A stretch of 64,000 nucleotides of DNA from Alloacidobacterium dinghuense. GTDB taxonomy: Bacteria > Acidobacteriota > Terriglobia > Terriglobales > Acidobacteriaceae. Below the pieces are notes generated by a model. That model had not been told where the DNA came from. It was given only the letters and a program-made list of their open reading frames with translations, and did not search any database. Positions within the stretch are counted from its first letter, which is position 1. The number at the start of each line of letters is the position of its first letter. Of this stretch, positions 1-64,000 are shown one piece after another. The stretch lies in assembly GCF_014274465.1 (NCBI RefSeq), contig NZ_CP060394.1:4960001-5024000 (forward strand), given 5' to 3'. Position numbers and translations under genes: made by a program.

Positions 1-2948
1 TGAATCTTTGCCGCATTGATGCGCTGCACGCAATAGCTGCACTTTTCCATCACGCCACGGCTGCGGACGGTGACGTCCGGGTTGCGCATCAACTTCAGGC
101 TCTCGGTTTCGTAATCGGAGAAGAGCAGAAAGTTGAAGCGGCGCACCTTGTACGGGCAATTGTTCGAGCAGTAGCGGGTACCCACGCAGCGGTTGTAGAC
201 CATCGTGTTGAGGCCTTCCGGCGTGTGGATCGTCGCGCCCACCGGGCATACCTGTTCGCAGGGAGCGTTCTCGCAATGCTGGCAGGCCATCGGCTGCAGA
301 TGCGCGCGCGGCGCAGCGAGATCGCCTTCGAAGTACGTGTCGATGCGAAGCCACTGCATGTTGCGACCGACTTTGACCTGATGCTTGCCGACAACGGCGA
401 TATTGTTCTCCGCGTAGCAGCTCACGACGCAGGCGTTGCAACCGACGCAGGCATTCATGTCGACCGACATGCCCCAGGCGTTCTTGTCGTAACGATAGGC
501 CGGGAACATAGACGTCGTTGTCTCCGGCGTATCGTGACCCTCGCCTTCGTGCGCGAAATTCGGATTCTGCTTGAACTCTTCGAGCGTGGCGTAGCGGATG
601 ATGCCGCGGTCCATCGACTCGTTGCCTTCGATCGAATGCGTCCCGCTGCCGTCGCCGCCGTGCGCAATCGCGCGATGGTCGGTGTAGTGGCTCTTGGTGA
701 CTGCGAACTCATAGACATCGCCGGTCTTGCGCAAATTCGCGCCGCTTACGAAGAGCGGTGCATCCGAACTGCGCAGCGCGTAGGCATTGAAGCCCTGGCC
801 GCTGCCGACGCGGCCTGCGTGGGTGCGTCCCTGCCCAAGCGTAAGCGTAATCGTGTTATCGGGGTGACCCGGAACCGCGAAAACCGGCGCGAGAATCTTG
901 AGGCCGTTCACGCTGATCTCGACGACATCGTGCTCGGCAAGATCGAGCTGATTCAGCGTGGCGTAGCTCATCTGGGCCGCGTTATCCCAGGAAAGATTCG
1001 TCACCGGACGGGGCAATTCCTGCAGCCAGCCCACGTTGGCGAAGCGGCCATCGTAGAGGTTGTAGTCGGGACGGAAGACGATCTCTAACGCGTCTGCGCC
1101 ACCGGCCGAGCTGGCGCGAGCAGATACGGGAAGATCGCCAAACTGATTGTTCGAGCCTTGAGACACGGCCTTGGCTGCACCTACGCCCTTTGGCTGGAAG
1201 GCCGTATCGGCGATGAAGCCATCATGCAGGGCTTTGCGCCAGTTGAACTCGAAGTCGCCCTTTCCGGAAAGCTGTTGTCTCCAGTTTTCGCGAACTGCGT
1301 CGTATCCAGACAGATCTGGATTGTCGAGCATGGCCTGCACAATCTCATGCGCCGTATGTCCGCCGTAGAGCGGATTGATCATCGGCTGGACAACCGTAAC
1401 CGTGCCATCGTACGCGCGAGCGTCCGACCAGCTTTCAAGATAGTGCGCGCTGTTGATGTGCCACTGAGCCATCACCCCGGTCTCGTCCAGGTGTGAACCG
1501 AGGTGGACGATCGTTTTCACGTTGCCCAAGGCGGCATCGAACTTCAGATCGGCGGGTGCGGCGTAAACCGGGTTGCTGTCGAGAATGACCAGCCACTCCA
1601 CTTTGCCGGCGTTCATGTCAGCGACCAGCGATTTGAAGTCGCTTGTCTGGACTGAAGGCAGCGGGTTGACCGTTTCGGTGTAGGCGACGGTCTTGCCGAC
1701 ATTCCCGAGCGCTTCATTGATAGCAATCGCCGCGAGATGAACCGAGGACGACTGCTGCTCCCCCGGAATGACAAGGCACTTGCCTGCATTCGACTTCAGG
1801 TCTTTGGCTACAGCAGCAAGGAATTTCTTCGCGTCATCCGACCCGTTGTAACTGGCGGATCCCGATGTGAGCGTTCCAGCGAGAGCCGCAGCAAATGGGC
1901 CGATATCGCTCGCACGCAGCGCTAGGCGATGCTCAGCCTTGAGTCCGGTCGTCGTCGTCCAGCTTTCGACAACGTACAGACGATTCATCTCTGTCGTGCC
2001 GTCGAGCCTGCGCTTGTTCGCGTAGTCCTTCGCCAGCTTGTGGAAGCCCGGCTGGACCGCTCCGGAGAGAAAATCCGCATCGAGCGAGAGGATGACATCC
2101 GCCGCATCAAGCTTGTACTGCGCATCGAGATAATCGCCAAACGCGGCCTTGGACGCCGCATAGGCTGAATCGCGGTTCACCGCGTCATACTGAATCCACT
2201 TCGCATTCGGGTAAGTTGCTTGCGCCTTCTTCCACTGGGCCGCGAGAGTCGGCGATGTGACGGTTCCGCTCAGGAAGTAAATGCCAGTTCCACCTGCAGA
2301 TTTTTTGTCAGCCAGTGCACTTCGCCATGCCGCCTGGAAAGCCACCCATGAGCGCGTTTCACCACGATAGGTTGGGTGCTGCGAGCGATCAGGATCGTAG
2401 AGATCAAGCAGCGTTCCCTGCGTCAGCGGATCGGAGCCGCCCTTGTTGTACGGATGCTCAGGATTCCCGTCGACCTTGATCGGCCGGAAAGCATCGCTCT
2501 TTACCAGCACCGGAACTGCGCCGGTCGGGAAGGGAAATGCCGTCGCGAAATACATCGGCTTGCCGAGGATCAAATCCTCCGGCGCCTTGACATACGGGTA
2601 GATCGGCTCATCGGGCTGCTTGGTGCAACCGGAAAGACCGGCAAGCGCCAGCGAAGCACCTGCGAGCTTCAAGAATCCGCGACGCGATACCGGGTCAATC
2701 CACTCGGAAGCCTGCTGCGGAAACTCGCGACTCAGCAACTCGCCAAATTCAGGCTTCTCCGCGAGTTCGTCGACACTTCTCCAGTATTTCTTGCCCGTCT
2801 TGCCGCTTAATTTTGCACGGACCTCTTCGAGCGTCAGGGCTTGGGACTTTTCCTGCTCCTGAGCCTCGAGCATTACCAATCCGTTATTCTTCATCTCTTG
2901 ATCGCGTCTCTCGCCTTGCACGACTGTCAACTGCTTGTCCGTCTTCAT
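1..2948 (-). CDS. actB: ActB, alternative complex III Fe-S/molybdopterin-type subunit (3' end outside window)
   Basis: Extracytoplasmic iron-sulfur subunit of alternative complex III, which oxidises menaquinol and passes electrons to cytochrome c or an oxidase. The reading frame starts at an ATG overlapping the actA stop (ATGA) and stays open to the window edge, giving about 982 codons; the C-terminus is missing. The N-terminus has the long pre-Tat extension typical of ActB (KYWRSVDELA near residue 54), then the twin-arginine segment SRRGFLKLAG around residue 88 and a lipobox-like LAGLSGC. Near the visible end four cysteine clusters bind Fe-S centres: CVGCNACVVSC, CQHCENAPCEQVC (about residue 889), CVGTRYCSNNC and CSYC. 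In characterised complexes the molybdopterin-like domain carries no cofactor; that is family knowledge and was not tested here. The actC-F genes should lie beyond base 1. Confidence 0.93.
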   Translation of the reverse strand, partial: MKTDKQLTVVQGERRDQEMKNNGLVMLEAQEQEKSQALTLEEVRAKLSGKTGKKYWRSVDELAEKPEFGELLSREFPQQASEWIDPVSRRGFLKLAGASLALAGLSGCTKQPDEPIYPYVKAPEDLILGKPMYFATAFPFPTGAVPVLVKSDAFRPIKVDGNPEHPYNKGGSDPLTQGTLLDLYDPDRSQHPTYRGETRSWVAFQAAWRSALADKKSAGGTGIYFLSGTVTSPTLAAQWKKAQATYPNAKWIQYDAVNRDSAYAASKAAFGDYLDAQYKLDAADVILSLDADFLSGAVQPGFHKLAKDYANKRRLDGTTEMNRLYVVESWTTTTGLKAEHRLALRASDIGPFAAALAGTLTSGSASYNGSDDAKKFLAAVAKDLKSNAGKCLVIPGEQQSSSVHLAAIAINEALGNVGKTVAYTETVNPLPSVQTSDFKSLVADMNAGKVEWLVILDSNPVYAAPADLKFDAALGNVKTIVHLGSHLDETGVMAQWHINSAHYLESWSDARAYDGTVTVVQPMINPLYGGHTAHEIVQAMLDNPDLSGYDAVRENWRQQLSGKGDFEFNWRKALHDGFIADTAFQPKGVGAAKAVSQGSNNQFGDLPVSARASSAGGADALEIVFRPDYNLYDGRFANVGWLQELPRPVTNLSWDNAAQMSYATLNQLDLAEHDVVEISVNGLKILAPVFAVPGHPDNTITLTLGQGRTHAGRVGSGQGFNAYALRSSDAPLFVSGANLRKTGDVYEFAVTKSHYTDHRAIAHGGDGSGTHSIEGNESMDRGIIRYATLEEFKQNPNFAHEGEGHDTPETTTSMFPAYRYDKNAWGMSVDMNACVGCNACVVSCYAENNIAVVGKHQVKVGRNMQWLRIDTYFEGDLAAPRAHLQPMACQHCENAPCEQVCPVGATIHTPEGLNTMVYNRCVGTRYCSNNCPYKVRRFNFLLFSDYETESLKLMRNPDVTVRSRGVMEKCSYCVQRINAAKI

Positions 2949-3817
2949 CGATGGCAGACCTCGCAGCTCGACAGGTCGCGCGGATTGCGAATGTGATATT
3001 GCGCTTCCAGGAACTTGCCCATCTCTTCCTGGCTGGTGAACTTCTGATAATTCAGCGTCGCCGGAACCGCAGCGCCGCCTGCATCGCTCGCCGCCTGTCC
3101 GTGCAGTCCAACGGAAAGCATCTGCAGCGAGGCCATCTGACCGCCAGTATTCGAAGTTGGATCGGTTGCCGTGCAGGTTACGTCTTCAGCAGTCGGAGTG
3201 CCTGTTTTGGAGGACTGCTTCACGGCGCACCATTCAGGCTTCAGCTCGCTCGGTCCGGTCCACGCCATATTGTAGATTTCACTGGTTGGCCTGATGTTCG
3301 CCGCCGGATGGCGATGGCAGTTCAGGCACCATTCCATCTGCAGCGTGTTCTGTTGATACATGATCGGCATTTCATCGACGCGGCCGTGGCAAGTCGAACA
3401 GCCCATGCCTTTGTTCACGTGAATTTCATGGCTGAAGTAGACAAAATCCGGGAGATCGTGGACCTTCGTCCAAACAATCGATTGGCCTGTCGCCCAGCTA
3501 TTCCGGACCGGCTCAAGCAGCTCGGCATTGGTCCAGATCTGTGCATGGCAGTTCATACACGTCCGCGTGGGCGGGATACCGGCGTAGCTCGACTTCTCGA
3601 CCGACGTATGACAGTACTGGCATTGAATACCCAGTCCCTGCACGTGATGCTTATGACTGAAGGGAACCGGCTGGTCGGCGCGCTGCCCCTGGCGAGTCAC
3701 CCAGGGGGATCTTTGCAACTGATCCAGCGTCACACCTAAAGCAATTACGATCAACCCCGTTAAGACCAGGCTCATCCGTGCCAGCGCGTTCGAGCTGCGG
3801 TCAAAAATCTGCGCCAT
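2945..3817 (-). CDS. actA: ActA, pentaheme cytochrome c subunit of alternative complex III
   Basis: 290-residue membrane-anchored multiheme cytochrome. One N-terminal hydrophobic helix (about residues 15-33) is followed by five CXXCH haem-binding motifs: CQYCH, CMNCH, CSTCH, CLNCH and, right at the C-terminus, CEVCH. Five haems is the number known for ActA. The gene precedes actB with a 4-base ATGA overlap, so the two are translationally coupled and start an act operon running off the left edge. It probably transfers electrons from the ActB Fe-S clusters to a downstream acceptor. A residue 200-260 insert rich in Gly/Ala/Thr separates the fourth and fifth haem motifs. Confidence 0.92.
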   Translation of the reverse strand: MAQIFDRSSNALARMSLVLTGLIVIALGVTLDQLQRSPWVTRQGQRADQPVPFSHKHHVQGLGIQCQYCHTSVEKSSYAGIPPTRTCMNCHAQIWTNAELLEPVRNSWATGQSIVWTKVHDLPDFVYFSHEIHVNKGMGCSTCHGRVDEMPIMYQQNTLQMEWCLNCHRHPAANIRPTSEIYNMAWTGPSELKPEWCAVKQSSKTGTPTAEDVTCTATDPTSNTGGQMASLQMLSVGLHGQAASDAGGAAVPATLNYQKFTSQEEMGKFLEAQYHIRNPRDLSSCEVCHR

Positions 3818-3919
3818 GAATGCGTTCCTGCTTCCTCAAAATCCGTAAAAGTGGTGGAGGGTTTTAGCGTCACGGTCCGGCTTTACGATCTGCCGAACAC
3901 AATTTTCAAATGAAAAATC

Positions 3920-3950
3920 AATATAGCAGGCGAACAGGTAGAATCGGCAA
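3920..3950 (-). promoter_or_regulatory. Possible act operon promoter (extended -10)
   Basis: Reading the minus strand, TTGCCG (3950-3945) is followed after 19 bases by TATATT (3925-3920), with TGC directly before it as an extended -10. It lies about 100 bases ahead of actA in the divergent region 3818-4109, which otherwise holds no gene. The 19-base spacer is longer than ideal, so this is a weak call. Confidence 0.3.
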
Positions 3951-4090
3951 GTCGCGCCACAGTACCGGGAAAATTTTGTGCTTATTTTTCCGCATTTGAG
4001 TAACCATTCCCTCAACAGCATCGCGCTCATAAACATGCGGAGTAATCGATGCGGTTACCTGAGAAGTAAATAGAAACAGGCCGTCTTCTC

Positions 4091-4096
4091 TATAAT
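4091..4096 (+). promoter_or_regulatory. -10 box just ahead of the GT39 gene
   Basis: A perfect TATAAT lies 14 bases before the ATG at 4110, with no Shine-Dalgarno sequence between. If used, the transcript would begin about 6-8 bases before the start codon, so the message would be nearly leaderless. No good -35 hexamer is visible at the right distance. Confidence 0.4.
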
Positions 4097-4109
4097 CATC
4101 TCCCAGCAG

Positions 4110-5915
4110 ATGAAGCGCTTCCTGTTTCCCATTCTCGGACTGTGGCTGCTGCTGTACGGCTCGTTCGCCCTCGTGCGTCCGCCACTACTCGACGACGCGG
4201 ATGCTCTGCACGCCGAAGCAGCGCGTGAGATGCTGCTGACGCACGATTGGGTCACGCTTCACGTGAATGGCATTCGCTATCTCGAGAAGGCACCGCTGCT
4301 TTACTGGAGCATCGCAACCAGTTTCAAAATCTTCGGCGTTCACGACTGGGCTGCGCGATTGCCTCTGGCTCTTTACGCTCTGGCGCTCTTTATCGTTATC
4401 TTCGCGCTTGGACGTCGTCTCTTTGCCTCGCTGACGGCCGGCTTTTACGCCGCTCTTTGTCTGCTGACGGCAAGCGGCATCTTCGGTTTCACTCGCATTC
4501 TTCTCCCCGATGTGATTCTCTGCCTCTGGCTTTCGCTGGCGATGTACTTCTTCTGGAAATCGCTGGGCGAAGCCACCCCCTCGCTGGCGACCGCTCTCGG
4601 ATTCGACATCTGCTGCGCGCTCGGCGTGCTGACCAAGGGCCTGGTCGGCGCGATCATTCCGTTCCTCATCATCCTCATCTTCCTGTTCATGACGCGGAAG
4701 CTCCGCCACCTTCTGCGCTGGCACCCCATCACCGGCCCCATCGGATTTCTCATCGTAGCCGCGCCCTGGCACATCCTCGCTGCGCTGAGAAATCCCTCCA
4801 TTGGCTCAATGGGTGCAGCTCCTTCGCCAAAGAATGTCCACGGATTCCTTTGGTTCTACTTCGTCCGTGAACAGTTCGCGCGCTATTTCAGTCCTACGAG
4901 CCATAACTTTGACTCGGTGCCGATTCCGCTCTTCTGGCTGCTGCTGCTGGCTTTCATCGCTCCCTGGTCCATCTATGCGCTCATCGTCCTGGCGCGTCAC
5001 GACTGGAAGGGAGCCTTTCGCCGCGAAGAACTTGACGAGCGTCAGCGCGTAATGATGTTGCTCGTCATCTGGATCGCGGTGGTGATGTTCTTCTTCAGCT
5101 TTCCCGCGCGCCAGGAATATTACGTGCTGCCTGCTCTTCCGCCCATGGCGCTGCTTGCAGGATATTGGCTAGCAGATGCGGAGGTCTCGCCAGCGCCGGC
5201 AGGGAAGGTCGTAGCCTTGATCCTGTTCATCGTCGGCCTGCTCGCAGCCGTCGCATCACTCCTGTTCGCGATTTACTTCAAGCCGCTGCCCATCGGCACC
5301 GATGTAACGCAAGTGTTGCAGGAGATGACGCGCAGCCACCGTCTCTTCTTCGGACACTTCTTTGACCTGACACTACGCGCTCTGGGAGCATTTCGCGTTC
5401 CGCTCACCATTACGACAGCCGCTCTCCTTGTTGGCCTTACCGCGAACCTCTGGTTCCAGTTCAAAGAAAAGGTGCGCATGGCGAACTGCTTTCTCGTCGG
5501 CACCGTTACCGCTTTTCTCATCGCCGCACATCTGGCTCTCTACATACTGTCGCCGGCTATCTCATCCCAGATCCTCGCCAACGCCATCAAGCCGGAGATC
5601 GACAAGGACGACGTCATCGTGGTCAACGGCCGCTATGAACGCGCATCCTCTTTGCCCTTTTACCTTGAACGGCAAGTCCAGCTTTTGAACGGGCGCGGCG
5701 GCGGACTCTGGTACGGCTCGTTCTTCCCGGATGCACCCGAGGCTTTCATCAATAACGATGCGCTAGCGCAACTGTGGACTGGCCAGAACCGCGTCTTCCT
5801 GTGGACACCGCTCGATCAGGCGCCACAGCTGCCCGGCCAATCCTTCGTGATCGGGCGCAGCGGAGGGAAAGAGATCCTCAGCAATCAACCAAGCGCCCGC
5901 GGCGCCGAATTTTAG
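4110..5915 (+). CDS. ArnT/GT39-like polytopic membrane glycosyltransferase
   Basis: 601-residue inner-membrane protein of the GT-C fold, related to dolichyl-phosphate-mannose mannosyltransferases and ArnT. These enzymes move a sugar from a polyprenyl-phosphate carrier to lipid A, protein or another envelope acceptor on the periplasmic side. Evidence: an N-terminal helix, then the first periplasmic loop with acidic residues LDDADALHAEAA (about 27-38), which carries the catalytic Asp/Glu of the family; the motif YLEKAPLLYW (57-66), matching the conserved Y(L)xKPPL segment; and about a dozen hydrophobic helices followed by a soluble C-terminal domain (about 490-601). It stands alone between the divergent act operon and a convergent peptidase gene. 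Substrate unknown. Confidence 0.85.
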   Translation: MKRFLFPILGLWLLLYGSFALVRPPLLDDADALHAEAAREMLLTHDWVTLHVNGIRYLEKAPLLYWSIATSFKIFGVHDWAARLPLALYALALFIVIFALGRRLFASLTAGFYAALCLLTASGIFGFTRILLPDVILCLWLSLAMYFFWKSLGEATPSLATALGFDICCALGVLTKGLVGAIIPFLIILIFLFMTRKLRHLLRWHPITGPIGFLIVAAPWHILAALRNPSIGSMGAAPSPKNVHGFLWFYFVREQFARYFSPTSHNFDSVPIPLFWLLLLAFIAPWSIYALIVLARHDWKGAFRREELDERQRVMMLLVIWIAVVMFFFSFPARQEYYVLPALPPMALLAGYWLADAEVSPAPAGKVVALILFIVGLLAAVASLLFAIYFKPLPIGTDVTQVLQEMTRSHRLFFGHFFDLTLRALGAFRVPLTITTAALLVGLTANLWFQFKEKVRMANCFLVGTVTAFLIAAHLALYILSPAISSQILANAIKPEIDKDDVIVVNGRYERASSLPFYLERQVQLLNGRGGGLWYGSFFPDAPEAFINNDALAQLWTGQNRVFLWTPLDQAPQLPGQSFVIGRSGGKEILSNQPSARGAEF

Positions 5916-5922
5916 GGACTAG

Positions 5923-5943
5923 CCCCTTCGACTGCGCTCAGGG
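5923..5943. repeat. Short intergenic repeat, copy 1
   Basis: CCCCTTCGACTGCGCTCAGG lies in the 59-base gap between two convergent genes. A near copy occurs in reverse orientation at 63854-63873. Sequences of this kind recur between genes in many Acidobacteria and proteobacteria (established impression, not searched here). Confidence 0.45.
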
Positions 5944-5974
5944 CGGGCTGCCCAGGCAAACGCGCCATCGGCGC

Positions 5975-7651
5975 CTAGTTTCCGACAGGATTGGCAACGA
6001 ACTTCGGCGTGTTCGCCTCTGTGCCAAACTGCCAAGCTGTGAGATACGCGAGCTTGAGAATTTTCGTCATCTTCGCGTAATCAATCTTGTCCGCTGTGTC
6101 TGTCGTGTGGTGGTAGTCCGGATGAAAGCCGGTGAACCACCAGAAGGCCGGGACATCGTGCAACACGAAGGGGAACTGATCGCTGCGGAAGAAAACGTTC
6201 AGCGCATTCTCGTGATCGAAGCGGTCGTCGAGCACCAGCCCCACATACTCATTTTCTGCGACCACGGTCTGGTTGTACTGCGGGCTATAAAGTGCTCCGA
6301 TCAGATTCAGGCGGTTGGTCGTGTCCTTGGGAATCTCGATCAGCCCGTTTGTCTGTTCGCTTGGCGTCTCGTCGCGCCCGATCATGTCGAAGTTGATCAT
6401 GGCGCGCGTCGTGTCTAAAGGCCGCAGAGGATGGGCCGCCATGTAGTAAGAGCCGAGCAAGCCGCGCTCCTCGGCAGCAAACACAACGAACAGAATCGAC
6501 CGTTTTGGTTTCAATGGATTAGCAGCAAAGGCATGCGCCAGTTCCACAACGCCGACAGTGCCCGACCCGTTGTCGTCCGCGCCATGCCAGATATCCAGAC
6601 CGCCGGACGCGTTCGGCGAAGATCCATCGTGATCATGGTGCGCGCTGATGAGGATCGTCTCCGGGCTCAACGCCGGATCGCTACCTTGCAGCAGCCCGGC
6701 CACGTTGTATGCCGTTCCCGTGGTGCGCGACAGGTTCTGGAAGTGGAGGTTTACGGTTGTATCCGGAAGAGCGCGCGATTGCGGGGAGAGATCCTTGTCG
6801 ATGCCGGCCTGCAACGCGGACGGGCTTGCGCCGGCTGTCGACAGTAACTCTGCAGCGATCGCGTCAGAGACAACTGCAGCCGGAATGTGCAGCGCATCGT
6901 CGGCTAGCGCCTGTCCCGGTATCGGGTTCGCCCGCGTGGCGCTGCCGCCGATACGCGCCACCCGCTCCTGGTTCGAGGGATGCTTGCGATTCGGCTCGGC
7001 CACGATCAGAATCGCCACAGCGCCGTGCGCCTGCGCGTTCATTGCCTTCACCCGTGTCGTGGCGTAGCGAGTATTGCCGGTTCCGTTAAAGATGGAGTGC
7101 GGATCGTTTTCCTGCGGCTCGTGATCGAAGACGAGCACGATTTTTCCCTGAACATCGATGCCCTTGTAGTCGTCGTAGTGCAGCTCGGGCGCGGTGATCC
7201 CATAACCGGCAAAGACAACCGGCGCAGAGATATCCACATTGTCGTGATAACCGCCCAGCACATCCGGAAACTGCCATTTCTTTTCGCTTTCAGAGCGCCT
7301 GAGCGCGACAAAGCTCGCTTTGCGGTCAGGACGGTATTCGATCAAAGGCACAGGCTGCAGATAGCTCTTGCGGCCACTAGAATCCGTCACCTGCGGTTGC
7401 AGTCCGGCCTTGGCAAACTCCGATGCGATCCACTCCGCTGCAGCATCGTCACCGGGCTGCAGCGACATTCGTCCCTGTAAAGCATCTGAGGCAATGAAAG
7501 CAAGATCGGCACGCAGGTCCGTTTCGCGAATCTGCTCGAATCCAGTACGCACGTCCGTCGGAACAGGCGGCAACTGGGCGAATGTGTACAGGCAATTTGC
7601 AAAGAAAATGACAGCAGGAAGCAGGCGAGATAGAAACCGCTTGTCAGGCAT
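5975..7651 (-). CDS. Secreted M28-family zinc metallopeptidase with PA domain
   Basis: 558 residues from the ATG at 7651. A longer reading frame exists, but it would run into the upstream glycosyltransferase gene, and only this start gives a signal peptide (MPDKRFLSRLLPAVIFFANC, cut near residue 26). A PA (protease-associated) insert spans roughly 140-290. The M28 catalytic domain follows, with AHHDHDG (about 337-343; His/Asp zinc ligand and catalytic Asp), GADDNGSG (about 357-364), AAEERGLLGS (Glu base and ligand), NFDMIGRDE and a C-terminal HTTDTADKIDY with the last His ligand. It probably acts as an aminopeptidase on peptides in the periplasm or outside the cell. It lies 44 bases behind the HpnI-like gene, so the two are likely cotranscribed. 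Confidence 0.9.
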   Translation of the reverse strand: MPDKRFLSRLLPAVIFFANCLYTFAQLPPVPTDVRTGFEQIRETDLRADLAFIASDALQGRMSLQPGDDAAAEWIASEFAKAGLQPQVTDSSGRKSYLQPVPLIEYRPDRKASFVALRRSESEKKWQFPDVLGGYHDNVDISAPVVFAGYGITAPELHYDDYKGIDVQGKIVLVFDHEPQENDPHSIFNGTGNTRYATTRVKAMNAQAHGAVAILIVAEPNRKHPSNQERVARIGGSATRANPIPGQALADDALHIPAAVVSDAIAAELLSTAGASPSALQAGIDKDLSPQSRALPDTTVNLHFQNLSRTTGTAYNVAGLLQGSDPALSPETILISAHHDHDGSSPNASGGLDIWHGADDNGSGTVGVVELAHAFAANPLKPKRSILFVVFAAEERGLLGSYYMAAHPLRPLDTTRAMINFDMIGRDETPSEQTNGLIEIPKDTTNRLNLIGALYSPQYNQTVVAENEYVGLVLDDRFDHENALNVFFRSDQFPFVLHDVPAFWWFTGFHPDYHHTTDTADKIDYAKMTKILKLAYLTAWQFGTEANTPKFVANPVGN

Positions 7652-7695
7652 GCACACAACATATCCGAGTTTGCGCCGCCCGCTTAAGGTTTCTT

Positions 7696-8856
7696 CTATC
7701 TGGTCGTAGTGAGGCGCTGCATCCTGCCATCTTTGAGGGCGAAGGTCTGGTCGCGCCACGTGACCGTGTTCCCTGCATAGCTCCACACCCAAACACCGAG
7801 CGCGATCATGTCGCGCGGAAGCAACAGCCACAAATCGCGCAGTACCTCGAGATCACGCAGCACTCCGACGCCGATAGCCAACGCCACCGTCACCCGTGCC
7901 GCGCAAACAAGACTCAGCAGCGCCACACTCGGCAGGCTCGCGCCCGCAGCGAGCACGTTCAGCACAGCCCACGGCAGTCCAAAGGTGAAGACGACCCCAG
8001 CGTATCCCTTCTTGCGGACATCACGCATGCCGCGCGCCCACCGCAACTGATGTGCAAGAAATTGCCGGAAGGTATAAGCCGGAACCGTCGTCTCGACAAC
8101 TTCATCGGCCAACTCGACCCGATAGCCTTTCGCCGCGATGCGCGCCCCGAGTTCGTAGTCATCGGCAAGATGGTCCACCAGCGGCCGCAGCCCACCGATC
8201 GCGTCCAGGGCCTCGCGCGACATGGCCAGCGTCGAGCCGAGGCCGAAACGGATCCCGCCCTCAAGCTTGCGCGCTGTCAGCACTCCGGCTGCAAAGTCGG
8301 TCGAGATGCCGATAGCTTCCATCTTCGATCCAATTGTCTGGTGCGAGCGTCCGCGATAGAGCGCCGTCACCATACCAACTTCCGCATTTGCGAACGGAGC
8401 CACGACCCGCGCCAGATAGCGCGGCGAAACTTTTATGTCACTGTCATTGATCAAAATGTGAGCGAAGCTCGCCTGCGGGACCATCAGCGCCAGATTGCTT
8501 ACCTTGCCGTTTGCGCCCAGCACCTCAGGGCAGAGAACCAGCCGGATGGCAATCTGCGGGAATTCGGCCTTGAGCTGCTCGACAGCGGCGACAGACGCGT
8601 CTTCCATACTGCTGACGCCGAAGAGAATTTCATAATCGCCGGCATACTGCTGTCGGCAATGGCTGACAAAGCTCGCATACATGTCATGATCGAAGCCCTT
8701 TAATGACTTCAGAATGCTGACCGGAGGATGAAAGGCGTTCGTGTTCTTGCGCTTGCGGCGCACGAAGTCGCGGGCGCTCCAAAGCGCTGCGAGATAGAAA
8801 CCCAATCCGCATAGAGCGAGAATGGATGTGATGCTTTCAACGATGACTGCGAGCAT
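7696..8856 (-). CDS. HpnI-like (GT21) glycosyltransferase
   Basis: 386-residue family-2 glycosyltransferase with membrane anchors at both ends, of the ceramide glucosyltransferase/HpnI type. HpnI adds N-acetylglucosamine to bacteriohopanetetrol in hopanoid head-group synthesis. Visible features: N-terminal helix (about 5-26), PPVSILKSLKG (about 44-54), the D-x-D-like NDSD (about 138), a second acidic site in HLADDYELG (about 230) and the Q-(X-X)-RW signature QLRWARGM (about 270), then C-terminal hydrophobic helices. No other hpn gene lies in the window, so a ceramide-type or other lipid acceptor remains possible. Confidence 0.75.
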   Translation of the reverse strand: MLAVIVESITSILALCGLGFYLAALWSARDFVRRKRKNTNAFHPPVSILKSLKGFDHDMYASFVSHCRQQYAGDYEILFGVSSMEDASVAAVEQLKAEFPQIAIRLVLCPEVLGANGKVSNLALMVPQASFAHILINDSDIKVSPRYLARVVAPFANAEVGMVTALYRGRSHQTIGSKMEAIGISTDFAAGVLTARKLEGGIRFGLGSTLAMSREALDAIGGLRPLVDHLADDYELGARIAAKGYRVELADEVVETTVPAYTFRQFLAHQLRWARGMRDVRKKGYAGVVFTFGLPWAVLNVLAAGASLPSVALLSLVCAARVTVALAIGVGVLRDLEVLRDLWLLLPRDMIALGVWVWSYAGNTVTWRDQTFALKDGRMQRLTTTR

Positions 8857-8964
8857 GAATGCTCAGTGTAGCGTTTCTATGTAATTGCACGAACCTGTGC
8901 TGATACACAGGATAGCGGTGGGGGCAAGAATGGCGCGAAGCGCGTATGCCTGGACGGCGAGTCC

Positions 8965-10230
8965 TCACTCGTAGCGCAGGGCTTCGATCGGATCGAGGTT
9001 CGCGGCTTTCCATGCCGGATAGATGCCGAAGACCAGCCCGATCATGCATGAGACGGTGAAACCGATCATCGCCCACATGCTGGACATGGTCGCAGGCAGC
9101 GCGCTTAACAGCAGACGTATCAACAGCGTGATGATGCCGCCGGCAGCAATGCCGATCACACCTCCAAGCGCGCAGAGCGTCATCGCCTCAATGGTGAATT
9201 GCAGCAGGATATTGCGCTTGGTTGCGCCGATGGCTTTGCGCACGCCGATTTCCTTCGTTCGTTCGGTCACCGAAACGAGCATGATGTTCATCACACCGAC
9301 GCCGCCAACCATCAGACCTACGCTGGAAACGGCAACCATGAAGATCGCAAGACCGCCGGTCAGCTGATTCCACAAGCGTGTCAGCGAATCAGGGCCAAAA
9401 ATCTCAAAGTCATCAGGCGCTTCTACGTGAACCTTGCGGCGACGGCGCAGCAGTTCGCGCACTTCGTCCTGGACAAGGTTGCGGTTCTTGGGATCGTCAT
9501 ATTTCACGCTGACCCAGACGCCACCGGTGACTGCATCTTCTGGGTGGAGCTTCATGAAGGTGTTGATGGGGAAGAAAGCCGCGTTGTCGTCCGGATTGCG
9601 GCCACCGCCAAAAGGCTGCTTGCGCTTGTCAAAGACGCCAATCACAGTAAAGGCATTGTTCTCAATGTTGACCTCTTTGCCCAGCCCGCTGTCGTTCCCG
9701 AAGAGTTGCTGTGCCGTGTCATATCCCAGGATCACCACGTTAGCGCGCCGCTGGTCTTCATCTTCGGTAAACATGCGACCTTCGATCAGAGGAATGTCGG
9801 CAACTTCCGCAACCTGCACAGAATCACCCTGCAGAAGTGTTCCTTGCGCTTTCTTCTGGCCGTACTTCACGCCAACGATGCCGGCTTGAAAGATGGGGTT
9901 CACATGCCGCACACCACCGTCGGCCGCGACCACGTGAGGAAGATTCCGGATAGCCGCGACGTCGTCGAAGGTCAGCTTCTTGCGCGCAAGCATCTCCGCT
10001 GTGGGTCGCACGCCAATCACTGGCATATGGAAGACCCAGAGCACGTCCGTCCCCAGCGTACTCACCCATGCCTGCACATTATTGTTCAGGCCGCTGATGA
10101 TCGAGGAGATGGTGATCACCGTCGCCACGCCGATCACGATGCCGAGGATGGTCAGGCCGGAGCGCAGCTTGTTCGTCCGCAGCGTCTCGAATGCCATGCG
10201 AACCGCTTCCCGCGAATCAGCAATTCTCAT
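8965..10230 (-). CDS. MacB-like ABC transporter permease (second of a tandem pair)
   Basis: 421-residue FtsX/MacB-type permease: one N-terminal helix (about 20-45), a large periplasmic MacB_PCD core domain (about 45-260), then three C-terminal helices containing the conserved VTERTKEIGVRKAIGA segment and the terminal PIEALRYE. Proteins of this family do not form a pore; they couple ATP hydrolysis in the cytoplasm to movement of a periplasmic domain, in lipoprotein or macrolide/peptide export. The gene lies 18 bases behind a paralogue of the same layout. No ATPase or membrane-fusion gene adjoins in the window. Confidence 0.85.
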   Translation of the reverse strand: MRIADSREAVRMAFETLRTNKLRSGLTILGIVIGVATVITISSIISGLNNNVQAWVSTLGTDVLWVFHMPVIGVRPTAEMLARKKLTFDDVAAIRNLPHVVAADGGVRHVNPIFQAGIVGVKYGQKKAQGTLLQGDSVQVAEVADIPLIEGRMFTEDEDQRRANVVILGYDTAQQLFGNDSGLGKEVNIENNAFTVIGVFDKRKQPFGGGRNPDDNAAFFPINTFMKLHPEDAVTGGVWVSVKYDDPKNRNLVQDEVRELLRRRRKVHVEAPDDFEIFGPDSLTRLWNQLTGGLAIFMVAVSSVGLMVGGVGVMNIMLVSVTERTKEIGVRKAIGATKRNILLQFTIEAMTLCALGGVIGIAAGGIITLLIRLLLSALPATMSSMWAMIGFTVSCMIGLVFGIYPAWKAANLDPIEALRYE

Positions 10231-10248
10231 CTCGATCTCCCTTCCTCA

Positions 10249-11475
10249 CTACATCTCCGACCGCAAAGCCACGATGGGGTCGAGGATGGCAGCCTTGCGC
10301 GCTGGATAAACTCCAAAGAAAATACCTACGCTGGCGGAAACAAATAGGGCCAAAAATACTGACCAGATCTGAATGTCGGATGGGAAGCCAATCAACACCG
10401 TCACCAGTTTGGCCACACCCGAGCCGCAGATCACGCCAATTGCTCCGCCCACCAGCGACATCGTCGCCGACTCAATCAGGAATTGCAGCAGGATATCGGT
10501 GTAGCGAGCTCCCAGAGCCTTGCGCACGCCGATCTCGCGTGTCCGCTCAGTCACGCTTACCAACATGATGTTCATGATGACGATGCCGCCAACGACCAGT
10601 GAAATCGACGCAATGCCGATGACGACAAAGAAGAAGGTCGAGCTGATGCTCGTCCACAGGCCAACGAAGGTTGCGTTGGTGTCGAGCGAAAAGCTGTCCT
10701 CGGCATTCGGCGCATCGTGCCGCCGTGAACGCAGCAGTGCGCGGGCCTCGTCGGACGCGCGATCGAGCGCGGGCCCCACCGACCCGGCCTTGATATAGAT
10801 CACGACGCTCTTGTTCGTGCCGTATTTGCGTTGGTAGGTCGTGATCGGCACGGAGACATAATTGTCCTGGCTCTGGCCGAGAGTTTTGCCCTGGCGCTCG
10901 CCGACTCCGATGACGGTGTAAGGCTCGCCGTCTACGCGAATCTCCTTGCCCAGCGGGTCCATTCCGGGCATGAGGTTGTCGACGATGTCATAGCCAATGA
11001 TGGCGGAGTGCGTGGCGTACTGCTGGTCGGCCGGAGTGAAGCTTCGCCCGAGCACCACGTTCAGATTGGACATTTCGGGCATATTCCAACTCCAGCCACG
11101 AATACTCGTATCCGTACTGGAATGTGTTCCATAGACCACCTTGCCCGTGGTGCTTTGCAAGGCGCCCACATCAGCACAGGCTTTGCAGTTGTCGCGAATG
11201 GCCTCATAGTCGTCAAGATGGATGTCTTTCCGCTTCTGAAATTTCTCGTACTCTTCGTAGGTGAAAATGACCGGCGGCTGTTTGCTCAGTGTGAAGACGT
11301 CGGCACCATAGCTGTAGACTTTCGTCGCCACGTACTTGTTCACGCCATTGGTCAGGGTGATGACGGCAATGACCGAGGCGACGCCGATGACCACGCCGAT
11401 CAGCGTGAGGATGGAGCGCAGCTTATTCGCCCAGAGCGACTGCAACGCAATATTGATTGCCTCGGCAAATCCCAT
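10249..11475 (-). CDS. MacB-like ABC transporter permease (first of a tandem pair)
   Basis: 408-residue paralogue of the following gene with the same order of parts: N-terminal helix, periplasmic MacB_PCD domain, and three C-terminal helices with VTERTREIGVRKALGA and PIVALRSEM. Divergence in the periplasmic domain suggests the two form a heterodimer rather than being a recent duplication. A matching ATPase must be encoded elsewhere. It lies 136 bases downstream of plsX. Confidence 0.85.
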   Translation of the reverse strand: MGFAEAINIALQSLWANKLRSILTLIGVVIGVASVIAVITLTNGVNKYVATKVYSYGADVFTLSKQPPVIFTYEEYEKFQKRKDIHLDDYEAIRDNCKACADVGALQSTTGKVVYGTHSSTDTSIRGWSWNMPEMSNLNVVLGRSFTPADQQYATHSAIIGYDIVDNLMPGMDPLGKEIRVDGEPYTVIGVGERQGKTLGQSQDNYVSVPITTYQRKYGTNKSVVIYIKAGSVGPALDRASDEARALLRSRRHDAPNAEDSFSLDTNATFVGLWTSISSTFFFVVIGIASISLVVGGIVIMNIMLVSVTERTREIGVRKALGARYTDILLQFLIESATMSLVGGAIGVICGSGVAKLVTVLIGFPSDIQIWSVFLALFVSASVGIFFGVYPARKAAILDPIVALRSEM

Positions 11476-11611
11476 GAAGTATCGACTCGATGAATCAGCG
11501 GGAGAGGTGTGCTTTTAAAGCATACGCCACGATATGGCGCGGAAGACACACTTTCGCCCTACCGCGAAAGATACGAGATGAGTGGTGGGTTTGTTCCCTT
11601 GGCTGGATGGC

Positions 11612-12658
11612 TTACTGCAGAGGCAGCCCGATCCCATTCGAGGAGATCGGCGATGCTGGACGCTGCGCGAACTCCCGTTCGATGCGCTCGTTGATGCCTG
11701 CCTGGGCGAATTCGGCAGCCACGCGGATGCCGTTATAGATGGCGCGTTCATTCGACGAGCCGTGACCGATGATGCAGACACCGCGCACGCCTAGCAGCGG
11801 CGCTCCGCCGTATTCGGAAGGATCGAGACGCTTCTTGAAGGCATTGAATGCCTTGCGCGAGAGCAACGCTCCGACCTGGGCGGTCACTGTCGTGTTCAGC
11901 GAAGCCTTCAGCATGTCACGAACGAGCTTGGTCAGGCCCTCGGATGTCTTCAGCGCGACGTTGCCGACGAACCCATCGCAGACGACCACATCGGCATGAC
12001 CGTTGTAGATATCGCGGCCTTCGACATTCCCGATAAAGTTGACCGGCAGCTGCTTGATGAGAGGCAGAGTCTCCGCTATCAGTTCGTTGCCTTTGCCTTC
12101 TTCTTCGCCAATTGAAAGCAGACCGACGCGCGGGCGCGAGATCTTCAGCACGCTGCGCGCATACATCTCGCCCATCACCGCAAATTGTTCAAGGTTATGC
12201 GGCTTGCAGTCGACATTCGCGCCCACATCAAGCAAGATGCAGGGCGAACCAGCACTGGTGGGAACTACAACAGCCAGAGCCGGGCGATCAACTCCGGGCA
12301 GCGCACCGAGCACCATCTTGGCCGTGGCCATTCCGGCGCCGGTGTTGCCCGCAGTGAAGAATCCGGCAACTTTCTTTTCGCGCACCAGACGCAGACCGAC
12401 ACGCATCGAACTATCCCGCTTGGAGCGGACCGCGTGCGCGGCCTTTTCGTCCATGCCAATGCGTTCGCTCGCATGAACGACGTCGATAGGGAGACGCTCA
12501 CCGTCCAGATATTCGTGCAACAACGGGCGTATCCGCTCCTGCGGTCCTACGAGGCACACCCGCACGGGCAAGGTGCGGCAGGCTAGGATTGCACCACGAA
12601 TCTCCGGGTCAGGCGCCTTGTCGGCACCCATAACATCGAGAGCGATGTTGGTCAGCAT
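11612..12658 (-). CDS. plsX: Phosphate acyltransferase PlsX
   Basis: 348 residues, the normal length for PlsX, which makes acyl-phosphate from acyl-ACP as the first step of phospholipid synthesis through PlsY. The N-terminus [12 protein letters not shown] is the classical PlsX signature. Also visible are the glycine-rich segment [12 protein letters not shown] and the C-terminal [13 protein letters not shown]. It is the last gene of the conserved yceD-rpmF-plsX cluster, 11 bases after rpmF. Confidence 0.97.
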
Positions 12659-12669
12659 CGGGGGCTGAA

Positions 12670-12855
12670 CTAGCTGGCTTCCTTCACGTCGAGCACTTCA
12701 CGTCCCTTGTATGTGCCGCACTTGGGACACGCACGGTGGGGCAGCTTGCGCTCGTGGCAATTCGGGCATTCGGAGACACCGGTGGCGGTCAACGCATCAT
12801 GTGCGCGGCGCTTGGAGGTGCGGGCCTTGGAGTGGCGCCGCTTTGGATTCGGCAT
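12670..12855 (-). CDS. rpmF: 50S ribosomal protein L32
   Basis: 61 residues. The start [13 protein letters not shown] is diagnostic for bL32. The zinc-ribbon cysteines are intact (CPNC at about 34-37 and CPKC at about 49-52), so this is the zinc-binding form. It sits between yceD and plsX, the order seen in many bacteria. Confidence 0.98.
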
Positions 12856-12913
12856 TGCGGATTCCTTTCAAACAAACGGCCTGCCGGATTTTTCCTGAGC
12901 AGGCAAGAAAACT

Positions 12914-13465
12914 TTACGACTTCATCCGGCTGCCCAGATCCGACAACGCCGCCCAGCGCGGATCAACCGGCGCTGCATCGCAGGTACAAACGTCGGAATT
13001 CAGGTTTTGGCCGCAGCGCGGGCAAAGCCCTTTGCAGTCGTGGCGGCATAGCGTTCTGGCTGGCAGGGACAAAAGCACCTGCTCTCTCAGCACGTCTTCG
13101 AGCACAAGGCCGCTCTTTTGATAATAACCGATTTCGGTCTCATCTGTGTTAATCGAGCGCTCAGAAGCGCCTTGATCGATACCCAAAGGGCGAAAAATGA
13201 GATCGAAATCGCCTTTCAGGGAATGTTCCACCGCGTCCAGACACCGGGCGCAGGCCACTTCAACCTTGCCCTGGTATTTTGCCCGCAAGCGGATGTCGGG
13301 AACGACCTCGCGCGGGCCGCGATGCTCCTCGATCAACTCGGCGCGGCCAGCGACTCCGAGCGGCCCTACCTGCTTGACTTCTTCACCGTAATCGATCTCG
13401 CCGGAGGAAAGAGAAACATCAAATACGAGCGGTTCCCGTTCAAGATCGGAAATGGTAATCAGCAT
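12914..13465 (-). CDS. YceD/DUF177 family protein (large-subunit rRNA accumulation factor)
   Basis: 183 residues from the ATG at 13465 (MLITISDLERE). An upstream ATG at 13498 would add 11 residues that look non-homologous. DUF177 proteins help 23S rRNA accumulation and nearly always precede rpmF. The family's cysteine motifs are present: VACARCLD in the middle (about 81-88) and a C-terminal zinc-ribbon-like CRHDCKGLCPRCGQNLN followed by CTC. First gene of the yceD-rpmF-plsX operon. Confidence 0.9.
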   Translation of the reverse strand: MLITISDLEREPLVFDVSLSSGEIDYGEEVKQVGPLGVAGRAELIEEHRGPREVVPDIRLRAKYQGKVEVACARCLDAVEHSLKGDFDLIFRPLGIDQGASERSINTDETEIGYYQKSGLVLEDVLREQVLLSLPARTLCRHDCKGLCPRCGQNLNSDVCTCDAAPVDPRWAALSDLGSRMKS

Positions 13466-13792
13466 GGCAAACCTCACGGTTTTTGGGGGATTTTCCATCA
13501 GGGTATGGACTCAGGACCAGCGGGGTTAATTCAGCAAAATAGATCACCCGAAAAGCCTTGAAAGCCATTTTTTCGGACTTCTCCTTCGCGCCTTGCATAG
13601 GTAGTTTTTTCAATTACTTAGCCGGTTAAGCATGCGCGGGAACTGGTTGTTTTCAGTGGTTTACATCGATGCACAAGGCAAGCCATTTGGTATCTGCGAT
13701 ACCATCTTCCTGCGATCTCGGCCCTTTTTCTATTATACGAAATCGGCAACGGAAAGACGCCACCCATTGCTCTTCTTGAGAGAGGTTTGCAC
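13466..13792. other. Non-coding stretch upstream of yceD
   Basis: About 327 bases, locally A/T-rich. It should hold the yceD-rpmF-plsX promoter. I could not find a convincing -35/-10 pair, and short open frames here have no recognisable features. Confidence 0.4.
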
Positions 13793-13984
13793 ATGCAGCA
13801 GGCTCGAAGAGAGTATCCGGTCGCTGCCTGCCAAGACGGGAAGGGCGCACAATTTCATTGCCAGCCCAGCGCGATCTGGAAGGGAAAGAAGACAGTCTCC
13901 GCAGACGGCAAAACGCTGACCGAGGAAAGTAGCTTCATAGGAGTCAACGAGCCGGCCATGGCTGTCTATGACAAGGTCAGCTGA
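13793..13984 (+). CDS. Small hypothetical protein, possibly a remnant
   Basis: 63 residues, ATG preceded by GAGAGAGG at 7 bases. Not recognised with certainty. The C-terminal half (KTVSADGKTLTEESS and AMAVYDKV) resembles the end of a class of about 120-180-residue acidobacterial secreted proteins ending in 'SADGKTLT...VYDKQ'. If so, this is a 5'-truncated remnant, or a short gene captured beside thiE. There is no signal peptide. Confidence 0.3.
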   Translation: MQQARREYPVAACQDGKGAQFHCQPSAIWKGKKTVSADGKTLTEESSFIGVNEPAMAVYDKVS

Positions 13985-13990
13985 AATCTC

Positions 13991-14623
13991 TCAACCGCGA
14001 GGGTCGCTTAGCGACCCTCGGAGGCTGAGCCAGTCCGAGGACGCGAATAACCGGATGGCTGCAATGCCCGTGGCCCCCGCATGCACGCAGCTTTCGGCGT
14101 TGCCCGCCGTAATTCCTCCAAGTGCAAAGACCGGGATCGGTGCAGCAACTTTGCAGGCTGCCGCAAGAGCCTCCAATCCCTGCCCCGGCATAGTTTCCGA
14201 TTCCAATCGCTTTTCAAAGACCGGCGCGAAGATGGCAAGCACTGCGCCATCGTCGCGCGCGTGTTCGATTTCCGCAAGAGTATGACAGGAGACGCTGATG
14301 ATGGGATCGGCGACGACTCGGCTCATGGCCAGCCGCGCATCTTGAATCGCAAGACCGGGAAGACCCGCTGTCAGGTGGACACCGTCGCAGCCAGTCGCAG
14401 CAGCCACTTCGGCAGGACCATTCAGCAGGACGCGTGTGCTGGCCGCCACGGACCGCACTGCGCCGACAATGCCTTCGGCCAGCGCAGCGAGGTCAACCAT
14501 AGCAAGATCTTTCTCGCGAATCTGCACATACTCCACACCAGAGCTGGCCCAAAGAACCACCTGCTTCATTAAGTCTTCAGAACGCGCAAAAAGCCTGCGA
14601 TTGGTAATAGCGTAAAGTTGCAC
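13991..14623 (-). CDS. thiE: Thiamine-phosphate synthase-like protein (ThiE/TenI family)
   Basis: 210-residue TIM-barrel of the ThiE/TenI family. ThiE joins HMP-PP with thiazole phosphate to give thiamine phosphate. Seen: YVQIREKDL (about 33-41, substrate loop), LLNGPAEVA (about 66), CDGVHL (about 80) and PVFALGGITAGNAESC (about 168-183, phosphate-binding end of the barrel). The segment FAPVFEKRLE resembles TenI more than ThiE in places, so the thiazole tautomerase TenI is a possible alternative. The last 11 codons fall in a palindrome (13998-14020), giving an unusual Ser/Arg/Gly tail. Confidence 0.8.
   Translation of the reverse strand: MQLYAITNRRLFARSEDLMKQVVLWASSGVEYVQIREKDLAMVDLAALAEGIVGAVRSVAASTRVLLNGPAEVAAATGCDGVHLTAGLPGLAIQDARLAMSRVVADPIISVSCHTLAEIEHARDDGAVLAIFAPVFEKRLESETMPGQGLEALAAACKVAAPIPVFALGGITAGNAESCVHAGATGIAAIRLFASSDWLSLRGSLSDPRG
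13998..14020. repeat. 11-bp inverted repeat at the 3' end of thiE
   Basis: CGAGGGTCGCT and its exact complement, separated by a single T. It lies inside the last codons of thiE. No T-run follows on the minus strand, so it is more like an intergenic palindrome that entered the gene end than a standard terminator. Confidence 0.55.
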
Positions 14624-14796
14624 TGTTCAAAGTGTAGCGGGGTGGGATTAGAATCATCTTCCGGAAATGAGGGCCTCGAAATCGGACCGGATTCACAGAA
14701 TCGCAACCACATTTACGAAATCTTGCCGATCGGCGAGTTACAGTAGTGTTTGCATCAGAGAAAATTTAAGAAATCCTGAACCACCGCGGACTCCTC

Positions 14797-16191
14797 ATGG
14801 ACACATACGATTTGCTTGTCATCGGCTCTGGCCCTTCTGGACAACGCGCTGCAGTTTCCGCGGTCAAGAAGGGGAAACGTGTTGCGCTGGTGGAAATGCG
14901 CAGCGTGGTAGGCGGCGTCTGTATCAATACCGGCACCATTCCCAGCAAAACTATGCGCGAGGCCGTGCTCCACCTCTCGGGCTACACCTACCGTTCCATC
15001 TACGGCATGAACTACCGCGTGAAGGAAAAGATCACTATGTCCGATCTTGCCTTTCGCGTGCAACACGTCATTAAGACCGAGATCGACGTGACCGAGGCGC
15101 AGCTTTCGCGCAATGGCGTGGATGTACTGACCGGGGTTGCCAGTTTTGTTGACCCGAACACTCTTCGCATTGACGGAGCACGCGGCACCAATACCTTCCA
15201 TGCCGAAAAAATCATCATTGCCGTTGGCACAAAGCCTGCCAACAGTCCCAAAGTCCCCATCAACGGCAAAACCATCATCAACAGCGATCAGGTACTGGAG
15301 CTTCTTGATCTTCCGAAAACCCTGATTGTCGTCGGCGGTGGGGTTATCGGCGTGGAATACACCTGCATGTTCGCGGCGCTTGGCGTGCGCGTCACGCTGG
15401 TTGAAAAGCGCCCTAAACTGCTCGAGTTTGCCGACCAGGAAATTGTCGAAGCGCTCAGCTATCACCTGCGCGACAGCCGCGTTACCATGCGTCTTGCCGA
15501 AGAAGTGGAGAGCGTGGAAGAAGGCCCTAGTGGCGGTGTCGTCGCCAATCTTGAGAGCAAGAAGCGTATTTCAGGCGATGCGCTGCTGTATGCCGTTGGC
15601 CGGCAAGGAAACATTGCTGAGCTCAATTTGACGGCAGCCGGTATCGACGCCGATTCTCGCGGCCGCATTCCCGTAGACCAGGACTTTCGCACCAAAGTGC
15701 CGCACATCTTCGCCGTAGGCGATGTCATTGGGTTTCCGAGTCTTGCATCCGTCTCGATGGAACAGGGACGCATCGCGGTGGCTCGCGCCTATGGCGATGA
15801 AAACGAGCAGACGAATCCCGGCTTCTACCCTTATGGCATCTACACCATCCCGGAGATTTCTTTCATCGGCAAGACGGAAGAACAACTGACCGAAGAAGAC
15901 GTACCCTACGAAGTTGGCGTGGCTTATTATCGCGAAATCGCGCGTGGGCAGATTCGCGGTGACACGACCGGGCGGTTGAAGCTGATCTTCCATCGCGAAA
16001 CTCGCGAGATTCTTGGGGTGCACATCATTGGCGAAGGCGCGGCGGAACTGGTGCACATCGGCCAGGCTGTCATGGCCTTGAACGGTAAGGTAGACTACTT
16101 CATCGATTCGGTGTTTAACTATCCCACCCTGGCTGAGTGTTACAAGGCGGCTGCGTTTAACGGCGTTAATCGCCTGGCTAAGTTTGAATAG
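14797..16191 (+). CDS. sthA: Soluble pyridine nucleotide transhydrogenase SthA
   Basis: 464 residues, matching E. coli SthA (466). This cytoplasmic FAD enzyme of the glutathione-reductase fold mainly converts NADPH to NADH. It has an N-terminal FAD motif LVIGSGPSGQ (about 7-16), the NAD(P) motif VVGGGVIGVEY (about 178-188) and AVGDVIG (about 306). The active-site region reads GGVCINTGTIPSKT. Only one of the two redox cysteines of lipoamide dehydrogenases remains, as expected for SthA, which has no dithiol. The ROK gene follows 27 bases behind. Confidence 0.93.
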   Translation: MDTYDLLVIGSGPSGQRAAVSAVKKGKRVALVEMRSVVGGVCINTGTIPSKTMREAVLHLSGYTYRSIYGMNYRVKEKITMSDLAFRVQHVIKTEIDVTEAQLSRNGVDVLTGVASFVDPNTLRIDGARGTNTFHAEKIIIAVGTKPANSPKVPINGKTIINSDQVLELLDLPKTLIVVGGGVIGVEYTCMFAALGVRVTLVEKRPKLLEFADQEIVEALSYHLRDSRVTMRLAEEVESVEEGPSGGVVANLESKKRISGDALLYAVGRQGNIAELNLTAAGIDADSRGRIPVDQDFRTKVPHIFAVGDVIGFPSLASVSMEQGRIAVARAYGDENEQTNPGFYPYGIYTIPEISFIGKTEEQLTEEDVPYEVGVAYYREIARGQIRGDTTGRLKLIFHRETREILGVHIIGEGAAELVHIGQAVMALNGKVDYFIDSVFNYPTLAECYKAAAFNGVNRLAKFE

Positions 16192-16218
16192 CATACTCCC
16201 TGGGTAAAAGAGGGCAAC

Positions 16219-17118
16219 ATGGCAAAGACCATCGGCGTTGTGATGACAGAAGCCATCCGGTCAGGCTTCGTTGAAGATCACAAGATCAAGGGCAGCACGC
16301 GCAGATTCCCCGAAAGCATGGACGAATCGACTGGGCTCATTGAAGTGCCTGCCGATGCCCTTTGTGAAAGCATATGCGATGAAATCAAAGCCCTCGTTCC
16401 CAATGGCACGGAGGTCGACGCCATCGGCGTCGCCATGCCCGGCATCATCCGCAATGGAACTGTCGAAGACTCGCCCAACCTGCCGCAACTGAAGGGCGCA
16501 CGCGTCGCCGACGCTGTGCAGACTGGACTCAAAGCACGCGGCATCGAGAATCGTGTCAGCGTCTTCAATGACGCCGACGCAGCGGCCGCGGGGCTCGCCG
16601 CAACACGCGGTCAGCTCGACCGCCTGATTCGCGTCTGGACGATTGGCAACGGTATCGGCTTCGGGCGCTATCCGGACGCCGGAGGACCCTGGGAAGGCGG
16701 CCACTCGATCGTTTCCCTCGATCCGAAGGAGAACTACTGCGGATGCGGCGGACGGGGCCATCTTGAAGGCATCATGGGTCACCGCGCGATGCGCCTGCGC
16801 TTTCTCGATATGGAGCCGGACGAGGTTTTTGCCGCTGCGAAGAAGGGCGACAAGCGCTGCCTGGAATTTGTCGAGCGCTACCATCGCGCGCTGGCCGCAG
16901 CAACGGCGACGCAGATTCATCTGGAAGGCCCAGGCAAGTTTTACTTCACCGGACGCGACATCCAGCGGCTGGATATCACGCGACTGAAGCAATACCTCTA
17001 CGAGATGGTGAAGATGAGCCCGCTGCAAAGCTACACACTGGAACTCCTGCCCGAAGATCCGACGATCAGCATTATCGGCGCGGGAACGGCAGCAGAGCAG
17101 GCATTAAAACCCTGCTGA
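16219..17118 (+). CDS. ROK family sugar kinase homologue, N-terminal phosphate motif degenerate
   Basis: 299-residue ROK protein. The middle and C-terminal halves look normal: AIGVAMPGIIRNG (about 74-86), FNDADAAAAG with the catalytic Asp (about 115), the glycine-rich TIGNGIGFGRY, and the zinc region GGHSIVSLDPKENYCGCGG. However, the N-terminal DxGGT ATP-binding motif is absent: the strand reads TIGVVMTEAIRSGF. The last zinc-ligand Cys of CxCGxxGC is His (CGCGGRGH). It could be a sugar kinase with altered nucleotide binding, or a non-catalytic sensor. It is probably cotranscribed with sthA. Confidence 0.8.
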   Translation: MAKTIGVVMTEAIRSGFVEDHKIKGSTRRFPESMDESTGLIEVPADALCESICDEIKALVPNGTEVDAIGVAMPGIIRNGTVEDSPNLPQLKGARVADAVQTGLKARGIENRVSVFNDADAAAAGLAATRGQLDRLIRVWTIGNGIGFGRYPDAGGPWEGGHSIVSLDPKENYCGCGGRGHLEGIMGHRAMRLRFLDMEPDEVFAAAKKGDKRCLEFVERYHRALAAATATQIHLEGPGKFYFTGRDIQRLDITRLKQYLYEMVKMSPLQSYTLELLPEDPTISIIGAGTAAEQALKPC

Positions 17119-17152
17119 CGTAGCTTAAGTTGACTGGCAAAGTCTGCGTTTT

Positions 17153-18454
17153 TCAGGCGCGGATCTCTTCCAGTTCTACGGCCTTTGTTTCGTTGTCCAG
17201 CGAAACCCGCATAAGAGCGGCGACGAAGAAAATAGCCAGGACCAGACAGAGTACCGGCAGTGGGCGCATCAGCAGAATCGTCACGAGCGCGCCCTTGCCT
17301 GCTGCCAGATGGACCACGCGCGTTTCCAGTAAGTGCAGATAGCTGTGCGAGGTCATCAGCGTTGCCAGCGTCATCAGCGCGAGGCCCGCTGTTCCCCATA
17401 CGCGGCGCTGCTGCCACAGCATCGCCACAGCAGGAAATGCGAGCAGCAGAAGCCTTGTGTCATATTGGCGGTGATAGATCGGCAGGATCGAGATCGCGGC
17501 CAGTCCGGCCAGGGCAAGGAGGTGCTTGCTCTCGCTGGCAGGAATTCGCCATGTGGCATAGAGCCATACACCCAGCAGGATGGTGGTTATCAGATACGCC
17601 GCGAAGGCCGCTTGATGCGGATGGAAGAACTCTCCGGTAACAGACTGCAGGCTCGCGATGTTAAACGCCTCCGGGTTTGCGGGCGTGGGATCGCCCACAT
17701 TGCCTGAAGAGGTGTTGCCGGCCAGATTCGCCTGAAGCTCGGGGAGCCAGTTGCGCGAAGCAGGCTGCGTTGCGGCCCAGATGATTCCGATACAGCTCAG
17801 CAGGGCCGTTACCAGAACCACCCGCCAGAATTTCGCCCGGTATTGTTTCCCGGCGATGAGCAGATAACAGACGAGCAATCCGGCAACGTGCGGCTTGAGC
17901 GTAAGGCTGAGAGCAAGGCAAAGGATTCCCAACCAGGCACAGCGCTCACGGAGAAAACACCAAAGCCCGATAATGGCCAGCGAGATGACGATGCCGGAGA
18001 CCTGTCCGAGCATGATGAGAATTGCGCTGGTGGCGACAAAAACAGCCAACAGCAGAACCACCGGAAAGGAACGGTACGGACGGCAGAGATCTGAGATGAG
18101 CAAAGCTGCCAGGGAAAAACTCACGCCGCACAGCAGGAGCCACAGGAAATGCGCGACCGGATACGGGAGAATGGCAATCGGCGCGAGGACAGCAAGCGAG
18201 GAAGGAGGATAGAGGGCAGAGTCTGGAGCGAAGACCTTTGGGTCCTGCTGTAGATTTCCGCCAGCGGCTACGAATTGTGCCGCGGTCTCTGCCTCACTGT
18301 ATGGATCGCAGCCAAAGAGCAGGCAGCGGGCGCTTGCGTAGGGCTGCTTGAAATCGTGCGCGTGGAGAACGCGAGCTTCATTGTGCAGACCGAGGGAAAT
18401 GAACGTCAGGCAGGCCAGACAAACAATAAGAAAAGAACATCGATTCACGGTCAT
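17153..18454 (-). CDS. DUF2029/GT87-like polytopic membrane protein
   Basis: 433 residues from the ATG at 18454 (MTVNRCSFLIVCLA), chosen because the longer frame adds a Cys/Arg-rich non-hydrophobic leader. About ten hydrophobic helices. The first periplasmic loop has DFKQPYASARCLLFGCDPYS (about 35-54), fitting the DUF2029/GT87 mannosyltransferase-like family that uses polyprenyl-phosphate sugars. No catalytic proof; the acceptor is unknown. The C-terminus (SLDNETKAVELEEIRA) is cytosolic. Confidence 0.7.
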   Translation of the reverse strand: MTVNRCSFLIVCLACLTFISLGLHNEARVLHAHDFKQPYASARCLLFGCDPYSEAETAAQFVAAGGNLQQDPKVFAPDSALYPPSSLAVLAPIAILPYPVAHFLWLLLCGVSFSLAALLISDLCRPYRSFPVVLLLAVFVATSAILIMLGQVSGIVISLAIIGLWCFLRERCAWLGILCLALSLTLKPHVAGLLVCYLLIAGKQYRAKFWRVVLVTALLSCIGIIWAATQPASRNWLPELQANLAGNTSSGNVGDPTPANPEAFNIASLQSVTGEFFHPHQAAFAAYLITTILLGVWLYATWRIPASESKHLLALAGLAAISILPIYHRQYDTRLLLLAFPAVAMLWQQRRVWGTAGLALMTLATLMTSHSYLHLLETRVVHLAAGKGALVTILLMRPLPVLCLVLAIFFVAALMRVSLDNETKAVELEEIRA

Positions 18455-18702
18455 CGAGAAGTGTCTCGCAATAGCATCCCGGGGTCTGTGAGCGCAATAG
18501 CCGCAAGGGCAAAACGCCACGCGAATTCAGTCATGCGTAATGCATCGGGATATTCAAGCTGGATTAAACTCAGATGATAGTATCACCCGCATCAACAACG
18601 CTTCCCGTAAGGATGAGGAGGCGGTACCCGAACCTGGAACCCCGGTTTCACTTCAGGTTTAGCGCTCTTTGTGCGCTGGAATTCGTTCAATAAGGGCACA
18701 AT

Positions 18703-20334
18703 TTGAATCGAAAGACTATTGCTGTCGTTTTTCTCTGCTCGCTTGTTTCTATTTCCTGCTTCGCAGCGTTCGGGTATTCCCACTACGGCGGGACGGACTA
18801 TCAGTACCATCTCTCGTCGTGGCTCGACTACACTGCTGCATGGAAGAGCGGTGTTGCGTATCCGGCCTGGTCTGCCGCCGCGAATCTCGGATTGGGAGAA
18901 CCGCGCTTCTATTTTTATCCACCCATTTCATTCTGGTTCGGCTCAGTTCTGAGCCTGCTGTTGCCCCTGAAACTTGTGCCTGCGGTCTTTGTCTGGCTCT
19001 CGTTCTGTCTTGCAGGCTTCTCGATGTATCTGTTGAGCGGGTTGTTTCTTCCACCGCGCGGCCGTCTGCAAGTTTCCGCTTTGTATTGCGTTAGCTACTA
19101 CCTGCTCATCACCGCCAGCAAGCGCTTTGCCCTGGCGGAGCTGCTGGCAAACGCATTCCTTCCTGTCGTCTGCTACTTTTTTGTCAAGATACTGGTGAAA
19201 CAGCGGCGCAGCGCCTGCATCGGATTGGCCATTGCCATGGCGCTCGCATGGCAAACAGATGTGCCAGCAGCTATGAACTTTGCCTACACGCTGTTCATCG
19301 CTTCCTGCATCTATTGCCTTCAAACGCGACGAGTCCGGCCGTTTCTCTTGCACATCGGCGCACAAGTGCTGTCCCTGGCGTTGAGCGGCTGGTATTTTGT
19401 GCCAGCTTACATGGCAACGAAATACATGAGCTCGACTTCATCTCTGCCGTATGACTTCCGCCCGCTCTTCGTGCGCACGGCAACTGCCTTTCTCGATGAG
19501 ACACTCTCGGCTTTTGCCGTAATCGCAGCTGCGCTTCTCATTTTCTGCCTCGCCTCTTTGCGAAAATCTGAAGAAGACACAGATGGCGTTCGCTTGCTGA
19601 TCTATCTCGGCCTGGTCGCGTTCTTCTTTCAGCTTCCTTTCACGCGATTGCTGTGGGAGCATCTGCCGGGCTTGCGGATCGTTGGATTTCCCTTCCGCTT
19701 TCAGACTTTCTTTTACGTAGCCCTGCCGATCGCAGTCTTTTCTCTCAAGCAGGCCAGAACGCTGCGCACTTTCGTCTTCGTTCTCAGCGGCACCTTTGCC
19801 GCATTCCCGTTCTGCACCTGTCTGTATTGGGCACACGCACATGGTTCGTTCAAGCCCATGAGCGAGTACGTCCGCTCCCTCGACGGCGGAAGCATGGGCA
19901 TGACGGAGTACGTTCCCAAAGGCACGGGCGCGGTTGTGGTGCGCACGCCGGATCAGCAGCCTCGAGTTGGGCAGGTCTCATCGTCCGACCCCGGCTGTTC
20001 GGCTGACGTCAAAAGCTGGCTGCCGGAAGACCGCGAGATCGACACGACGGCGCAGACGCCGTGCACCTATCAGCTACGGCTGTATTACTTCCCCTTCTGG
20101 CATCTCACCATAGATGGAAAGCCGCTGGCCGCATCTTTCGGCAAAACGGGATTGCTGAATTTTTCCGTGCCTGCGGGCGCGCACCATGTCTCGGCTCGTT
20201 TTGTGAGACCCGTGGAGCCGCAGCTTTTAGGAGAAGCCATCTCCTTCGTCACATTGCTGTTTCTGGCCACGCTCTATCGACACGAAAAGCACAACAACAG
20301 AAAGATGACTCCAGTGATGGCTCTTTCAAACTAG
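18703..20334 (+). CDS. Polytopic membrane protein of the PTPS-related/GT-C type
   Basis: 543 residues from a TTG start. It resembles the '6-pyruvoyl-tetrahydropterin synthase-related' membrane family (PF10131), which despite its name consists of large GT-C-like proteins. Visible: signal-anchor helix (about 5-24), a first loop with GGTDYQYHLSSWLDY (about 28-42) and the typical GEPRFYFYPPISFWFGS segment (about 66-82), about ten more helices, and a C-terminal beta-rich periplasmic domain (about 400-510) with a last helix. Its stop overlaps the convergent RDD gene by four bases. Role in envelope glycan synthesis is inferred only. Confidence 0.65.
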   Translation: MNRKTIAVVFLCSLVSISCFAAFGYSHYGGTDYQYHLSSWLDYTAAWKSGVAYPAWSAAANLGLGEPRFYFYPPISFWFGSVLSLLLPLKLVPAVFVWLSFCLAGFSMYLLSGLFLPPRGRLQVSALYCVSYYLLITASKRFALAELLANAFLPVVCYFFVKILVKQRRSACIGLAIAMALAWQTDVPAAMNFAYTLFIASCIYCLQTRRVRPFLLHIGAQVLSLALSGWYFVPAYMATKYMSSTSSLPYDFRPLFVRTATAFLDETLSAFAVIAAALLIFCLASLRKSEEDTDGVRLLIYLGLVAFFFQLPFTRLLWEHLPGLRIVGFPFRFQTFFYVALPIAVFSLKQARTLRTFVFVLSGTFAAFPFCTCLYWAHAHGSFKPMSEYVRSLDGGSMGMTEYVPKGTGAVVVRTPDQQPRVGQVSSSDPGCSADVKSWLPEDREIDTTAQTPCTYQLRLYYFPFWHLTIDGKPLAASFGKTGLLNFSVPAGAHHVSARFVRPVEPQLLGEAISFVTLLFLATLYRHEKHNNRKMTPVMALSN

Positions 20335-21560
20335 CGATAGCTGCGCTGATAGGTGCGCGTGATACGGTCGTGCCATCCAAGGTGGTCTTCGTCGAAGAAT
20401 GACCATAGGAAGCCAAGGCCCAACGGCATTGCCGAAAGCAGCAGTGCGCCAACCCGATATCGCATCGCCTTGCGGGCCGGGTTTTCGTCCTCAAAGGTGC
20501 AGAGCGCGATCCTGGCGTAGCGCATGCCCGGTGTTGCGTCGAGATACGAGAAAAACAGCCACTGATAGAGCACGAAGAGGCCGAACAGGACGCCACCCGC
20601 GCCAGCCAGCGCGGCCCTTCCCATTGGCGGATGCGCCGTGCAGGCGACAAATACCAGCACAAAGAGCAGGAAGGCCACCATCACCAGCGACACGTCCACA
20701 ATGCCAGCCATGATGCGGTCTCCAATGGAAGCCACTTGCAACGGCAGTTCGAAGAGCGGGGCCAGCTTCCGATGGTCTCCGCTCGCAGTTTCCTCAGGCG
20801 CGTAAAACTCTTCGCGCGGCTTGGCATCGAGACGAATCGAATGCCACTCGGGCAGCACAGCGGTCGATACCGGCTCTTTGGAAATCGTCTCCGCCTCCAC
20901 TTCGAAGATGCGCAATTGCGATCCATCAGGCGCGGCCTCTTCGCGCAGCGGTCCCTCGGCCAGTCGCGGACGCGCCTTGCGCGTAGCAATCAGTTCGCGC
21001 GGAAACTCAATCAGCTTGGCAGGCAGCGGCTGCGTGGGGATTACCGTTGCTTCCTCAAACGGGTCGACAATCTCGCTGATCGGGGGGCGGCGCGTTTCCG
21101 CAATAGGCTCGATCCTGATTGGCTCCGAGGCGGAGGGACTGACCATCACGGGAGCCGTCGGGAACTGCTGGTCCATTTCAAGGCCCGCAAGAACGGCCTG
21201 CGCTGCAGCGTGCGCCTGCACGGCTGCTTCAGCCGCGGCCTCGGCGGCGCGTGCTGCAGCCGCCTGTGCTGCCAGGATTTCACTATACGTCGGCGCCTTG
21301 GCATAGCGCTCGGCTACGCGCGCAGCCACGCTCGTTGCCTGCGATTGATTGCGCTGGGCCGTGTTTTCTGAACCGGATTCGAAGCCGGGCAGCGACGACT
21401 GACCGTCCGGAGTTCGCGTGCGCCGGGTGCGATGCGCAGCCAAGCGGGCGTTCACTTCGTCTTTCCATGAAGCGGGTGCGCTGGCAGAGTCAAATTGCAA
21501 CTTTGAGGTCGATGAACTCAATGGAGTACTCCGTATTTCTATGGATGCTGGTCCGTCCAT
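20331..21560 (-). CDS. RDD-family membrane protein with long low-complexity N-terminus
   Basis: 409 residues from ATG 21560; an in-frame GTG at 21641 is the alternative start. The C-terminal third (about 275-409) is an RDD domain: PLQVASIGDRIMAGIVDVSL contains the family's Arg and Asp, followed by three helices, a second YLDATPGMRYARI motif and a terminal WHDRITRTYQ. The N-terminal 270 residues are hydrophilic, with an Ala-rich likely coiled-coil stretch (about 90-125; AAAARAAEAAAEAAVQAHAA) and Pro-rich linkers. RDD proteins include Na+/H+ transport-like members, but most are uncharacterised. No clear Shine-Dalgarno sequence for either start. Confidence 0.7.
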   Translation of the reverse strand: MDGPASIEIRSTPLSSSTSKLQFDSASAPASWKDEVNARLAAHRTRRTRTPDGQSSLPGFESGSENTAQRNQSQATSVAARVAERYAKAPTYSEILAAQAAAARAAEAAAEAAVQAHAAAQAVLAGLEMDQQFPTAPVMVSPSASEPIRIEPIAETRRPPISEIVDPFEEATVIPTQPLPAKLIEFPRELIATRKARPRLAEGPLREEAAPDGSQLRIFEVEAETISKEPVSTAVLPEWHSIRLDAKPREEFYAPEETASGDHRKLAPLFELPLQVASIGDRIMAGIVDVSLVMVAFLLFVLVFVACTAHPPMGRAALAGAGGVLFGLFVLYQWLFFSYLDATPGMRYARIALCTFEDENPARKAMRYRVGALLLSAMPLGLGFLWSFFDEDHLGWHDRITRTYQRSYR

Positions 21561-21756
21561 GCCGGAACGGGCGCATCCTATCTGCTTTCCCAGTACAAAT
21601 CCCAGTACAAATTGAGGACCGGAGGCAGCGGAGACACGCACAGCTCGCCCATCGAATCATCTCCGACAGTGGCGAGCCATCGAGTTGTCGTACACCAGAG
21701 CAGCGGCGCTTTCCCCTCTTCAAGGCAGCTCCTAAATCGTTTGCTGGAGCTTTGTT

Positions 21757-24291
21757 ATGCTGAGATTTCAACCCCGACGCACAAGTACGGTGCGCCGGGG
21801 GTCTCGGACATTGCCCCTCGTGATGAGAGCCCGCATCTTTTTATGTATCACGCTGCTCTACCTGTGTCATCCGCAGCTTTGGCCGCAGGCAGTAACGAAG
21901 CAGTTTCCTCCGGCCGCAGGGGCTCAGCCCACCGGCACGGACTCACTCCCTGACGATCCCAGTGCGTCTTCTGAGATACCCGTAGCAAAGGTTATCCCCG
22001 CGCCGCCAACCGGTGTTCCGGTCGAAATTCGCGCCGATACGCAGCGTGAGATCAACAATGTCTATACGCTGACGGGAAATGTCGTTATCTACTACCGCAC
22101 GTACGTAGTGCAAGCCGACAAGATTACCTACAACCGTGATACAGGCGACGTAGCAGCGGAAGGGCATCTGATCGTCGACGGCAGCCCGGACAACGAGCAC
22201 ATTACGGCAACGCACGGCGAGATGAATCTCGACCAGGACACCGCGCATTTTTACGATGTGGTTGGAACACTCGGAGTCGCGACCGTTGGGCCACATAGCC
22301 GCATGGTGTTCACTTCGCCTAATCCCTTTGCTATCACCGGGCGCGAGGTCATCAAGCTCGGCACCGGGCGTTACCGGGTTATCGACGGGACCATGACGTC
22401 CTGCCGCCTGCCGAAGCCGGATTGGCGTCTACTTTCTAAGCAGATCAACATGGCAGATGGGAAGGCCAGCGCGCGTAATACATGGTTCGAGCTGATGAGC
22501 ATGCCCCTGTTCTACCTGCCTTACGTGACGCACCCGGTAGACGGAGAGACGCGCACGGCTGGCATCCTGCTGCCAATTGTAGGTAACAGCACGACCAAAG
22601 GACTGATTCTGGGCGAGGAAATCTATTTCCCACTCAGCCGCAATTCTGATCTCACGATTGGCACGGAATATTTCTCCAAACGTGGCTACTCGCCGATGGG
22701 AATGTTCCGCTATCGCGGCTTTGGCGAGGATTTCTTCAACGTTCGCTTCCATGCCTTGTTTGATCGATTGCCCGCGGCTGAAAATCAGGGTGGCACAGAT
22801 CTGCTGGTCGACGGGCGCCGGGACTGGGGCCAGCACACACGCGCCGTGGTGGATGCTGAATACCTCAGCTCATACGCTTACCGGCAGGCGTTTGAAGAGA
22901 ACTACGCTATCGCCATCAACTCTGAGGTCAAGTCTCAGTTTTTCGGAGCCCATGCACTGAACGGCTTTGCTGAAAATCTCCGCTTCGACCGCTATCAGAG
23001 CTTTCAGAACAACACCACCAACGCCGAAATCCGCATTCTGCACCTGCCTGCCCTGCAACTTGAAGGCGAGGACCACTACCTTGGTAAAACGCCGTGGATG
23101 TGGGGTGGCATCGCTTCGGTTGCGGTGCTATCCCGCGCCGAACCGGAGAACGATCTGAACACAGCGACGTTCAGGACGCGAGGCGTTCCTCGCGTCGATT
23201 TCCATCCGCATCTCGCGATGCCATTTTCGCTGGATGGCTGGACTTTCAGACCTGAAGTCGCGGTGCGTGATACGTTCTACGGCAGAAGCCAGAATCCGGC
23301 GCAGCTTGGCGTTGTGCCCAGCGTCCGCGATGCGAGCGTGAATCGCAAGGACTTTGAAGCAGGCATTGACCTTCGTCCGCCCGCCATCGAACGCGACTTC
23401 ACGGCTCCGTGGCTGCTGCATCTGTTTGGCGGCGACCTGCGCCACACTGTCGAACCGGACGTTCAGTATCACTACGTTTCCGGCATCGACAACTTCGATT
23501 CGATCCTGCGCTTCGACGACGTAGACATCGCAAGCGACACCAGTGAACTCGACTATTCATTGACGCAGCGGCTGTTCCTGCGACATCTCCATCCGCACCC
23601 CTGCAAGGGCGACGAAGCGCTTGGCCCGGACGATCTATGCGGTGGGGGAACGGTCGACTGGCTGTCCTGGCAAGTGGCGCAGAAATACTTCTTCAACACA
23701 GATTTCGGCGGCGCGGTCACGACCGGTACCCGCAATGTGCTGACAACTACGCTGGACTTGACGGGCGTGGCGTTCCTTACGGGGCCGCGCACTTTTTCTC
23801 CGGTCATTTCGCGGTTCAACATGCGCACGTCGTCGGCGACGAATGTGCAATGGGACCTGGACTACGACCCGCGCCTGGGACGTATCACCGCCAGCAACGT
23901 ATATGCGGAATACAAAAAAGGCGACTACGCCTTTTCCGTGGGTGACTTCCACTTGAACGCGCCCGAAGCGCCACCTACAGCTCAGACTCCGCAGACAGCC
24001 GTCACAAACGCTACGTCAAATTACAACCAGCTGCGCTTTTCTGCGAGCTATGGCGCGTCGACCAAGGCTGGCCTCAGCGCGGGAACAAGCATCGGCTATG
24101 ACTTTGTACAGAACCAGCTGCAATACGGCGCTGGGCAGGCCGGCTACAACTGGGATTGCTGCGGACTGAGCTTTGAAGTGCGCCGCTATTCACTCGGAAC
24201 AGTTCGTGACGACACGCAGTACCTCTACAGCTTCACGCTCGCTGGAGTGGGATCGGCTGGCAGTCTGCGCCGCGCGGCGCGTATCTTCTAA
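21757..24291 (+). CDS. lptD: LPS-assembly outer-membrane protein LptD
   Basis: 844-residue outer-membrane beta-barrel that inserts lipopolysaccharide into the outer leaflet. The ATG has GGAG 7 bases upstream. A long basic n-region is followed by the signal-peptide core (about 25-44). The OstA/LptA-like periplasmic domain runs about 90-200 (VEIRADTQREINNVYTLTGN). The LptD barrel follows, with the conserved LPKPDWRLLSKQINM (about 213-227) and PLFYLPYVTHPVDG (about 250-263). The C-terminus carries aromatic beta-strand repeats. The partner lipoprotein LptE is not seen nearby. The methyltransferase gene starts 2 bases after the stop. Confidence 0.93.
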   Translation: MLRFQPRRTSTVRRGSRTLPLVMRARIFLCITLLYLCHPQLWPQAVTKQFPPAAGAQPTGTDSLPDDPSASSEIPVAKVIPAPPTGVPVEIRADTQREINNVYTLTGNVVIYYRTYVVQADKITYNRDTGDVAAEGHLIVDGSPDNEHITATHGEMNLDQDTAHFYDVVGTLGVATVGPHSRMVFTSPNPFAITGREVIKLGTGRYRVIDGTMTSCRLPKPDWRLLSKQINMADGKASARNTWFELMSMPLFYLPYVTHPVDGETRTAGILLPIVGNSTTKGLILGEEIYFPLSRNSDLTIGTEYFSKRGYSPMGMFRYRGFGEDFFNVRFHALFDRLPAAENQGGTDLLVDGRRDWGQHTRAVVDAEYLSSYAYRQAFEENYAIAINSEVKSQFFGAHALNGFAENLRFDRYQSFQNNTTNAEIRILHLPALQLEGEDHYLGKTPWMWGGIASVAVLSRAEPENDLNTATFRTRGVPRVDFHPHLAMPFSLDGWTFRPEVAVRDTFYGRSQNPAQLGVVPSVRDASVNRKDFEAGIDLRPPAIERDFTAPWLLHLFGGDLRHTVEPDVQYHYVSGIDNFDSILRFDDVDIASDTSELDYSLTQRLFLRHLHPHPCKGDEALGPDDLCGGGTVDWLSWQVAQKYFFNTDFGGAVTTGTRNVLTTTLDLTGVAFLTGPRTFSPVISRFNMRTSSATNVQWDLDYDPRLGRITASNVYAEYKKGDYAFSVGDFHLNAPEAPPTAQTPQTAVTNATSNYNQLRFSASYGASTKAGLSAGTSIGYDFVQNQLQYGAGQAGYNWDCCGLSFEVRRYSLGTVRDDTQYLYSFTLAGVGSAGSLRRAARIF

Positions 24292-24293
24292 GC

Positions 24294-24908
24294 GTGGACG
24301 CAAAAACACATTGGGAGACGGTTCACGGAGCAGAGTCGCCAAGTGCGGTCAGCTGGTACCGTCCCCATCTGGAAACATCGCTTTCGCTCATTGAGCGTGC
24401 CGGTGCCGGGTTTTCCGCGTCCATCCTTGACGTTGGCGGAGGCCAATCCACCCTCATCGATGACCTGCTCGTGCAGGGATACCGGAATCTGAGTGTCCTC
24501 GACATTTCTTCCGCTGCCCTTGAAGGCGCAAGGAAACGACTCGGCGCAAATGCCGGTCGCATTGAGTGGATCACTGCCGACGTAACGCAGGCCGAGCTTC
24601 CTCCGCACGCCTATGACATCTGGCACGATCGCGCGGTCTTTCACTTTCTTACGTCGGAAGCCGACCGCGCAGCGTATATCCGGCAGGCAATCCATGCGCT
24701 GAAGCCCGGCGGTCACGTGATCCTCGCCACGTTCGCCCTGAGTGGACCCGCACGGTGCAGCGGCCTCGAAGTCGTCCGCTACTCGTCTCAATCTCTGGCG
24801 CAACAACTCGGCGAAAGTTTTCGTCTGATCGAAAGCACTGAGGAACTACACGAGACTCCGACCGGCGCTGTCCAGCCGTTCGTCTATAGCCGCTTTCAAG
24901 CGGTGTAA
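24294..24908 (+). CDS. Class I SAM-dependent methyltransferase
   Basis: 204 residues from a GTG two bases after the lptD stop. The Rossmann-like SAM site is plain: motif I ILDVGGGQSTL (about 44-54), SVLDIS (motif II Asp at about 69), WITADVTQ (about 91-98) and the post-I segment YDIWHDRAVFHFL (about 107-119), typical of the Methyltransf_11/12/25 group. Members near thiopurine or metalloid methyltransferases share 'WHDRAVFHFL', but the substrate cannot be read from sequence. Translational coupling to lptD is likely. Confidence 0.85.
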   Translation: MDAKTHWETVHGAESPSAVSWYRPHLETSLSLIERAGAGFSASILDVGGGQSTLIDDLLVQGYRNLSVLDISSAALEGARKRLGANAGRIEWITADVTQAELPPHAYDIWHDRAVFHFLTSEADRAAYIRQAIHALKPGGHVILATFALSGPARCSGLEVVRYSSQSLAQQLGESFRLIESTEELHETPTGAVQPFVYSRFQAV

Positions 24909-24977
24909 ACACACCACTACTCCCCTAAATGAGATAATCGAAAGATAGATTTCTCCCACCGGAGAAAGGTGGTTTTC

Positions 24978-25934
24978 TTGTTTCGAACTCGGTTTTTTTT
25001 CGGCTGCCTCCTTGCTATTTTGGCAGTCGGGTGCAGGGCACAGGATAGCCCGCCGGGCAGCACCAAGCTCGATCGCCGCATTGAAATTCTGGTGCGCTCA
25101 CAGCTCAACGTCCCGCAGGACTGGCTTGTCACCGTAGGCGCTCGCACCAAGAGCGACATCGCGGGATTCGACGCTGTGCCGATTACCTTTACCTCGTCCT
25201 CTGATCCCACGAAGAAACAGACGCTGAATTTTCTCATCTCCAAGGATGGCAACACGCTCGCTCGCCTCTCGAAATGGGACATAAGCAAGGATCCCGCCGA
25301 CCTGGTTTCAGCCGACAGCCGCCCCATGCGCGGCAATCCGCAGGCCAAAGTAACGATCATTAACTTTGACGATCTCGAGTGCCCATACTGCGCGCGCATG
25401 CACGCGCAGCTCTTTCCCGATACGCTCGACCGCTACAAAGACCAGGTCAGGATCGTTTATAAGGACTTCCCGCTGATCGAAATTCATCCCTGGGCGCTGC
25501 ATGCGTCGATTGACGCCAACTGCCTCGCCTCGCAAAGCCCGAACGCTTACTGGAACTACGTCGACTATCTGCACACGCATGGTGAAGATGTAAGCGGCCC
25601 GCAGCGCGATCCGGTAAAGTCGGCAGCGACACTCGATAAGCTCGCGCGTGACGAAGGCCAACGCAGCAAGCTTGATAGCGGAAAGCTCGATGCCTGCCTC
25701 ACCAAGCAGGACGACTCCGGAGTGCGCGCGGCGATGAAGGAAGGCGATGCGCTGGGCGTCGATGGCACGCCAACACTCTTCATCAATGGCGAGCGGCTCT
25801 CGGGAGCGCTACCGGAATCGCAGGTTTGGCTGGCGATTGATCGCGCTTTGAAGGCAGAAGGCATCACGCCTCCGCAACAGCCGAATCCGCCGTCACAGAC
25901 CAGCGGCACAACAAAGAGTCCGGGTGGCAGGTAG
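24978..25934 (+). CDS. Secreted DsbA-like thioredoxin-fold protein
   Basis: About 318 residues from TTG 24978, which has GGAGAAAGG 8 bases upstream; a GTG at 24969 is also in frame but overlaps that ribosome site. The N-terminus is a signal peptide with a possible lipobox (ILAVGC). A first domain (about 30-115) has no clear homology. The DsbA-type domain begins at about 120 with VTIINFDDLECPYCARM, whose CPYC (about 133-136) is the redox centre, and the cis-proline loop is GVDGTPTLFING (about 258-269). It probably oxidises or shuffles disulfides in periplasmic proteins. A Pro/Gln/Ser-rich tail ends the protein. Next gene: a periplasmic foldase. Confidence 0.85.
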   Translation: MFRTRFFFGCLLAILAVGCRAQDSPPGSTKLDRRIEILVRSQLNVPQDWLVTVGARTKSDIAGFDAVPITFTSSSDPTKKQTLNFLISKDGNTLARLSKWDISKDPADLVSADSRPMRGNPQAKVTIINFDDLECPYCARMHAQLFPDTLDRYKDQVRIVYKDFPLIEIHPWALHASIDANCLASQSPNAYWNYVDYLHTHGEDVSGPQRDPVKSAATLDKLARDEGQRSKLDSGKLDACLTKQDDSGVRAAMKEGDALGVDGTPTLFINGERLSGALPESQVWLAIDRALKAEGITPPQQPNPPSQTSGTTKSPGGR

Positions 25935-26013
25935 CGATTTTCCGGCGATGAACGGCGAGATTATTTTGAATAAACTGGCGAGCGCGACCGTCGCGCTCCC
26001 GAGGAGACAACGG

Positions 26014-27108
26014 TTGCAACCCTCATTGAACAGCAACTCCCTGTATCTGGCATTAAAGTTTCCCCAGAAGATGGCTTTCATCGGAGTGGCTGCCTTGTGC
26101 TTAGTCGGCGTCGCCGGCTGCCGCCGCACGCATGGTCCGGAGGTTATGGCGACCGTGAACGGCAAGCCGATCATGCGCTCCGAAGTGGAGCAGCTCTACC
26201 AGAGCAATCTCGGAGATTCACAGCAGCAGCCTTCGAAAGAGCAGGGCGACATCGTACGGCTCAACGTCATCCGTCAGCTCATCGATGAAGAGATCCTGAT
26301 GGAGCGTGCTGCGAAGCTGAATCTGACGGCAACGGATGAAGACGTCGAGAACCAGATCAATGAGCTCAAAGCGCCGTATACGCAGGAAGAGTTCAACAAG
26401 CGTCTCACGGACAAGCATCTCACGCTGGACGACCTGAAGCGCCAGATTCGCCGCTCGAAGACCGAGGACAAACTTCTCAACAAGGAAATCAACTCGAAGA
26501 TCAATATCACCGATGCGGATATCGCGGCGTATTACAACGCGCACAAAGCCGAGTTCAACCTGATTGAGCCCATGTATCATCTTGCGCAGATCATGGTGAC
26601 TTCGATCCCGCTGCCGCCACAGCAGCAGAGCATCAACCTGCAGAACAGCAAGGCCACCAACGACGCCGACGCGAAGAAGAAAATTGAAACACTGCACAAT
26701 CGCCTGGAGAGCGGTGAGGACTTCGGCCTGCTCGCGCAGAATTTCTCCGAGCGCCCGGACACGTCTTCAAACGGCGGCGACATGGGCTTCGTGCCTGAAT
26801 CGCAGCTGCACGCCAGCCCCGATGTCTACAACGCAATCGGCAAGATCAAGCCCGGCCAGATCACAGAGATTATGCCCGTCTTCGACAACCAGCATAAGCA
26901 GGTCGGCTATCAGATTCTCAAGCTGATCGATAAGCAGGCAGCAGGACAGCGTGAGCTGAATGACCCGCGCGTGCAGCAGACGATTCGCGGTCAGCTGCGT
27001 GATGCGCGTTCGCAATTGCTCCGCAATGCGTATCTGGAAATGCTGCGCGATGAGGCCCGCGTAGAAAACTTCTTCGCCGAAGAGATTTTCAAGAACGGCG
27101 CCCAATAA
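26014..27108 (+). CDS. SurA/PrsA-like peptidyl-prolyl isomerase lipoprotein
   Basis: 364 residues from TTG 26014, preceded by GAGGAG at 7 bases. A longer frame from 25924 overlaps the upstream gene and lacks a ribosome site. The signal peptide ends in the lipobox GVAGC. A SurA_N/SurA-like chaperone region (about 45-185) starts with VMATVNGKPIMRSEVEQLY. The parvulin PPIase domain (about 190-310) includes the typical FSERPDTSSNGGDMGFVPES. It folds outer-membrane proteins or secreted proteins after Sec export and fits with the neighbouring lptD and DsbA-like genes. Confidence 0.88.
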   Translation: MQPSLNSNSLYLALKFPQKMAFIGVAALCLVGVAGCRRTHGPEVMATVNGKPIMRSEVEQLYQSNLGDSQQQPSKEQGDIVRLNVIRQLIDEEILMERAAKLNLTATDEDVENQINELKAPYTQEEFNKRLTDKHLTLDDLKRQIRRSKTEDKLLNKEINSKINITDADIAAYYNAHKAEFNLIEPMYHLAQIMVTSIPLPPQQQSINLQNSKATNDADAKKKIETLHNRLESGEDFGLLAQNFSERPDTSSNGGDMGFVPESQLHASPDVYNAIGKIKPGQITEIMPVFDNQHKQVGYQILKLIDKQAAGQRELNDPRVQQTIRGQLRDARSQLLRNAYLEMLRDEARVENFFAEEIFKNGAQ

Positions 27109-27159
27109 CCCCGTGGCGGAAGGATTCCGTCGGCTGATGTCAAAGAATCGAGTAGAGCT

Positions 27160-28143
27160 ATGATCCGATACGGCATCCTTGGCTTCGGCCACCACGCAAG
27201 AAAACGCCTCATGCCTGCGTTTGCCGGAGCACAGGTTGCCGGCATGTGGCGGCGCGACCCAACGAAGGCGCGTGCCGACGCTCGTGAGTTCCACATCCCT
27301 CATGTTTTCGACACAGCCGAAGAGCTCTGTGCGTCTCCGGAGATCGACGCGGTCTTCGTCGTCTCGCCTGACGCTCTGCACCTGCCGCACGTTCTGCTTG
27401 CGGCGCAGCATGGCAAAGCCGTACTGTGCGAAAAGCCGCTGGGCATGAATGCCGCGGAAGTCGAGCAAATGCTCTTTGCCACGCGCGCCGCGGGCGTTGT
27501 CTTTGGTGTCGCGCAGAACATGCGCTACAACCAGAGCGCGCAGATCATCCGTGAATGGATCGCCGAAGGCCGCATCGGCCAGCCGTTGCTCGCACACTCG
27601 CAGTTCTGCTACGACGCCGAAAAGAGTCCGCGCGAATGGATCTATGATCCATCGCTTGCCACAGGTGGACCCATCGGCGACGTCGCCATTCATTGCCTCG
27701 ATGCTTTGCGCTTTGTCATGGCAACGGACATCACCGAAGTAAGCACGCTGGCGCGCAAAGATGCCCTGTCCGGCGCCGTCGAATCACACGCCGTCGTGAA
27801 CATGGGCTTCGGCAATGGAGCGATGGGAGCGGTGACGGTAACGACGCGAGGCTCTTACCGATCGCTGATTGAAATAACGGGCGAAACCGGCGTCATACTT
27901 TGCGAAAACGGCATGACCGTCGAACACCCTGTCGATGTCGTCCTCTATCGCCAGGATAAAGTCGCAGCACACCAGCGCGTTTCAAACGGCGATGCCTACA
28001 CGCGGATGATCGATGCATTCGCTGCTGCTGTGGAAGGTCGCGGAGAATACCTCGCGACAGGCGAAGATGGATTGCACAACCAGCGCGTGCTCGATGCAGC
28101 CTACAAGAGCTGGCATACAGGCACAAAACAAAGCGTGGAATAA
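27160..28143 (+). CDS. Gfo/Idh/MocA-family NAD(P)-dependent oxidoreductase
   Basis: 327 residues. N-terminal Rossmann fold with YGILGFGHHARKRLMPAF (about 4-21), then VVSPDALHLPHVLLAA (about 67-82) and the family signature CEKPLGMN (about 90-97). The C-terminal alpha/beta substrate domain has GGPIGDVAIHCLDALRF (about 168-184), with the usual catalytic Asp/His. Substrates in this family are sugars, inositols or related polyols; which one is not readable here. The gene ends at a strong bidirectional terminator. Confidence 0.87.
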   Translation: MIRYGILGFGHHARKRLMPAFAGAQVAGMWRRDPTKARADAREFHIPHVFDTAEELCASPEIDAVFVVSPDALHLPHVLLAAQHGKAVLCEKPLGMNAAEVEQMLFATRAAGVVFGVAQNMRYNQSAQIIREWIAEGRIGQPLLAHSQFCYDAEKSPREWIYDPSLATGGPIGDVAIHCLDALRFVMATDITEVSTLARKDALSGAVESHAVVNMGFGNGAMGAVTVTTRGSYRSLIEITGETGVILCENGMTVEHPVDVVLYRQDKVAAHQRVSNGDAYTRMIDAFAAAVEGRGEYLATGEDGLHNQRVLDAAYKSWHTGTKQSVE

Positions 28144-28165
28144 GAGTATTTCGCAGCAAGACAGA

Positions 28166-28200
28166 AAGAGGCGGAGCGCCATGCAAACGCTCCGCCTCTT
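28166..28200. terminator. Bidirectional intrinsic terminator
   Basis: Perfect 13-bp stem (AAGAGGCGGAGCG with CGCTCCGCCTCTT) and a 9-base loop between the convergent oxidoreductase and TonB-receptor genes. T-rich sequence follows on the plus side (CTTTT) and CTTTC on the minus side, so it can end both transcripts. Confidence 0.85.
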
Positions 28201-28203
28201 CTT

Positions 28204-30936
28204 TTAGAAGGAAAAGGTGATCTGTCCGGTGACTGTGCGCGGCGTCACATAATGGGTGCCGCTGAAGGTGGAGAGGAAGTTGTAGAGCGCGTATTTGTTG
28301 GTCACGTTGACAGCCGTAATGCGTGCGCCCCACCGGAAGCGATCGCCATTGAAAATGTTGTCTTCTCCGGCGGACATATCGAAAAGGCTGCGCGGCTGAA
28401 TGCGTGGTGGATTCTTGTCGTCATTCTCCGTCCCCGGCGCGGGAATCTTCACCAGGGTGGAAGTCAGACCATTCGCATCGCATTGTGTAAACCCTGATGT
28501 TGGCGTTGCCCGCACGCCATCGCAGGCGAGTCCAGCCTGAAACTGTTGGTCAGGAGTAAGGCCGCTCAGCAGGATTCCCGGCTGTCCGTTCGGTAGTGTG
28601 ATCGACGTTGGACCGCAACCGCTGTTCGGATCGGTCACGTTATAGCAGGGCACCGATCCTGCAACCAGACCGCTGTCATACCGCCAATTGAAGCCGAACC
28701 AGGTGCTCTTGCGAAACGGCAGCTGGTACTGGATATGCGTGGTCTGATTGAAACGCTCGTCGTGATCGATGCGGAATGGATAACCGCTCTGTCCCACGGT
28801 CGCACCGGCTCCGCCGTTCTGCGGCGGGAAGAAGCGTGCCGCCACCGACGACATGACCACAAACGCGCTGATGCCGTGATTGGCGGGCATATCCGCGCGC
28901 AGGGTGAAGCCCGGGATCTTGGAGTTATGCCAGCTGATGGGGAAGGTGATCGGTGTGTTTCCGAGCACGCTGAAGTCCCATGAGCCGTGCGTGTACTTCC
29001 AGATGTAGTCGCCGCTTATGACGAGAAATTTGCCAAATGCCTGTTGCAGTCCGGCATGAAACTCATTGCGGAAACCCGGCGGCAAGCTGCTCGATACTCC
29101 GGGCGTGCAGAGAAGCAGAGGTGAAAGCACGGGATTGACGCATCCCTCGCTCGACAGGATCAGATTTTCATTGAAAGGAGTTTCAAGCGTTCTTGCATAG
29201 GAGATGCGCAGCACCGTATTCGTCGGCTTGATGCTGTATGCAACTCCAAGACGAGGTTCCGCCTGGCTTGCGGTGGTCAGCCCGTTGTACAGATCGCCGC
29301 GAATACCGAGGTTGAAGAGCCAGTGTCCGACCGTGAGCTGATCTTCCAGATACATCGCGAGTTCTTTCACATCCGCGTGACCGAGGAAGTTGTAGAGGCT
29401 CCCCGCGCGCGTCAGGTCATACGGCAACAGGACAGGATTGAACGGCGTCGCCGTGACATTTGGATTCGACCCGTTGTTCGGAAAGAGCCCGGCGGCAGCG
29501 CATTGCGAAGGGTCGGTAAAGCCACTCACCGGATTCCCATTTGCATCCACACAGGGCGCGTTGAATGTCGGGTTGACGATACCGAGCGCATCATTCTCGT
29601 GAAGGAAGGTCTGTTGATAGGCCGCGCCTGCCTTGAAATTTTGGATACCCTTCACGTAGGAAATATCTCCATGCACGCCGGCGTTGAGCAACGTGCGCCT
29701 TTGACCGATGCTCTCTTGTTGAATCGGCCCGAGATCGGCCAACGGATCGCTGCTCGGAAAGTAGTTATATGCGTCCTTCCTGACAAACGCGCCGAGATTA
29801 AGGACTGAGTATTGGCTGACCAATCGCGTGTACGTCGGTGAAATGTTGTAGGTTTCGATCTTGGATTTCTGATCGGTTTCGCCCAGGCTGTTGCCGAACT
29901 GGTCCAGAACATTCAGGTTGTCATACGCGTTTGGCGTCTGAAACCACGAGCGGCTGTAGGCCAGGTTGAGATGCAGCGAATCCTTTTGCGTAAGTTGATA
30001 GTCCACCCGATCAAAGATGTTCTGTTCGTTTCCCTTGTCATGGAAAACAAAAAACTCCGGCGGATCGAGGAAGCGGCTCGTCTTCATTCCGCTAGCAGCA
30101 ATAAAGTTTCCCCAGTTCGTGCCACCATAGCCCAGGTCGAATCCAGCGGTGGCGGAGCCAAAGTTCCCATAGGACGTGTAGATGCTGCCGGTCGGCTTGG
30201 TCATCCCCTGCCCCGAGCGCGTCGTAACCTTGATTACCAGACTGGTCTTGTCGCCATATTCAGCGGGCGGAGCGCCGTCGATGACTTCCAATGACTGAAT
30301 CGACTCCTCGGGAATCTGATTGGAAAAAACCTTGCTCTGCTGGTCGGTGATTGCCTGACCGTCCACATTGAACGAATTCGAGGCATGGTCGCCAAGGCCG
30401 TGGAACAGACCGTTCGAGTCTGCCGCGACGCCCGGCGATGACAGCGTCACCAGCGAGCTCACAGATGACGATGCACTCTCGACCGGCAGCTTATCAATCA
30501 GGTCACGATCGATGTCGGTGTGCATGGTCGAATCATTTTCGACCAGGTCTTCGCCACCGGTAACAACAACCGTGTTTGTCGCGGTTCCGACCGCGAGGCT
30601 GACATTCGCAGCAACAGGCACAACGGAAACAACATCCACATCCTGCGCAGCGTTGTTGAAGCCGTTCATTGTAACCGTCAGGTGATACGGATTGAAAGGC
30701 ACGTTGGGAAACTGGAAGCGTCCCTGTTTGTCTGTCTTGACCGTGCGCTCGTACTGGCTGACGACGTTGTGAAGAGCGACCGTGGCGCCGGGGACAACTG
30801 CGCCGCTGGGGTCAGTAACTGTACCGTTGATCGTACCCGAGTTGCCGGTAGACTGCGCGAAGAGTGCGCTCGATAAAAAGGCAATACCGCAGATCCCGAG
30901 GGATGCGGAAACGATGCGACGTAAAAACGTGCGCAT
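28204..30936 (-). CDS. TonB-dependent receptor with carboxypeptidase-regulatory-like N-domain
   Basis: 910-residue outer-membrane receptor of the acidobacterial 'Oar-like' type. Signal peptide (about 1-27), then a CarboxypepD_reg-like beta-sandwich (about 30-115; GTINGTVTDPSGAVVPGATV), a plug (about 125-250; QIPEESIQSLEVIDGAPPAEYGDK) and a beta-barrel ending in ...GQITFSF with the terminal Phe needed for outer-membrane insertion. It is shorter than the about 1,100-1,200 residues common in this group. A GGAGG ribosome site lies 11 bases ahead of the ATG. A small His/Cys protein gene precedes it on the same strand, and the TonB-ExbBD energiser lies 4 kb away. The ligand is unknown. Confidence 0.9.
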   Translation of the reverse strand: MRTFLRRIVSASLGICGIAFLSSALFAQSTGNSGTINGTVTDPSGAVVPGATVALHNVVSQYERTVKTDKQGRFQFPNVPFNPYHLTVTMNGFNNAAQDVDVVSVVPVAANVSLAVGTATNTVVVTGGEDLVENDSTMHTDIDRDLIDKLPVESASSSVSSLVTLSSPGVAADSNGLFHGLGDHASNSFNVDGQAITDQQSKVFSNQIPEESIQSLEVIDGAPPAEYGDKTSLVIKVTTRSGQGMTKPTGSIYTSYGNFGSATAGFDLGYGGTNWGNFIAASGMKTSRFLDPPEFFVFHDKGNEQNIFDRVDYQLTQKDSLHLNLAYSRSWFQTPNAYDNLNVLDQFGNSLGETDQKSKIETYNISPTYTRLVSQYSVLNLGAFVRKDAYNYFPSSDPLADLGPIQQESIGQRRTLLNAGVHGDISYVKGIQNFKAGAAYQQTFLHENDALGIVNPTFNAPCVDANGNPVSGFTDPSQCAAAGLFPNNGSNPNVTATPFNPVLLPYDLTRAGSLYNFLGHADVKELAMYLEDQLTVGHWLFNLGIRGDLYNGLTTASQAEPRLGVAYSIKPTNTVLRISYARTLETPFNENLILSSEGCVNPVLSPLLLCTPGVSSSLPPGFRNEFHAGLQQAFGKFLVISGDYIWKYTHGSWDFSVLGNTPITFPISWHNSKIPGFTLRADMPANHGISAFVVMSSVAARFFPPQNGGAGATVGQSGYPFRIDHDERFNQTTHIQYQLPFRKSTWFGFNWRYDSGLVAGSVPCYNVTDPNSGCGPTSITLPNGQPGILLSGLTPDQQFQAGLACDGVRATPTSGFTQCDANGLTSTLVKIPAPGTENDDKNPPRIQPRSLFDMSAGEDNIFNGDRFRWGARITAVNVTNKYALYNFLSTFSGTHYVTPRTVTGQITFSF

Positions 30937-30986
30937 AAATAAAGACCTCCGAAGAACTTGTTATGTGGCCCGGATGAAACGCTGAA

Positions 30987-31292
30987 TTAAGCAGCGATCG
31001 GAGACACGGGCGGAGGCCGATTTGCGAGTTTGTGGAGAAATTTCTGGCGGGGCCGTTCTAAAGGCTTTTCTGCGGCAACGCGCCATACGGGATGGATCGC
31101 TACGGCTACCGTGATCAGAGAAACCGTCTGCACCACGTGGTGCGCCGTGTTACACAGCGAGCAGCCTTCGTGATCTACCTGTCCGATGGGATGCGCGTGC
31201 ACGACCTGAACGAAGCCAGCCAGAAGGACAAGGGCGACGCAGAAGATTGCGAGCGAAGCCGCCCACGACCGCTGAAATCGCTTTTTGTCCAT
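30987..31292 (-). CDS. Small secreted or membrane-anchored His/Cys protein
   Basis: 101 residues from ATG 31292; a longer frame to 31325 would begin inside the promoter found at 31314-31342, so the shorter start is preferred. N-terminal helix (about 8-32), then a short segment HAHPIGQVDHEGCSLCNTAHH carrying several histidines and a CxxC, then a second hydrophobic stretch (about 56-75) and a basic, Pro-rich tail. It resembles small DUF2946-like proteins found beside TonB receptors in many bacteria. Metal binding is inferred from the His/CxxC cluster. It ends 51 bases before the TonB receptor, so the two are probably cotranscribed. Confidence 0.65.
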   Translation of the reverse strand: MDKKRFQRSWAASLAIFCVALVLLAGFVQVVHAHPIGQVDHEGCSLCNTAHHVVQTVSLITVAVAIHPVWRVAAEKPLERPRQKFLHKLANRPPPVSPIAA

Positions 31293-31313
31293 GAAAACAC
31301 GCACGTTAGCTTG

Positions 31314-31342
31314 ACTATAAAGCACAATTACCCGAATCGCAA
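31314..31342 (-). promoter_or_regulatory. Sigma-70-type promoter for the His/Cys protein-TonB receptor unit
   Basis: On the minus strand TTGCGA (31342-31337), 17-base spacer, TATAGT (31319-31314). The predicted transcript start is near 31307, 15 bases before the ATG at 31292. Confidence 0.6.
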
Positions 31343-31488
31343 AACGCCTTCGGGCTGCATCCGCACGTAAATCCGCATGAAAAGCGGGAGTAATTGTCAG
31401 ATAATGCGGGCCTTCCGGCTCACGTGGGTGAGGTTTCTCTATGGAATGAATTTTGATCGCCGCAAAAGAGATGGCTTATGCGAAAAGC

Positions 31489-31992
31489 TTATTCGATAAC
31501 TGCAAGCACGTCCCCGGCGGCAACCGTTTCACCGGCCTCAACCCGGAGTTGAACTACTTTGCCCGCCTTTGGCGATTTCAATTCGTTCTGCATCTTCATT
31601 GCCTCGATCACTACGATGCCCTGATGTGCTTCGACCATATCGCCGACGTTGGCCAGCAGGCGGACGACGCGGCCCGGCATCGGTGCACTCACAGGCTTAG
31701 GGCCTTCCGCGCCGCCATGTCTGCTGCGGCGCGACTTCAAAGAACGCGGATCATCAAGCCGATACGGCAGGCGCTTGCCGCCCATGTGGAGCACTGTGCC
31801 TTCGGGGCTCTCTTCAAGCACGCAGCGATAGGATTTTCCGTCGATGTGCAGCGAGAGCACGCCGGGACGAAGCATTTCCGCACTCACGCTGAGTTCCGGC
31901 TCGCCATCGATGCTTGCGTGATATTGTCCATCCTCGCCCTGCGTCAGTTCGATCTGCCGCAACTCGCCGCCCATCTCAATCTGGAGCATCAT
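31489..31992 (-). CDS. Biotinyl carrier subunit of an acyl-CoA carboxylase
   Basis: 167 residues starting at the ATG that overlaps the biotin-carboxylase stop (ATGA). A poorly conserved N-terminal half (about 1-90) is followed by a biotinyl domain with PMPGRVVRLLANVGD (about 104-118) and the biotin-attachment motif VIEAMKMQNEL, whose Lys receives biotin. It is longer than fatty-acid AccB of the E. coli type. The layout fits the carrier of propionyl-/methylcrotonyl-/acetyl-CoA carboxylases. No carboxyltransferase gene lies in the window. Confidence 0.88.
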   Translation of the reverse strand: MMLQIEMGGELRQIELTQGEDGQYHASIDGEPELSVSAEMLRPGVLSLHIDGKSYRCVLEESPEGTVLHMGGKRLPYRLDDPRSLKSRRSRHGGAEGPKPVSAPMPGRVVRLLANVGDMVEAHQGIVVIEAMKMQNELKSPKAGKVVQLRVEAGETVAAGDVLAVIE

Positions 31993-33533
31993 GCGCGCAG
32001 CCCCTCGCGTCGCGCCGCACTCTTCCAACCGCTCACGTCTGCCTTCCCGTTATCGGAGTTCGTGCGACTCCCATTCGTTCCGTTGCCATTTGCCGGCCGC
32101 ATGCTTTCGAAGACGGCGGCTGCGATGAGCGCCGCATGATGCGAATCGGTCCCAGCTTCACGATGCATGCCATTCGCAAGAAGCAGCCGGTCAAGATAAC
32201 CAGTGTCGATGCGCGCCGCCTGGAAATCGGCATCGTTGAGGATGCGGCGGAAGAGACCGAGGTTCGAACGGATGCCCCCGATCACATATTCGTCAAGGGC
32301 GCGCAATAAGCGCGCAATACACGCTTCGCGCGTCGGCGCATAGGCGATCAGTTTCGAAAGCATCGGGTCGTAGTCGAGCGGCACCACCCAGCCTTCGTAA
32401 ATTCCAGAATCTTCGCGAATGCCCGGCCCTCCCGGCTGCAGAAGGCGGGTGATCTTTCCCGGTGAAGGGAAAAAGCCGTTCTCGGGATCTTCGGCGTAGA
32501 GGCGACATTCGATCGCATGTCCACGCAGGCGAATCTCTTCCTGCTTGAATGGCAGCGGCTCTCCCTGCACAATACGAATCTGCAGATGCACTAGATCGAG
32601 CCCGGTCACGAGTTCTGTGACCGGATGCTCCACCTGAAGACGCGTATTCATTTCGAGGAAATAAAAATTGCGAGCTTCATCAACCAGGAATTCCACCGTG
32701 CCTGCATTCGTGTATCCCGCCGACTTGGCAAGCTGCACCGCAGCCTCGCCCATGCGCCGGCGCAGATCCTCGTCCACAATTGCAGACGGAGCTTCTTCGA
32801 TCACTTTCTGATGGCGTCGTTGCACGGAGCATTCACGCTCGCCGAGTGAGACGCAGTTGCCATGCTCATCGGCCAGCACCTGTATCTCGATGTGCCGTGG
32901 TCGCTCGATGAGCTTTTCAAGATAAACCTCGCCCGAACCGAAGGACCGTTCAGCCTCACTGGAGGCCGAACTGAAAGCATCGCGCAGTTCGTTCTTTGAG
33001 AGAACCGCGCGCATGCCTTTGCCTCCGCCCCCCGCTGCTGCCTTAAGCATTACGGGATAGCCAATCTCCTCAGCAACGGCATACGCTTCGTCGAGCGAAG
33101 GCAGCCCCTTCACAGAGCCGGGCGTGCGCGGCATGCCCGTGGCATCCGCTGCCTGGCGGGCACGTGTCTTTGAGCCCAGCGCACGCATCGCGTTCGCCGG
33201 CGGTCCGATAAATTTGATGCCTGCGTTTTCGCAAGCTTCGGCAAAGCTGGCGTTTTCGGAGAGAAACCCATAACCCGGATGAATTGCCTGCGCTCCCGAT
33301 TTCCTGGCGACATCAAGGATCAAGTCACCGCGCAGATATGACTCCGTCGCAGGAGCAGGCCCCAGGCGATACGCTTCATCCGCTTCGAGGACATGCAGAG
33401 CGGCGCGGTCAACATCGGAGTAGACAGCGACGGTCGCGATCCCAAGTTCGCGACACGCCCGTAGAATACGAAGCGCGATTTCGCCGCGATTGGCGATCAG
33501 AATTTTACGAATGGCTGGTTGAGGATTCGACAC
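31989..33533 (-). CDS. accC: Biotin carboxylase subunit of an acyl-CoA carboxylase
   Basis: 514 residues from GTG 33533. The open frame reaches 33569, but that part lies in the terminator of the upstream gene. ATP-grasp enzyme that carboxylates biotin: RKILIANRGEIALRI (about 9-23), the glycine-rich ATP loop AAAGGGGKGMR (about 156-166), HIEIQVLAD (about 203), EFLVDEARNFYFLEMNTRLQVEHPVTE (split around the catalytic EMN at about 284) and a C-terminal domain. A variable tail rich in Asn/Gly (NGNGTNGSRTNSDNG) follows before the stop. Coupled by ATGA to the biotinyl carrier gene. Confidence 0.92.
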   Translation of the reverse strand: MSNPQPAIRKILIANRGEIALRILRACRELGIATVAVYSDVDRAALHVLEADEAYRLGPAPATESYLRGDLILDVARKSGAQAIHPGYGFLSENASFAEACENAGIKFIGPPANAMRALGSKTRARQAADATGMPRTPGSVKGLPSLDEAYAVAEEIGYPVMLKAAAGGGGKGMRAVLSKNELRDAFSSASSEAERSFGSGEVYLEKLIERPRHIEIQVLADEHGNCVSLGERECSVQRRHQKVIEEAPSAIVDEDLRRRMGEAAVQLAKSAGYTNAGTVEFLVDEARNFYFLEMNTRLQVEHPVTELVTGLDLVHLQIRIVQGEPLPFKQEEIRLRGHAIECRLYAEDPENGFFPSPGKITRLLQPGGPGIREDSGIYEGWVVPLDYDPMLSKLIAYAPTREACIARLLRALDEYVIGGIRSNLGLFRRILNDADFQAARIDTGYLDRLLLANGMHREAGTDSHHAALIAAAVFESMRPANGNGTNGSRTNSDNGKADVSGWKSAARREGLRA

Positions 33534-33555
33534 GGCAACACAGGATTTTAGATGG

Positions 33556-33579
33556 AAAAGCCTCCGCATGACCGGAGGC
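33556..33579 (-). terminator. Intrinsic terminator of the TPR lipoprotein gene
   Basis: On the minus strand GCCTCCG, 6-base loop, CGGAGGC, then TTTTCC. It begins 24 bases after the TPR gene stop, and its position argues that the biotin carboxylase starts at GTG 33533 rather than further upstream. Confidence 0.7.
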
Positions 33580-33602
33580 CTTCCCGTTGAACGCTTACAA
33601 GC

Positions 33603-34433
33603 TTACTTTGAATTGTCCAAAACAACGCCGCCCGGCACCTGAGCGTTCTTCTTCTCTTCGTTTGCCTTGCGCGTGCCCATGGCCTTATCACGCCATTGTC
33701 CGGCCTGATCCAGGTCTTCCTTGCGGGCCTGATCGTTGCCACATTCCAGCGTAGCCTTCTGGCGGTACATGAGGTTCATATAGGCCATGGCGTCGTCATA
33801 GGTTGGCCGAATATCCAGAGCCTTCTGCAAATACTGCAAGCCTTCGTTGACGATAGTCGTGTTCTGGTCTACCAGCTTCTTGCACACATCCTTCGGCATC
33901 TTCGGATTGCCGTCGCCGCCATCCTGCATGCCGACGCCCGTGAGAGCCGTGACAGCATTCTTGTGCGCTACGCCCCAGTCAATCACGCCGATCGTATACG
34001 CCGCCTCTGCATCTTGCGGATCAACGGCGAGCACCTTCTGCTGCCACTCCTTGGCTTTGTCGAACTCGTCGATCTGGAAGTAAAGGCCGGCAATCCCCTT
34101 GAGACTGCCGACGTCCTTGGGATCCTTATCGAGAACTTCCTGAAACCCTTGAACGGCCATGTTCGCATTCTTCAGATTTTCGGGTGTCTTCAAATCGGGA
34201 ACAACCTGCTGCGCATATGCCGTCGCGAGATACAAACGCGCCATAGGTAAGCTGGGATCGAGATTCACCGCTTGCTGAAAATGGCCAATTGCCTCTTCAT
34301 ATCTGGCATTTTTGTAGGACGCGACGCCCTTGTTCAACTGATCGCGAGCCTTGAGGCGGCTGCACCCGGTCACCATGGTCAGCATCGCCAGGAACGCGGC
34401 CGCCAATACCGGAAAACGTGCGATTCGGTTCAT
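33603..34433 (-). CDS. TPR-repeat lipoprotein
   Basis: 276 residues from ATG 34433, with AAGGAG about 12 bases upstream; an ATG nine codons earlier lies ahead of that ribosome site. The signal peptide ends in the lipobox MVTGC. At least three TPR-like helical pairs are visible: NKGVASYKNARYEEAIGHFQ (about 35-54), VQGFQEVLDKDPKDVGSLKG (about 95-114) and KEWQQKVLAVDPQDAEAAYT (about 128-147). The C-terminal part is charged. It probably acts as a periplasmic scaffold in envelope assembly; no partner can be named. Confidence 0.85.
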   Translation of the reverse strand: MNRIARFPVLAAAFLAMLTMVTGCSRLKARDQLNKGVASYKNARYEEAIGHFQQAVNLDPSLPMARLYLATAYAQQVVPDLKTPENLKNANMAVQGFQEVLDKDPKDVGSLKGIAGLYFQIDEFDKAKEWQQKVLAVDPQDAEAAYTIGVIDWGVAHKNAVTALTGVGMQDGGDGNPKMPKDVCKKLVDQNTTIVNEGLQYLQKALDIRPTYDDAMAYMNLMYRQKATLECGNDQARKEDLDQAGQWRDKAMGTRKANEEKKNAQVPGGVVLDNSK

Positions 34434-34742
34434 TCTGTCTCTTATCTCCTTTGATCGCATGATCGCCAGCTTACGCCCAACACAGCAAAAGCAGCATCTC
34501 GGATTCTTGTGAGTCTACTCTTTCAGAATAGGCTTTCTCAAAATTTTTTCGATCCGCACGGCCTTAACGCAGGCACATGAATTCTACTCTTGCTCCGAAC
34601 CGCGTACAGCTTTGGGATGCATCGAAAAGTCTCTGCGCAGTGATTGTAATTGGTTTCTGCCGTATGACAAGTCTATGTTCGGCAGGCATCTAATGCTGAG
34701 CATGACTGGGAGAGCCGCACGCCAGCGGGGAAAAGGCGAGCC
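34434..34742. other. Non-coding stretch between exbD and the TPR gene
   Basis: About 309 bases that should hold the promoter of the TPR lipoprotein gene. No clear promoter, RNA or repeat recognised. Confidence 0.4.
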
Positions 34743-35180
34743 TTATTGGCCCGCCTCAATCTTCGGGGTGATCAGACCGATGTGGTCTACGCCAACTGCG
34801 TGGGCAATGTCTACCACTTCCGCTACTGACGTGAAATTCAGATCCGGATCGCCCTTGATGAACATCACCTTTTCGGCGCGTGCTGCATAAATCGCGTCGA
34901 GCCGGGTGCGCAAATCAGTCTTGGCCACATCATCCTGATTGATCTTGTAAGACGGAGCACCACCGTGGGCCGCGAGAATCGAGACGACGATGGTGCGGTC
35001 ATTCGGCTGCTCCTGTTGCGGATTCTTCGGGGGCTGAGGAACAAGTGCGTCCAGGCCCTTCGGCGTCACCGGCACGATGACCATGAAGATGATCAGCAGC
35101 ACGAGCATGACATCGATCAGAGGGGTAATGTTGATATCGGCATTCAGTCCGCCTGGACCACTGCCACTTCCCATTGCCAT
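34743..35180 (-). CDS. exbD: ExbD/TolR-family biopolymer transport protein (second copy)
   Basis: 145 residues: a short cytosolic start, one transmembrane helix (about 19-40) beginning NITPLIDVMLVLLIIFMV, whose conserved Asp carries protons in ExbD/TolR, and a periplasmic domain with DPDLNFTSVAEVVDIAHAVG (about 112-131). It pairs with ExbB to energise TonB. Last gene of tonB-exbB-exbD-exbD. The two ExbD copies are divergent, so they may form a mixed complex or serve different partners. Confidence 0.92.
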   Translation of the reverse strand: MAMGSGSGPGGLNADINITPLIDVMLVLLIIFMVIVPVTPKGLDALVPQPPKNPQQEQPNDRTIVVSILAAHGGAPSYKINQDDVAKTDLRTRLDAIYAARAEKVMFIKGDPDLNFTSVAEVVDIAHAVGVDHIGLITPKIEAGQ

Positions 35181-35214
35181 AAGTCAGTTCCTCATTTCTC
35201 CTATGCGTTGCGAA

Positions 35215-35670
<456 letters not shown>

Positions 35671-35768
35671 TCCTGTACTCCCCCCTGATTCGGGTACGGA
35701 TCCATTTTCCGACCGGGCTTTCAGATCGGGCTTCCTTCAGGCCGCGTGTTCATCTTCAAAACCGCCCC

Positions 35769-35797
35769 GGAGCGGGGCCTTTAATTGGCCCCGCTCC
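35769..35797 (-). other. Strong hairpin between exbB and exbD
   Basis: Perfect 11-bp GC-rich stem (GGAGCGGGGCC with GGCCCCGCTCC) and a 7-base loop in the 166-base exbB-exbD gap. No T-run follows, so it looks like an mRNA-processing or stabilising stem, or a partial attenuator that sets different levels of ExbB and ExbD. Confidence 0.6.
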
Positions 35798-35836
35798 AGC
35801 GCGCAAGATTCTCGCCACCGAGTGCGTTTCCGCCGT

Positions 35837-36574
35837 TTAGCGGCGGCCGCCCTGCTTCAGGAAGTAATCGATCAGTTCGCTTGAGGAGTTGTCCATCTCG
35901 ACGTCAAACGCTTCTACCTTGTTGGTGAAGTAGTTGAACGTCATAACAGCGGGGATGGCAACCAGCAGACCCATGGCGGTGGTAACCAGGGCTTCCGAAA
36001 TACCGCCGGCGACCGCGCCGATGCCCGAAGTCTTCTGCGTGGCGATCTGACGGAATGCGTTCAGAATACCGACGACCGTTCCGAACAGCCCGATAAACGG
36101 AGCCGTCGAGCCAATCGTGGCAAGACCGCCAAGACCGCGTTTCAGTTTCGCGTGGACAATGGCTTCCGCCCGCTCCAGCGCGCGCTTTGAAGACTCGATC
36201 TGGTCCTCGGACACCGCGCCGCCGCTTCCATAGTTGCGGAACTCCTGGAGCCCGGCAGTCACTACTTCAGCCAGGTGCGACTTCTTGTTGCGGTCAGCGA
36301 CCTTTACCGCCTCATCCAGCTTGCCTTCCTTCAGGGCGCCGGCAACGCGCGGAGCGAATTCACGCGACTGCTTGCGGGCAGCGTTGAAATAAAGCCAGCG
36401 ATCGATCATGACGGCCAGCGACCAGATCGACATGATGAACAGAATGATGACGACAGCCTTGGCCAGATAGCCCATGTTGTTCCACAGATCGAGCGGGCTG
36501 AAACCCACTGTCTGCTCCTGGAAAAAGGCCAACGAAGTCGGATGAATTGCTTGTGTGAGATGAGCGAGAATCAC
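35837..36574 (-). CDS. exbB: ExbB/TolQ/MotA-family proton channel protein
   Basis: 245 residues. Helix 1 is at about 35-58 (AKAVVIILFIMSIWSLAVMI). The MotA_ExbB domain has IGSTAPFIGLFGTVVGILNAF (split across helix 2, about 153-173) and ISEALVTTAMGLLVAIPAVM (helix 3, about 189-208). It forms the inner-membrane motor with ExbD that drives TonB. It lies 114 bases behind tonB, with a good GGAGGAAA ribosome site. Confidence 0.94.
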   Translation of the reverse strand: MILAHLTQAIHPTSLAFFQEQTVGFSPLDLWNNMGYLAKAVVIILFIMSIWSLAVMIDRWLYFNAARKQSREFAPRVAGALKEGKLDEAVKVADRNKKSHLAEVVTAGLQEFRNYGSGGAVSEDQIESSKRALERAEAIVHAKLKRGLGGLATIGSTAPFIGLFGTVVGILNAFRQIATQKTSGIGAVAGGISEALVTTAMGLLVAIPAVMTFNYFTNKVEAFDVEMDNSSSELIDYFLKQGGRR

Positions 36575-36688
36575 TTGGATCTTTCCTCCTGAGGAGTTTT
36601 CTTCTTTAGGGAAAACCTGCGCGAAATACCTACGGTTTACCTCTTCGCTTTACGTTCTGCCGAGAGGCCGGATGATGAAGTACGTGCA

Positions 36689-37417
36689 TCAACCACCGAG
36701 GTTGAAGACCACGTTGACCTGCGTCTCCACCTCTACCGGATCGCCATTGAGCAGGTAGGGCTTATAACGCCAGGATCTCACTGCGTCCATGGCCGCCTGC
36801 TGGAGCATGGGAGGGCCACTGACTACGTGAAGATTTTCGATTGTGCCTGCCTTGGAAATCGTTGCCTGCAAGATAACGGTTCCCTGGATGCGGGCTGCTT
36901 TTGCGATGGCCGGGTACTGCGGCATCGTTTTTACGAGCAGGTTGCCCTGCATCACGCCCGACGACACTGCAATCTTCTTTGGCGCGGCAGCCTTCACAAC
37001 CGGAGCCGGACCATTGCCGATGCCGCCAAGGACGCCGCCGAGCACGCCGCCAGCAGCGCCTCCGCCCATGCCTTCCATACCGGCAACGCCGGCGGCGCTG
37101 GGCGCGGCTTCTTCCTTGACCATCTTGATTTCTTTGGGAATCTTCGTCGGCGCTGTCAGCTGGTTGTTCAACATCTCAGAAACAACTTTGACATGCACAG
37201 GCGCTTGTGGCGGGGGTGGTGGCGGCGGCGGCGGCGGTGGCGGTGGAGCAACCAGCAGGGTTGCCATCGCCGCTTTGGGCAGCGCCTCCGGATAAATCAA
37301 CGGGACCAGGATCATCGCTGCGAGAATCGAACCGTTCAGGACGAAACCGATAATGGTGAAGTACTTGCTTTTGGTCCTAATCCTACCGCCAGACTCCATT
37401 AAGGCATCTTCAAACAT
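36689..37417 (-). CDS. tonB: TonB energy-transducing protein
   Basis: 242 residues: a single N-terminal helix (about 21-42), a run of 14 consecutive prolines (about 58-71) spanning the periplasm in place of the usual Glu-Pro/Lys-Pro repeats, a glycine-rich linker (about 115-140), and a C-terminal TonB domain (about 158-242) with YPAIAKAARIQGTVILQATI and AMDAVRSWRYKPYLLNGDPV. It contacts the TonB boxes of outer-membrane receptors such as the one at 28.2-30.9 kb. First gene of its cluster. Confidence 0.93.
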   Translation of the reverse strand: MFEDALMESGGRIRTKSKYFTIIGFVLNGSILAAMILVPLIYPEALPKAAMATLLVAPPPPPPPPPPPPPQAPVHVKVVSEMLNNQLTAPTKIPKEIKMVKEEAAPSAAGVAGMEGMGGGAAGGVLGGVLGGIGNGPAPVVKAAAPKKIAVSSGVMQGNLLVKTMPQYPAIAKAARIQGTVILQATISKAGTIENLHVVSGPPMLQQAAMDAVRSWRYKPYLLNGDPVEVETQVNVVFNLGG

Positions 37418-37522
37418 AGCCTACCTCTTCCAAGCAGAACTTGTTACCACCTATTGACACCAAGAGGGTGTTCTTTTGTTCCCGGTTGCCCGGCTTTTTT
37501 GGAGCGGGTAAGAAAAACATGG

Positions 37523-37558
37523 AAAAAAGCCGAGTGAAAAAGCTATATCACACTCGGC
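37523..37558 (-). terminator. Intrinsic terminator of the yajC-secD-secF operon
   Basis: On the minus strand GCCGAGTG (37558-37551), 14-base loop, CACTCGGC (37536-37529), then six T. It begins 15 bases after the secF stop and separates the sec operon from tonB downstream. Confidence 0.85.
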
Positions 37559-37573
37559 CCATCTCTGGAAACG

Positions 37574-38782
37574 CTACACCCGGGCTTTTTTGGCCGCGGG
37601 CAATACCGCCGCCCTGCCGCGTCCCTGCCGCCATTCCTGGTACGCAACCAGCATGGGCGCAGCAACGGCAATCGATGAGTACGTGCCAATCAAAATACCA
37701 ATCACAAGCGCAAACGAAAACCCATGCAGCACTTCACCGCCGAACACGTAAAGGGAAAGCACGGTCAGGAACGTCAGGCCTGAGGTCAGGACCGTCCGGC
37801 TCAACGTCTGGTTGATGCTGCGATTCACGATATCGGCCAGCGGTTCGCGCCGCGTCAGCCGCAGGTTTTCGCGGATGCGGTCGAAGACGACAATCGTGTC
37901 GTTCATCGAGTAACCGACCAGCGTCAGGATCGCCGCGATGACTGTGAGCGAGATTTCTTTATTCGTCAGGCTGAAGGCGCCAACCGTGATCAGCGTGTCA
38001 TGGAAGACCGCAACTACCGCGGCCACGCCATAGATCAGCTCGAAGCGGAACCAGAGGTACACCAGCATTCCAGCCAGTGAATACAGGGTCGCGAGCAACG
38101 CCTGCTTCTTCAGCTGCGCGCCCACCTGGGGCCCGACAATTTCGACATTACGAACAGCAAAGCCGGAAAGGTAGGCATCCTGCTTGAACTCGTTCAACAC
38201 TGCGGGAGTGGTCACGCTCGACAGATTGTCGATCGAATCAATCAAACCGCTGCGCGTATTGCGGTACCCAACGATGGCTTCCGCTTGCTGGTTGTAATGC
38301 TGCTGCGCGGCATCCGTTGTTCCCAGATGCTCGGGATCCTTCTCCGCCAGCCAGCCTGCCAGCGTGCCCTGTCCAACGTTGTCGAGGTCGAGCTTGCCCT
38401 GATTCGCTGCGCCACCGCGTGCGTAGTTAGCCTCAAGCGTCTGCAGGATCGTCGCGCGACCCTGATCGAGAGAGGCCTCGTTCGCACTCTGCGCCAGCGA
38501 GATAATGACCTCGTTGGTCGTCGCCTGACCGCCGCCGGTAATGGTCTGGATGCGAACATCTTTGATTCCAGCCTTGTCTGCCGCCGCGCGAATATGGTCC
38601 ACATTCGGCTGCTGGTCAAACCTCACACGTACGACCGTGCCGCCGCGAAAGTCAACGTCCTGCGGCAGCCCATGCCAGAAAAGCAGCGAGAGTATGCCCG
38701 CCACACTGAAGATCAGTGAAAAGCCGAGGAAGTACCACTTCTTCCCCAGCCAATCGATTTTTACGTCACGAAACAGTTCCAC
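37574..38782 (-). CDS. secF: Protein translocase subunit SecF
   Basis: 402 residues; inner-membrane partner of SecD that uses the proton gradient to pull exported proteins out of SecYEG. Helix 1 is near 18-36, then DVDFRGGTVVRVRF (about 41-54), a SecF hallmark. The helices of the C-terminal half include YSMNDTIVVFDRIREN (about 291-306). The periplasmic loop (about 70-200) is longer than in E. coli SecF (323 residues), with an extra Gln/Ala-rich part. It follows secD after 48 bases. Confidence 0.95.
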   Translation of the reverse strand: MELFRDVKIDWLGKKWYFLGFSLIFSVAGILSLLFWHGLPQDVDFRGGTVVRVRFDQQPNVDHIRAAADKAGIKDVRIQTITGGGQATTNEVIISLAQSANEASLDQGRATILQTLEANYARGGAANQGKLDLDNVGQGTLAGWLAEKDPEHLGTTDAAQQHYNQQAEAIVGYRNTRSGLIDSIDNLSSVTTPAVLNEFKQDAYLSGFAVRNVEIVGPQVGAQLKKQALLATLYSLAGMLVYLWFRFELIYGVAAVVAVFHDTLITVGAFSLTNKEISLTVIAAILTLVGYSMNDTIVVFDRIRENLRLTRREPLADIVNRSINQTLSRTVLTSGLTFLTVLSLYVFGGEVLHGFSFALVIGILIGTYSSIAVAAPMLVAYQEWRQGRGRAAVLPAAKKARV

Positions 38783-38830
38783 GGAATTCCGCCTGCTCCT
38801 AAATTTCTTTCCTACCAGAGGCAGGAGTCG

Positions 38831-40447
38831 TTAAATCGACAACGCCTCGCCGCGCTGCTTCTTGTTCAAATGCGAGTCAAAGATCACGCGCGACACAAAT
38901 ACTGCCGTAAACAGGTTCGCCAGCAAACCAAACGTCAGCGTCACCGCGAAACCGCGTACCGGTCCCGTTCCGAAGATAAACAGGATCGCCGCCGACACAA
39001 TCGTTGTCACGTGCGTATCGATGATGGTTGTCCAGGCATGCCCAAAGCCCTGATCGACCGCTGCCGCGGGGGACTTGCCTGCGCGCAGCTCTTCACGGAT
39101 GCGCTCAAAGATCAGCACGTTTGAGTCGACGCCCATACCGATCGTCAAAATCACGCCGGCAATCCCGGGCAGCGTCAGCACCGAGCCGGTAAAGCCCATG
39201 AATCCGAGCAGAATCACCAGGTTCAAGAAAAGAGCCAGATCGGCATTGATACCCGCGCCGCGGTAGTAGATGAGCATAAAGATCATCACCGCCAACATGC
39301 CCACAATCGAAGCCAGCACGCCCTGGCGAATCGAATCCGCGCCAAGCGACGGCCCGACCGTGCTCTCCTGCAGGTAATGAATCGAAGCAGGCAGAGCGCC
39401 GGTCCGCAGAAGCATCGAGAGATCCTTCGCCTGCTGCTCCTGGATGCCGCCACCGGAGATTGTTCCCTGATCGCGAATCTGGTCGTGGATCGTCGCCACT
39501 TCCTGAATTTTGTTATCGAGCACGATGCAAAGAGACTTTCCCTTGTTCGCGCCGGTGAACTCCGCAAAGTGATTGCCTGCCGCCGTCGTCAGGTAGAAGA
39601 CCACTTCCGGCTCATTCGTGTTCTGGTTGCGGCTCGCCTGTGCATCGCGAATGTCTGTGCCAGCAACTTCAGCCGCGCGCTTGATCTGGTAGACCTGATT
39701 GCCGCTTCCCTGCGCAGATGCCCCCGGAGCAGTGTGCAAGAGAAGCGAATCATAGGGAACCGTTCCGCCCAGAGCCTGGAGCGCCGCCTGATCATCCGGC
39801 CACGGTCCACCCTGAACCTCGTGAATCTCAAGACGCGCCGTCGACTGAATCACGTCCTTCACGCGCCCGGGATCGTCCACGCCCGGCAACTCGACCAGGA
39901 TCTGATCGCTGCCCAGGTTGTATTCCTGAATCACCGGCTCGCTTACACCCAGCGAGTCCACGCGCTGCCGGATCACCTCGATGGAGTGCTCCATGGTGTT
40001 CTTCTTGAGATCCGCAACCGCGCTCGGCTTCATCGTCAGCGTGAAGGTATTGTTCGCGCCCGATGAGATGTCGTACTGGTTGCCATAGCGCTGGTTCAGC
40101 ACGCTACGGATATCGCCTGCGCGGTCAGCCGGAGCGCCGGAAATCAGAATCGTTTCCGGATGTGCCGTATCTGGTATCACGGAGCCAACCGTGATGCCGT
40201 TCTGCTGCAATTCGGTCTGGATATGCGCGGCGTCATTGGTGGTCGTGAAACTGACAGCCTCGTCCACCATCACCTGCAAAATCAGGTGCGTCCCGCCCTT
40301 GAGGTCCAGCCCGAGATTAATGCGCTTCAGCAACGCGTCTTTCAGCGCCGTTCCGCTCACACCTTTGGGAATGCCAAAGATGCCGAAGACGAAGACGATC
40401 AGCACCGCGAAAATCAGAATAGTTTTTTGAGTGAGGTTCTTACGCAT
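38831..40447 (-). CDS. secD: Protein translocase subunit SecD
   Basis: 538 residues with helix 1 at about 8-26, the SecD signature LGLDLKGGTHLILQV (about 46-60), periplasmic P1 domains (about 65-340) and five C-terminal helices containing GMGVDSNVLIFERIREELRAG (split around 452-472). Partner of SecF. It follows yajC by 24 bases. Confidence 0.96.
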   Translation of the reverse strand: MRKNLTQKTILIFAVLIVFVFGIFGIPKGVSGTALKDALLKRINLGLDLKGGTHLILQVMVDEAVSFTTTNDAAHIQTELQQNGITVGSVIPDTAHPETILISGAPADRAGDIRSVLNQRYGNQYDISSGANNTFTLTMKPSAVADLKKNTMEHSIEVIRQRVDSLGVSEPVIQEYNLGSDQILVELPGVDDPGRVKDVIQSTARLEIHEVQGGPWPDDQAALQALGGTVPYDSLLLHTAPGASAQGSGNQVYQIKRAAEVAGTDIRDAQASRNQNTNEPEVVFYLTTAAGNHFAEFTGANKGKSLCIVLDNKIQEVATIHDQIRDQGTISGGGIQEQQAKDLSMLLRTGALPASIHYLQESTVGPSLGADSIRQGVLASIVGMLAVMIFMLIYYRGAGINADLALFLNLVILLGFMGFTGSVLTLPGIAGVILTIGMGVDSNVLIFERIREELRAGKSPAAAVDQGFGHAWTTIIDTHVTTIVSAAILFIFGTGPVRGFAVTLTFGLLANLFTAVFVSRVIFDSHLNKKQRGEALSI

Positions 40448-40471
40448 GGGAATTCAAATCGTGAGCGGGCG

Positions 40472-40780
40472 CTACTTTCCGACCTCTTCAGTCGTCACGG
40501 AAGCGATGGCGCTCTTCACCACTTCCAGCTTGATGTTGTCCGGGGGGACACGCAACTGAATCGCATCCTCTTTCAGCGAGAGAATCGTCCCGCGGATGCC
40601 GCCCGTCGTCGTGACCTTGTCGCCGGGCTTCAGCTCATTGAGCATCTGCTGCCACTTCTTCTGCTTGTTCTGGTTCGGTCGAATCAGCAGCAGATAAAAA
40701 ACCGCAATAATGACCACGAAGGGCAGAAAAGAGACCAGGCCTGGAGGAAGTGCGCCCGCTAGAAGCAGTGTTGCGTTCAA
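40472..40780 (-). CDS. yajC: Preprotein translocase subunit YajC
   Basis: 102 residues from TTG 40780, which has AAGGA 8 bases upstream; the open frame reaches further but without a ribosome site. One helix (about 18-36) followed by LIRPNQNKQKKWQQML, the YajC motif, and the small domain LKPGDKVTTTGGIRGTI. Stabilises SecDF at the translocon. First gene of yajC-secD-secF. Confidence 0.93.
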   Translation of the reverse strand: MNATLLLAGALPPGLVSFLPFVVIIAVFYLLLIRPNQNKQKKWQQMLNELKPGDKVTTTGGIRGTILSLKEDAIQLRVPPDNIKLEVVKSAIASVTTEEVGK

Positions 40781-40960
40781 CTTGCAATCCTTTTCCCTGC
40801 CTAGGCTTCGCGCCTCGCGCAAGGTACAAATAATAGTTTGTATCCGCGGAAGGGATTTGGACAGCGCCAACGCCTTTTAAGGCGGCTGCTATTTCCTTCA
40901 GGAACACAGTCCCCGTGTCCCGTTCAGCCTGGGGCGCACAACGATATTTCAGGCGCGTAA

Positions 40961-41524
40961 ATGCAGGCCACAGATGCCGGGAAGGGTCCTAGCTTCCTAG
41001 CTTTTCAGCAGGGAGCGGCTTATGTCAAGGCTTGGAAGCGTACACAGCAACCTGGCCTACCGTTCATTCTTGAGGTAGATCATTCTATAAATCTCCCGAT
41101 CACGACAAACATTCGGGTATTATCCGGTTCTGTGGGGGCATACGCTCAAGACGAAATTGACGACCTGATCTCGCGTCGCAAGACCTTTTCTGAGGCACCC
41201 CGAAGAGAACTCAAGATTGAGGGAGCTCACGCCCGCAATGACGCTAAATTGGTCGCAGAGAATGTGAGCGGCGAATTCCGAATGTTTATGAGGCGCAGCG
41301 AGGATTTTCCGGAGAATTTCTCAATCGGACTCGTATATCAGCCCACGGACGGTAGTGGGGAGATTACGTTGCTGAGATGCAACGGTAAGCATGGTGAGTA
41401 TAGGGGCACTTTTGACCCCGACCATCCGCACTATGATTTTCATATTCACAAAGCCGATGCAGCAATTATGGCAACGGGGTGCAGACCAGAGAAGAACGCC
41501 GCAAAGACCTTAGAATACGCGTAA
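40961..41524 (+). CDS. Uncharacterised protein, first gene of the DUF1828 pair; probably ends at a premature TAA
   Basis: 187 residues; family not named with certainty. Seen: no signal peptide or membrane helix; a basic helical middle (DEIDDLISRRKTFSEAPRR, about 67-85) and then a compact C-terminal domain (about 100-175) with FRMFMRRSEDFPENFSIGLV, ITLLRCNGKHGEYRG and HPHYDFHIHKADAA. The His-rich HxHYDFHIH could bind metal or be catalytic. Directly after the TAA the same frame continues with 32 coding-like codons, so the gene was probably longer. It reads more A/T-rich than its neighbours. The start codon is uncertain: no good ribosome site precedes it, and the first 30 residues look atypical. 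Confidence 0.6.
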   Translation: MQATDAGKGPSFLAFQQGAAYVKAWKRTQQPGLPFILEVDHSINLPITTNIRVLSGSVGAYAQDEIDDLISRRKTFSEAPRRELKIEGAHARNDAKLVAENVSGEFRMFMRRSEDFPENFSIGLVYQPTDGSGEITLLRCNGKHGEYRGTFDPDHPHYDFHIHKADAAIMATGCRPEKNAAKTLEYA

Positions 41525-41623
41525 TACGAGGAGGCGCTTCAATATTTCATTAAAATCATTAACTTGGACCCGGAAGAGGCAGGCAAACATTTTCCCTTTA
41601 TACAAGCGAAGTTGCCGTTTTGA
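41525..41623 (+). pseudogene. In-frame continuation of the preceding gene beyond its TAA
   Basis: The 32 codons after the TAA read YEEALQYFIKIINLDPEEAG followed by KHFPFIQAKLPF and a TGA. This amphipathic, protein-like sequence is in the same frame as the upstream gene and ends 12 bases before the next gene, exactly where a natural end would be expected. A single-base nonsense change is the simplest reading; readthrough or a sequencing error are alternatives. Confidence 0.6.
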
Positions 41624-41635
41624 GCAAGGAGTTCG

Positions 41636-42412
41636 ATGGACGCTTTAGAGACACTTAAATCGGAATTTAATGACCATGTTTCATTTCGAACGAAACGGCC
41701 GGGGATCGTTCAGGTCCTCGCTCCCTTATTTCACGAAGACGGCGACATGATAGATGTCTTCATCGATTTGCCGAGTTCTCCTAACTCCGAAATTCGGATC
41801 ACCGATCATGGACTTACGCTCATGCGGTTGTCCTATGTGTATGACATAGACACGCCAACAAAGCGCAAAATTTTTAACCGCATCTTGTCAGAAAACGGTG
41901 TCAAGGAGGAACACGGGCGACTCTTTATTGAGAGCTCTCCAGAATACATTTACCCTGCGTTTATGCAATTTGCGCAAACAGTCGCAAAAGTCAGCAATAT
42001 GCAGCTATTCAAGCGCGAAGTGGTGCAGAATCTTTTCTATGAGATGCTCGGCGATTTCGTTACCAGTACTCTCTATCGTTACCATCCACAGAAGGACTGC
42101 GTGCCAGATCCAAAAAGAGAGGAGCTTCAGGTGGACTGGAACTTTTCACTCAAGCCCCGCCCTATTTTCCTTTATGGGGTGAAGGATAGCGCCAAATCTA
42201 GGTTCGCCGCACTCGCGTGTCGCGAATTTCAGATCGTGAAACTCCCCTTCCGGAGCGTGATTGTCCACGAGGACTTTGAGAATGGTTTGAGCAAAAGAGA
42301 TCAAGCACTAATCACCAATGCTGTAGATAAGCAATTCACTACGCTTGCCGATTTTCAGCAGAATGCTGAGGCTTATTTTGAACGCGAAGCTGAGGGGCAG
42401 ATCGTCCAGTAA
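41636..42412 (+). CDS. DUF1828/DUF1829-type protein
   Basis: 258 residues, ATG preceded by AAGGAG (41626-41631). The N-terminal part (about 10-100) matches the look of DUF1828: MIDVFIDLPSSPNSEIRITD then HGLTLMRLSY, then RKIFNRILSENGVKEEHGRL. The C-terminal part (about 130-245) fits DUF1829, with KPRPIFLYGVKDSAKSRFAA. No signal or membrane helix, so cytosolic. The family is uncharacterised and scattered in genomes, often beside a second small unknown gene, as here. A toxin-antitoxin or anti-phage role is inference only. Confidence 0.75.
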   Translation: MDALETLKSEFNDHVSFRTKRPGIVQVLAPLFHEDGDMIDVFIDLPSSPNSEIRITDHGLTLMRLSYVYDIDTPTKRKIFNRILSENGVKEEHGRLFIESSPEYIYPAFMQFAQTVAKVSNMQLFKREVVQNLFYEMLGDFVTSTLYRYHPQKDCVPDPKREELQVDWNFSLKPRPIFLYGVKDSAKSRFAALACREFQIVKLPFRSVIVHEDFENGLSKRDQALITNAVDKQFTTLADFQQNAEAYFEREAEGQIVQ

Positions 42413-42515
42413 TTCAACCCAGGAAAACCTGCGAGGGAGGGCCGCCTATTCAGCGATTTAGGAGTTTTCTTTACCTCTGGACTACCACGCTTTATCCAAT
42501 GCTATCCTTCCGCGC

Positions 42516-43022
42516 ATGACTGAATTCCCCGTAAATCCTCAGCGCCACGACCCCTACAAGAATTTCAAATTCCGCGTGAAGTGGGACGGCAAGTATGTCG
42601 CGGCCGTCTCCAAGTTCAGCGGCCTCAAGCGCACCACCGAAGTCGTGGAGCACCGCGAAGGTGGCGACCCCAGCACCAGCCGGAAGTCGCCAGGACTGAC
42701 TCAGTTCGCGCCTATCGTGCTCGAACGTGGGTTGACCCAGGATCACGCCTTCGAGGAATGGGCCAACCTGGTGTGGAAGCTGGGCGCAGGGCTGGGCTCC
42801 GAAGTCGCCTTGAAGGAGTTCCGCAAGGATATCGTCATCGAACTCTACAACGAAGCCGGCCAACTCGTGTACGCCTTCAAGGTCTTCCGTTGCTGGCCAT
42901 CGGAATACCAGGCGCTGCCGGACCTCGATGCCGACGCCAACGCCATCGCCATAGAGCATCTGAAGCTGGAGAACGAAGGCTGGGAGCGCGACTCGTCAGT
43001 TACAGAGCCAGTCGAACCATGA
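42516..43022 (+). CDS. Orphan contractile-tail tube protein (T4 gp19/Hcp-like)
   Basis: 168 residues that fit the gp19 'phage tail region' family: DPYKNFKFRVKWDGKYVAAV (about 12-31), the core SGLKRTTEVVEHREGG (about 35-50), PGLTQFAPIVLERGLTQD (about 58-75), DIVIELYNEAGQLVYAFKVF (about 108-127) and CWPSEYQALPDLDADANAIA then IEHLKLENEGW. Such proteins stack as hexamers to form the inner tube of phage tails and contractile injection systems. No sheath, baseplate, spike or ATPase gene lies nearby. Its stop overlaps by ATGA a possible start of the next gene. Confidence 0.85.
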   Translation: MTEFPVNPQRHDPYKNFKFRVKWDGKYVAAVSKFSGLKRTTEVVEHREGGDPSTSRKSPGLTQFAPIVLERGLTQDHAFEEWANLVWKLGAGLGSEVALKEFRKDIVIELYNEAGQLVYAFKVFRCWPSEYQALPDLDADANAIAIEHLKLENEGWERDSSVTEPVEP

Positions 43023-43048
43023 CAAATCGAACATCTCCGCCATTTTCC

Positions 43049-45319
43049 ATGAAGAGAATCGCCTGTTTCATCGCCCTGATCTCCATAACCGCCGTCGCTT
43101 CCGCCCAACTCTCACCGCAGTTCACAACAACCCTCGACGGCATGATGAACAAGAACGAATTCGCCTCGGCTCACTTCGGACCCGCACGCTGGCTGCATGA
43201 CGGGGCCGAATACACGACCGTCGAGCCATCTAAGGATGTTCCCAAGTCGGATGCCAATCCGAGCGGCGGCGATGACATCGTCCAGTATGAGACGGCCACC
43301 GGCAAACGGTCCGTCCTCGTCTCGGCCAAGAAACTGATTCCCACATCAGCCGGCAAACCCCTCAGCATCGACGACTACACCTGGTCGAATGACAACCGCC
43401 TGCTGCTCATCTACACAAATTCCCAAAGAGTCTGGAGACAGAACACTCGGGGCGACTACTGGGTCCTCGATCTCGCCAGCGGCAAATTGAAGCAGCTGGG
43501 CGGCGGTGGTCCCGAATCCTCCATGATGTTCGCGAAATTCTCACCTGACTCCCGCAGCGTCGCCTTTGTGCGTGCCAACAACATCTATGTCCAGGACCTG
43601 GCAACCGATGCCGTCCACGCCCTTACCACAGATGGCTCGACAACCCTAATCAACGGAACCTCGGACTGGGTGAATGAAGAAGAGCTCGAAATTCGTGACG
43701 GTTTCCGCTGGAGTCCCGACAGCCAGTCCATCGCATTCTGGCAATTCGACACCACGCACGTCGGCGAATACACGCTGATCAATGACACCAAGGAGCGCTA
43801 CCCGGTAACCACGAAATATCTCTACCCGCAGCCCGGAACTACCAACTCCGCCGTTCGCGCCGGCGTGGTTTCCGTCGAGGGCGGTCCTGCGCGCTGGATG
43901 CAACTCCCCGGCGACGCGCGCGAGCACTACATCGCGCGCATCGACTGGGCCAACTCCGATGAATTGATCATCGAATACCTGAACCGTCTCCAGAACACCA
44001 ATCAGGTCTTTCTGGCGAACGCAAAGACCGGCGAGGCGCGTGTTTTCTTCACCGACGAAGACAAAGCCTGGGTCGATGTTGTCGATTCTTTTGATTGGAT
44101 TGGAAAGGACAAAGGCCTCATCTGGCTCAGCGAGCGCGATGGCTGGAGGCACGCTTATGTTTTTTCTCGTGCAACCGGGCAGCCCCAACTCATCACCAAT
44201 TTCACCGGCGACGTCATCTCTGAAAACACAGTCGACGACAAGAACGGCTGGCTCTACTTCGCTGCCTCCCCGGATAACGCCACCCAGTCTTACCTCTATC
44301 GTTCGCGCCTCGACGGCAGTGGAACACCCGAGCGAATCACTCCTTCGTCTCAGCCCGGATCGCACTTCTATGACCTCTCGCCCGATGGCCAGTGGGCTTT
44401 CCACCGCTACTCCACCTTCAATCACCCCTGGGTCACCGATCTTGTGCATCTGCCCGACCACAAAGTCGTTCGCGTGCTTCAGGCAAATGAGGATCTGACG
44501 CGCAAAGTGCAGGATCTCGTTTCCTCGCCGACAGAATTCTTCAAGGTTCCTGTCTCCGGTGGCGTGACACTCGATGGCTGGATGATTCGTCCACCCAACT
44601 TCGACCCCACAAAGAAATATCCAGTGCTGATCCAGGTCTATGGAGAACCCGCAAGCACAACGGTACGAGATTTATGGATGGGCCAAACGCGCCTCTACCA
44701 CTCGTTGATTGCACGCGAAGGGTACATCGTTGTCAGCTTCGACAATCAGGGAACTCCCGCTCCCAAAGGCAGGGAATGGCGCAAGGTCGTATACGGCAGC
44801 GTCGGCGTGCTTTCGGCAGCGCAGCAGTCTGATGCCATCCGGGAGCTTGGCAAGGAACACAGCTATATCGACATGTCGCGCCTCGCTGTCTGGGGTTGGA
44901 GCGGCGGGGGATCGAACACCCTCAATCTCATGTTTCGCTCGCCCGGACTCTTCAAGGCAGGCATCGCCGTCGCTCCTGTCGCCGACGAAAGTCGCTACGA
45001 CACCATCTATCAGGAGCGCTACATGGGCCTGCCGCAGCAGAACGTGAAGGGCTACCACGACGGCTCGCCCATCAACTTCGCCGAAGGACTCACCGGGCAT
45101 TTGCTCGTCATTCACGGTTCAGGCGATGACAACGTGCACTTTCAGGGAACAGAGTTGCTGATCAACCGTCTCGTCGAGCTCGGCAAGCCCTTCGATTTCA
45201 TGGACTACCCCAATCGCACCCACGGCATTTATGAAGGCAAGGGAACCTCATTCCACGTCTACAGTCTAATTGCCCGTTACCTCGCCGAGCATGTCCCGCC
45301 CGGCGGTGTCCCGCAGTAG
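43049..45319 (+). CDS. Secreted dipeptidyl-peptidase IV-like S9 serine peptidase
   Basis: 756 residues from ATG 43049, chosen for the signal peptide MKRIACFIALISITAVASA. An ATG at 43019 overlapping the tail-tube stop would add ten residues. N-terminal beta-propeller (about 40-490) with EEELEIRDGFRWSPDS, holding the Glu pair that binds the substrate N-terminus in DPP4. C-terminal alpha/beta hydrolase: nucleophile GWSGGGSN (usually GWSYGG), Asp in HGSGDDNVHF, and His in NRTHGIYEG. Expected to cut X-Pro/X-Ala dipeptides in the periplasm. The open frame upstream of 43019 is the other-frame reading of the tube gene. Confidence 0.92.
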   Translation: MKRIACFIALISITAVASAQLSPQFTTTLDGMMNKNEFASAHFGPARWLHDGAEYTTVEPSKDVPKSDANPSGGDDIVQYETATGKRSVLVSAKKLIPTSAGKPLSIDDYTWSNDNRLLLIYTNSQRVWRQNTRGDYWVLDLASGKLKQLGGGGPESSMMFAKFSPDSRSVAFVRANNIYVQDLATDAVHALTTDGSTTLINGTSDWVNEEELEIRDGFRWSPDSQSIAFWQFDTTHVGEYTLINDTKERYPVTTKYLYPQPGTTNSAVRAGVVSVEGGPARWMQLPGDAREHYIARIDWANSDELIIEYLNRLQNTNQVFLANAKTGEARVFFTDEDKAWVDVVDSFDWIGKDKGLIWLSERDGWRHAYVFSRATGQPQLITNFTGDVISENTVDDKNGWLYFAASPDNATQSYLYRSRLDGSGTPERITPSSQPGSHFYDLSPDGQWAFHRYSTFNHPWVTDLVHLPDHKVVRVLQANEDLTRKVQDLVSSPTEFFKVPVSGGVTLDGWMIRPPNFDPTKKYPVLIQVYGEPASTTVRDLWMGQTRLYHSLIAREGYIVVSFDNQGTPAPKGREWRKVVYGSVGVLSAAQQSDAIRELGKEHSYIDMSRLAVWGWSGGGSNTLNLMFRSPGLFKAGIAVAPVADESRYDTIYQERYMGLPQQNVKGYHDGSPINFAEGLTGHLLVIHGSGDDNVHFQGTELLINRLVELGKPFDFMDYPNRTHGIYEGKGTSFHVYSLIARYLAEHVPPGGVPQ

Positions 45320-45470
45320 GACACAAATTTCAGGGCCATCGCGGCCACGCACATGCCGACCCTGCGTCTATTCACGAGGTCTGTCCGTCTTCTATCTCCA
45401 AGTGAGCAAAAGCGCTCCGGCTTGCCGTTTTGATTCTCCGTACAGTTGAGGTAAGCGGAGCGCGGCTCAC

Positions 45471-45495
45471 CCCATGTATTTCATTCCCATGTATT
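45471..45495. repeat. Direct repeat upstream of the M1 peptidase gene
   Basis: CCCATGTATT occurs twice, at 45471-45480 and 45486-45495. The 242-base gap 45320-45561 holds no gene. It also contains GCGCTCC (45412) and GGAGCGC (45457), which could pair. It could be a regulator site or chance. Confidence 0.3.
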
Positions 45496-45561
45496 CTGGT
45501 TGCAATCTGTAACCCGGCAGTTCCCATATTCAATTCATCCTTGTAGACGAAAGGGTCTCGC

Positions 45562-47550
45562 GTGCCATCCTTTCCCCGCCTGATGTGTACCTGCCTTCTG
45601 CTCACCACCGCAGCAGCATCGCTGGCCCAGACGAGTTACGATCCGCGCCTCACCTTTGCGCCCGTAACGCTCCCCGACCCGGTCAACGCCTACCGCTCCA
45701 GCAACGGAGCGCCCGGACCCAGCTACTGGCAGAACGAGGCTAGCTACGAGCTCCACGCCAGCCTTGACACGCAGGCCAAGCAGCTGACCACCACCGAGAC
45801 CATCACCTACACCAACAACAGTCCGGACACCCTCCCCAGCCTCTGGATTCAGCTCGAACAAAACATCTACCGCAAAGACTCGCGCGGTCAAATCCTCTTC
45901 GGCAGCTTCATGCGCCGTCGCCGAAACAACCCCACTCCCAGCGCCACACCCGAGAACATCAACACCGACGGCTACATCCTCGATTCCGTCGAGATCGAAT
46001 CCGGCAAGCAGGCAACGAAAGCCGACTACATCGTCCCCAAATACATAATCGATGACACGCGCATGCAGATTCGTCTCGCGCAGCCGCTCAAGCCGCACGG
46101 CGACAAGCTCAAGATCCACATCCAGTATCACTACCAGATCCCCGGCGTATGGGGCGGGCGCACCTCGTGGGGCATGTCCAAGCAGGGCGAAATCTACGAC
46201 ATGGCGCAGTGGTATCCGCGCATGTGCGTCTATGATGACCTGCGCGGCTGGGACACGCTGCCCTACATCGGCAGCGAGTTCTATCTCGAATACGGCAACT
46301 TCGACTACTACGTCACCGTGCCCTCAAACATGATCGTCGCCGGCTCCGGCGAACTCATGAACCCGAAAGACGTCCTCACCAAAACCGAGATCGACCGCCT
46401 CGACCAGGCCCGCAACAGCGACAAGACCGTCTACATCCGCACCACGGCCGATGTCACCGACCCCGCGTCGCGCCCGAAGCAGGGCGGCACGCTCACCTGG
46501 CACTTCCACATGGATCACACCCGCGATGTTGCGTGGAGCGCCTCGCCTGTCTTCGTCTGGGACGCAGCGCGCATTAACCTCCCCGACGGCAAGAAGTCCT
46601 TAGCCATGAGCGTCTATCCGCCAGAGAGCGTCGGCCCCGAGGCCTGGGACAAATCAACTGAATATGTCAAAGACACAGTCGAGCACTTCTCGAAACAGTG
46701 GTATCCCTACCCGTGGCCCGCGGCTATCAACGTTGCCGGATTCTCCACTGGCATGGAATACCCCGGCATCGTCTTCGACGGCATCCCCGACCACGGCGAC
46801 TTCCTGTTCTGGGTCACCGCTCATGAAATCGGCCACGACTGGTTCCCCATGATCGTCGGCTCGAACGAGCGTCGCCACGCCTTCATGGACGAGGGCTTCA
46901 ACACCTTCATCGACATCGACGAGTCCGCCACCTACGCAGGCGGCAAGTTCGGCCCCAAGCGCGATTCCGAGTATTCGGCAGGCGGCGAGCCGCCGGACAC
47001 GATTCTCAAAGTTCTTGACAACCCCGACGCTCCAACCCTCATGGCAACGGCTGACTCCTATGGCTTCGCTTTAGGCCATCCCGTCAGCTACTTCAAGGGA
47101 GCCTACGGCATGGTCCTGCTGCGCGAGCAGATCCTCGGCCCCGACCGTTTCGACTGGGCTTTCCGCAAGTACATCCATGACTGGGCCTACAAGCACCCCT
47201 CGCCATCTGACTTCTTCCGCGAGATGCAAAGCGAAGGCGGCGAAGACCTCGGCTGGTTCTGGCAGGGCTGGTATCTGAACAACTGGAAATACGACGTCGC
47301 CGTCGACAAGATAGAAGGCCCCGCCGTGACCCTCAGCAATCGCGGCCAACTCGTATTGCCCACCACTGTCGAAGTCACCTTCGCCGACGGCACGAAAACC
47401 CGCACAAAGCTGCCAGTCGAAACGTGGCTCTCAAAAGGAACCTACACCTGGACGCTTGAAAACAAGACACCCATCGTCTCAGTAGTGGTCGATCCCGATC
47501 ACCAGCTACCCGACGACGACCGCAGCAACAATGTGAAGAAAGTGCAATAG
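45562..47550 (+). CDS. Secreted M1-family (gluzincin) metallopeptidase
   Basis: 662 residues from a GTG with AAAGGG 6 bases upstream. Signal peptide (about 1-22). The N-terminal beta domain includes ELHASLDTQAKQLTTTETIT. The catalytic core has HEIGHDW and, exactly 18 residues after the second His, the third zinc ligand in FMDEGF. The exopeptidase motif is GMEYPG rather than GAMEN, as in the divergent M1 subgroup common in Acidobacteria and Bacteroidetes. It probably trims peptides in the periplasm together with the S9 and M28 peptidases. The C-terminus (about 560-662) is beta-rich. Confidence 0.9.
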   Translation: MPSFPRLMCTCLLLTTAAASLAQTSYDPRLTFAPVTLPDPVNAYRSSNGAPGPSYWQNEASYELHASLDTQAKQLTTTETITYTNNSPDTLPSLWIQLEQNIYRKDSRGQILFGSFMRRRRNNPTPSATPENINTDGYILDSVEIESGKQATKADYIVPKYIIDDTRMQIRLAQPLKPHGDKLKIHIQYHYQIPGVWGGRTSWGMSKQGEIYDMAQWYPRMCVYDDLRGWDTLPYIGSEFYLEYGNFDYYVTVPSNMIVAGSGELMNPKDVLTKTEIDRLDQARNSDKTVYIRTTADVTDPASRPKQGGTLTWHFHMDHTRDVAWSASPVFVWDAARINLPDGKKSLAMSVYPPESVGPEAWDKSTEYVKDTVEHFSKQWYPYPWPAAINVAGFSTGMEYPGIVFDGIPDHGDFLFWVTAHEIGHDWFPMIVGSNERRHAFMDEGFNTFIDIDESATYAGGKFGPKRDSEYSAGGEPPDTILKVLDNPDAPTLMATADSYGFALGHPVSYFKGAYGMVLLREQILGPDRFDWAFRKYIHDWAYKHPSPSDFFREMQSEGGEDLGWFWQGWYLNNWKYDVAVDKIEGPAVTLSNRGQLVLPTTVEVTFADGTKTRTKLPVETWLSKGTYTWTLENKTPIVSVVVDPDHQLPDDDRSNNVKKVQ

Positions 47551-47564
47551 ATACAATGGCGGCG

Positions 47565-47771
47565 TTAGTGCACTACGGGCGCGCCGCTCTTCTTCGTCCG
47601 CCGGTTCATGCTGATTGCGCACTGCGCCACCCATACCAGCACCATGGCGATACCGGCAAGCAGCAGCGTCATCTCCGCCGACGGCGATCCTGGCGTCAGG
47701 TAGTCCACGATCTCATACAACACGAGCGTCAAGACGAGACTACTTCCCAGGAATATGGCCAACTTCTTCAT
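47565..47771 (-). CDS. Small two-helix membrane protein
   Basis: 68 residues, unrecognised. Two hydrophobic helices (about 3-24 and 34-53) joined by a short loop YLTPGSPSAE, and a basic cytosolic tail NRRTKKSG. It ends convergently 14 bases from the M1 peptidase stop. Confidence 0.6.
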   Translation of the reverse strand: MKKLAIFLGSSLVLTLVLYEIVDYLTPGSPSAEMTLLLAGIAMVLVWVAQCAISMNRRTKKSGAPVVH

Positions 47772-47930
47772 CGCCTGCTCCAGATGATTCCGCCTAGCTG
47801 AATGATCTGCTAACTAAGATGACGGAAGAATACGCCCGAATGTCTCAGATGAGAAGGATTCCTGTTGAATCTCGAAAAAATTCGCCCATTGTTAATCACC
47901 GCCTCGCGATGGACAGGCAGGCCAGCCCTG

Positions 47931-48560
47931 CTATGGCCGCCCGTCATAAGAGTCGACATAGGGACGCAACTGCCCAAACACCACATCAAGCGGCGTAGCT
48001 TCACCCGCCTGCGCCTTCAACCGTGGATTGTTCGCAATTGGCACTAGAATCACCCGCGTTTCCTCCTGCCGGCCCACAAAGTACAGATTGAACGCCGGAA
48101 TGCGCACGGCAAAGTCGCGCGGGCCGCTGCGGTACGCTGCCAGCCGCTTCACAATATCCGCATTGCCAAAGCTGGACGACTCATACCCCTGCCCTTTCTG
48201 CACAATCGTCACTCCCGTGCGAACGCTGCCCCCCACCATCACCGGATAAATCATCTCCGCGCTCGACGTCAGGAGGCTGTTCAGGTCTTCGCCCGCCTGA
48301 TAGCTCTCCATCCTCTCCAGACTGAGATAAAAGACATCCATCGGCTGTCCCAGCTGTGCCTGCTTCACTTCGTCCATCGTCTGGAATCCGAGACCCTTGT
48401 AGTTCTGCTCGTTCACCAGCTTTTGCAGAACCCCGACAGCGGCCGCAGCCGCCTCTTGCGGCACTTGAGCCGCAGGCTTCACCGCGTTCTTTTGTTGCGA
48501 GCATCCGACCACCAGCAAAACGCAGAATGCTATGGCGCCCGACCGCACACTACGTCGCAT
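47931..48560 (-). CDS. Hypothetical lipoprotein
   Basis: 209 residues, unrecognised. Signal peptide with lipobox LVVGC, an Ala/Gln/Pro linker (about 22-40), and a mixed alpha/beta domain with YKGLGFQTMDEVKQAQLGQP (about 54-73), SAEMIYPVMVGGSVRTG and ending FGQLRPYVDSYDGR. Expected on the periplasmic face. Acidobacterial-type hypothetical. Confidence 0.7.
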   Translation of the reverse strand: MRRSVRSGAIAFCVLLVVGCSQQKNAVKPAAQVPQEAAAAAVGVLQKLVNEQNYKGLGFQTMDEVKQAQLGQPMDVFYLSLERMESYQAGEDLNSLLTSSAEMIYPVMVGGSVRTGVTIVQKGQGYESSSFGNADIVKRLAAYRSGPRDFAVRIPAFNLYFVGRQEETRVILVPIANNPRLKAQAGEATPLDVVFGQLRPYVDSYDGRP

Positions 48561-48792
48561 GGCCGTAATACGCTCCCGTCTGGATATCGACGTACTGCGA
48601 TCTCTACCCGCTCAAAGGAATTTGCTCGACCTTGTAGTGCAGGCGCAAAGTGCATCGTTTCAGAAGAACCATGAATCGTTTCAAGCGACTTTCCGTTTTA
48701 CGGAAACTGCGAAAAAATTGCACGTGTCCCTGTTGTAAATCACGGCCAGACTTCGATTCCGCAGAATCAAAATCGGTCTATTCTAGTCAGCA

Positions 48793-50874
48793 ATGTCTTT
48801 CATAAGGTCAGTGCGACGGCGGTTGCGCAGGAGGCGATGGAAGAAAAACCCCGTCTTCGCCAACGCGGACACCGGACTGCACGAGCGCACTGTAGCCTTC
48901 TGCGACGCTGGCACGCTCAGCATCCGCACCCGCCGCGCTGCTGCGCTCTTGGTCTATATCTGGAACCGCCCCACGGAGCGCGGCTTTACCACATCACTGT
49001 TGCGCTGGATCAGGCTCCTCGAGCATGACAAGGACCTGCGCGCCCGCTTCGATCTTTCCTGGCAGGCCATGCTCGCCGAGCTCGACTCCGTTCCGCTCTT
49101 TGCCGATACCGGCCTTCCCGCGCGTTACGCGCTTTTGCCCGAAGCCGTCCGCCGCATCTTTCAACGCCTCTTGCCCTCTGCACGCGAGGAATCCGATACG
49201 GCGCGTCTCTTCACCGCCGTTTTTTCCACTCCCACCGCCGTCGAGCGCTTCATCCAACTCGACGACCCCACCTTCGCCCGCCTCGCCCGCATCCTCTGGC
49301 CACGAAGTGGACTGAGCGCCGTCCCGCATGTCGCCGACGATATCCGCCAGTCGCTAAGCCTGCTCGCCACCCGCGTCGCCGGACGCGGTGTCACCGCCGC
49401 GGTGCGCCAGCGCGGCTCGACGCGCAACGTCGACGCCTCACCCTTCTACCAGTTCGTGTTCGTGACCCAGACCTTTCTTCAATCCACCGAACAATCAAGA
49501 GAAAACTCCGTCCCCCTGCGCATCTGGCTAGACGCCGTCCACGCCTGCCGCCGCGAAATGATCCAGGTGCGCCTGCACATGGAAGAGGCCGGCGTCAGCA
49601 CCACCCTCGTCTTCGACCTCAGCAGCATGGATGCCTCGCTCGACCGCATGCAGCTGCTCGCGTCCACTATCGCCGGAGATTCGCTGCAGTCGATGCACCC
49701 CGTGCGGCAACTCCTCAACACCCTTGTCGCCGGGCGCCTCGAAGACACCCAACTCGGCCCGCTCATCCGCCAGAACCTCAACCTGCTCGCGCGTAAAACC
49801 GTCGAACGCACCGGCCACAGCGGCGAACACTACATCGCCCTGAGCCGACGCGAGTACTGGCAGATGTGGCTCGCTGCGCTCGGAGGCGGCCTGCTTACCG
49901 TCTTCACCGCGGCCCTCAAGTTAAAGGTCATGGAAGGCGAATTGCCGCTCTTCGTCCAGGGCTTTCTCATCGGAACCGATTACGCCATCAGTTTCGTTCT
50001 GCTTCAAATCTTCGGCCTCGCCCTCGCTACCAAACAGCCATCCATGACAGGAGCAGCCCTCGCCGGCATCGTGCGCGAAAACCGCGGCGTCTCCCGCTGG
50101 AGCAAGATCGCCGACATTGCCGCGCGCATCAGCCGTACGCAGCTTGCCGCCGCCCTGGGAAACGTCGTCGCCGTCTGTCTCGGAGCCATCGCCTTCGAAC
50201 AGCTCTGGCACCGAATCTTTCTTCACTCCTACCTGCCCACCGCCATGGCAAAGCGCGTCTATGAAACCTTGCACCCCTTCACCTCAGGCACAGGTATCGA
50301 TGCGGCCATCACCGGCGTCATCCTATGGGCCGCTGGCGTCATAGGCGGATGGTGTGAGAACTTTGCCGTCTACAACCGCATCCCCGCCGCCATCGCGCAG
50401 CATCCGCTTGGACAGAAAATCGGCGCGCGCCGCATGCAGCGCCTCGCCAACTGGTTTGAGAACAACATCGCCGCCTGGAGCACCAGCATCGTGCTCGGCT
50501 ACATGCTCGGCTTCTTTCCAGAGATCGCTCACTTCTTCGGTCTGCCGCTCGACGTCCGCCACGTAACTCTGAACACCGGCATGCTGGCACTTTCCGCAGC
50601 CCGCTACGGCGTGGCTTCTTTCGGACATAACTGGTTCTACTTCGCCGTCGCCGGAATTGGCTTGACCTTCGTCCTCAACCTCGGAGTAAGCTTCGCCATC
50701 GCCTCCGTGACCGCTCTGCAGGCCTACAACGTCCGCCACGACGAGCGCGTAAAGATACTCAAATACCTGGCAAGGCAAGTCCTTCGCCACCCGTTGCGTT
50801 TTATCTTGCCGTTAGAAAAGGACCAGCCACCTGTCGTAACGTCCGCGACGGAACCGGTGAAAAGCGAAACCTAG
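48793..50874 (+). CDS. Gcr-type 'site-specific recombinase' family membrane protein
   Basis: 693 residues matching the gonococcal 'site-specific recombinase' family (PF10136) in length and layout: a soluble N-terminal half (about 1-345), then about six membrane helices from 357 (EYWQMWLAALGGGLLTVFTA), with TDYAISFVLLQIFGLALATK (about 397-416), the conserved KQPSMTGAALAG and GGWCENFAVYNRIP (about 517-530). The recombinase label rests on an old genetic observation; the helices make a DNA recombinase unlikely. True function unknown. Confidence 0.8.
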   Translation: MSFIRSVRRRLRRRRWKKNPVFANADTGLHERTVAFCDAGTLSIRTRRAAALLVYIWNRPTERGFTTSLLRWIRLLEHDKDLRARFDLSWQAMLAELDSVPLFADTGLPARYALLPEAVRRIFQRLLPSAREESDTARLFTAVFSTPTAVERFIQLDDPTFARLARILWPRSGLSAVPHVADDIRQSLSLLATRVAGRGVTAAVRQRGSTRNVDASPFYQFVFVTQTFLQSTEQSRENSVPLRIWLDAVHACRREMIQVRLHMEEAGVSTTLVFDLSSMDASLDRMQLLASTIAGDSLQSMHPVRQLLNTLVAGRLEDTQLGPLIRQNLNLLARKTVERTGHSGEHYIALSRREYWQMWLAALGGGLLTVFTAALKLKVMEGELPLFVQGFLIGTDYAISFVLLQIFGLALATKQPSMTGAALAGIVRENRGVSRWSKIADIAARISRTQLAAALGNVVAVCLGAIAFEQLWHRIFLHSYLPTAMAKRVYETLHPFTSGTGIDAAITGVILWAAGVIGGWCENFAVYNRIPAAIAQHPLGQKIGARRMQRLANWFENNIAAWSTSIVLGYMLGFFPEIAHFFGLPLDVRHVTLNTGMLALSAARYGVASFGHNWFYFAVAGIGLTFVLNLGVSFAIASVTALQAYNVRHDERVKILKYLARQVLRHPLRFILPLEKDQPPVVTSATEPVKSET

Positions 50875-50898
50875 TCAGAGTTCTTAGGAGGGTTCTCG

Positions 50899-51060
50899 AT
50901 GAAGATGCTCAACGTGACGCCAATGCCGACAGCCTCCGTGATGCTTCATCCCCTTCGCCGGCCTCGGCAACCAAGACGACTAGAGCTATGCGACAGGCGT
51001 GGGCTGCTCCTGCCCGACCTGCCGTTGAATATTGTTGTTGCGGCGAAAGCGGCTGTCTGA
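50899..51060 (+). other. Short open frame with a strong ribosome site, possibly a decayed gene start
   Basis: TAGGAGGG lies 6 bases before the ATG, the best Shine-Dalgarno sequence in this area. The 53 codons start MKMLNVTPMPTASVML and then become Arg/Leu-rich with no recognisable fold. It may be the start of a gene destroyed by frameshift. It overlaps, on the opposite strand, the oxidase remnant. Confidence 0.3.
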
Positions 51061-51098
51061 ATCGTAGGCCGCCTTGACAGCGCGTAGACGAGCATGAC
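50986..51098 (-). pseudogene. C-terminal remnant of a berberine-bridge-type FAD oxidase
   Basis: One minus-strand frame ends HARLRAVKAAYDSDSRFRRN then NNIQ and a short tail to a TAG. This closely resembles the BBE C-terminal motif 'RL..LK..YDP.NRFR.NQNI' of FAD-linked oxidases. There is no start codon and no FAD domain upstream: the frame hits a stop about 80 bases further on. A decayed fragment within the 312-base gap 50875-51186. Confidence 0.6.
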
Positions 51099-51186
51099 AT
51101 CCATGCAGCCTCCGGGTCGCGCGAATGGTATCACGACCTTGGCGGGGACTTCGTAAATATCTCAGCGAAAGCTAAGGACAGCCAGC

Positions 51187-51582
51187 TCAGGCGGCCACGC
51201 CACCACTTTGCGCCGGATGGGGCAGCTTGTGCTGGCCAGCCTTTCCTAGCGCAGCCCGCAAACTGAAAGCAGCCAGCACCAGCGCGAGGATCAGGTTGAT
51301 CAGCGCTCTGAAGTCCAGCATATTTTCGATCAGCCGCCCAAAGGCCACAGCCACAACCACCCACGCCAGGCATCCGGCAAAACTCACCCACGCCAGCGCG
51401 CGATCCGCCGGCCTGCCCACGCGCAGCAGATTCAATCCAGCCAGCAGCCATCCGGCCAGCGTAGCGCATTCAGACCACAATAAAAGTTCCGGGCTGTGGC
51501 CATAGGCCTTGAGACATCCAAGGCCATGGCCGATTCCGCCCAGAAACAGGAGCCATCCGCAGATGCGATCGACCGTCTTCAT
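51187..51582 (-). CDS. Small polytopic membrane protein of the ArsR-SRPBCC operon
   Basis: 131 residues, unrecognised. Four hydrophobic helices (about 8-25, 34-53, 62-82, 90-110). It starts at an ATG overlapping the SRPBCC stop (ATGA), so it belongs to the arsR operon. Possibly a DoxX- or DUF-type membrane protein, not named. Confidence 0.75.
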   Translation of the reverse strand: MKTVDRICGWLLFLGGIGHGLGCLKAYGHSPELLLWSECATLAGWLLAGLNLLRVGRPADRALAWVSFAGCLAWVVVAVAFGRLIENMLDFRALINLILALVLAAFSLRAALGKAGQHKLPHPAQSGGVAA

Positions 51583-52112
51583 AGATCCTCCCCCGGAGCC
51601 CCCATCGACAGGTCTTCGTCGATGGGGTGGCCCGCATGCTCGTTGGCAAACTTCCCAAACAGCTCGACAATCGTGCCCCAGCCTCCAGGCGAATCCACCT
51701 GACCGCGCATCGTGGCCCAGCCATCGCCATGCCGCTCCAGATTGCGATGCTCCAGTTCCACCAGCGTCGAAGCGCCTGACTGAGCAATGAACCGCACTTC
51801 CACCTCGCTCGCCTTCGCCGGATCAGGATCATATCCCCAGTCCGGCTGCAGATGCCACGACATCACCACTTTCGCGGGCGGGTCCCAGGCGAGCACGCGT
51901 CCCCACTCGCATTCCGAGCCATCGGTCGCGCGTTCATACCAGCGCCCGCCCACCTTGCCTTCGAGAACCGACGTCTCGTAGGGCTGCTTGCCGATGTGGT
52001 GTGTCGATGGCCACCACCCGCCAAAGAACTCCGTGAAGATCTTGAACGCCCGCTCGCGCGGAGCATTCACCACGACACTTTTCAAAACAGGTGCCAAGGT
52101 TTCAGACTGCAT
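51579..52112 (-). CDS. SRPBCC (AHSA1-like) domain protein
   Basis: 177 residues from ATG 52112, 11 bases inside the ArsR gene end; the longer frame merely translates arsR in another frame. START/SRPBCC fold of the AHSA1 type: VVVNAPRERAFKIFTEFFGG (about 13-32), VLAWDPPAKVVMSWHL (about 71-86) and GWGTIVELFGKFANE at the end. These small proteins bind hydrophobic ligands in a cavity. The arsR-AHSA1 pair is a very common bacterial arrangement. Confidence 0.88.
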   Translation of the reverse strand: MQSETLAPVLKSVVVNAPRERAFKIFTEFFGGWWPSTHHIGKQPYETSVLEGKVGGRWYERATDGSECEWGRVLAWDPPAKVVMSWHLQPDWGYDPDPAKASEVEVRFIAQSGASTLVELEHRNLERHGDGWATMRGQVDSPGGWGTIVELFGKFANEHAGHPIDEDLSMGAPGEDL

Positions 52113-52425
52113 GTGGTTCCTCCCATCGCTCGGCAGCCTCTTTGAAAGCCAGCAGAGCGTTATCCCAAAGTTGATCAAGCTCTCGCCGAAAACGGGCGAT
52201 TCCCTGCGGATCGACAGCATAAATACGGCGCGTACCCACCTTCTGGTCCCTCACCAGCCCGGCCTGCTTCAGCACCCGCAGGTGCTGCGACACAGCCGGA
52301 CGGCTAACGGGAAACCGCTCTGCCAACTCGCCCACAGCCTGCGGCCTGTCTACAAGGGCGCTGAAGATGGCAAACCTCGTCGCATCCCCCAACGCCTCAC
52401 ATCCAGATTGAAGGTAAGCATTCAC
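52102..52425 (-). CDS. ArsR/SmtB-family transcriptional regulator
   Basis: 107 residues from GTG 52425. Winged helix-turn-helix: DATRFAIFSALVDRPQAVGE (about 14-33), recognition region RFPVSRPAVSQHLRVLKQAG (about 37-56) and wing LVRDQKVGTRRIYAVDP. No Cys metal-binding motif (ELCVCDL) is present, so it is unlikely to sense metals and fits the group that pairs with AHSA1 proteins. Its start codon lies inside a row of inverted repeats, consistent with autorepression. Confidence 0.9.
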   Translation of the reverse strand: MNAYLQSGCEALGDATRFAIFSALVDRPQAVGELAERFPVSRPAVSQHLRVLKQAGLVRDQKVGTRRIYAVDPQGIARFRRELDQLWDNALLAFKEAAERWEEPHAV

Positions 52426-52448
52426 TTACCGTAAGTAGGTGCTTACGG
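52413..52448 (-). promoter_or_regulatory. Four-half-site operator over the arsR start
   Basis: GTAAG/CTTAC half-sites alternate at 52414-52418, 52425-52429, 52431-52435 and 52442-52446. They form GGTAAG-N6-CTTACC, CTTAC-N-GTAAG and CCGTAAG-N6-CTTACGG. The GTG start at 52425 lies in the array. A -35-like TTGACT is at 52463-52458. A bound ArsR dimer pair would block both transcription and start. Confidence 0.65.
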
Positions 52449-52528
52449 ATTAACGAAAGTCAAGAGAAATTCGCCTTCATCGCGTAAGATCTGCGGCGGA
52501 CGAATGTAAGCGTTTGAATTAATGGAGA

Positions 52529-52538
52529 TTACCGTAAG
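52529..52538. promoter_or_regulatory. Additional ArsR-like half-site pair
   Basis: TTACCGTAAG, the same core as in the operator 100 bases away, between the divergent arsR operon and the sulfatase gene (start 52668). It may let the same regulator act on both sides. The rest of the 242-base gap 52426-52667 holds GGGAGGAAAGG just before the sulfatase ATG. Confidence 0.45.
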
Positions 52539-52667
52539 GCCTGCATATCGCTTCCACTTTATGAAAATTCGCCGAAAATACTCGCTCGCTTTAAATGAGC
52601 GCGCCTATAATCGCGCTCGCTTGAGATACCTCTTCACCTTTGTCTCAAGCATCGGGAGGAAAGGTTT

Positions 52668-54941
52668 ATGCAAGTTGCGCGCAGTCTTCTGACTGGCCTC
52701 ATCCTTCTGGGATCTGCAAGTGTCGTTCAAGCGCAGTCGCTAACTGCTGGGCCATCGAAGCTTGTGGCACCGGACTCTCAGAAATCAGATGCAGGCAAAA
52801 AGTCTCGGCCGAACATCCTGTTCATCATCATGGATGATGTCGGAATCGATCAGATGAGCATCTTCGGGTATGGAGGTGGCACGCCTCCACTTACGCCAAA
52901 CATCGATTCGGTTGCACGCGCTGGTGTGCGCTTCCGTAACGTCTGGTCGATGCCCGAGTGCTCGCCCAGTCGCGCAATCTTCTTTGAGGGGCGCTATCCG
53001 CTTAGGACAAACGTCAACTCTGCCATCCTCAGTGATGATCTGGCGAACTCCCAGGTCTCTCCTTTTGAGGTCACGACGCCGAAAATTTTGAGGAAGGCTG
53101 GCTACCAGAACGCCCTCTTCGGCAAATTTCACCTTGCCGGCCCCGACAACAATCCTTTCGGGCGGTCGACTCCTCATGTTCTTGGCTGGGATTATTTCGA
53201 TGGATTCCTCGAGGGAGCGCCACACCCGATCGATACATCGATAGGGGGCCAGTTTACTGATACATCCCATCCTACTCCTCCCATGTCCAACGCTTTCTGG
53301 TACACGTGCGGGTTTATTCCCAATCGACTGGAGTCTCCGCTTCATGGAGCGGATACGGGAGCCTGCCGATTTGCAGACTCGACCTGCAAAGTGATCTCCA
53401 AAGATGCCGCCCATCCCACGCCCGGATTCAGTTGTCTGCAGAATGGCGGCATCTTCGTTCCCAAGGAGACCTGTAAGTCCTCCGCAGACCTGGATCTCAA
53501 CTTCGACCTGCTCAATGCGTATTACGTATGGAACCGCGTGATCAACGAGCCGGACGGTACCGTTATCCCTGCGGACGAGAATGCTCCTCCAGCACGAGGC
53601 TATGTCTCGGATCAGACCAACCAGTCGGCTGTGAATTGGATTCGCAAGCAAAATGCGGATGGACAAACCTGGATGGCAACGGTGGCGTATGCAAACGACC
53701 ACACCCCATATCAACAACCTCCCCGCAGTCTTCTTCCCGTCGCTAGTCCGGATTCCGCTGGCTTCTCATGTACCGGCAATACCGTCGCAAATGAGGCTGC
53801 CACCCGGATCATCAGCAACCAGATGATCGAGGCCATGGACAACAAGATTGGCAGTCTCCTGGTACAGGCCGGTCTGGCTACCATGGACAGTTCAGGAAGG
53901 CTGCAGTATGACCCGGCACAAACTAACACCATGGTGATCATCATCGGTGATAACGGCACCTTTGCACCGGGAGTGAAATTTCCCTTCGACCCCAGTCGCG
54001 CCAAGGGGTACGTATATCAGACGGGTGTGTGGGTCCCCCTCATCGTGGCTGGACCACTGGTTGCTTCTCCGGGACGCGAAGTAACGAGCATGGTGAATAT
54101 CGCCGATCTGTTTCAGCTCTTCGGTGAATTTGCTGGAGTCGACGTGCACAAGGTAGTTCCGAAGTCGCACATCCTGGATTCCCAATCCATGCTGCCCTAC
54201 CTGACGAACGTCAACCAGCCCAGTATTCGCCAAACGAATTTCACGCAGACCTCCGGCAACATCCACCAAAACGACGTGGCGCCTCCGCCGTGTGTCCTTC
54301 CAATCACCATGCCGCCTACCTGCGTTCAGCTTTTCAACAGCGGGCCACTGTGCAATTTCGAGGGAGGAGACTGGTACGGGCCGACCAATCCCAAGAATGG
54401 TGTTTCTTACGACAGCTGCTGTGATGTTCAGCGAGCAGGTATCTATACAGATAGCCAGGGCAATCCCGTAACACTGACCCAGTTTCCTGTCGATCAGGAA
54501 GCAACGCGGAATGACCGATACAAGCTGGTAAAAAAGACGGTGACGATGTGTGGGACCTCCAAGGGTACAGATAAAGAGGTGCCGCAGACTGAGCTATATC
54601 AGATCAACGAGAAAGCGCCTGCTCCTGAGATAGACAAGGACGGTGACAGTCTCTGCGGAGAAAATTGCCCCGACGGATTGAAAGGAAAAAACCTCGCTAA
54701 CTTCAATGCACTGAATGCCTCGATGACAGCGACGTTGATGTCCGAACCACCGTGTCCTGGCGACGGCAACGAAGACAAGAAGGTGAACGGCAAGGACATT
54801 GTTGATTGGGCCTTCTTCAGCCAGAACAATGGCTTATCGAGTTGGTACGACTTCAATCACGACGGATTCACAAATGGTGACGATCTGAAGATGTTCATCC
54901 TGCCCAATCTCGGAACGAACTGTTTGAAGAAGAACAAGTAG
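52668..54941 (+). CDS. Secreted formylglycine-type sulfatase with dockerin-like C-terminus
   Basis: 757 residues. Signal peptide (about 1-22). The sulfatase core (about 47-510) begins RPNILFIIMDDVGIDQM, with paired metal-binding Asp. The active site CSPSR (about 103-107) is the C-x-P-S-R motif whose Cys is converted to formylglycine. VIIIGDNGTF holds the second metal site. The C-terminus has two EF-hand-like calcium loops, DGNEDKKVNGKD and DFNHDGFTNGDD (about 705-745), as in dockerin domains, preceded by DKDGDSLC. It presumably desulfates a polysaccharide or aryl sulfate outside the cytoplasm. No formylglycine-generating enzyme or cohesin gene is nearby. Codon use looks less GC-biased than its neighbours. 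Confidence 0.85.
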   Translation: MQVARSLLTGLILLGSASVVQAQSLTAGPSKLVAPDSQKSDAGKKSRPNILFIIMDDVGIDQMSIFGYGGGTPPLTPNIDSVARAGVRFRNVWSMPECSPSRAIFFEGRYPLRTNVNSAILSDDLANSQVSPFEVTTPKILRKAGYQNALFGKFHLAGPDNNPFGRSTPHVLGWDYFDGFLEGAPHPIDTSIGGQFTDTSHPTPPMSNAFWYTCGFIPNRLESPLHGADTGACRFADSTCKVISKDAAHPTPGFSCLQNGGIFVPKETCKSSADLDLNFDLLNAYYVWNRVINEPDGTVIPADENAPPARGYVSDQTNQSAVNWIRKQNADGQTWMATVAYANDHTPYQQPPRSLLPVASPDSAGFSCTGNTVANEAATRIISNQMIEAMDNKIGSLLVQAGLATMDSSGRLQYDPAQTNTMVIIIGDNGTFAPGVKFPFDPSRAKGYVYQTGVWVPLIVAGPLVASPGREVTSMVNIADLFQLFGEFAGVDVHKVVPKSHILDSQSMLPYLTNVNQPSIRQTNFTQTSGNIHQNDVAPPPCVLPITMPPTCVQLFNSGPLCNFEGGDWYGPTNPKNGVSYDSCCDVQRAGIYTDSQGNPVTLTQFPVDQEATRNDRYKLVKKTVTMCGTSKGTDKEVPQTELYQINEKAPAPEIDKDGDSLCGENCPDGLKGKNLANFNALNASMTATLMSEPPCPGDGNEDKKVNGKDIVDWAFFSQNNGLSSWYDFNHDGFTNGDDLKMFILPNLGTNCLKKNK

Positions 54942-55116
54942 TCTCAGGTAGGCAATGGACTCGACCTTGAGCCCAGAATCTGGAGTCCCTGTTGGTTCGA
55001 ACCAATTCGAGCGTTTGGAGATTTCGCGTGAAGCCGGAAATGCCCACTGTGACAACTGGGCCGTGTGGGCTGGCTATTGTCTGAAATTCTGAAGTCTCGA
55101 GTCGCGCCAACAAGAC

Positions 55117-56166
55117 TTATCGCTCACTGCCTGGGGTAATGGCGTCGGATGGACGGAGGCGAGCCTCATGTCCGTCACCGTCTTCGACCGTGACGACGAC
55201 TTTCCCGCGAGCATGCCCTTTTTCGGCATACCGGAAAGCTCCTGCGGTGTCACTCAGCCTATAGCGCTTGTCGATGACCGCCTTTATCTTTCCAGTCGCC
55301 ATCAGGTCGCTCAGAACGGTCAGATCCTCTGAGTTAACCTTCGCGATGAAGAAGCACATCTTCCGGCCAGGGAACAGGGACAACACGAGCGCTCCGATCG
55401 TACGAGCGAGAAGAGCGGTCACCGAAGCGTCACTCGGCGCTCCGATAAGAACAAGTCTTCCCGTGCGATTCAGAATCCGCCTGCATGCAAACAACGAATG
55501 GTTCCCAACGCAATCGAGAAGAACGTCATAGCGCTGCTTGCCGGTTGTGAAATCCTCCCGGGTGTAATCAATCACCCGATCCGCACCGATCGATCGGACC
55601 ATATCCACATTCCCGGCACCACACACGCCAGTCACATTTGCGCCTAACACCTTGGCGATTTGCACCGCGAAAGTGCCCACGCCTCCTGCCGCGCCGTTGA
55701 CCAACACACTCTGCCCCGGCTGAATTCGCCCCTTGTCGCGAAGGCCCTGCAAGGCAGTCAATGCCGCCACCGGTACAGACGCTGCTTGCTCAAACGTCAC
55801 GTTGTCTGGCTTCTTGACCAGCACCGATTTCATGCCCAGTACCGACGCGGAAATCGCATACTCGGCAAAGGCTCCGCGGCATGTGCCGAACACCGCATCG
55901 CCCGGTTTGAACTGCGTTCCTTTCCTGCCGATGGCTTCAACCACGCCGGCCACGTCAACGCCGGGCCGCTTGACCTTTGGTTTGCCCAGCCCGAGCAGCA
56001 CGCGAACAGGAAAAGGCCCGCCTTTCATGAGCTTCCAGTCAAGCGGATTCACGGAAGCCGCTCGCACTCTTATTAAGACCTCGTTGTCTCCGGGGATGGG
56101 CTTTTCGATTTCTTCACATCTGAGAACATCGGGGGAACCATAGTCGCGGTAAACAATCGCTTTCAT
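55117..56166 (-). CDS. MDR-superfamily NAD(P)H:quinone reductase-like protein
   Basis: 349 residues. GroES-like N-domain MKAIVYRDYGSPDVLRCEEI (1-20) and ASVNPLDWKLMKGG (about 37-50), then a Rossmann domain with VLVNGAAGGVGTFAVQIAKV (about 153-172). It lacks the structural-zinc cysteine set and the catalytic-zinc Cys/His of alcohol dehydrogenases, which places it with zinc-independent quinone oxidoreductases and RTN4IP1-like proteins. The C-terminus continues past the usual KVVVTV end by about 22 charged residues. Confidence 0.87.
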   Translation of the reverse strand: MKAIVYRDYGSPDVLRCEEIEKPIPGDNEVLIRVRAASVNPLDWKLMKGGPFPVRVLLGLGKPKVKRPGVDVAGVVEAIGRKGTQFKPGDAVFGTCRGAFAEYAISASVLGMKSVLVKKPDNVTFEQAASVPVAALTALQGLRDKGRIQPGQSVLVNGAAGGVGTFAVQIAKVLGANVTGVCGAGNVDMVRSIGADRVIDYTREDFTTGKQRYDVLLDCVGNHSLFACRRILNRTGRLVLIGAPSDASVTALLARTIGALVLSLFPGRKMCFFIAKVNSEDLTVLSDLMATGKIKAVIDKRYRLSDTAGAFRYAEKGHARGKVVVTVEDGDGHEARLRPSDAITPGSER

Positions 56167-56271
56167 GGATACACGCTTTCAAGACGACTTAAGCATATTC
56201 GTCCTATAACGGTTGCGGCGAAAGGCTGCTTTCGATTTGCTGATTTGGGTCAAAATTTTGCGCTGCATCGT

Positions 56272-56297
56272 TGCTCCCACAGTGGGAACACTATACT
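56272..56297 (+). promoter_or_regulatory. Promoter and palindromic operator of higBA
   Basis: TCCCAC-A-GTGGGA with outer matching TG/CA makes a near-perfect 19-base palindrome (56272-56290), immediately followed by a -10 box TATACT (56292-56297), 10 bases before the higB start. This is the position expected for autorepression by HigA. Confidence 0.6.
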
Positions 56298-56306
56298 ATC
56301 AAAAGA

Positions 56307-56660
56307 GTGAGAGTGATAGCGCGCAGCACTCTGAATGCCTTCGTGAAAAACAGGGTTGTGCGCAAGCATCAGAAAGCGGTCAAAGCGCACCTTGATGCCT
56401 GGTATGCCGAGGCCGCAGCCGCCACATGGAAAAGTTCCGCGGAACTGAAAAAGCAATACCGCTCGGCCAGTATTGTTTCAGCGAAGCGGGTTGTTTTCAA
56501 TATTAAGGGAAATGAATACAGGCTCGTCGTCGCCATCAACTATTTCTACCAGGTGCTGCTGATTGTCTGGCTCGGAACACACAAGGAATATGACCAGATC
56601 GACGTGGAGAAAGTGAAATATGAGAAGCGCAGGTACACCGATTCGCCCGATTCGAACTGA
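56307..56660 (+). CDS. higB: HigB-family mRNA interferase toxin
   Basis: 117 residues from GTG 56307; the open frame upstream runs through the operator and is not coding. RelE/HigB fold: RVIARSTLNAFV (about 2-13), HQKAVKAHLDAWYAEA (about 21-36), ATWKSSAELKKQYRSASIVS (about 39-58) and RVVFNIKGNEYRLVVAINYF (about 61-80), then WLGTHKEYDQIDV (about 88-100). These are the hallmarks of HigB_toxin (PF09907), which cuts mRNA on translating ribosomes. It precedes and overlaps its antitoxin gene by 41 bases, the toxin-first order typical of higBA. Confidence 0.92.
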   Translation: MRVIARSTLNAFVKNRVVRKHQKAVKAHLDAWYAEAAAATWKSSAELKKQYRSASIVSAKRVVFNIKGNEYRLVVAINYFYQVLLIVWLGTHKEYDQIDVEKVKYEKRRYTDSPDSN

Positions 56661-57057
56661 AGATGACCATGAGAAGGCCGTGGTCCGCATTCAGGAACTC
56701 ATCAACGCTGATGCGGATACGCCCGAGGGTGACGAGCTAGATATCCTCGCAACGCTGGTCGACGCGTATGAGGCGAAGCACCATGCGATTGATGCGCCCG
56801 ATCCTATCGCTGCGATCGAATTCCGCATGGAGCAGGAGGGATGGACCCGCAAAGACCTCGAGCCCCTGATCGGCAGCCGTGCGCGTGTATCGGAAATCCT
56901 GAATCGCAAACGGAGCCTCACACTAAAAATGATTCGTCGCGTGAAATTCGGTCTTGGTATCTCAGCCGATCTCTTGATCGCTCCTGTGCAGCATAAAGTT
57001 AACGCCCGGAAAGCGGTGCATTCCTCCAAATCTTCAAGGACCAGAAAAGTTCGATAA
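56620..57057 (+). CDS. higA: HigA-family antitoxin (XRE helix-turn-helix)
   Basis: 145 residues overlapping the end of higB. An acidic N-terminal helical part (about 14-60) that should wrap the toxin, then an XRE-type helix-turn-helix with REQ-like MEQEGWTRKDLEPLIGSRAR (about 68-87) and VSEILNRKRSLTLKMIRRV (about 88-106). The basic tail (KSSRTRKVR) is unusual. Neutralises HigB and, by analogy, represses the operon through the palindrome at 56272-56290. Confidence 0.9.
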   Translation: MRSAGTPIRPIRTEDDHEKAVVRIQELINADADTPEGDELDILATLVDAYEAKHHAIDAPDPIAAIEFRMEQEGWTRKDLEPLIGSRARVSEILNRKRSLTLKMIRRVKFGLGISADLLIAPVQHKVNARKAVHSSKSSRTRKVR

Positions 57058-57066
57058 TCTAGCTCT

Positions 57067-57948
57067 ATGCCAGAAACTATCGGATTCGTAGGACTCGGAA
57101 TCATGGGCTCCGGGATGGTGAAGAACCTCACCGCCAAAGGCCACGCCGTCCGCGTTTGGAACCGCACCGAAAGCAAAGCGGCAGAACTCGCACAATCCCT
57201 GAAGATCGATCACGCAAGAACCATCAAAGACCTCGCCGCATCCTCATCCATCCTGATGCTCTGCGTCACCAATACCAGCGATGTCGAACAAGTCGTGAAC
57301 GAAGCCGCCTCCACGTTGAAGAAAGGCAGCCTCGTCATCGACTCGAGCACCATCAGCCCGAAGGCCACCGAAGAGTTCGCCGCCAAACTCCGCGAGCAAG
57401 GCATCGGTTTCGTCGACGCCCCAGTCTCCGGCGGCAGTGAAGGCGCGGCGCAAGGCACCCTCGCCATCATGGCCGGAGGATCGGAAGAAGACTTCCACCG
57501 CGCCCGCCCCATCCTTGAAGCCATCGGCACGCGCATTACGCACATGGGGCCGGCAGGCAAAGGCCAGGTCACCAAGCTTCTGAATCAGATTCTCGTCGTC
57601 GTCAACATGCTCGCCGTCAGCGAAGCCCTGATGTTCGGCGAGGCCGCGCAGCTCGATCTGAAAAAAGCCGTCACCGCCGTCGAAGCCGGGGCAGGTGGCA
57701 GCTGGATGCTCTCGAAACGCGCTCCCCAGGTTCTCGACAACTATTGGAAGCCGGGCTTCACCATCGACCTGCAGCAGAAAGACGTAGACCTCGTCCTCGA
57801 ATACGCCGGTGAACTTGGCGTCCCGCTCATCGCCACCGGCATGATCCGCCAGCTCTACGCGCGCTTACAGAAAGAAGGCAAAGGTCACCTCGGCAATCAC
57901 GCATTGATTCAGGCCTTGGAACCGCTAATGCCTGCGGTAAACAAATAG
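57067..57948 (+). CDS. 3-hydroxyisobutyrate dehydrogenase-family NAD(P)-dependent reductase
   Basis: 293 residues, typical length. IGFVGLGIMGSGMVKNL (about 5-21) is the Rossmann dinucleotide site plus family signature. The substrate motif DAPVSGGSEGA is at about 119-129, with the catalytic Lys in GKGQVTKLLNQ (about 165-175) and C-terminal KDVDLVLEYAGELGVPLIAT. The group includes 3-hydroxyisobutyrate, tartronate-semialdehyde and succinic-semialdehyde (GLYR-type) reductases; which one is not decidable. It begins 9 bases behind higA. Confidence 0.9.
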   Translation: MPETIGFVGLGIMGSGMVKNLTAKGHAVRVWNRTESKAAELAQSLKIDHARTIKDLAASSSILMLCVTNTSDVEQVVNEAASTLKKGSLVIDSSTISPKATEEFAAKLREQGIGFVDAPVSGGSEGAAQGTLAIMAGGSEEDFHRARPILEAIGTRITHMGPAGKGQVTKLLNQILVVVNMLAVSEALMFGEAAQLDLKKAVTAVEAGAGGSWMLSKRAPQVLDNYWKPGFTIDLQQKDVDLVLEYAGELGVPLIATGMIRQLYARLQKEGKGHLGNHALIQALEPLMPAVNK

Positions 57949-57966
57949 CGCGGCATCGTCTGAAGC

Positions 57967-57993
57967 TCGCCTTCCTCAAGCCGGGGAAGGCGA
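57967..57993. terminator. Hairpin between convergent genes
   Basis: TCGCCTTCC and its exact complement GGAAGGCGA with a 9-base loop. It covers the last codons of the REC-HATPase gene and the region after the dehydrogenase stop. No T-run, so terminator function is uncertain. Confidence 0.35.
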
Positions 57994-58857
57994 TGCCTTA
58001 CGCTCATCGTGGATGTACTTGATGAGCAACACGTCATTCCCTTTTTCTCCGTAGAACATCTCATCGACCAGGTTCTTGGCCACCAGAATCCCATATCCGC
58101 CCGGCCGCATCCCCTCTTCCGAGCGGTGTTTCAGATGGCGCATAGGATCATCCGGTGGATTGTTCATGGCGGTATCGAGGTTGTCCTTTAAAGAGAACCC
58201 TTCGCCCGGATCTTTAATGCGGATCAGCACTACGTGACGCGCGCGGAGGAAGGCAATCTCGATACGCCGCTCTGGATTGAACTTCCCGCCATGCTCCATC
58301 GCATTCAGCAGCATTTCTCTGCACGCCGTCGCCACCTTCTCTTCGTCGTCTCGGGGCAAAAGCAGAAATTCGCGAACGAACTGATGCAGCCGGTTGGCCG
58401 TCGATACATCACAGCGCAGCGAAAGGCGTATCCACGCATCCGTCCCGGACAGGACTTCAATCGCCTCGTCCCAGGCTGGGCTCTCCATCGCAAGTTGCAG
58501 CACTTCTTCCATAGCTGGCGCAGAAAGCGGCTTGGTGAAGTAGCTGAAAGCTTGCGCACGCATCGCCGCGATCACATCCGCGGGCGTACTTGTCTCCGCA
58601 ACGATGATCACGCGAGCATGCGGCCGCACCCGCCGTATCTTCCGAAGCAGTTCAACATCATCGCGGGCCGAGCTGGCCTGGTCGGTGATCACAAGATCGA
58701 AAGCGGTCTTCTCTATCAGCGCAAGCGCGTCCTTGTTATCTTCGGCGCACTCCAGCTTCCACGTAGACAGAACTTCCGCCACCGCATTCAAGACGGGTGA
58801 GTCTGCACACGCTATCACCAGCACCGTTTTCTGTAACCGCGGAGTATCGTCGCTCAT
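57976..58857 (-). CDS. Receiver domain fused to a RsbW-like ATPase domain
   Basis: 293 residues with two parts. A response-regulator receiver (about 10-125) has the phosphorylatable Asp in DLVITDQ (about 58), the conserved Thr/Ser region IIVAETST and Lys in YFTKPL (about 108). A HATPase_c domain (about 150-285) of the anti-sigma/RsbW type has the N box REMLLNAMEHGGKFN (about 188), G1 IKDPGEGF and G2 GGYGILVAKNLVDEM. The receiver is at the N-terminus and there is no phospho-acceptor His domain, so it looks like a switch that turns a phosphorelay input into sequestration or phosphorylation of an anti-sigma partner. No STAS or sigma gene nearby. Confidence 0.82.
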   Translation of the reverse strand: MSDDTPRLQKTVLVIACADSPVLNAVAEVLSTWKLECAEDNKDALALIEKTAFDLVITDQASSARDDVELLRKIRRVRPHARVIIVAETSTPADVIAAMRAQAFSYFTKPLSAPAMEEVLQLAMESPAWDEAIEVLSGTDAWIRLSLRCDVSTANRLHQFVREFLLLPRDDEEKVATACREMLLNAMEHGGKFNPERRIEIAFLRARHVVLIRIKDPGEGFSLKDNLDTAMNNPPDDPMRHLKHRSEEGMRPGGYGILVAKNLVDEMFYGEKGNDVLLIKYIHDERKASPSPA

Positions 58858-58950
58858 GAGAATCGTATGACCATGATAGTCCGATCAGGCTTCAAGTCGG
58901 TGAACCTGCTTTCCGAGGACGTGGAGCGCTGTCTTCATTCGTGAAGGAGC

Positions 58951-60549
58951 CTATTCCTCGGTATTGACCAGCCGCGATTCGTTAAGGTCCAGCTCACGTT
59001 CGATCCTGCGCAGGACGGTATCGTTAATGCGCCCTTCATTGCGCAGCCGGATCGCCGTCTCGCGCTCCACGCGCAACGCCTCCAGCGACAAAGAAAGATG
59101 CAGCTCGTGGTCCGAAATCTCTTTCGCGCTTGCATCTGCATTCAGACTCGTAAGCCGGTGTCGGTAGTGATTGGCCAGGTCATCATAAATCTCGGCTGAC
59201 TTCTTGGTGTCGCGCGCCTTCGCGCCTTCCAGATGCGACACGGCAGCCTGCGTAACGATACGCCGCGCTTCCAGCTCCTCGCAGTCCGGCCCAGCGTTGC
59301 CCGCCAATCCCAGAGAACGAATCAGAGGCGGCAGCGTAAGCCCTTGCAGCACCAGCGTCGCGAAAATGACGCAGAACGTCAGCACGACAATCATGTCTCT
59401 ATGAGGAAACGGCGAGCCGTCCGCCAACACAGTAGGAAGAGCCAGCGCAGCCGCCAGCGAAACCACGCCGCGCATCCCCGTCCATCCGACAACGAAAATG
59501 TGCCGCACCCCCGGTGGGCTCTCCTTGAAATTCCGTACCCGCGTGCGGATGATATAAGACAGCCTTGCCCCCGGATACACCCACACAAGCCGCAAAAGGA
59601 TGAGCAGCGCGCTGAAGATCCCACCATACGCAAATATCGTCCCCCGGCCATATTCGTGAATCGACGCGCGAACGGCTGGAAACTGAAGTCCGATCAGAAC
59701 AAAGACCAGCCCATTCAGAATGAACGTCAGCGAATCCCACACCGCCCACGTCCCCAGGCGCACCGTTGGCGAGAACAAACGTGCGCTGCAACGTGAAAGA
59801 TACAATCCGCAGCTCACCACGGCCAGCACACCCGAGGCGTGAGCCGCCTGCGCAGCCAGGTACGCTACATAAGGAACAAGAATGCTGAGCGCCACTTCAA
59901 TCGGGCCGTCGTCGATCCGTCGCTCGAAGCGGGCAACAATCCAGGCAATGATCAAGCCAATCGCGATGCCGCCCGCCGTGAGCCACAAAAGCGTCAGCAG
60001 CCCCCCGGCAACCGTGGGATAACGCTGCTCTACCAGGATCCCCGTAGCAAATTCCAGCGCCAGCAATCCCGTCGCGTCGTTGACCAGGCTCTCGCCTTCG
60101 AGAATATCGACGATCCGTCCCGGTAGCCCGATCCTTCGCGCAATCGAGGTCGCCGCAATCGCATCCGTCGGCGCGACAATCGCGCCCAGCACCAGTCCAA
60201 GCCGCCAGTCGAATCCCGGAAAGACCTTCGGCGCCGCCAGCGCGACGCCGACAACAGTAAACGCCACCAGCCCGATGGCCAGAAACGAAATGCTCACAAT
60301 GTTGTAGCGAAAGTCGCGCCACGATGTCTGCCATGCCGACGAGTAGAGCAGCGGCGGCAACACCACCAGAAAAATCAGGTCAGGTTCAAGCTTGATGTCG
60401 GGAATCGCCGGAAAGAAACTGAGCAGCAACCCGCCGATCACCATGATGATCGGATATGGCGTCCCCACCTTGCGGGCGAACACCCCAAACACCACGATGA
60501 AAAACAGCAGCAGGAGAAAGACGAATTCGACCGCCCCGATTCCGCTCAT
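58951..60549 (-). CDS. CPA1-family Na+/H+ antiporter
   Basis: 532 residues: about 12 membrane helices (about 5-400) followed by a cytosolic, Glu/Arg-rich helical tail (about 420-532). Transport signature APTDAIAATSIARRIGLPGR (about 124-143) and EGESLVNDATGLLALEFATG (about 150-169) are typical of bacterial NhaP/YjcE-like exchangers, as is WTGMRGVVSLAAALALP (about 354). Exchanges Na+ or K+ for H+ across the inner membrane for pH and salt balance. Stands alone. Confidence 0.92.
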   Translation of the reverse strand: MSGIGAVEFVFLLLLFFIVVFGVFARKVGTPYPIIMVIGGLLLSFFPAIPDIKLEPDLIFLVVLPPLLYSSAWQTSWRDFRYNIVSISFLAIGLVAFTVVGVALAAPKVFPGFDWRLGLVLGAIVAPTDAIAATSIARRIGLPGRIVDILEGESLVNDATGLLALEFATGILVEQRYPTVAGGLLTLLWLTAGGIAIGLIIAWIVARFERRIDDGPIEVALSILVPYVAYLAAQAAHASGVLAVVSCGLYLSRCSARLFSPTVRLGTWAVWDSLTFILNGLVFVLIGLQFPAVRASIHEYGRGTIFAYGGIFSALLILLRLVWVYPGARLSYIIRTRVRNFKESPPGVRHIFVVGWTGMRGVVSLAAALALPTVLADGSPFPHRDMIVVLTFCVIFATLVLQGLTLPPLIRSLGLAGNAGPDCEELEARRIVTQAAVSHLEGAKARDTKKSAEIYDDLANHYRHRLTSLNADASAKEISDHELHLSLSLEALRVERETAIRLRNEGRINDTVLRRIERELDLNESRLVNTEE

Positions 60550-60622
60550 CTAAAGCGATTCCAACACGTCAAATGGAGAAATGCCATCGTATAGGCTTTG
60601 GTTGGGTGAAGCCGAGTCTGCT

Positions 60623-60850
60623 ATGACGCTGCTTCAACGCGTTGCCGCAATACTGGGTCTCACCACAATTCTCGTGCTGCAGGTTTCTTGCAGCAGCACG
60701 ACTCCTGCCTACAGCATGCAGGCTACCACGCAGCCGTCCCAACCAATGGAAGATCCTTTGGAAATTGAAAGCAAAAAAGCTGGCGGGTCCGCACTCGATC
60801 GATTGCGGCAGTGTCGGCGTTCGATGTCCGCAAACGCCGAACCGTATTAA
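60623..60850 (+). CDS. Small hypothetical lipoprotein
   Basis: 75 residues from ATG 60623 (MTLLQRVAAILGLTTILVLQ). The signal peptide ends in the lipobox LQVSC, followed by a Ser/Thr/Pro/Gln-rich linker and a short basic C-terminus. No homology recognised and no ribosome site of note. It ends 3 bases before the convergent ADOP gene. Confidence 0.5.
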   Translation: MTLLQRVAAILGLTTILVLQVSCSSTTPAYSMQATTQPSQPMEDPLEIESKKAGGSALDRLRQCRRSMSANAEPY

Positions 60851-60853
60851 GCG

Positions 60854-63406
60854 TTACTCGTTCCGCAACGCCTCCATCGGCTCCACGCTCGCCGCCCGTT
60901 GCGACGGAACAACTGCAGCAATCAGCGCCGCCAGTCCAAGAAGCAGTGTCGCCGAAATCAGAATCAGAGGATTCCATGGCTTCACGTAAAAAAGCTGGCT
61001 CGCCATCGCATGCCCGGCTCCAATCGCCGCAGGAATTCCGATGGCCAACCCGATGCCAACCTGCAGAAACGCGCCACGCATCACCATCTTCACGACAGAC
61101 AAACGATCCGCGCCCAGCGCCATGCGAATTCCGATCTCATTCGTGCGCTGCTCAACGCCATACGCAGTCACACCGTACAAGCCGACAGCGGCAAGCACCA
61201 GCGCCAGCCCGCCGAAGAGCGAAGTCAGCTTCGCAATCAGCCCCTGCTGCGCAAAGTCCACACTCAGCGCTTCGTCATAGCTCTTCAAGTCATTGATGCT
61301 CAGATTCGGATTGATCTCAGCCAGCGCGCGCCGCACCTGCGTCTCCAGCCCCGGAGGATTTCCCGGCGCCCACAGCACGATGTTGCCCAGAGAATGCGAA
61401 CGCATCTCGCCGTTGATAGCCGCAGACGTGTCCCATCGAATGGTCTGCGCTTCCGGCTTGAAAAACAAAGGCTCGATCGGATTCAGCATGTCCCACGGCA
61501 CGTAGCGCGCATCCGCCGCAACCCCGACAACCTCATAATCCCCGGCATGCTTCATCTCCATCTCGCCAAAGTGTTGGCCAAGGGGGTTCTCTCCTTTAAA
61601 GAACTTCTTCGCGAATGCTTCGTTGATGACCGCGACATGCCGCGAAGAAGCCGTGTCTTCCTCCGTGATCGGCCGCCCCATGATGATCCGGTTTCCGATC
61701 GTGTCGAAGAAGCCGGGCATCATGCGCACACTATTCGCCACATAGTTATCACTTTTGTGCGGCTCGGCCTTGCCTTCAATCCGTATCGAGGCGTTCCAGT
61801 TGTCCCCGCTCATCGGCGCCCACTGTACAAGACCGACGCTGCGCACTCCGGGAATCCGCTGCAATCGATCTTTCATGCGCTCAAAAAGATTCTCCAGTTC
61901 GTTCTCCTGATAGCCGGCCTCCATCGGATCGATCCACGCAATGTAGCGGTCCTTTGTTTCAAAGCCAAAGTTCCCATCCTTCATATTGCGCAGGCTGTGC
62001 GTCAGCATTGCCGCTGCGCTCACCAGCACTACAGAAAGCGCAGCCTGCGTCACCACCAGTGCCTTTTGTGGCAGCGAGGTCGCGCCGGCGACCGAACGGT
62101 TCGCGCCCCGCATAGCATCCAGCGGCTCTGCATGCGAGCTCACCCACGCCGGCGCGACGCCGAAGCAGACTCCCGTCACCAGCGACACGCCCAGCGCAAA
62201 CAACAGCACGGGCAACGAAGGCGATGCTTCGATCGGCACATGAACAGCCGTGTTGGTGACGACGAGCCGCAGCATCATGCTCGTTCCCGCATAGGCAATC
62301 ACCAGCCCCGTTGCCCCACCAAGAATGCCGAGCAGCATGCTTTCCACCAGCGCCTTCCGTACCATCCGCATGCGCGACGCGCCCAGCGCCAGCCGCACCG
62401 AGGTCTGCTGCCTGTTGGCCATGCCGCGCGCCAGCAGCAGGTTCGCCAGATTGGCGCAGGCAATCAGCAGCACACAACCCGCCGCAATCATGAGCAGCAC
62501 CAGGCTGTCATGATATTGCTGCCGCATCGCCGTCACGCCGGCGCCTCCGGCCGTAAGGTGCAGCACTTGCTTCGGCAGAAATTCCTTCTCCTGCGGGTTC
62601 ATATCGGCCAGATGGCTCATCTGCCATTCACGCAGTTCCAGCCTCAACTGCGCTTCCAGCCCCTTAGGATCCGTACCCTGGCGCACCCTGCCGATAATGT
62701 CCAGCCAATTCAGATTTGGTTCTTTCAGCAAGGAGCTTATTCCTTTGAGGTAAGGCTCTTTGCTCAGCGGCATCCAGAAATCCGGAACACCGTAGGTATT
62801 CAATTCAGCGCCGAAGAAGCCCGGCGGAGCGATACCGACAACAGTGAACGGCTTGCTGTTGATCTCGAAGGTTGCGCCAATGACGGAAGGATCGCTGCCG
62901 TATTTCGTCTGCCATGCGTGATAGGTCATCATCGCAACCGGCGGCGCGCCTTCGCGGTCATCGCTATCCGTCAAAACCCGGCCAGCCCAGGCGCCAATGC
63001 CAAAGGTGCGAAAGTAGTTCCCGGAGACAAATTGCCCCATCCCGGCTTCCGCCGGCTGCTGGGTGCCTGCGCGTCGTACGCCCATCGACGAAGCGCCTTC
63101 CTGCATGGCAGCCAGATCGGCAAAGGCTGGCGTGTGGTCCCGGAAATGCTTATAAAGCTCGTAGTTGAAGAGCGAGAACTCTTCCCACTGCGTAAACCCG
63201 CCCCACATGCAGCAGTGGACTTTATCGCCGATGCGGTAAAGTTCCTCCGGTTTCGTCACCGGCAGCGACTTCAGTAGAACCTGATGTACCAGCGTAAAAA
63301 TCGCCGTAGTCGCCCCAATTCCCAGCGCCAGCGTCAGCACCGCCGTCAGCGTAAATCCCGGAGACTGCCGCAACTGCCGCAACGCGAATCTCAAGTCCGT
63401 CAGCAT
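60854..63406 (-). CDS. ADOP-type duplicated MacB-like permease
   Basis: 850 residues with two tandem permease halves. Half 1: [20 protein letters not shown] (about 5-24), a MacB_PCD periplasmic domain (about 30-250) and three helices (about 285-415). Half 2: a second MacB_PCD domain (about 460-660) and three more helices ending [20 protein letters not shown] (about 736) and [10 protein letters not shown]. This is the 'acidobacterial duplicated orphan permease' layout, which lacks an ATPase neighbour, as here. Function unproven. Confidence 0.9.
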
Positions 63407-63597
63407 GAATCAAAGCTCCTGTCGATAAACCACCCGCAGAGCAATCTCATGCATTCTGTAAGCCACAAACACATATTGGAAGAGTTGATGTTGCAGGAGT
63501 TATCCATAATGGGCAGAAAGCATGCTGTCCACAAACGGATTCCGTGTTCAGAAGCGAACACCGGGGCAGCAAAGAAGACCAGCCGGGTGCCGGGTGC

Positions 63598-63620
63598 CCC
63601 ATGTCTCGTAGAGACATGGG
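63598..63620. repeat. Perfect 10-bp palindrome with 3-base loop
   Basis: CCCATGTCTC-GTA-GAGACATGGG, preceded by GGGTGCCGGGTGCC. It looks like a mobile or scattered intergenic palindrome. No T-run. Confidence 0.6.
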
Positions 63621-63684
63621 ATCTTCTCACTACCACTGATAAAAATTTGACACCCAAAAAGCGCAACGCGCCTTCAGGTGAAAA

Positions 63685-63704
63685 CCGGGGATTTTAGTCC
63701 CCGG
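63685..63704. repeat. Second palindrome with AAAA flanks
   Basis: CCGGGGA-TTTTAG-TCCCCGG, with AAAA on both sides. A possible terminator stem, or another copy of a scattered palindromic element. Confidence 0.5.
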
Positions 63705-63853
63705 AAAATGAACCATCGCCACAGGCGACCACCTCACAGCCGTCGGGTGGAGCGCAGGCGAAGCCGGAGCGACCGGGCTTTTCAACGATACCAGCGGACA
63801 CCCGATTAAGCCGCAACAACCCGCCGAAGCGCTTCGCACGGCTGTCATCCTGA

Positions 63854-63873
63854 CCCTGAACGCAGTGAAGGGG
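63854..63873. repeat. Short intergenic repeat, copy 2 (inverted)
   Basis: The complement of this site reads CCCCTTCACTGCGTTCAGGG. It differs from the copy at 5923-5943 by one missing G and one C/T change. Confidence 0.45.
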
Positions 63874-64000
63874 AAGGATCTGCTTCTTCGCTGCGCTCAG
63901 CACGAAAACCTGCCCCAGCCTGCCGCGTACTTTGCCTAAATGCCCGTTTCCAACACAAAATCTGAGCTTAAGTCCCCGCAAACGACACAAATTCGACCCA

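Follow-up and report, generated by a model that had tools for sequence, protein, structure and literature searches.

A pair of genes in the genome of Alloacidobacterium dinghuense is best read as a partner-linked module of the toxin–antitoxin or small-defence type, to judge from its own sequence and that of its relatives. The pair lies in a stretch of 64,000 nucleotides (the window) from a genome that consists of a single contig of 6.27 Mb; it is foreign to this genome and was acquired horizontally. It represents a divergent DUF6978–DUF1828 module of the kind named PDC-M24 among the phage-defence candidates of PADLOC-DB 2.0, for which we see about an even chance of a role in toxin–antitoxin-like abortive infection or as an accessory to restriction–modification (R-M), with gene 1 as the effector and gene 2 as the guard. 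The window copy, whose gene 1 lacks the C-terminal end, is probably disarmed and inactive, with gene 2 left as an orphan partner (Table 1).

The open reading frame list of the window has both genes on one strand, at 40961-41524 and 41636-42412, in agreement with the two-gene unit proposed in a first-pass annotation of this DNA. That annotation had also placed the unit between the sec operon and a peptidase gene. The sec side is correct, as the divergent yajC-secD-secF genes adjoin the pair, but on the other side a gp19-type tube gene (42516-43022) lies directly downstream of gene 2 and precedes the peptidase (M1). This solitary T4 gp19-type tail-tube gene (PF06841, E 6e-45) is the sole copy in the genome, in which a search found no member of the sheath family PF04984, and a sequence resembling it occurs at another location in genome G284 (72% over 462 bases). 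The spacing of the two genes, described at first as tight, is a gap of 111 bp in the window, because an in-frame TAA ends gene 1 early. On inspection of the window, none of the genes adjoining the pair was recognisable as an R-M gene or another defence gene, and neither Rfam families nor tRNAs were found near the pair.

Table 1. Features of the gene pair and of the segment that carries it, in positions of the window.
Feature	Position	Strand	Basis or remark
AT-richer foreign segment with the pair	41041..42412	.	Congener alignments end at the left junction, ~41031-41041; right edge undefined
Gene 1, conserved form, divergent DUF6978 relative	41132..41524	+	Begins with GTG and ends at an in-frame TAA after 130 codons; probably truncated
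HPHYDFHIH motif, candidate active site with K17 and R82 (L083 numbering)	41423..41449	+	Residue conservation
In-frame stop TAA of gene 1	41522-41524	+	Serine codon there in 5/5 compared relatives
Remnant of the gene 1 C-terminal tail, in frame	41525..41623	+	32 codons plus TGA; can be aligned to the C-terminus of intact relatives
AAGGAG, ribosome-binding-site-like, for gene 2	41626..41631	+	Read in the sequence; 4 bases before ATG 41636
Gene 2, DUF1828 protein, 258 aa, intact	41636..42412	+	PF08861 E 5.2e-18; PDC-M24B E 7.8e-16
Gene 2 N-terminal domain, aa 1-125	41636..42010	+	Model resembles type III secretion chaperones and YbjN
Gene 2 C-terminal domain, aa 129-256	42020..42403	+	Modelled restriction-endonuclease-like fold without (D/E)xK motif

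The foreign origin of the unit was evident from a comparison with three congeners. From position 40500 onward, the window aligns with G477 to 41031 (85%), with G478 to 41038 (80%), and with G254 to 41041 (79%), and the pair is missing at this site in all three of them; a search of the G254 genome found no match to either gene. The alignment with G477 restarts at 45399, the window DNA up to about this position being different from that congener. The higher A/T content given in the first-pass annotation was borne out: the conserved part of gene 1 has a GC content of 0.514, and gene 2 one of 0.471. At third codon positions, GC is 0.557 in gene 1 and 0.537 in gene 2; the values are 0.73 for secD/secF and 0.81 for the M1 peptidase, and the 39 stop-to-stop frames in the window that reach 300 codons, some of which are perhaps not genes, have a median of 0.67. 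Within the class, gene 2 has a match in just 25 of 299 genomes. Direct repeats of 8 to 14 bases were not found at the edges of the foreign segment. The congeners also vary in the stretch from 41041 to 45399, which separates yajC from the M1 peptidase and is represented by ~0.73 kb of other DNA in G477 and by ~2.3 kb in G254; it may be a variable site. To the left of the junction, the DNA upstream of yajC (~40940-41040) is conserved well past the gene in the three congeners, including the region around 40985-41030, and has no match to an Rfam family.

As the congener alignments end at 41031-41041, the junction with the foreign DNA falls inside the called reading frame 40961-41524. The first ~25 codons of this frame are native DNA common to all three congeners, and similarity to relatives begins at the GTG at 41132, which replaces 40961 as the start of the conserved protein. 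We therefore rejected the description of gene 1 as a 187-residue, His-rich protein from ATG 40961, as the N-terminal third of that product is partly native and has no counterpart in relatives. The called protein, which had no Pfam, NCBIfam, or PADLOC match, aligned with phrog_27326 (E 1.5e-11) over residues 63-186 on profile positions 7-129 of 164, a range that suggested a true protein that starts later and extends beyond the called frame. In line with this, the codons past the TAA still align with the C-terminal end of relatives; compared with the relative L083, pN is 0.29 and pS 0.81 behind the stop, 0.16 and 0.80 before it, and 0.12 and 0.78 over 256 codons of gene 2. By these values, the stop seems to be of recent date and gene 2 to be under constraint. 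Gene 1 of the window is probably truncated, with its conserved C-terminal tail removed. The lost part corresponds to the last two helices (132-142 and 147-153) of the L083 model, and the conserved Lys, Arg, and His positions precede the stop and are kept. A gene 1 with an in-frame stop near the position seen in the window, and with a readable conserved tail behind it, was also noted in L102 (7498-8001).

By its sequence, gene 1 belongs with DUF6978 (PF22398), the family of PDC-M24A, as a divergent relative. Among the 61 aligned gene 1 proteins, 47 matched DUF6978 at E ≤ 1 (best 7.3e-12), the phage relative L002 lying above the curated cut-off and L005 and L010 below it, and the Lys, Arg, and HxH positions of DUF6978 are common to the gene 1 family. 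The window protein itself has no match to DUF6978 or to any other Pfam model, including the TumE model PF20126, for which none of 61 genomes gave a match either. A profile comparison between the gene 1 family and the Firmicute/phage set gave an E of 2e-4 with a probability of only 46.6%. The PDC-M24A models matched the gene 1 homologues of phage and of Staphylococcus/Streptococcus (L002, L003, and L004; E 1.2e-8 to 9.4e-24) and, weakly, L010 (E 0.0074); they had no match to L005, to gene 1 of the close relative G189 or, at E ≤ 1, to gene 1 of the window. Plasmid and phage records searched by tblastn contained no match to the window gene 1 protein, nor did viral contigs; gene 2 matched three plasmid and four phage records.

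The first-pass annotation had named the pair the strongest candidate in the window for an undescribed system; as a candidate it is not undescribed, since the DUF6978–DUF1828 pair is already catalogued as the PADLOC candidate PDC-M24A/B. The window has the same partners in the same A-then-B order on the same strand, but its gene 1 is truncated, unlike gene A of PDC-M24, and the PDC-M24B model covers gene 2 only at residues 12-152. Our literature search found no paper that mentions PDC-M24 and none on the function of the DUF6978–DUF1828 pair. A comparable case is DS-6/HipAD, a tested two-gene defence system of E. coli that combines a HipA-like kinase with a DUF3037–DUF1829 protein (PMC13092281). 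The authors of that publication predict that the DUF3037–DUF1829 protein binds the kinase and DNA, and they propose a toxin–antitoxin mechanism. The likeness lies in a defence system of two genes, one for a toxin-like effector and the other for its DUF1829 partner; the differences are the kinase effector, the other N-terminal domain, and gene 2 of the window, which has no detected DUF1829. With DUF1829 undetected in the window protein, HipAD would be an indirect precedent for our pair.

In the gene 1 family, K17, H104, and H106 (L083 numbering) are present in all 61 aligned sequences, R82, N84, and G85 in 60, E61 in 59, H87 in 58, and H100 in 56. The HPHYDFHIH segment had been pointed out in advance as a candidate active or metal site, which this conservation favours: its last two His are invariant in the 61 aligned relatives, and its second His is found in 56 of them. 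K17, R82, H104, and H106 stay invariant when Firmicute members are included in the alignment. The possible reading of gene 1 as an enzyme comes from these conserved residues only. The gene 1 model, computed for the relative L083 with 61 sequences, reached a pLDDT of 93 and a pTM of 0.86 and had no significant match in the PDB (Foldseek best E 0.37; VIA best Z 5.8). In a viral library, one phage protein was matched (E 1.9e-3, probability 1.00) and otherwise nothing significant. These missing structural matches do not make the modelled gene 1 a new fold. When solved structures were searched by sequence, nothing significant was obtained for gene 1 or gene 2.

Gene 2 is a DUF1828 (PF08861) protein, as annotated at first, with 65.6 bits against a curated cut-off of 22. 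The DUF1829 domain (PF08862) that had been assigned to it as well was not recovered: Pfam gave no match at E ≤ 1, and a profile comparison found no similarity between the C-terminal part of gene 2 and Firmicute/phage DUF1828–DUF1829 proteins. The two PDC-M24B models matched with E 7.8e-16 (residues 12-152 on profile positions 16-155 of 255) and 1e-8. The model of the window protein, computed with 81 sequences (pLDDT 89.5, pTM 0.57), had no Foldseek match at E ≤ 0.001. In VIA comparisons, residues 1-125 resembled 3cxj (Z 9.6, 117 residues aligned), the type III secretion chaperones Spa15 (9.4, 108 aligned), InvB and ExsC (both 8.6), and CesT (8.2), as well as YbjN (7.1). A similarity to secretion chaperones was not found by sequence profile, the one match (E 0.31) being unrelated, and no secretion genes were noted beside the pair. 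The C-terminal domain (~aa 125-256) resembled PspGI (Z 9.6, 123 aligned, rmsd 3.0), Can2 (9.4), and Cdn1 and Bax1 (both 9.1), and response-regulator receiver domains reached a Z of up to 7.6 on the same part. A PD-(D/E)xK nuclease requires an acidic residue in strand 2 and a (D/E)xK in strand 3; the latter is absent from strand 3 (177-182) of the gene 2 model and family. The conserved residues of this region are D167 (79 of 81 sequences), E165 (68), D184 (67), K187 (60), and K183 (59). With Z values of ~9 at a pTM of 0.57 as their basis, the models suggest that gene 2 combines a chaperone-like domain with a restriction-endonuclease-like domain that lacks the usual catalytic motif.

The partnership of the two genes is conserved well beyond the window. 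A genome search with the gene 2 alignment found 121 relatives, of which the best 80 were kept as loci; the near-identical loci L115, L145, L147, and L169-L172 were left out of the gene 1 and gene 2 family alignments. In 78 of these best 80 of 121 loci, gene 2 is preceded on its strand by gene 1, either complete or reduced to a remnant, so the lack of co-occurrence that the first-pass annotation had named among its refuting findings was not observed. Gene 1 is adjacent to gene 2 in 77 of the 80, and ~1.9 kb away in L101; L091 and L094 have no gene 1. An intact gene 1 is present in 58 of the best 80 of 121, and all 58 copies overlap gene 2 or sit no more than 21 bp from it, with 34 overlaps, 24 of them by 4 bp. 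The intact relatives, in contrast to the window with its truncated gene 1, have the small two-gene operon known from toxin–antitoxin systems. Within the same class, G228 has a canonical DUF6978 gene (E 6.9e-44) upstream of a DUF1828 gene, and the DUF6978–DUF1828 pair is widespread across bacterial phyla, judged by record titles, and in phages.

Some neighbouring genes deserve mention in their own right. L091 and L094 have a DUF2283 gene (PF10049, E 9.4e-18) upstream of gene 2, with an overlap of 4 bases between the two; L029 1283-1498 denotes the place of L091 as well. The frame that precedes the DUF2283 gene has no Pfam match; we take it to resemble a DUF4258 toxin-like protein. L108 (7281-8060) and L127 (8796-9548) are distant genomes with a common gene directly 3' of gene 2, 55% identical. 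Two of the neighbour proteins had a DUF5131 match, probably these genes of L108 and L127; 12 of 142 neighbour proteins were left out of their alignment for length.

The two partners are not lost equally. As the loci described above had been found via gene 2 and were restricted to the best 80 of 121, we set their decay count (22 of 80 without an intact gene 1, 1 of 80 without an intact gene 2) aside as a test and ran the gene 1 and gene 2 profiles independently over the same 299 genomes of the class. The resulting count covers 22 gene 2 places at E < 1e-20; a further 15 weaker places belong to a different subfamily and were omitted, some of them having a canonical DUF6978 partner. Gene 2 was intact in 21 of the 22 places, whereas gene 1 was intact in 9, broken in 10, and absent in 3. 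All nine intact gene 1 copies accompany an intact gene 2, both genes are broken on contig 155 of G043, and contig 192 of G050 has a gene 1 fragment with no gene 2 match on the contig. An intact gene 2 with a broken (9) or absent (3) gene 1 was found at 12 places, and the reverse at none (exact p 4.9e-4); with remnants only, the count is 9 versus 0 (p 0.0039). By genus, since several genomes share one, there are eight genera with loss of gene 1 only and none with the reverse. The gene 1 lesions are of several kinds: the window has a stop, G062, G172, and G163 have frameshifts, G188 has a displacement, and G043 (contig 49), G141, G258, and G210 have 5' truncations. This pattern would be expected if gene 1, and not gene 2, were harmful or costly, although it does not prove toxicity and would also fit an accessory gene 1 beside a self-sufficient gene 2.

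An association of DUF1828 genes with defence genes, for which the first-pass annotation had proposed a survey, was observed for R-M. R-M-like genes flank 20 of the 80 loci (951 kb; best 80 of 121) as compared to 0 of 40 control stretches (668 kb; Fisher p 1.6e-4), a count made with eight query proteins that were taken from the test loci themselves, in which L113 and L115 are near-duplicates and the matches in L099 and L106 are short, and in which all 40 controls came from the window's own or related Acidobacteria genomes and the 80 test loci span many phyla. Together with the linkage of the partners (78 of 80), this association supports in part the original suggestion of a toxin–antitoxin or small-defence module; in the copy at hand, gene 1 is truncated.

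From the one-sided loss of gene 1, we infer that gene 1 may be an effector that comes at a cost, with gene 2 as protector or sensor. The effector would be a small beta-rich protein, possibly a nuclease, with a conserved Lys/Arg/His-x-His pocket. Gene 2 would restrain it through the chaperone-like N-terminal domain and would sense or bind nucleic acid through the catalytically degenerate restriction-endonuclease-like domain, and infection or failure of R-M would release gene 1. In the host genome of the window, gene 1 has lost its C-terminal helices, and gene 2 would be retained as an orphan antitoxin-like gene. The roles may also be reversed, which we regard as possible but clearly less probable: gene 2 would then be the active component, either DNA-binding or a nuclease effector, and gene 1 a regulatory or specificity factor that the module can do without and frequently loses. 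The persistence of gene 2 without gene 1, with 79 of the 80 gene-2-baited loci (best 80 of 121) retaining it intact, agrees with this, as does the resemblance of its modelled C-terminal half to PspGI, Can2, and Cdn1. However, as strand 3 lacks (D/E)xK, canonical catalysis by gene 2 is doubtful, and the strictly conserved Lys/Arg/His cluster belongs to gene 1 and not to gene 2.

It is distinctly unlikely, in our view, that the pair does not act alone and instead tunes or protects type I or type III R-M systems. In L119, the pair is located between mod and res of a type III system, mod is directly upstream of it in L125, L135, and L139, HsdM-type genes are near it in L113 and L141, and a DNA methylase lies upstream in L111. 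However, the flanks of 60 of the 80 loci (best 80 of 121) had no match to an R-M query, and the phage-type copies lie by themselves in the vicinity of repressor or integrase genes. Pseudomonas phage 5371 has the pair two genes after cI, in Streptococcus phage MissF it immediately follows an HTH gene and lies two genes ahead of the integrase, and in a Staphylococcus epidermidis plasmid record it directly precedes an integrase; the gene 1 homologues of these three records are DUF6978 proteins (E 7.3e-12, 6e-34, and 2e-20). Such positions would suit a pair left behind in the chromosome from a prophage lysogeny module, which could have served, for example, in lysogeny control or superinfection exclusion. 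We consider this very improbable, as most of the bacterial loci were not recognised as prophage in an unsystematic look, and relatives of the window's own subfamily were found in only five viral contigs.

Within the effector–guard reading, a bolder version can be formulated, which we put forward as an unlikely speculation: DUF6978 could be a new class of small RNase, metal-free or metal-dependent, with a Lys, Arg, and His-x-His site in an unseen fold. It would be kept inert under a two-domain guard, of which the chaperone-like half grips the toxin and the dead restriction-enzyme-like half reads nucleic acid, and it would fire upon R-M failure or on phage-altered DNA, with Acidobacteria repeatedly breaking only the toxin.

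The window version is a divergent variant of a catalogued kind of candidate with its first gene broken; it illustrates the disarming and is itself a poor copy for experiments, and its interest lies mostly in the asymmetry of loss and in the modelled folds of gene 2. The DUF6978–DUF1828 pair has so far been catalogued as a defence candidate only; with its one-sided loss, the conserved pocket of gene 1, and the two folds modelled for gene 2, it now offers an effector–guard hypothesis that can be tested.
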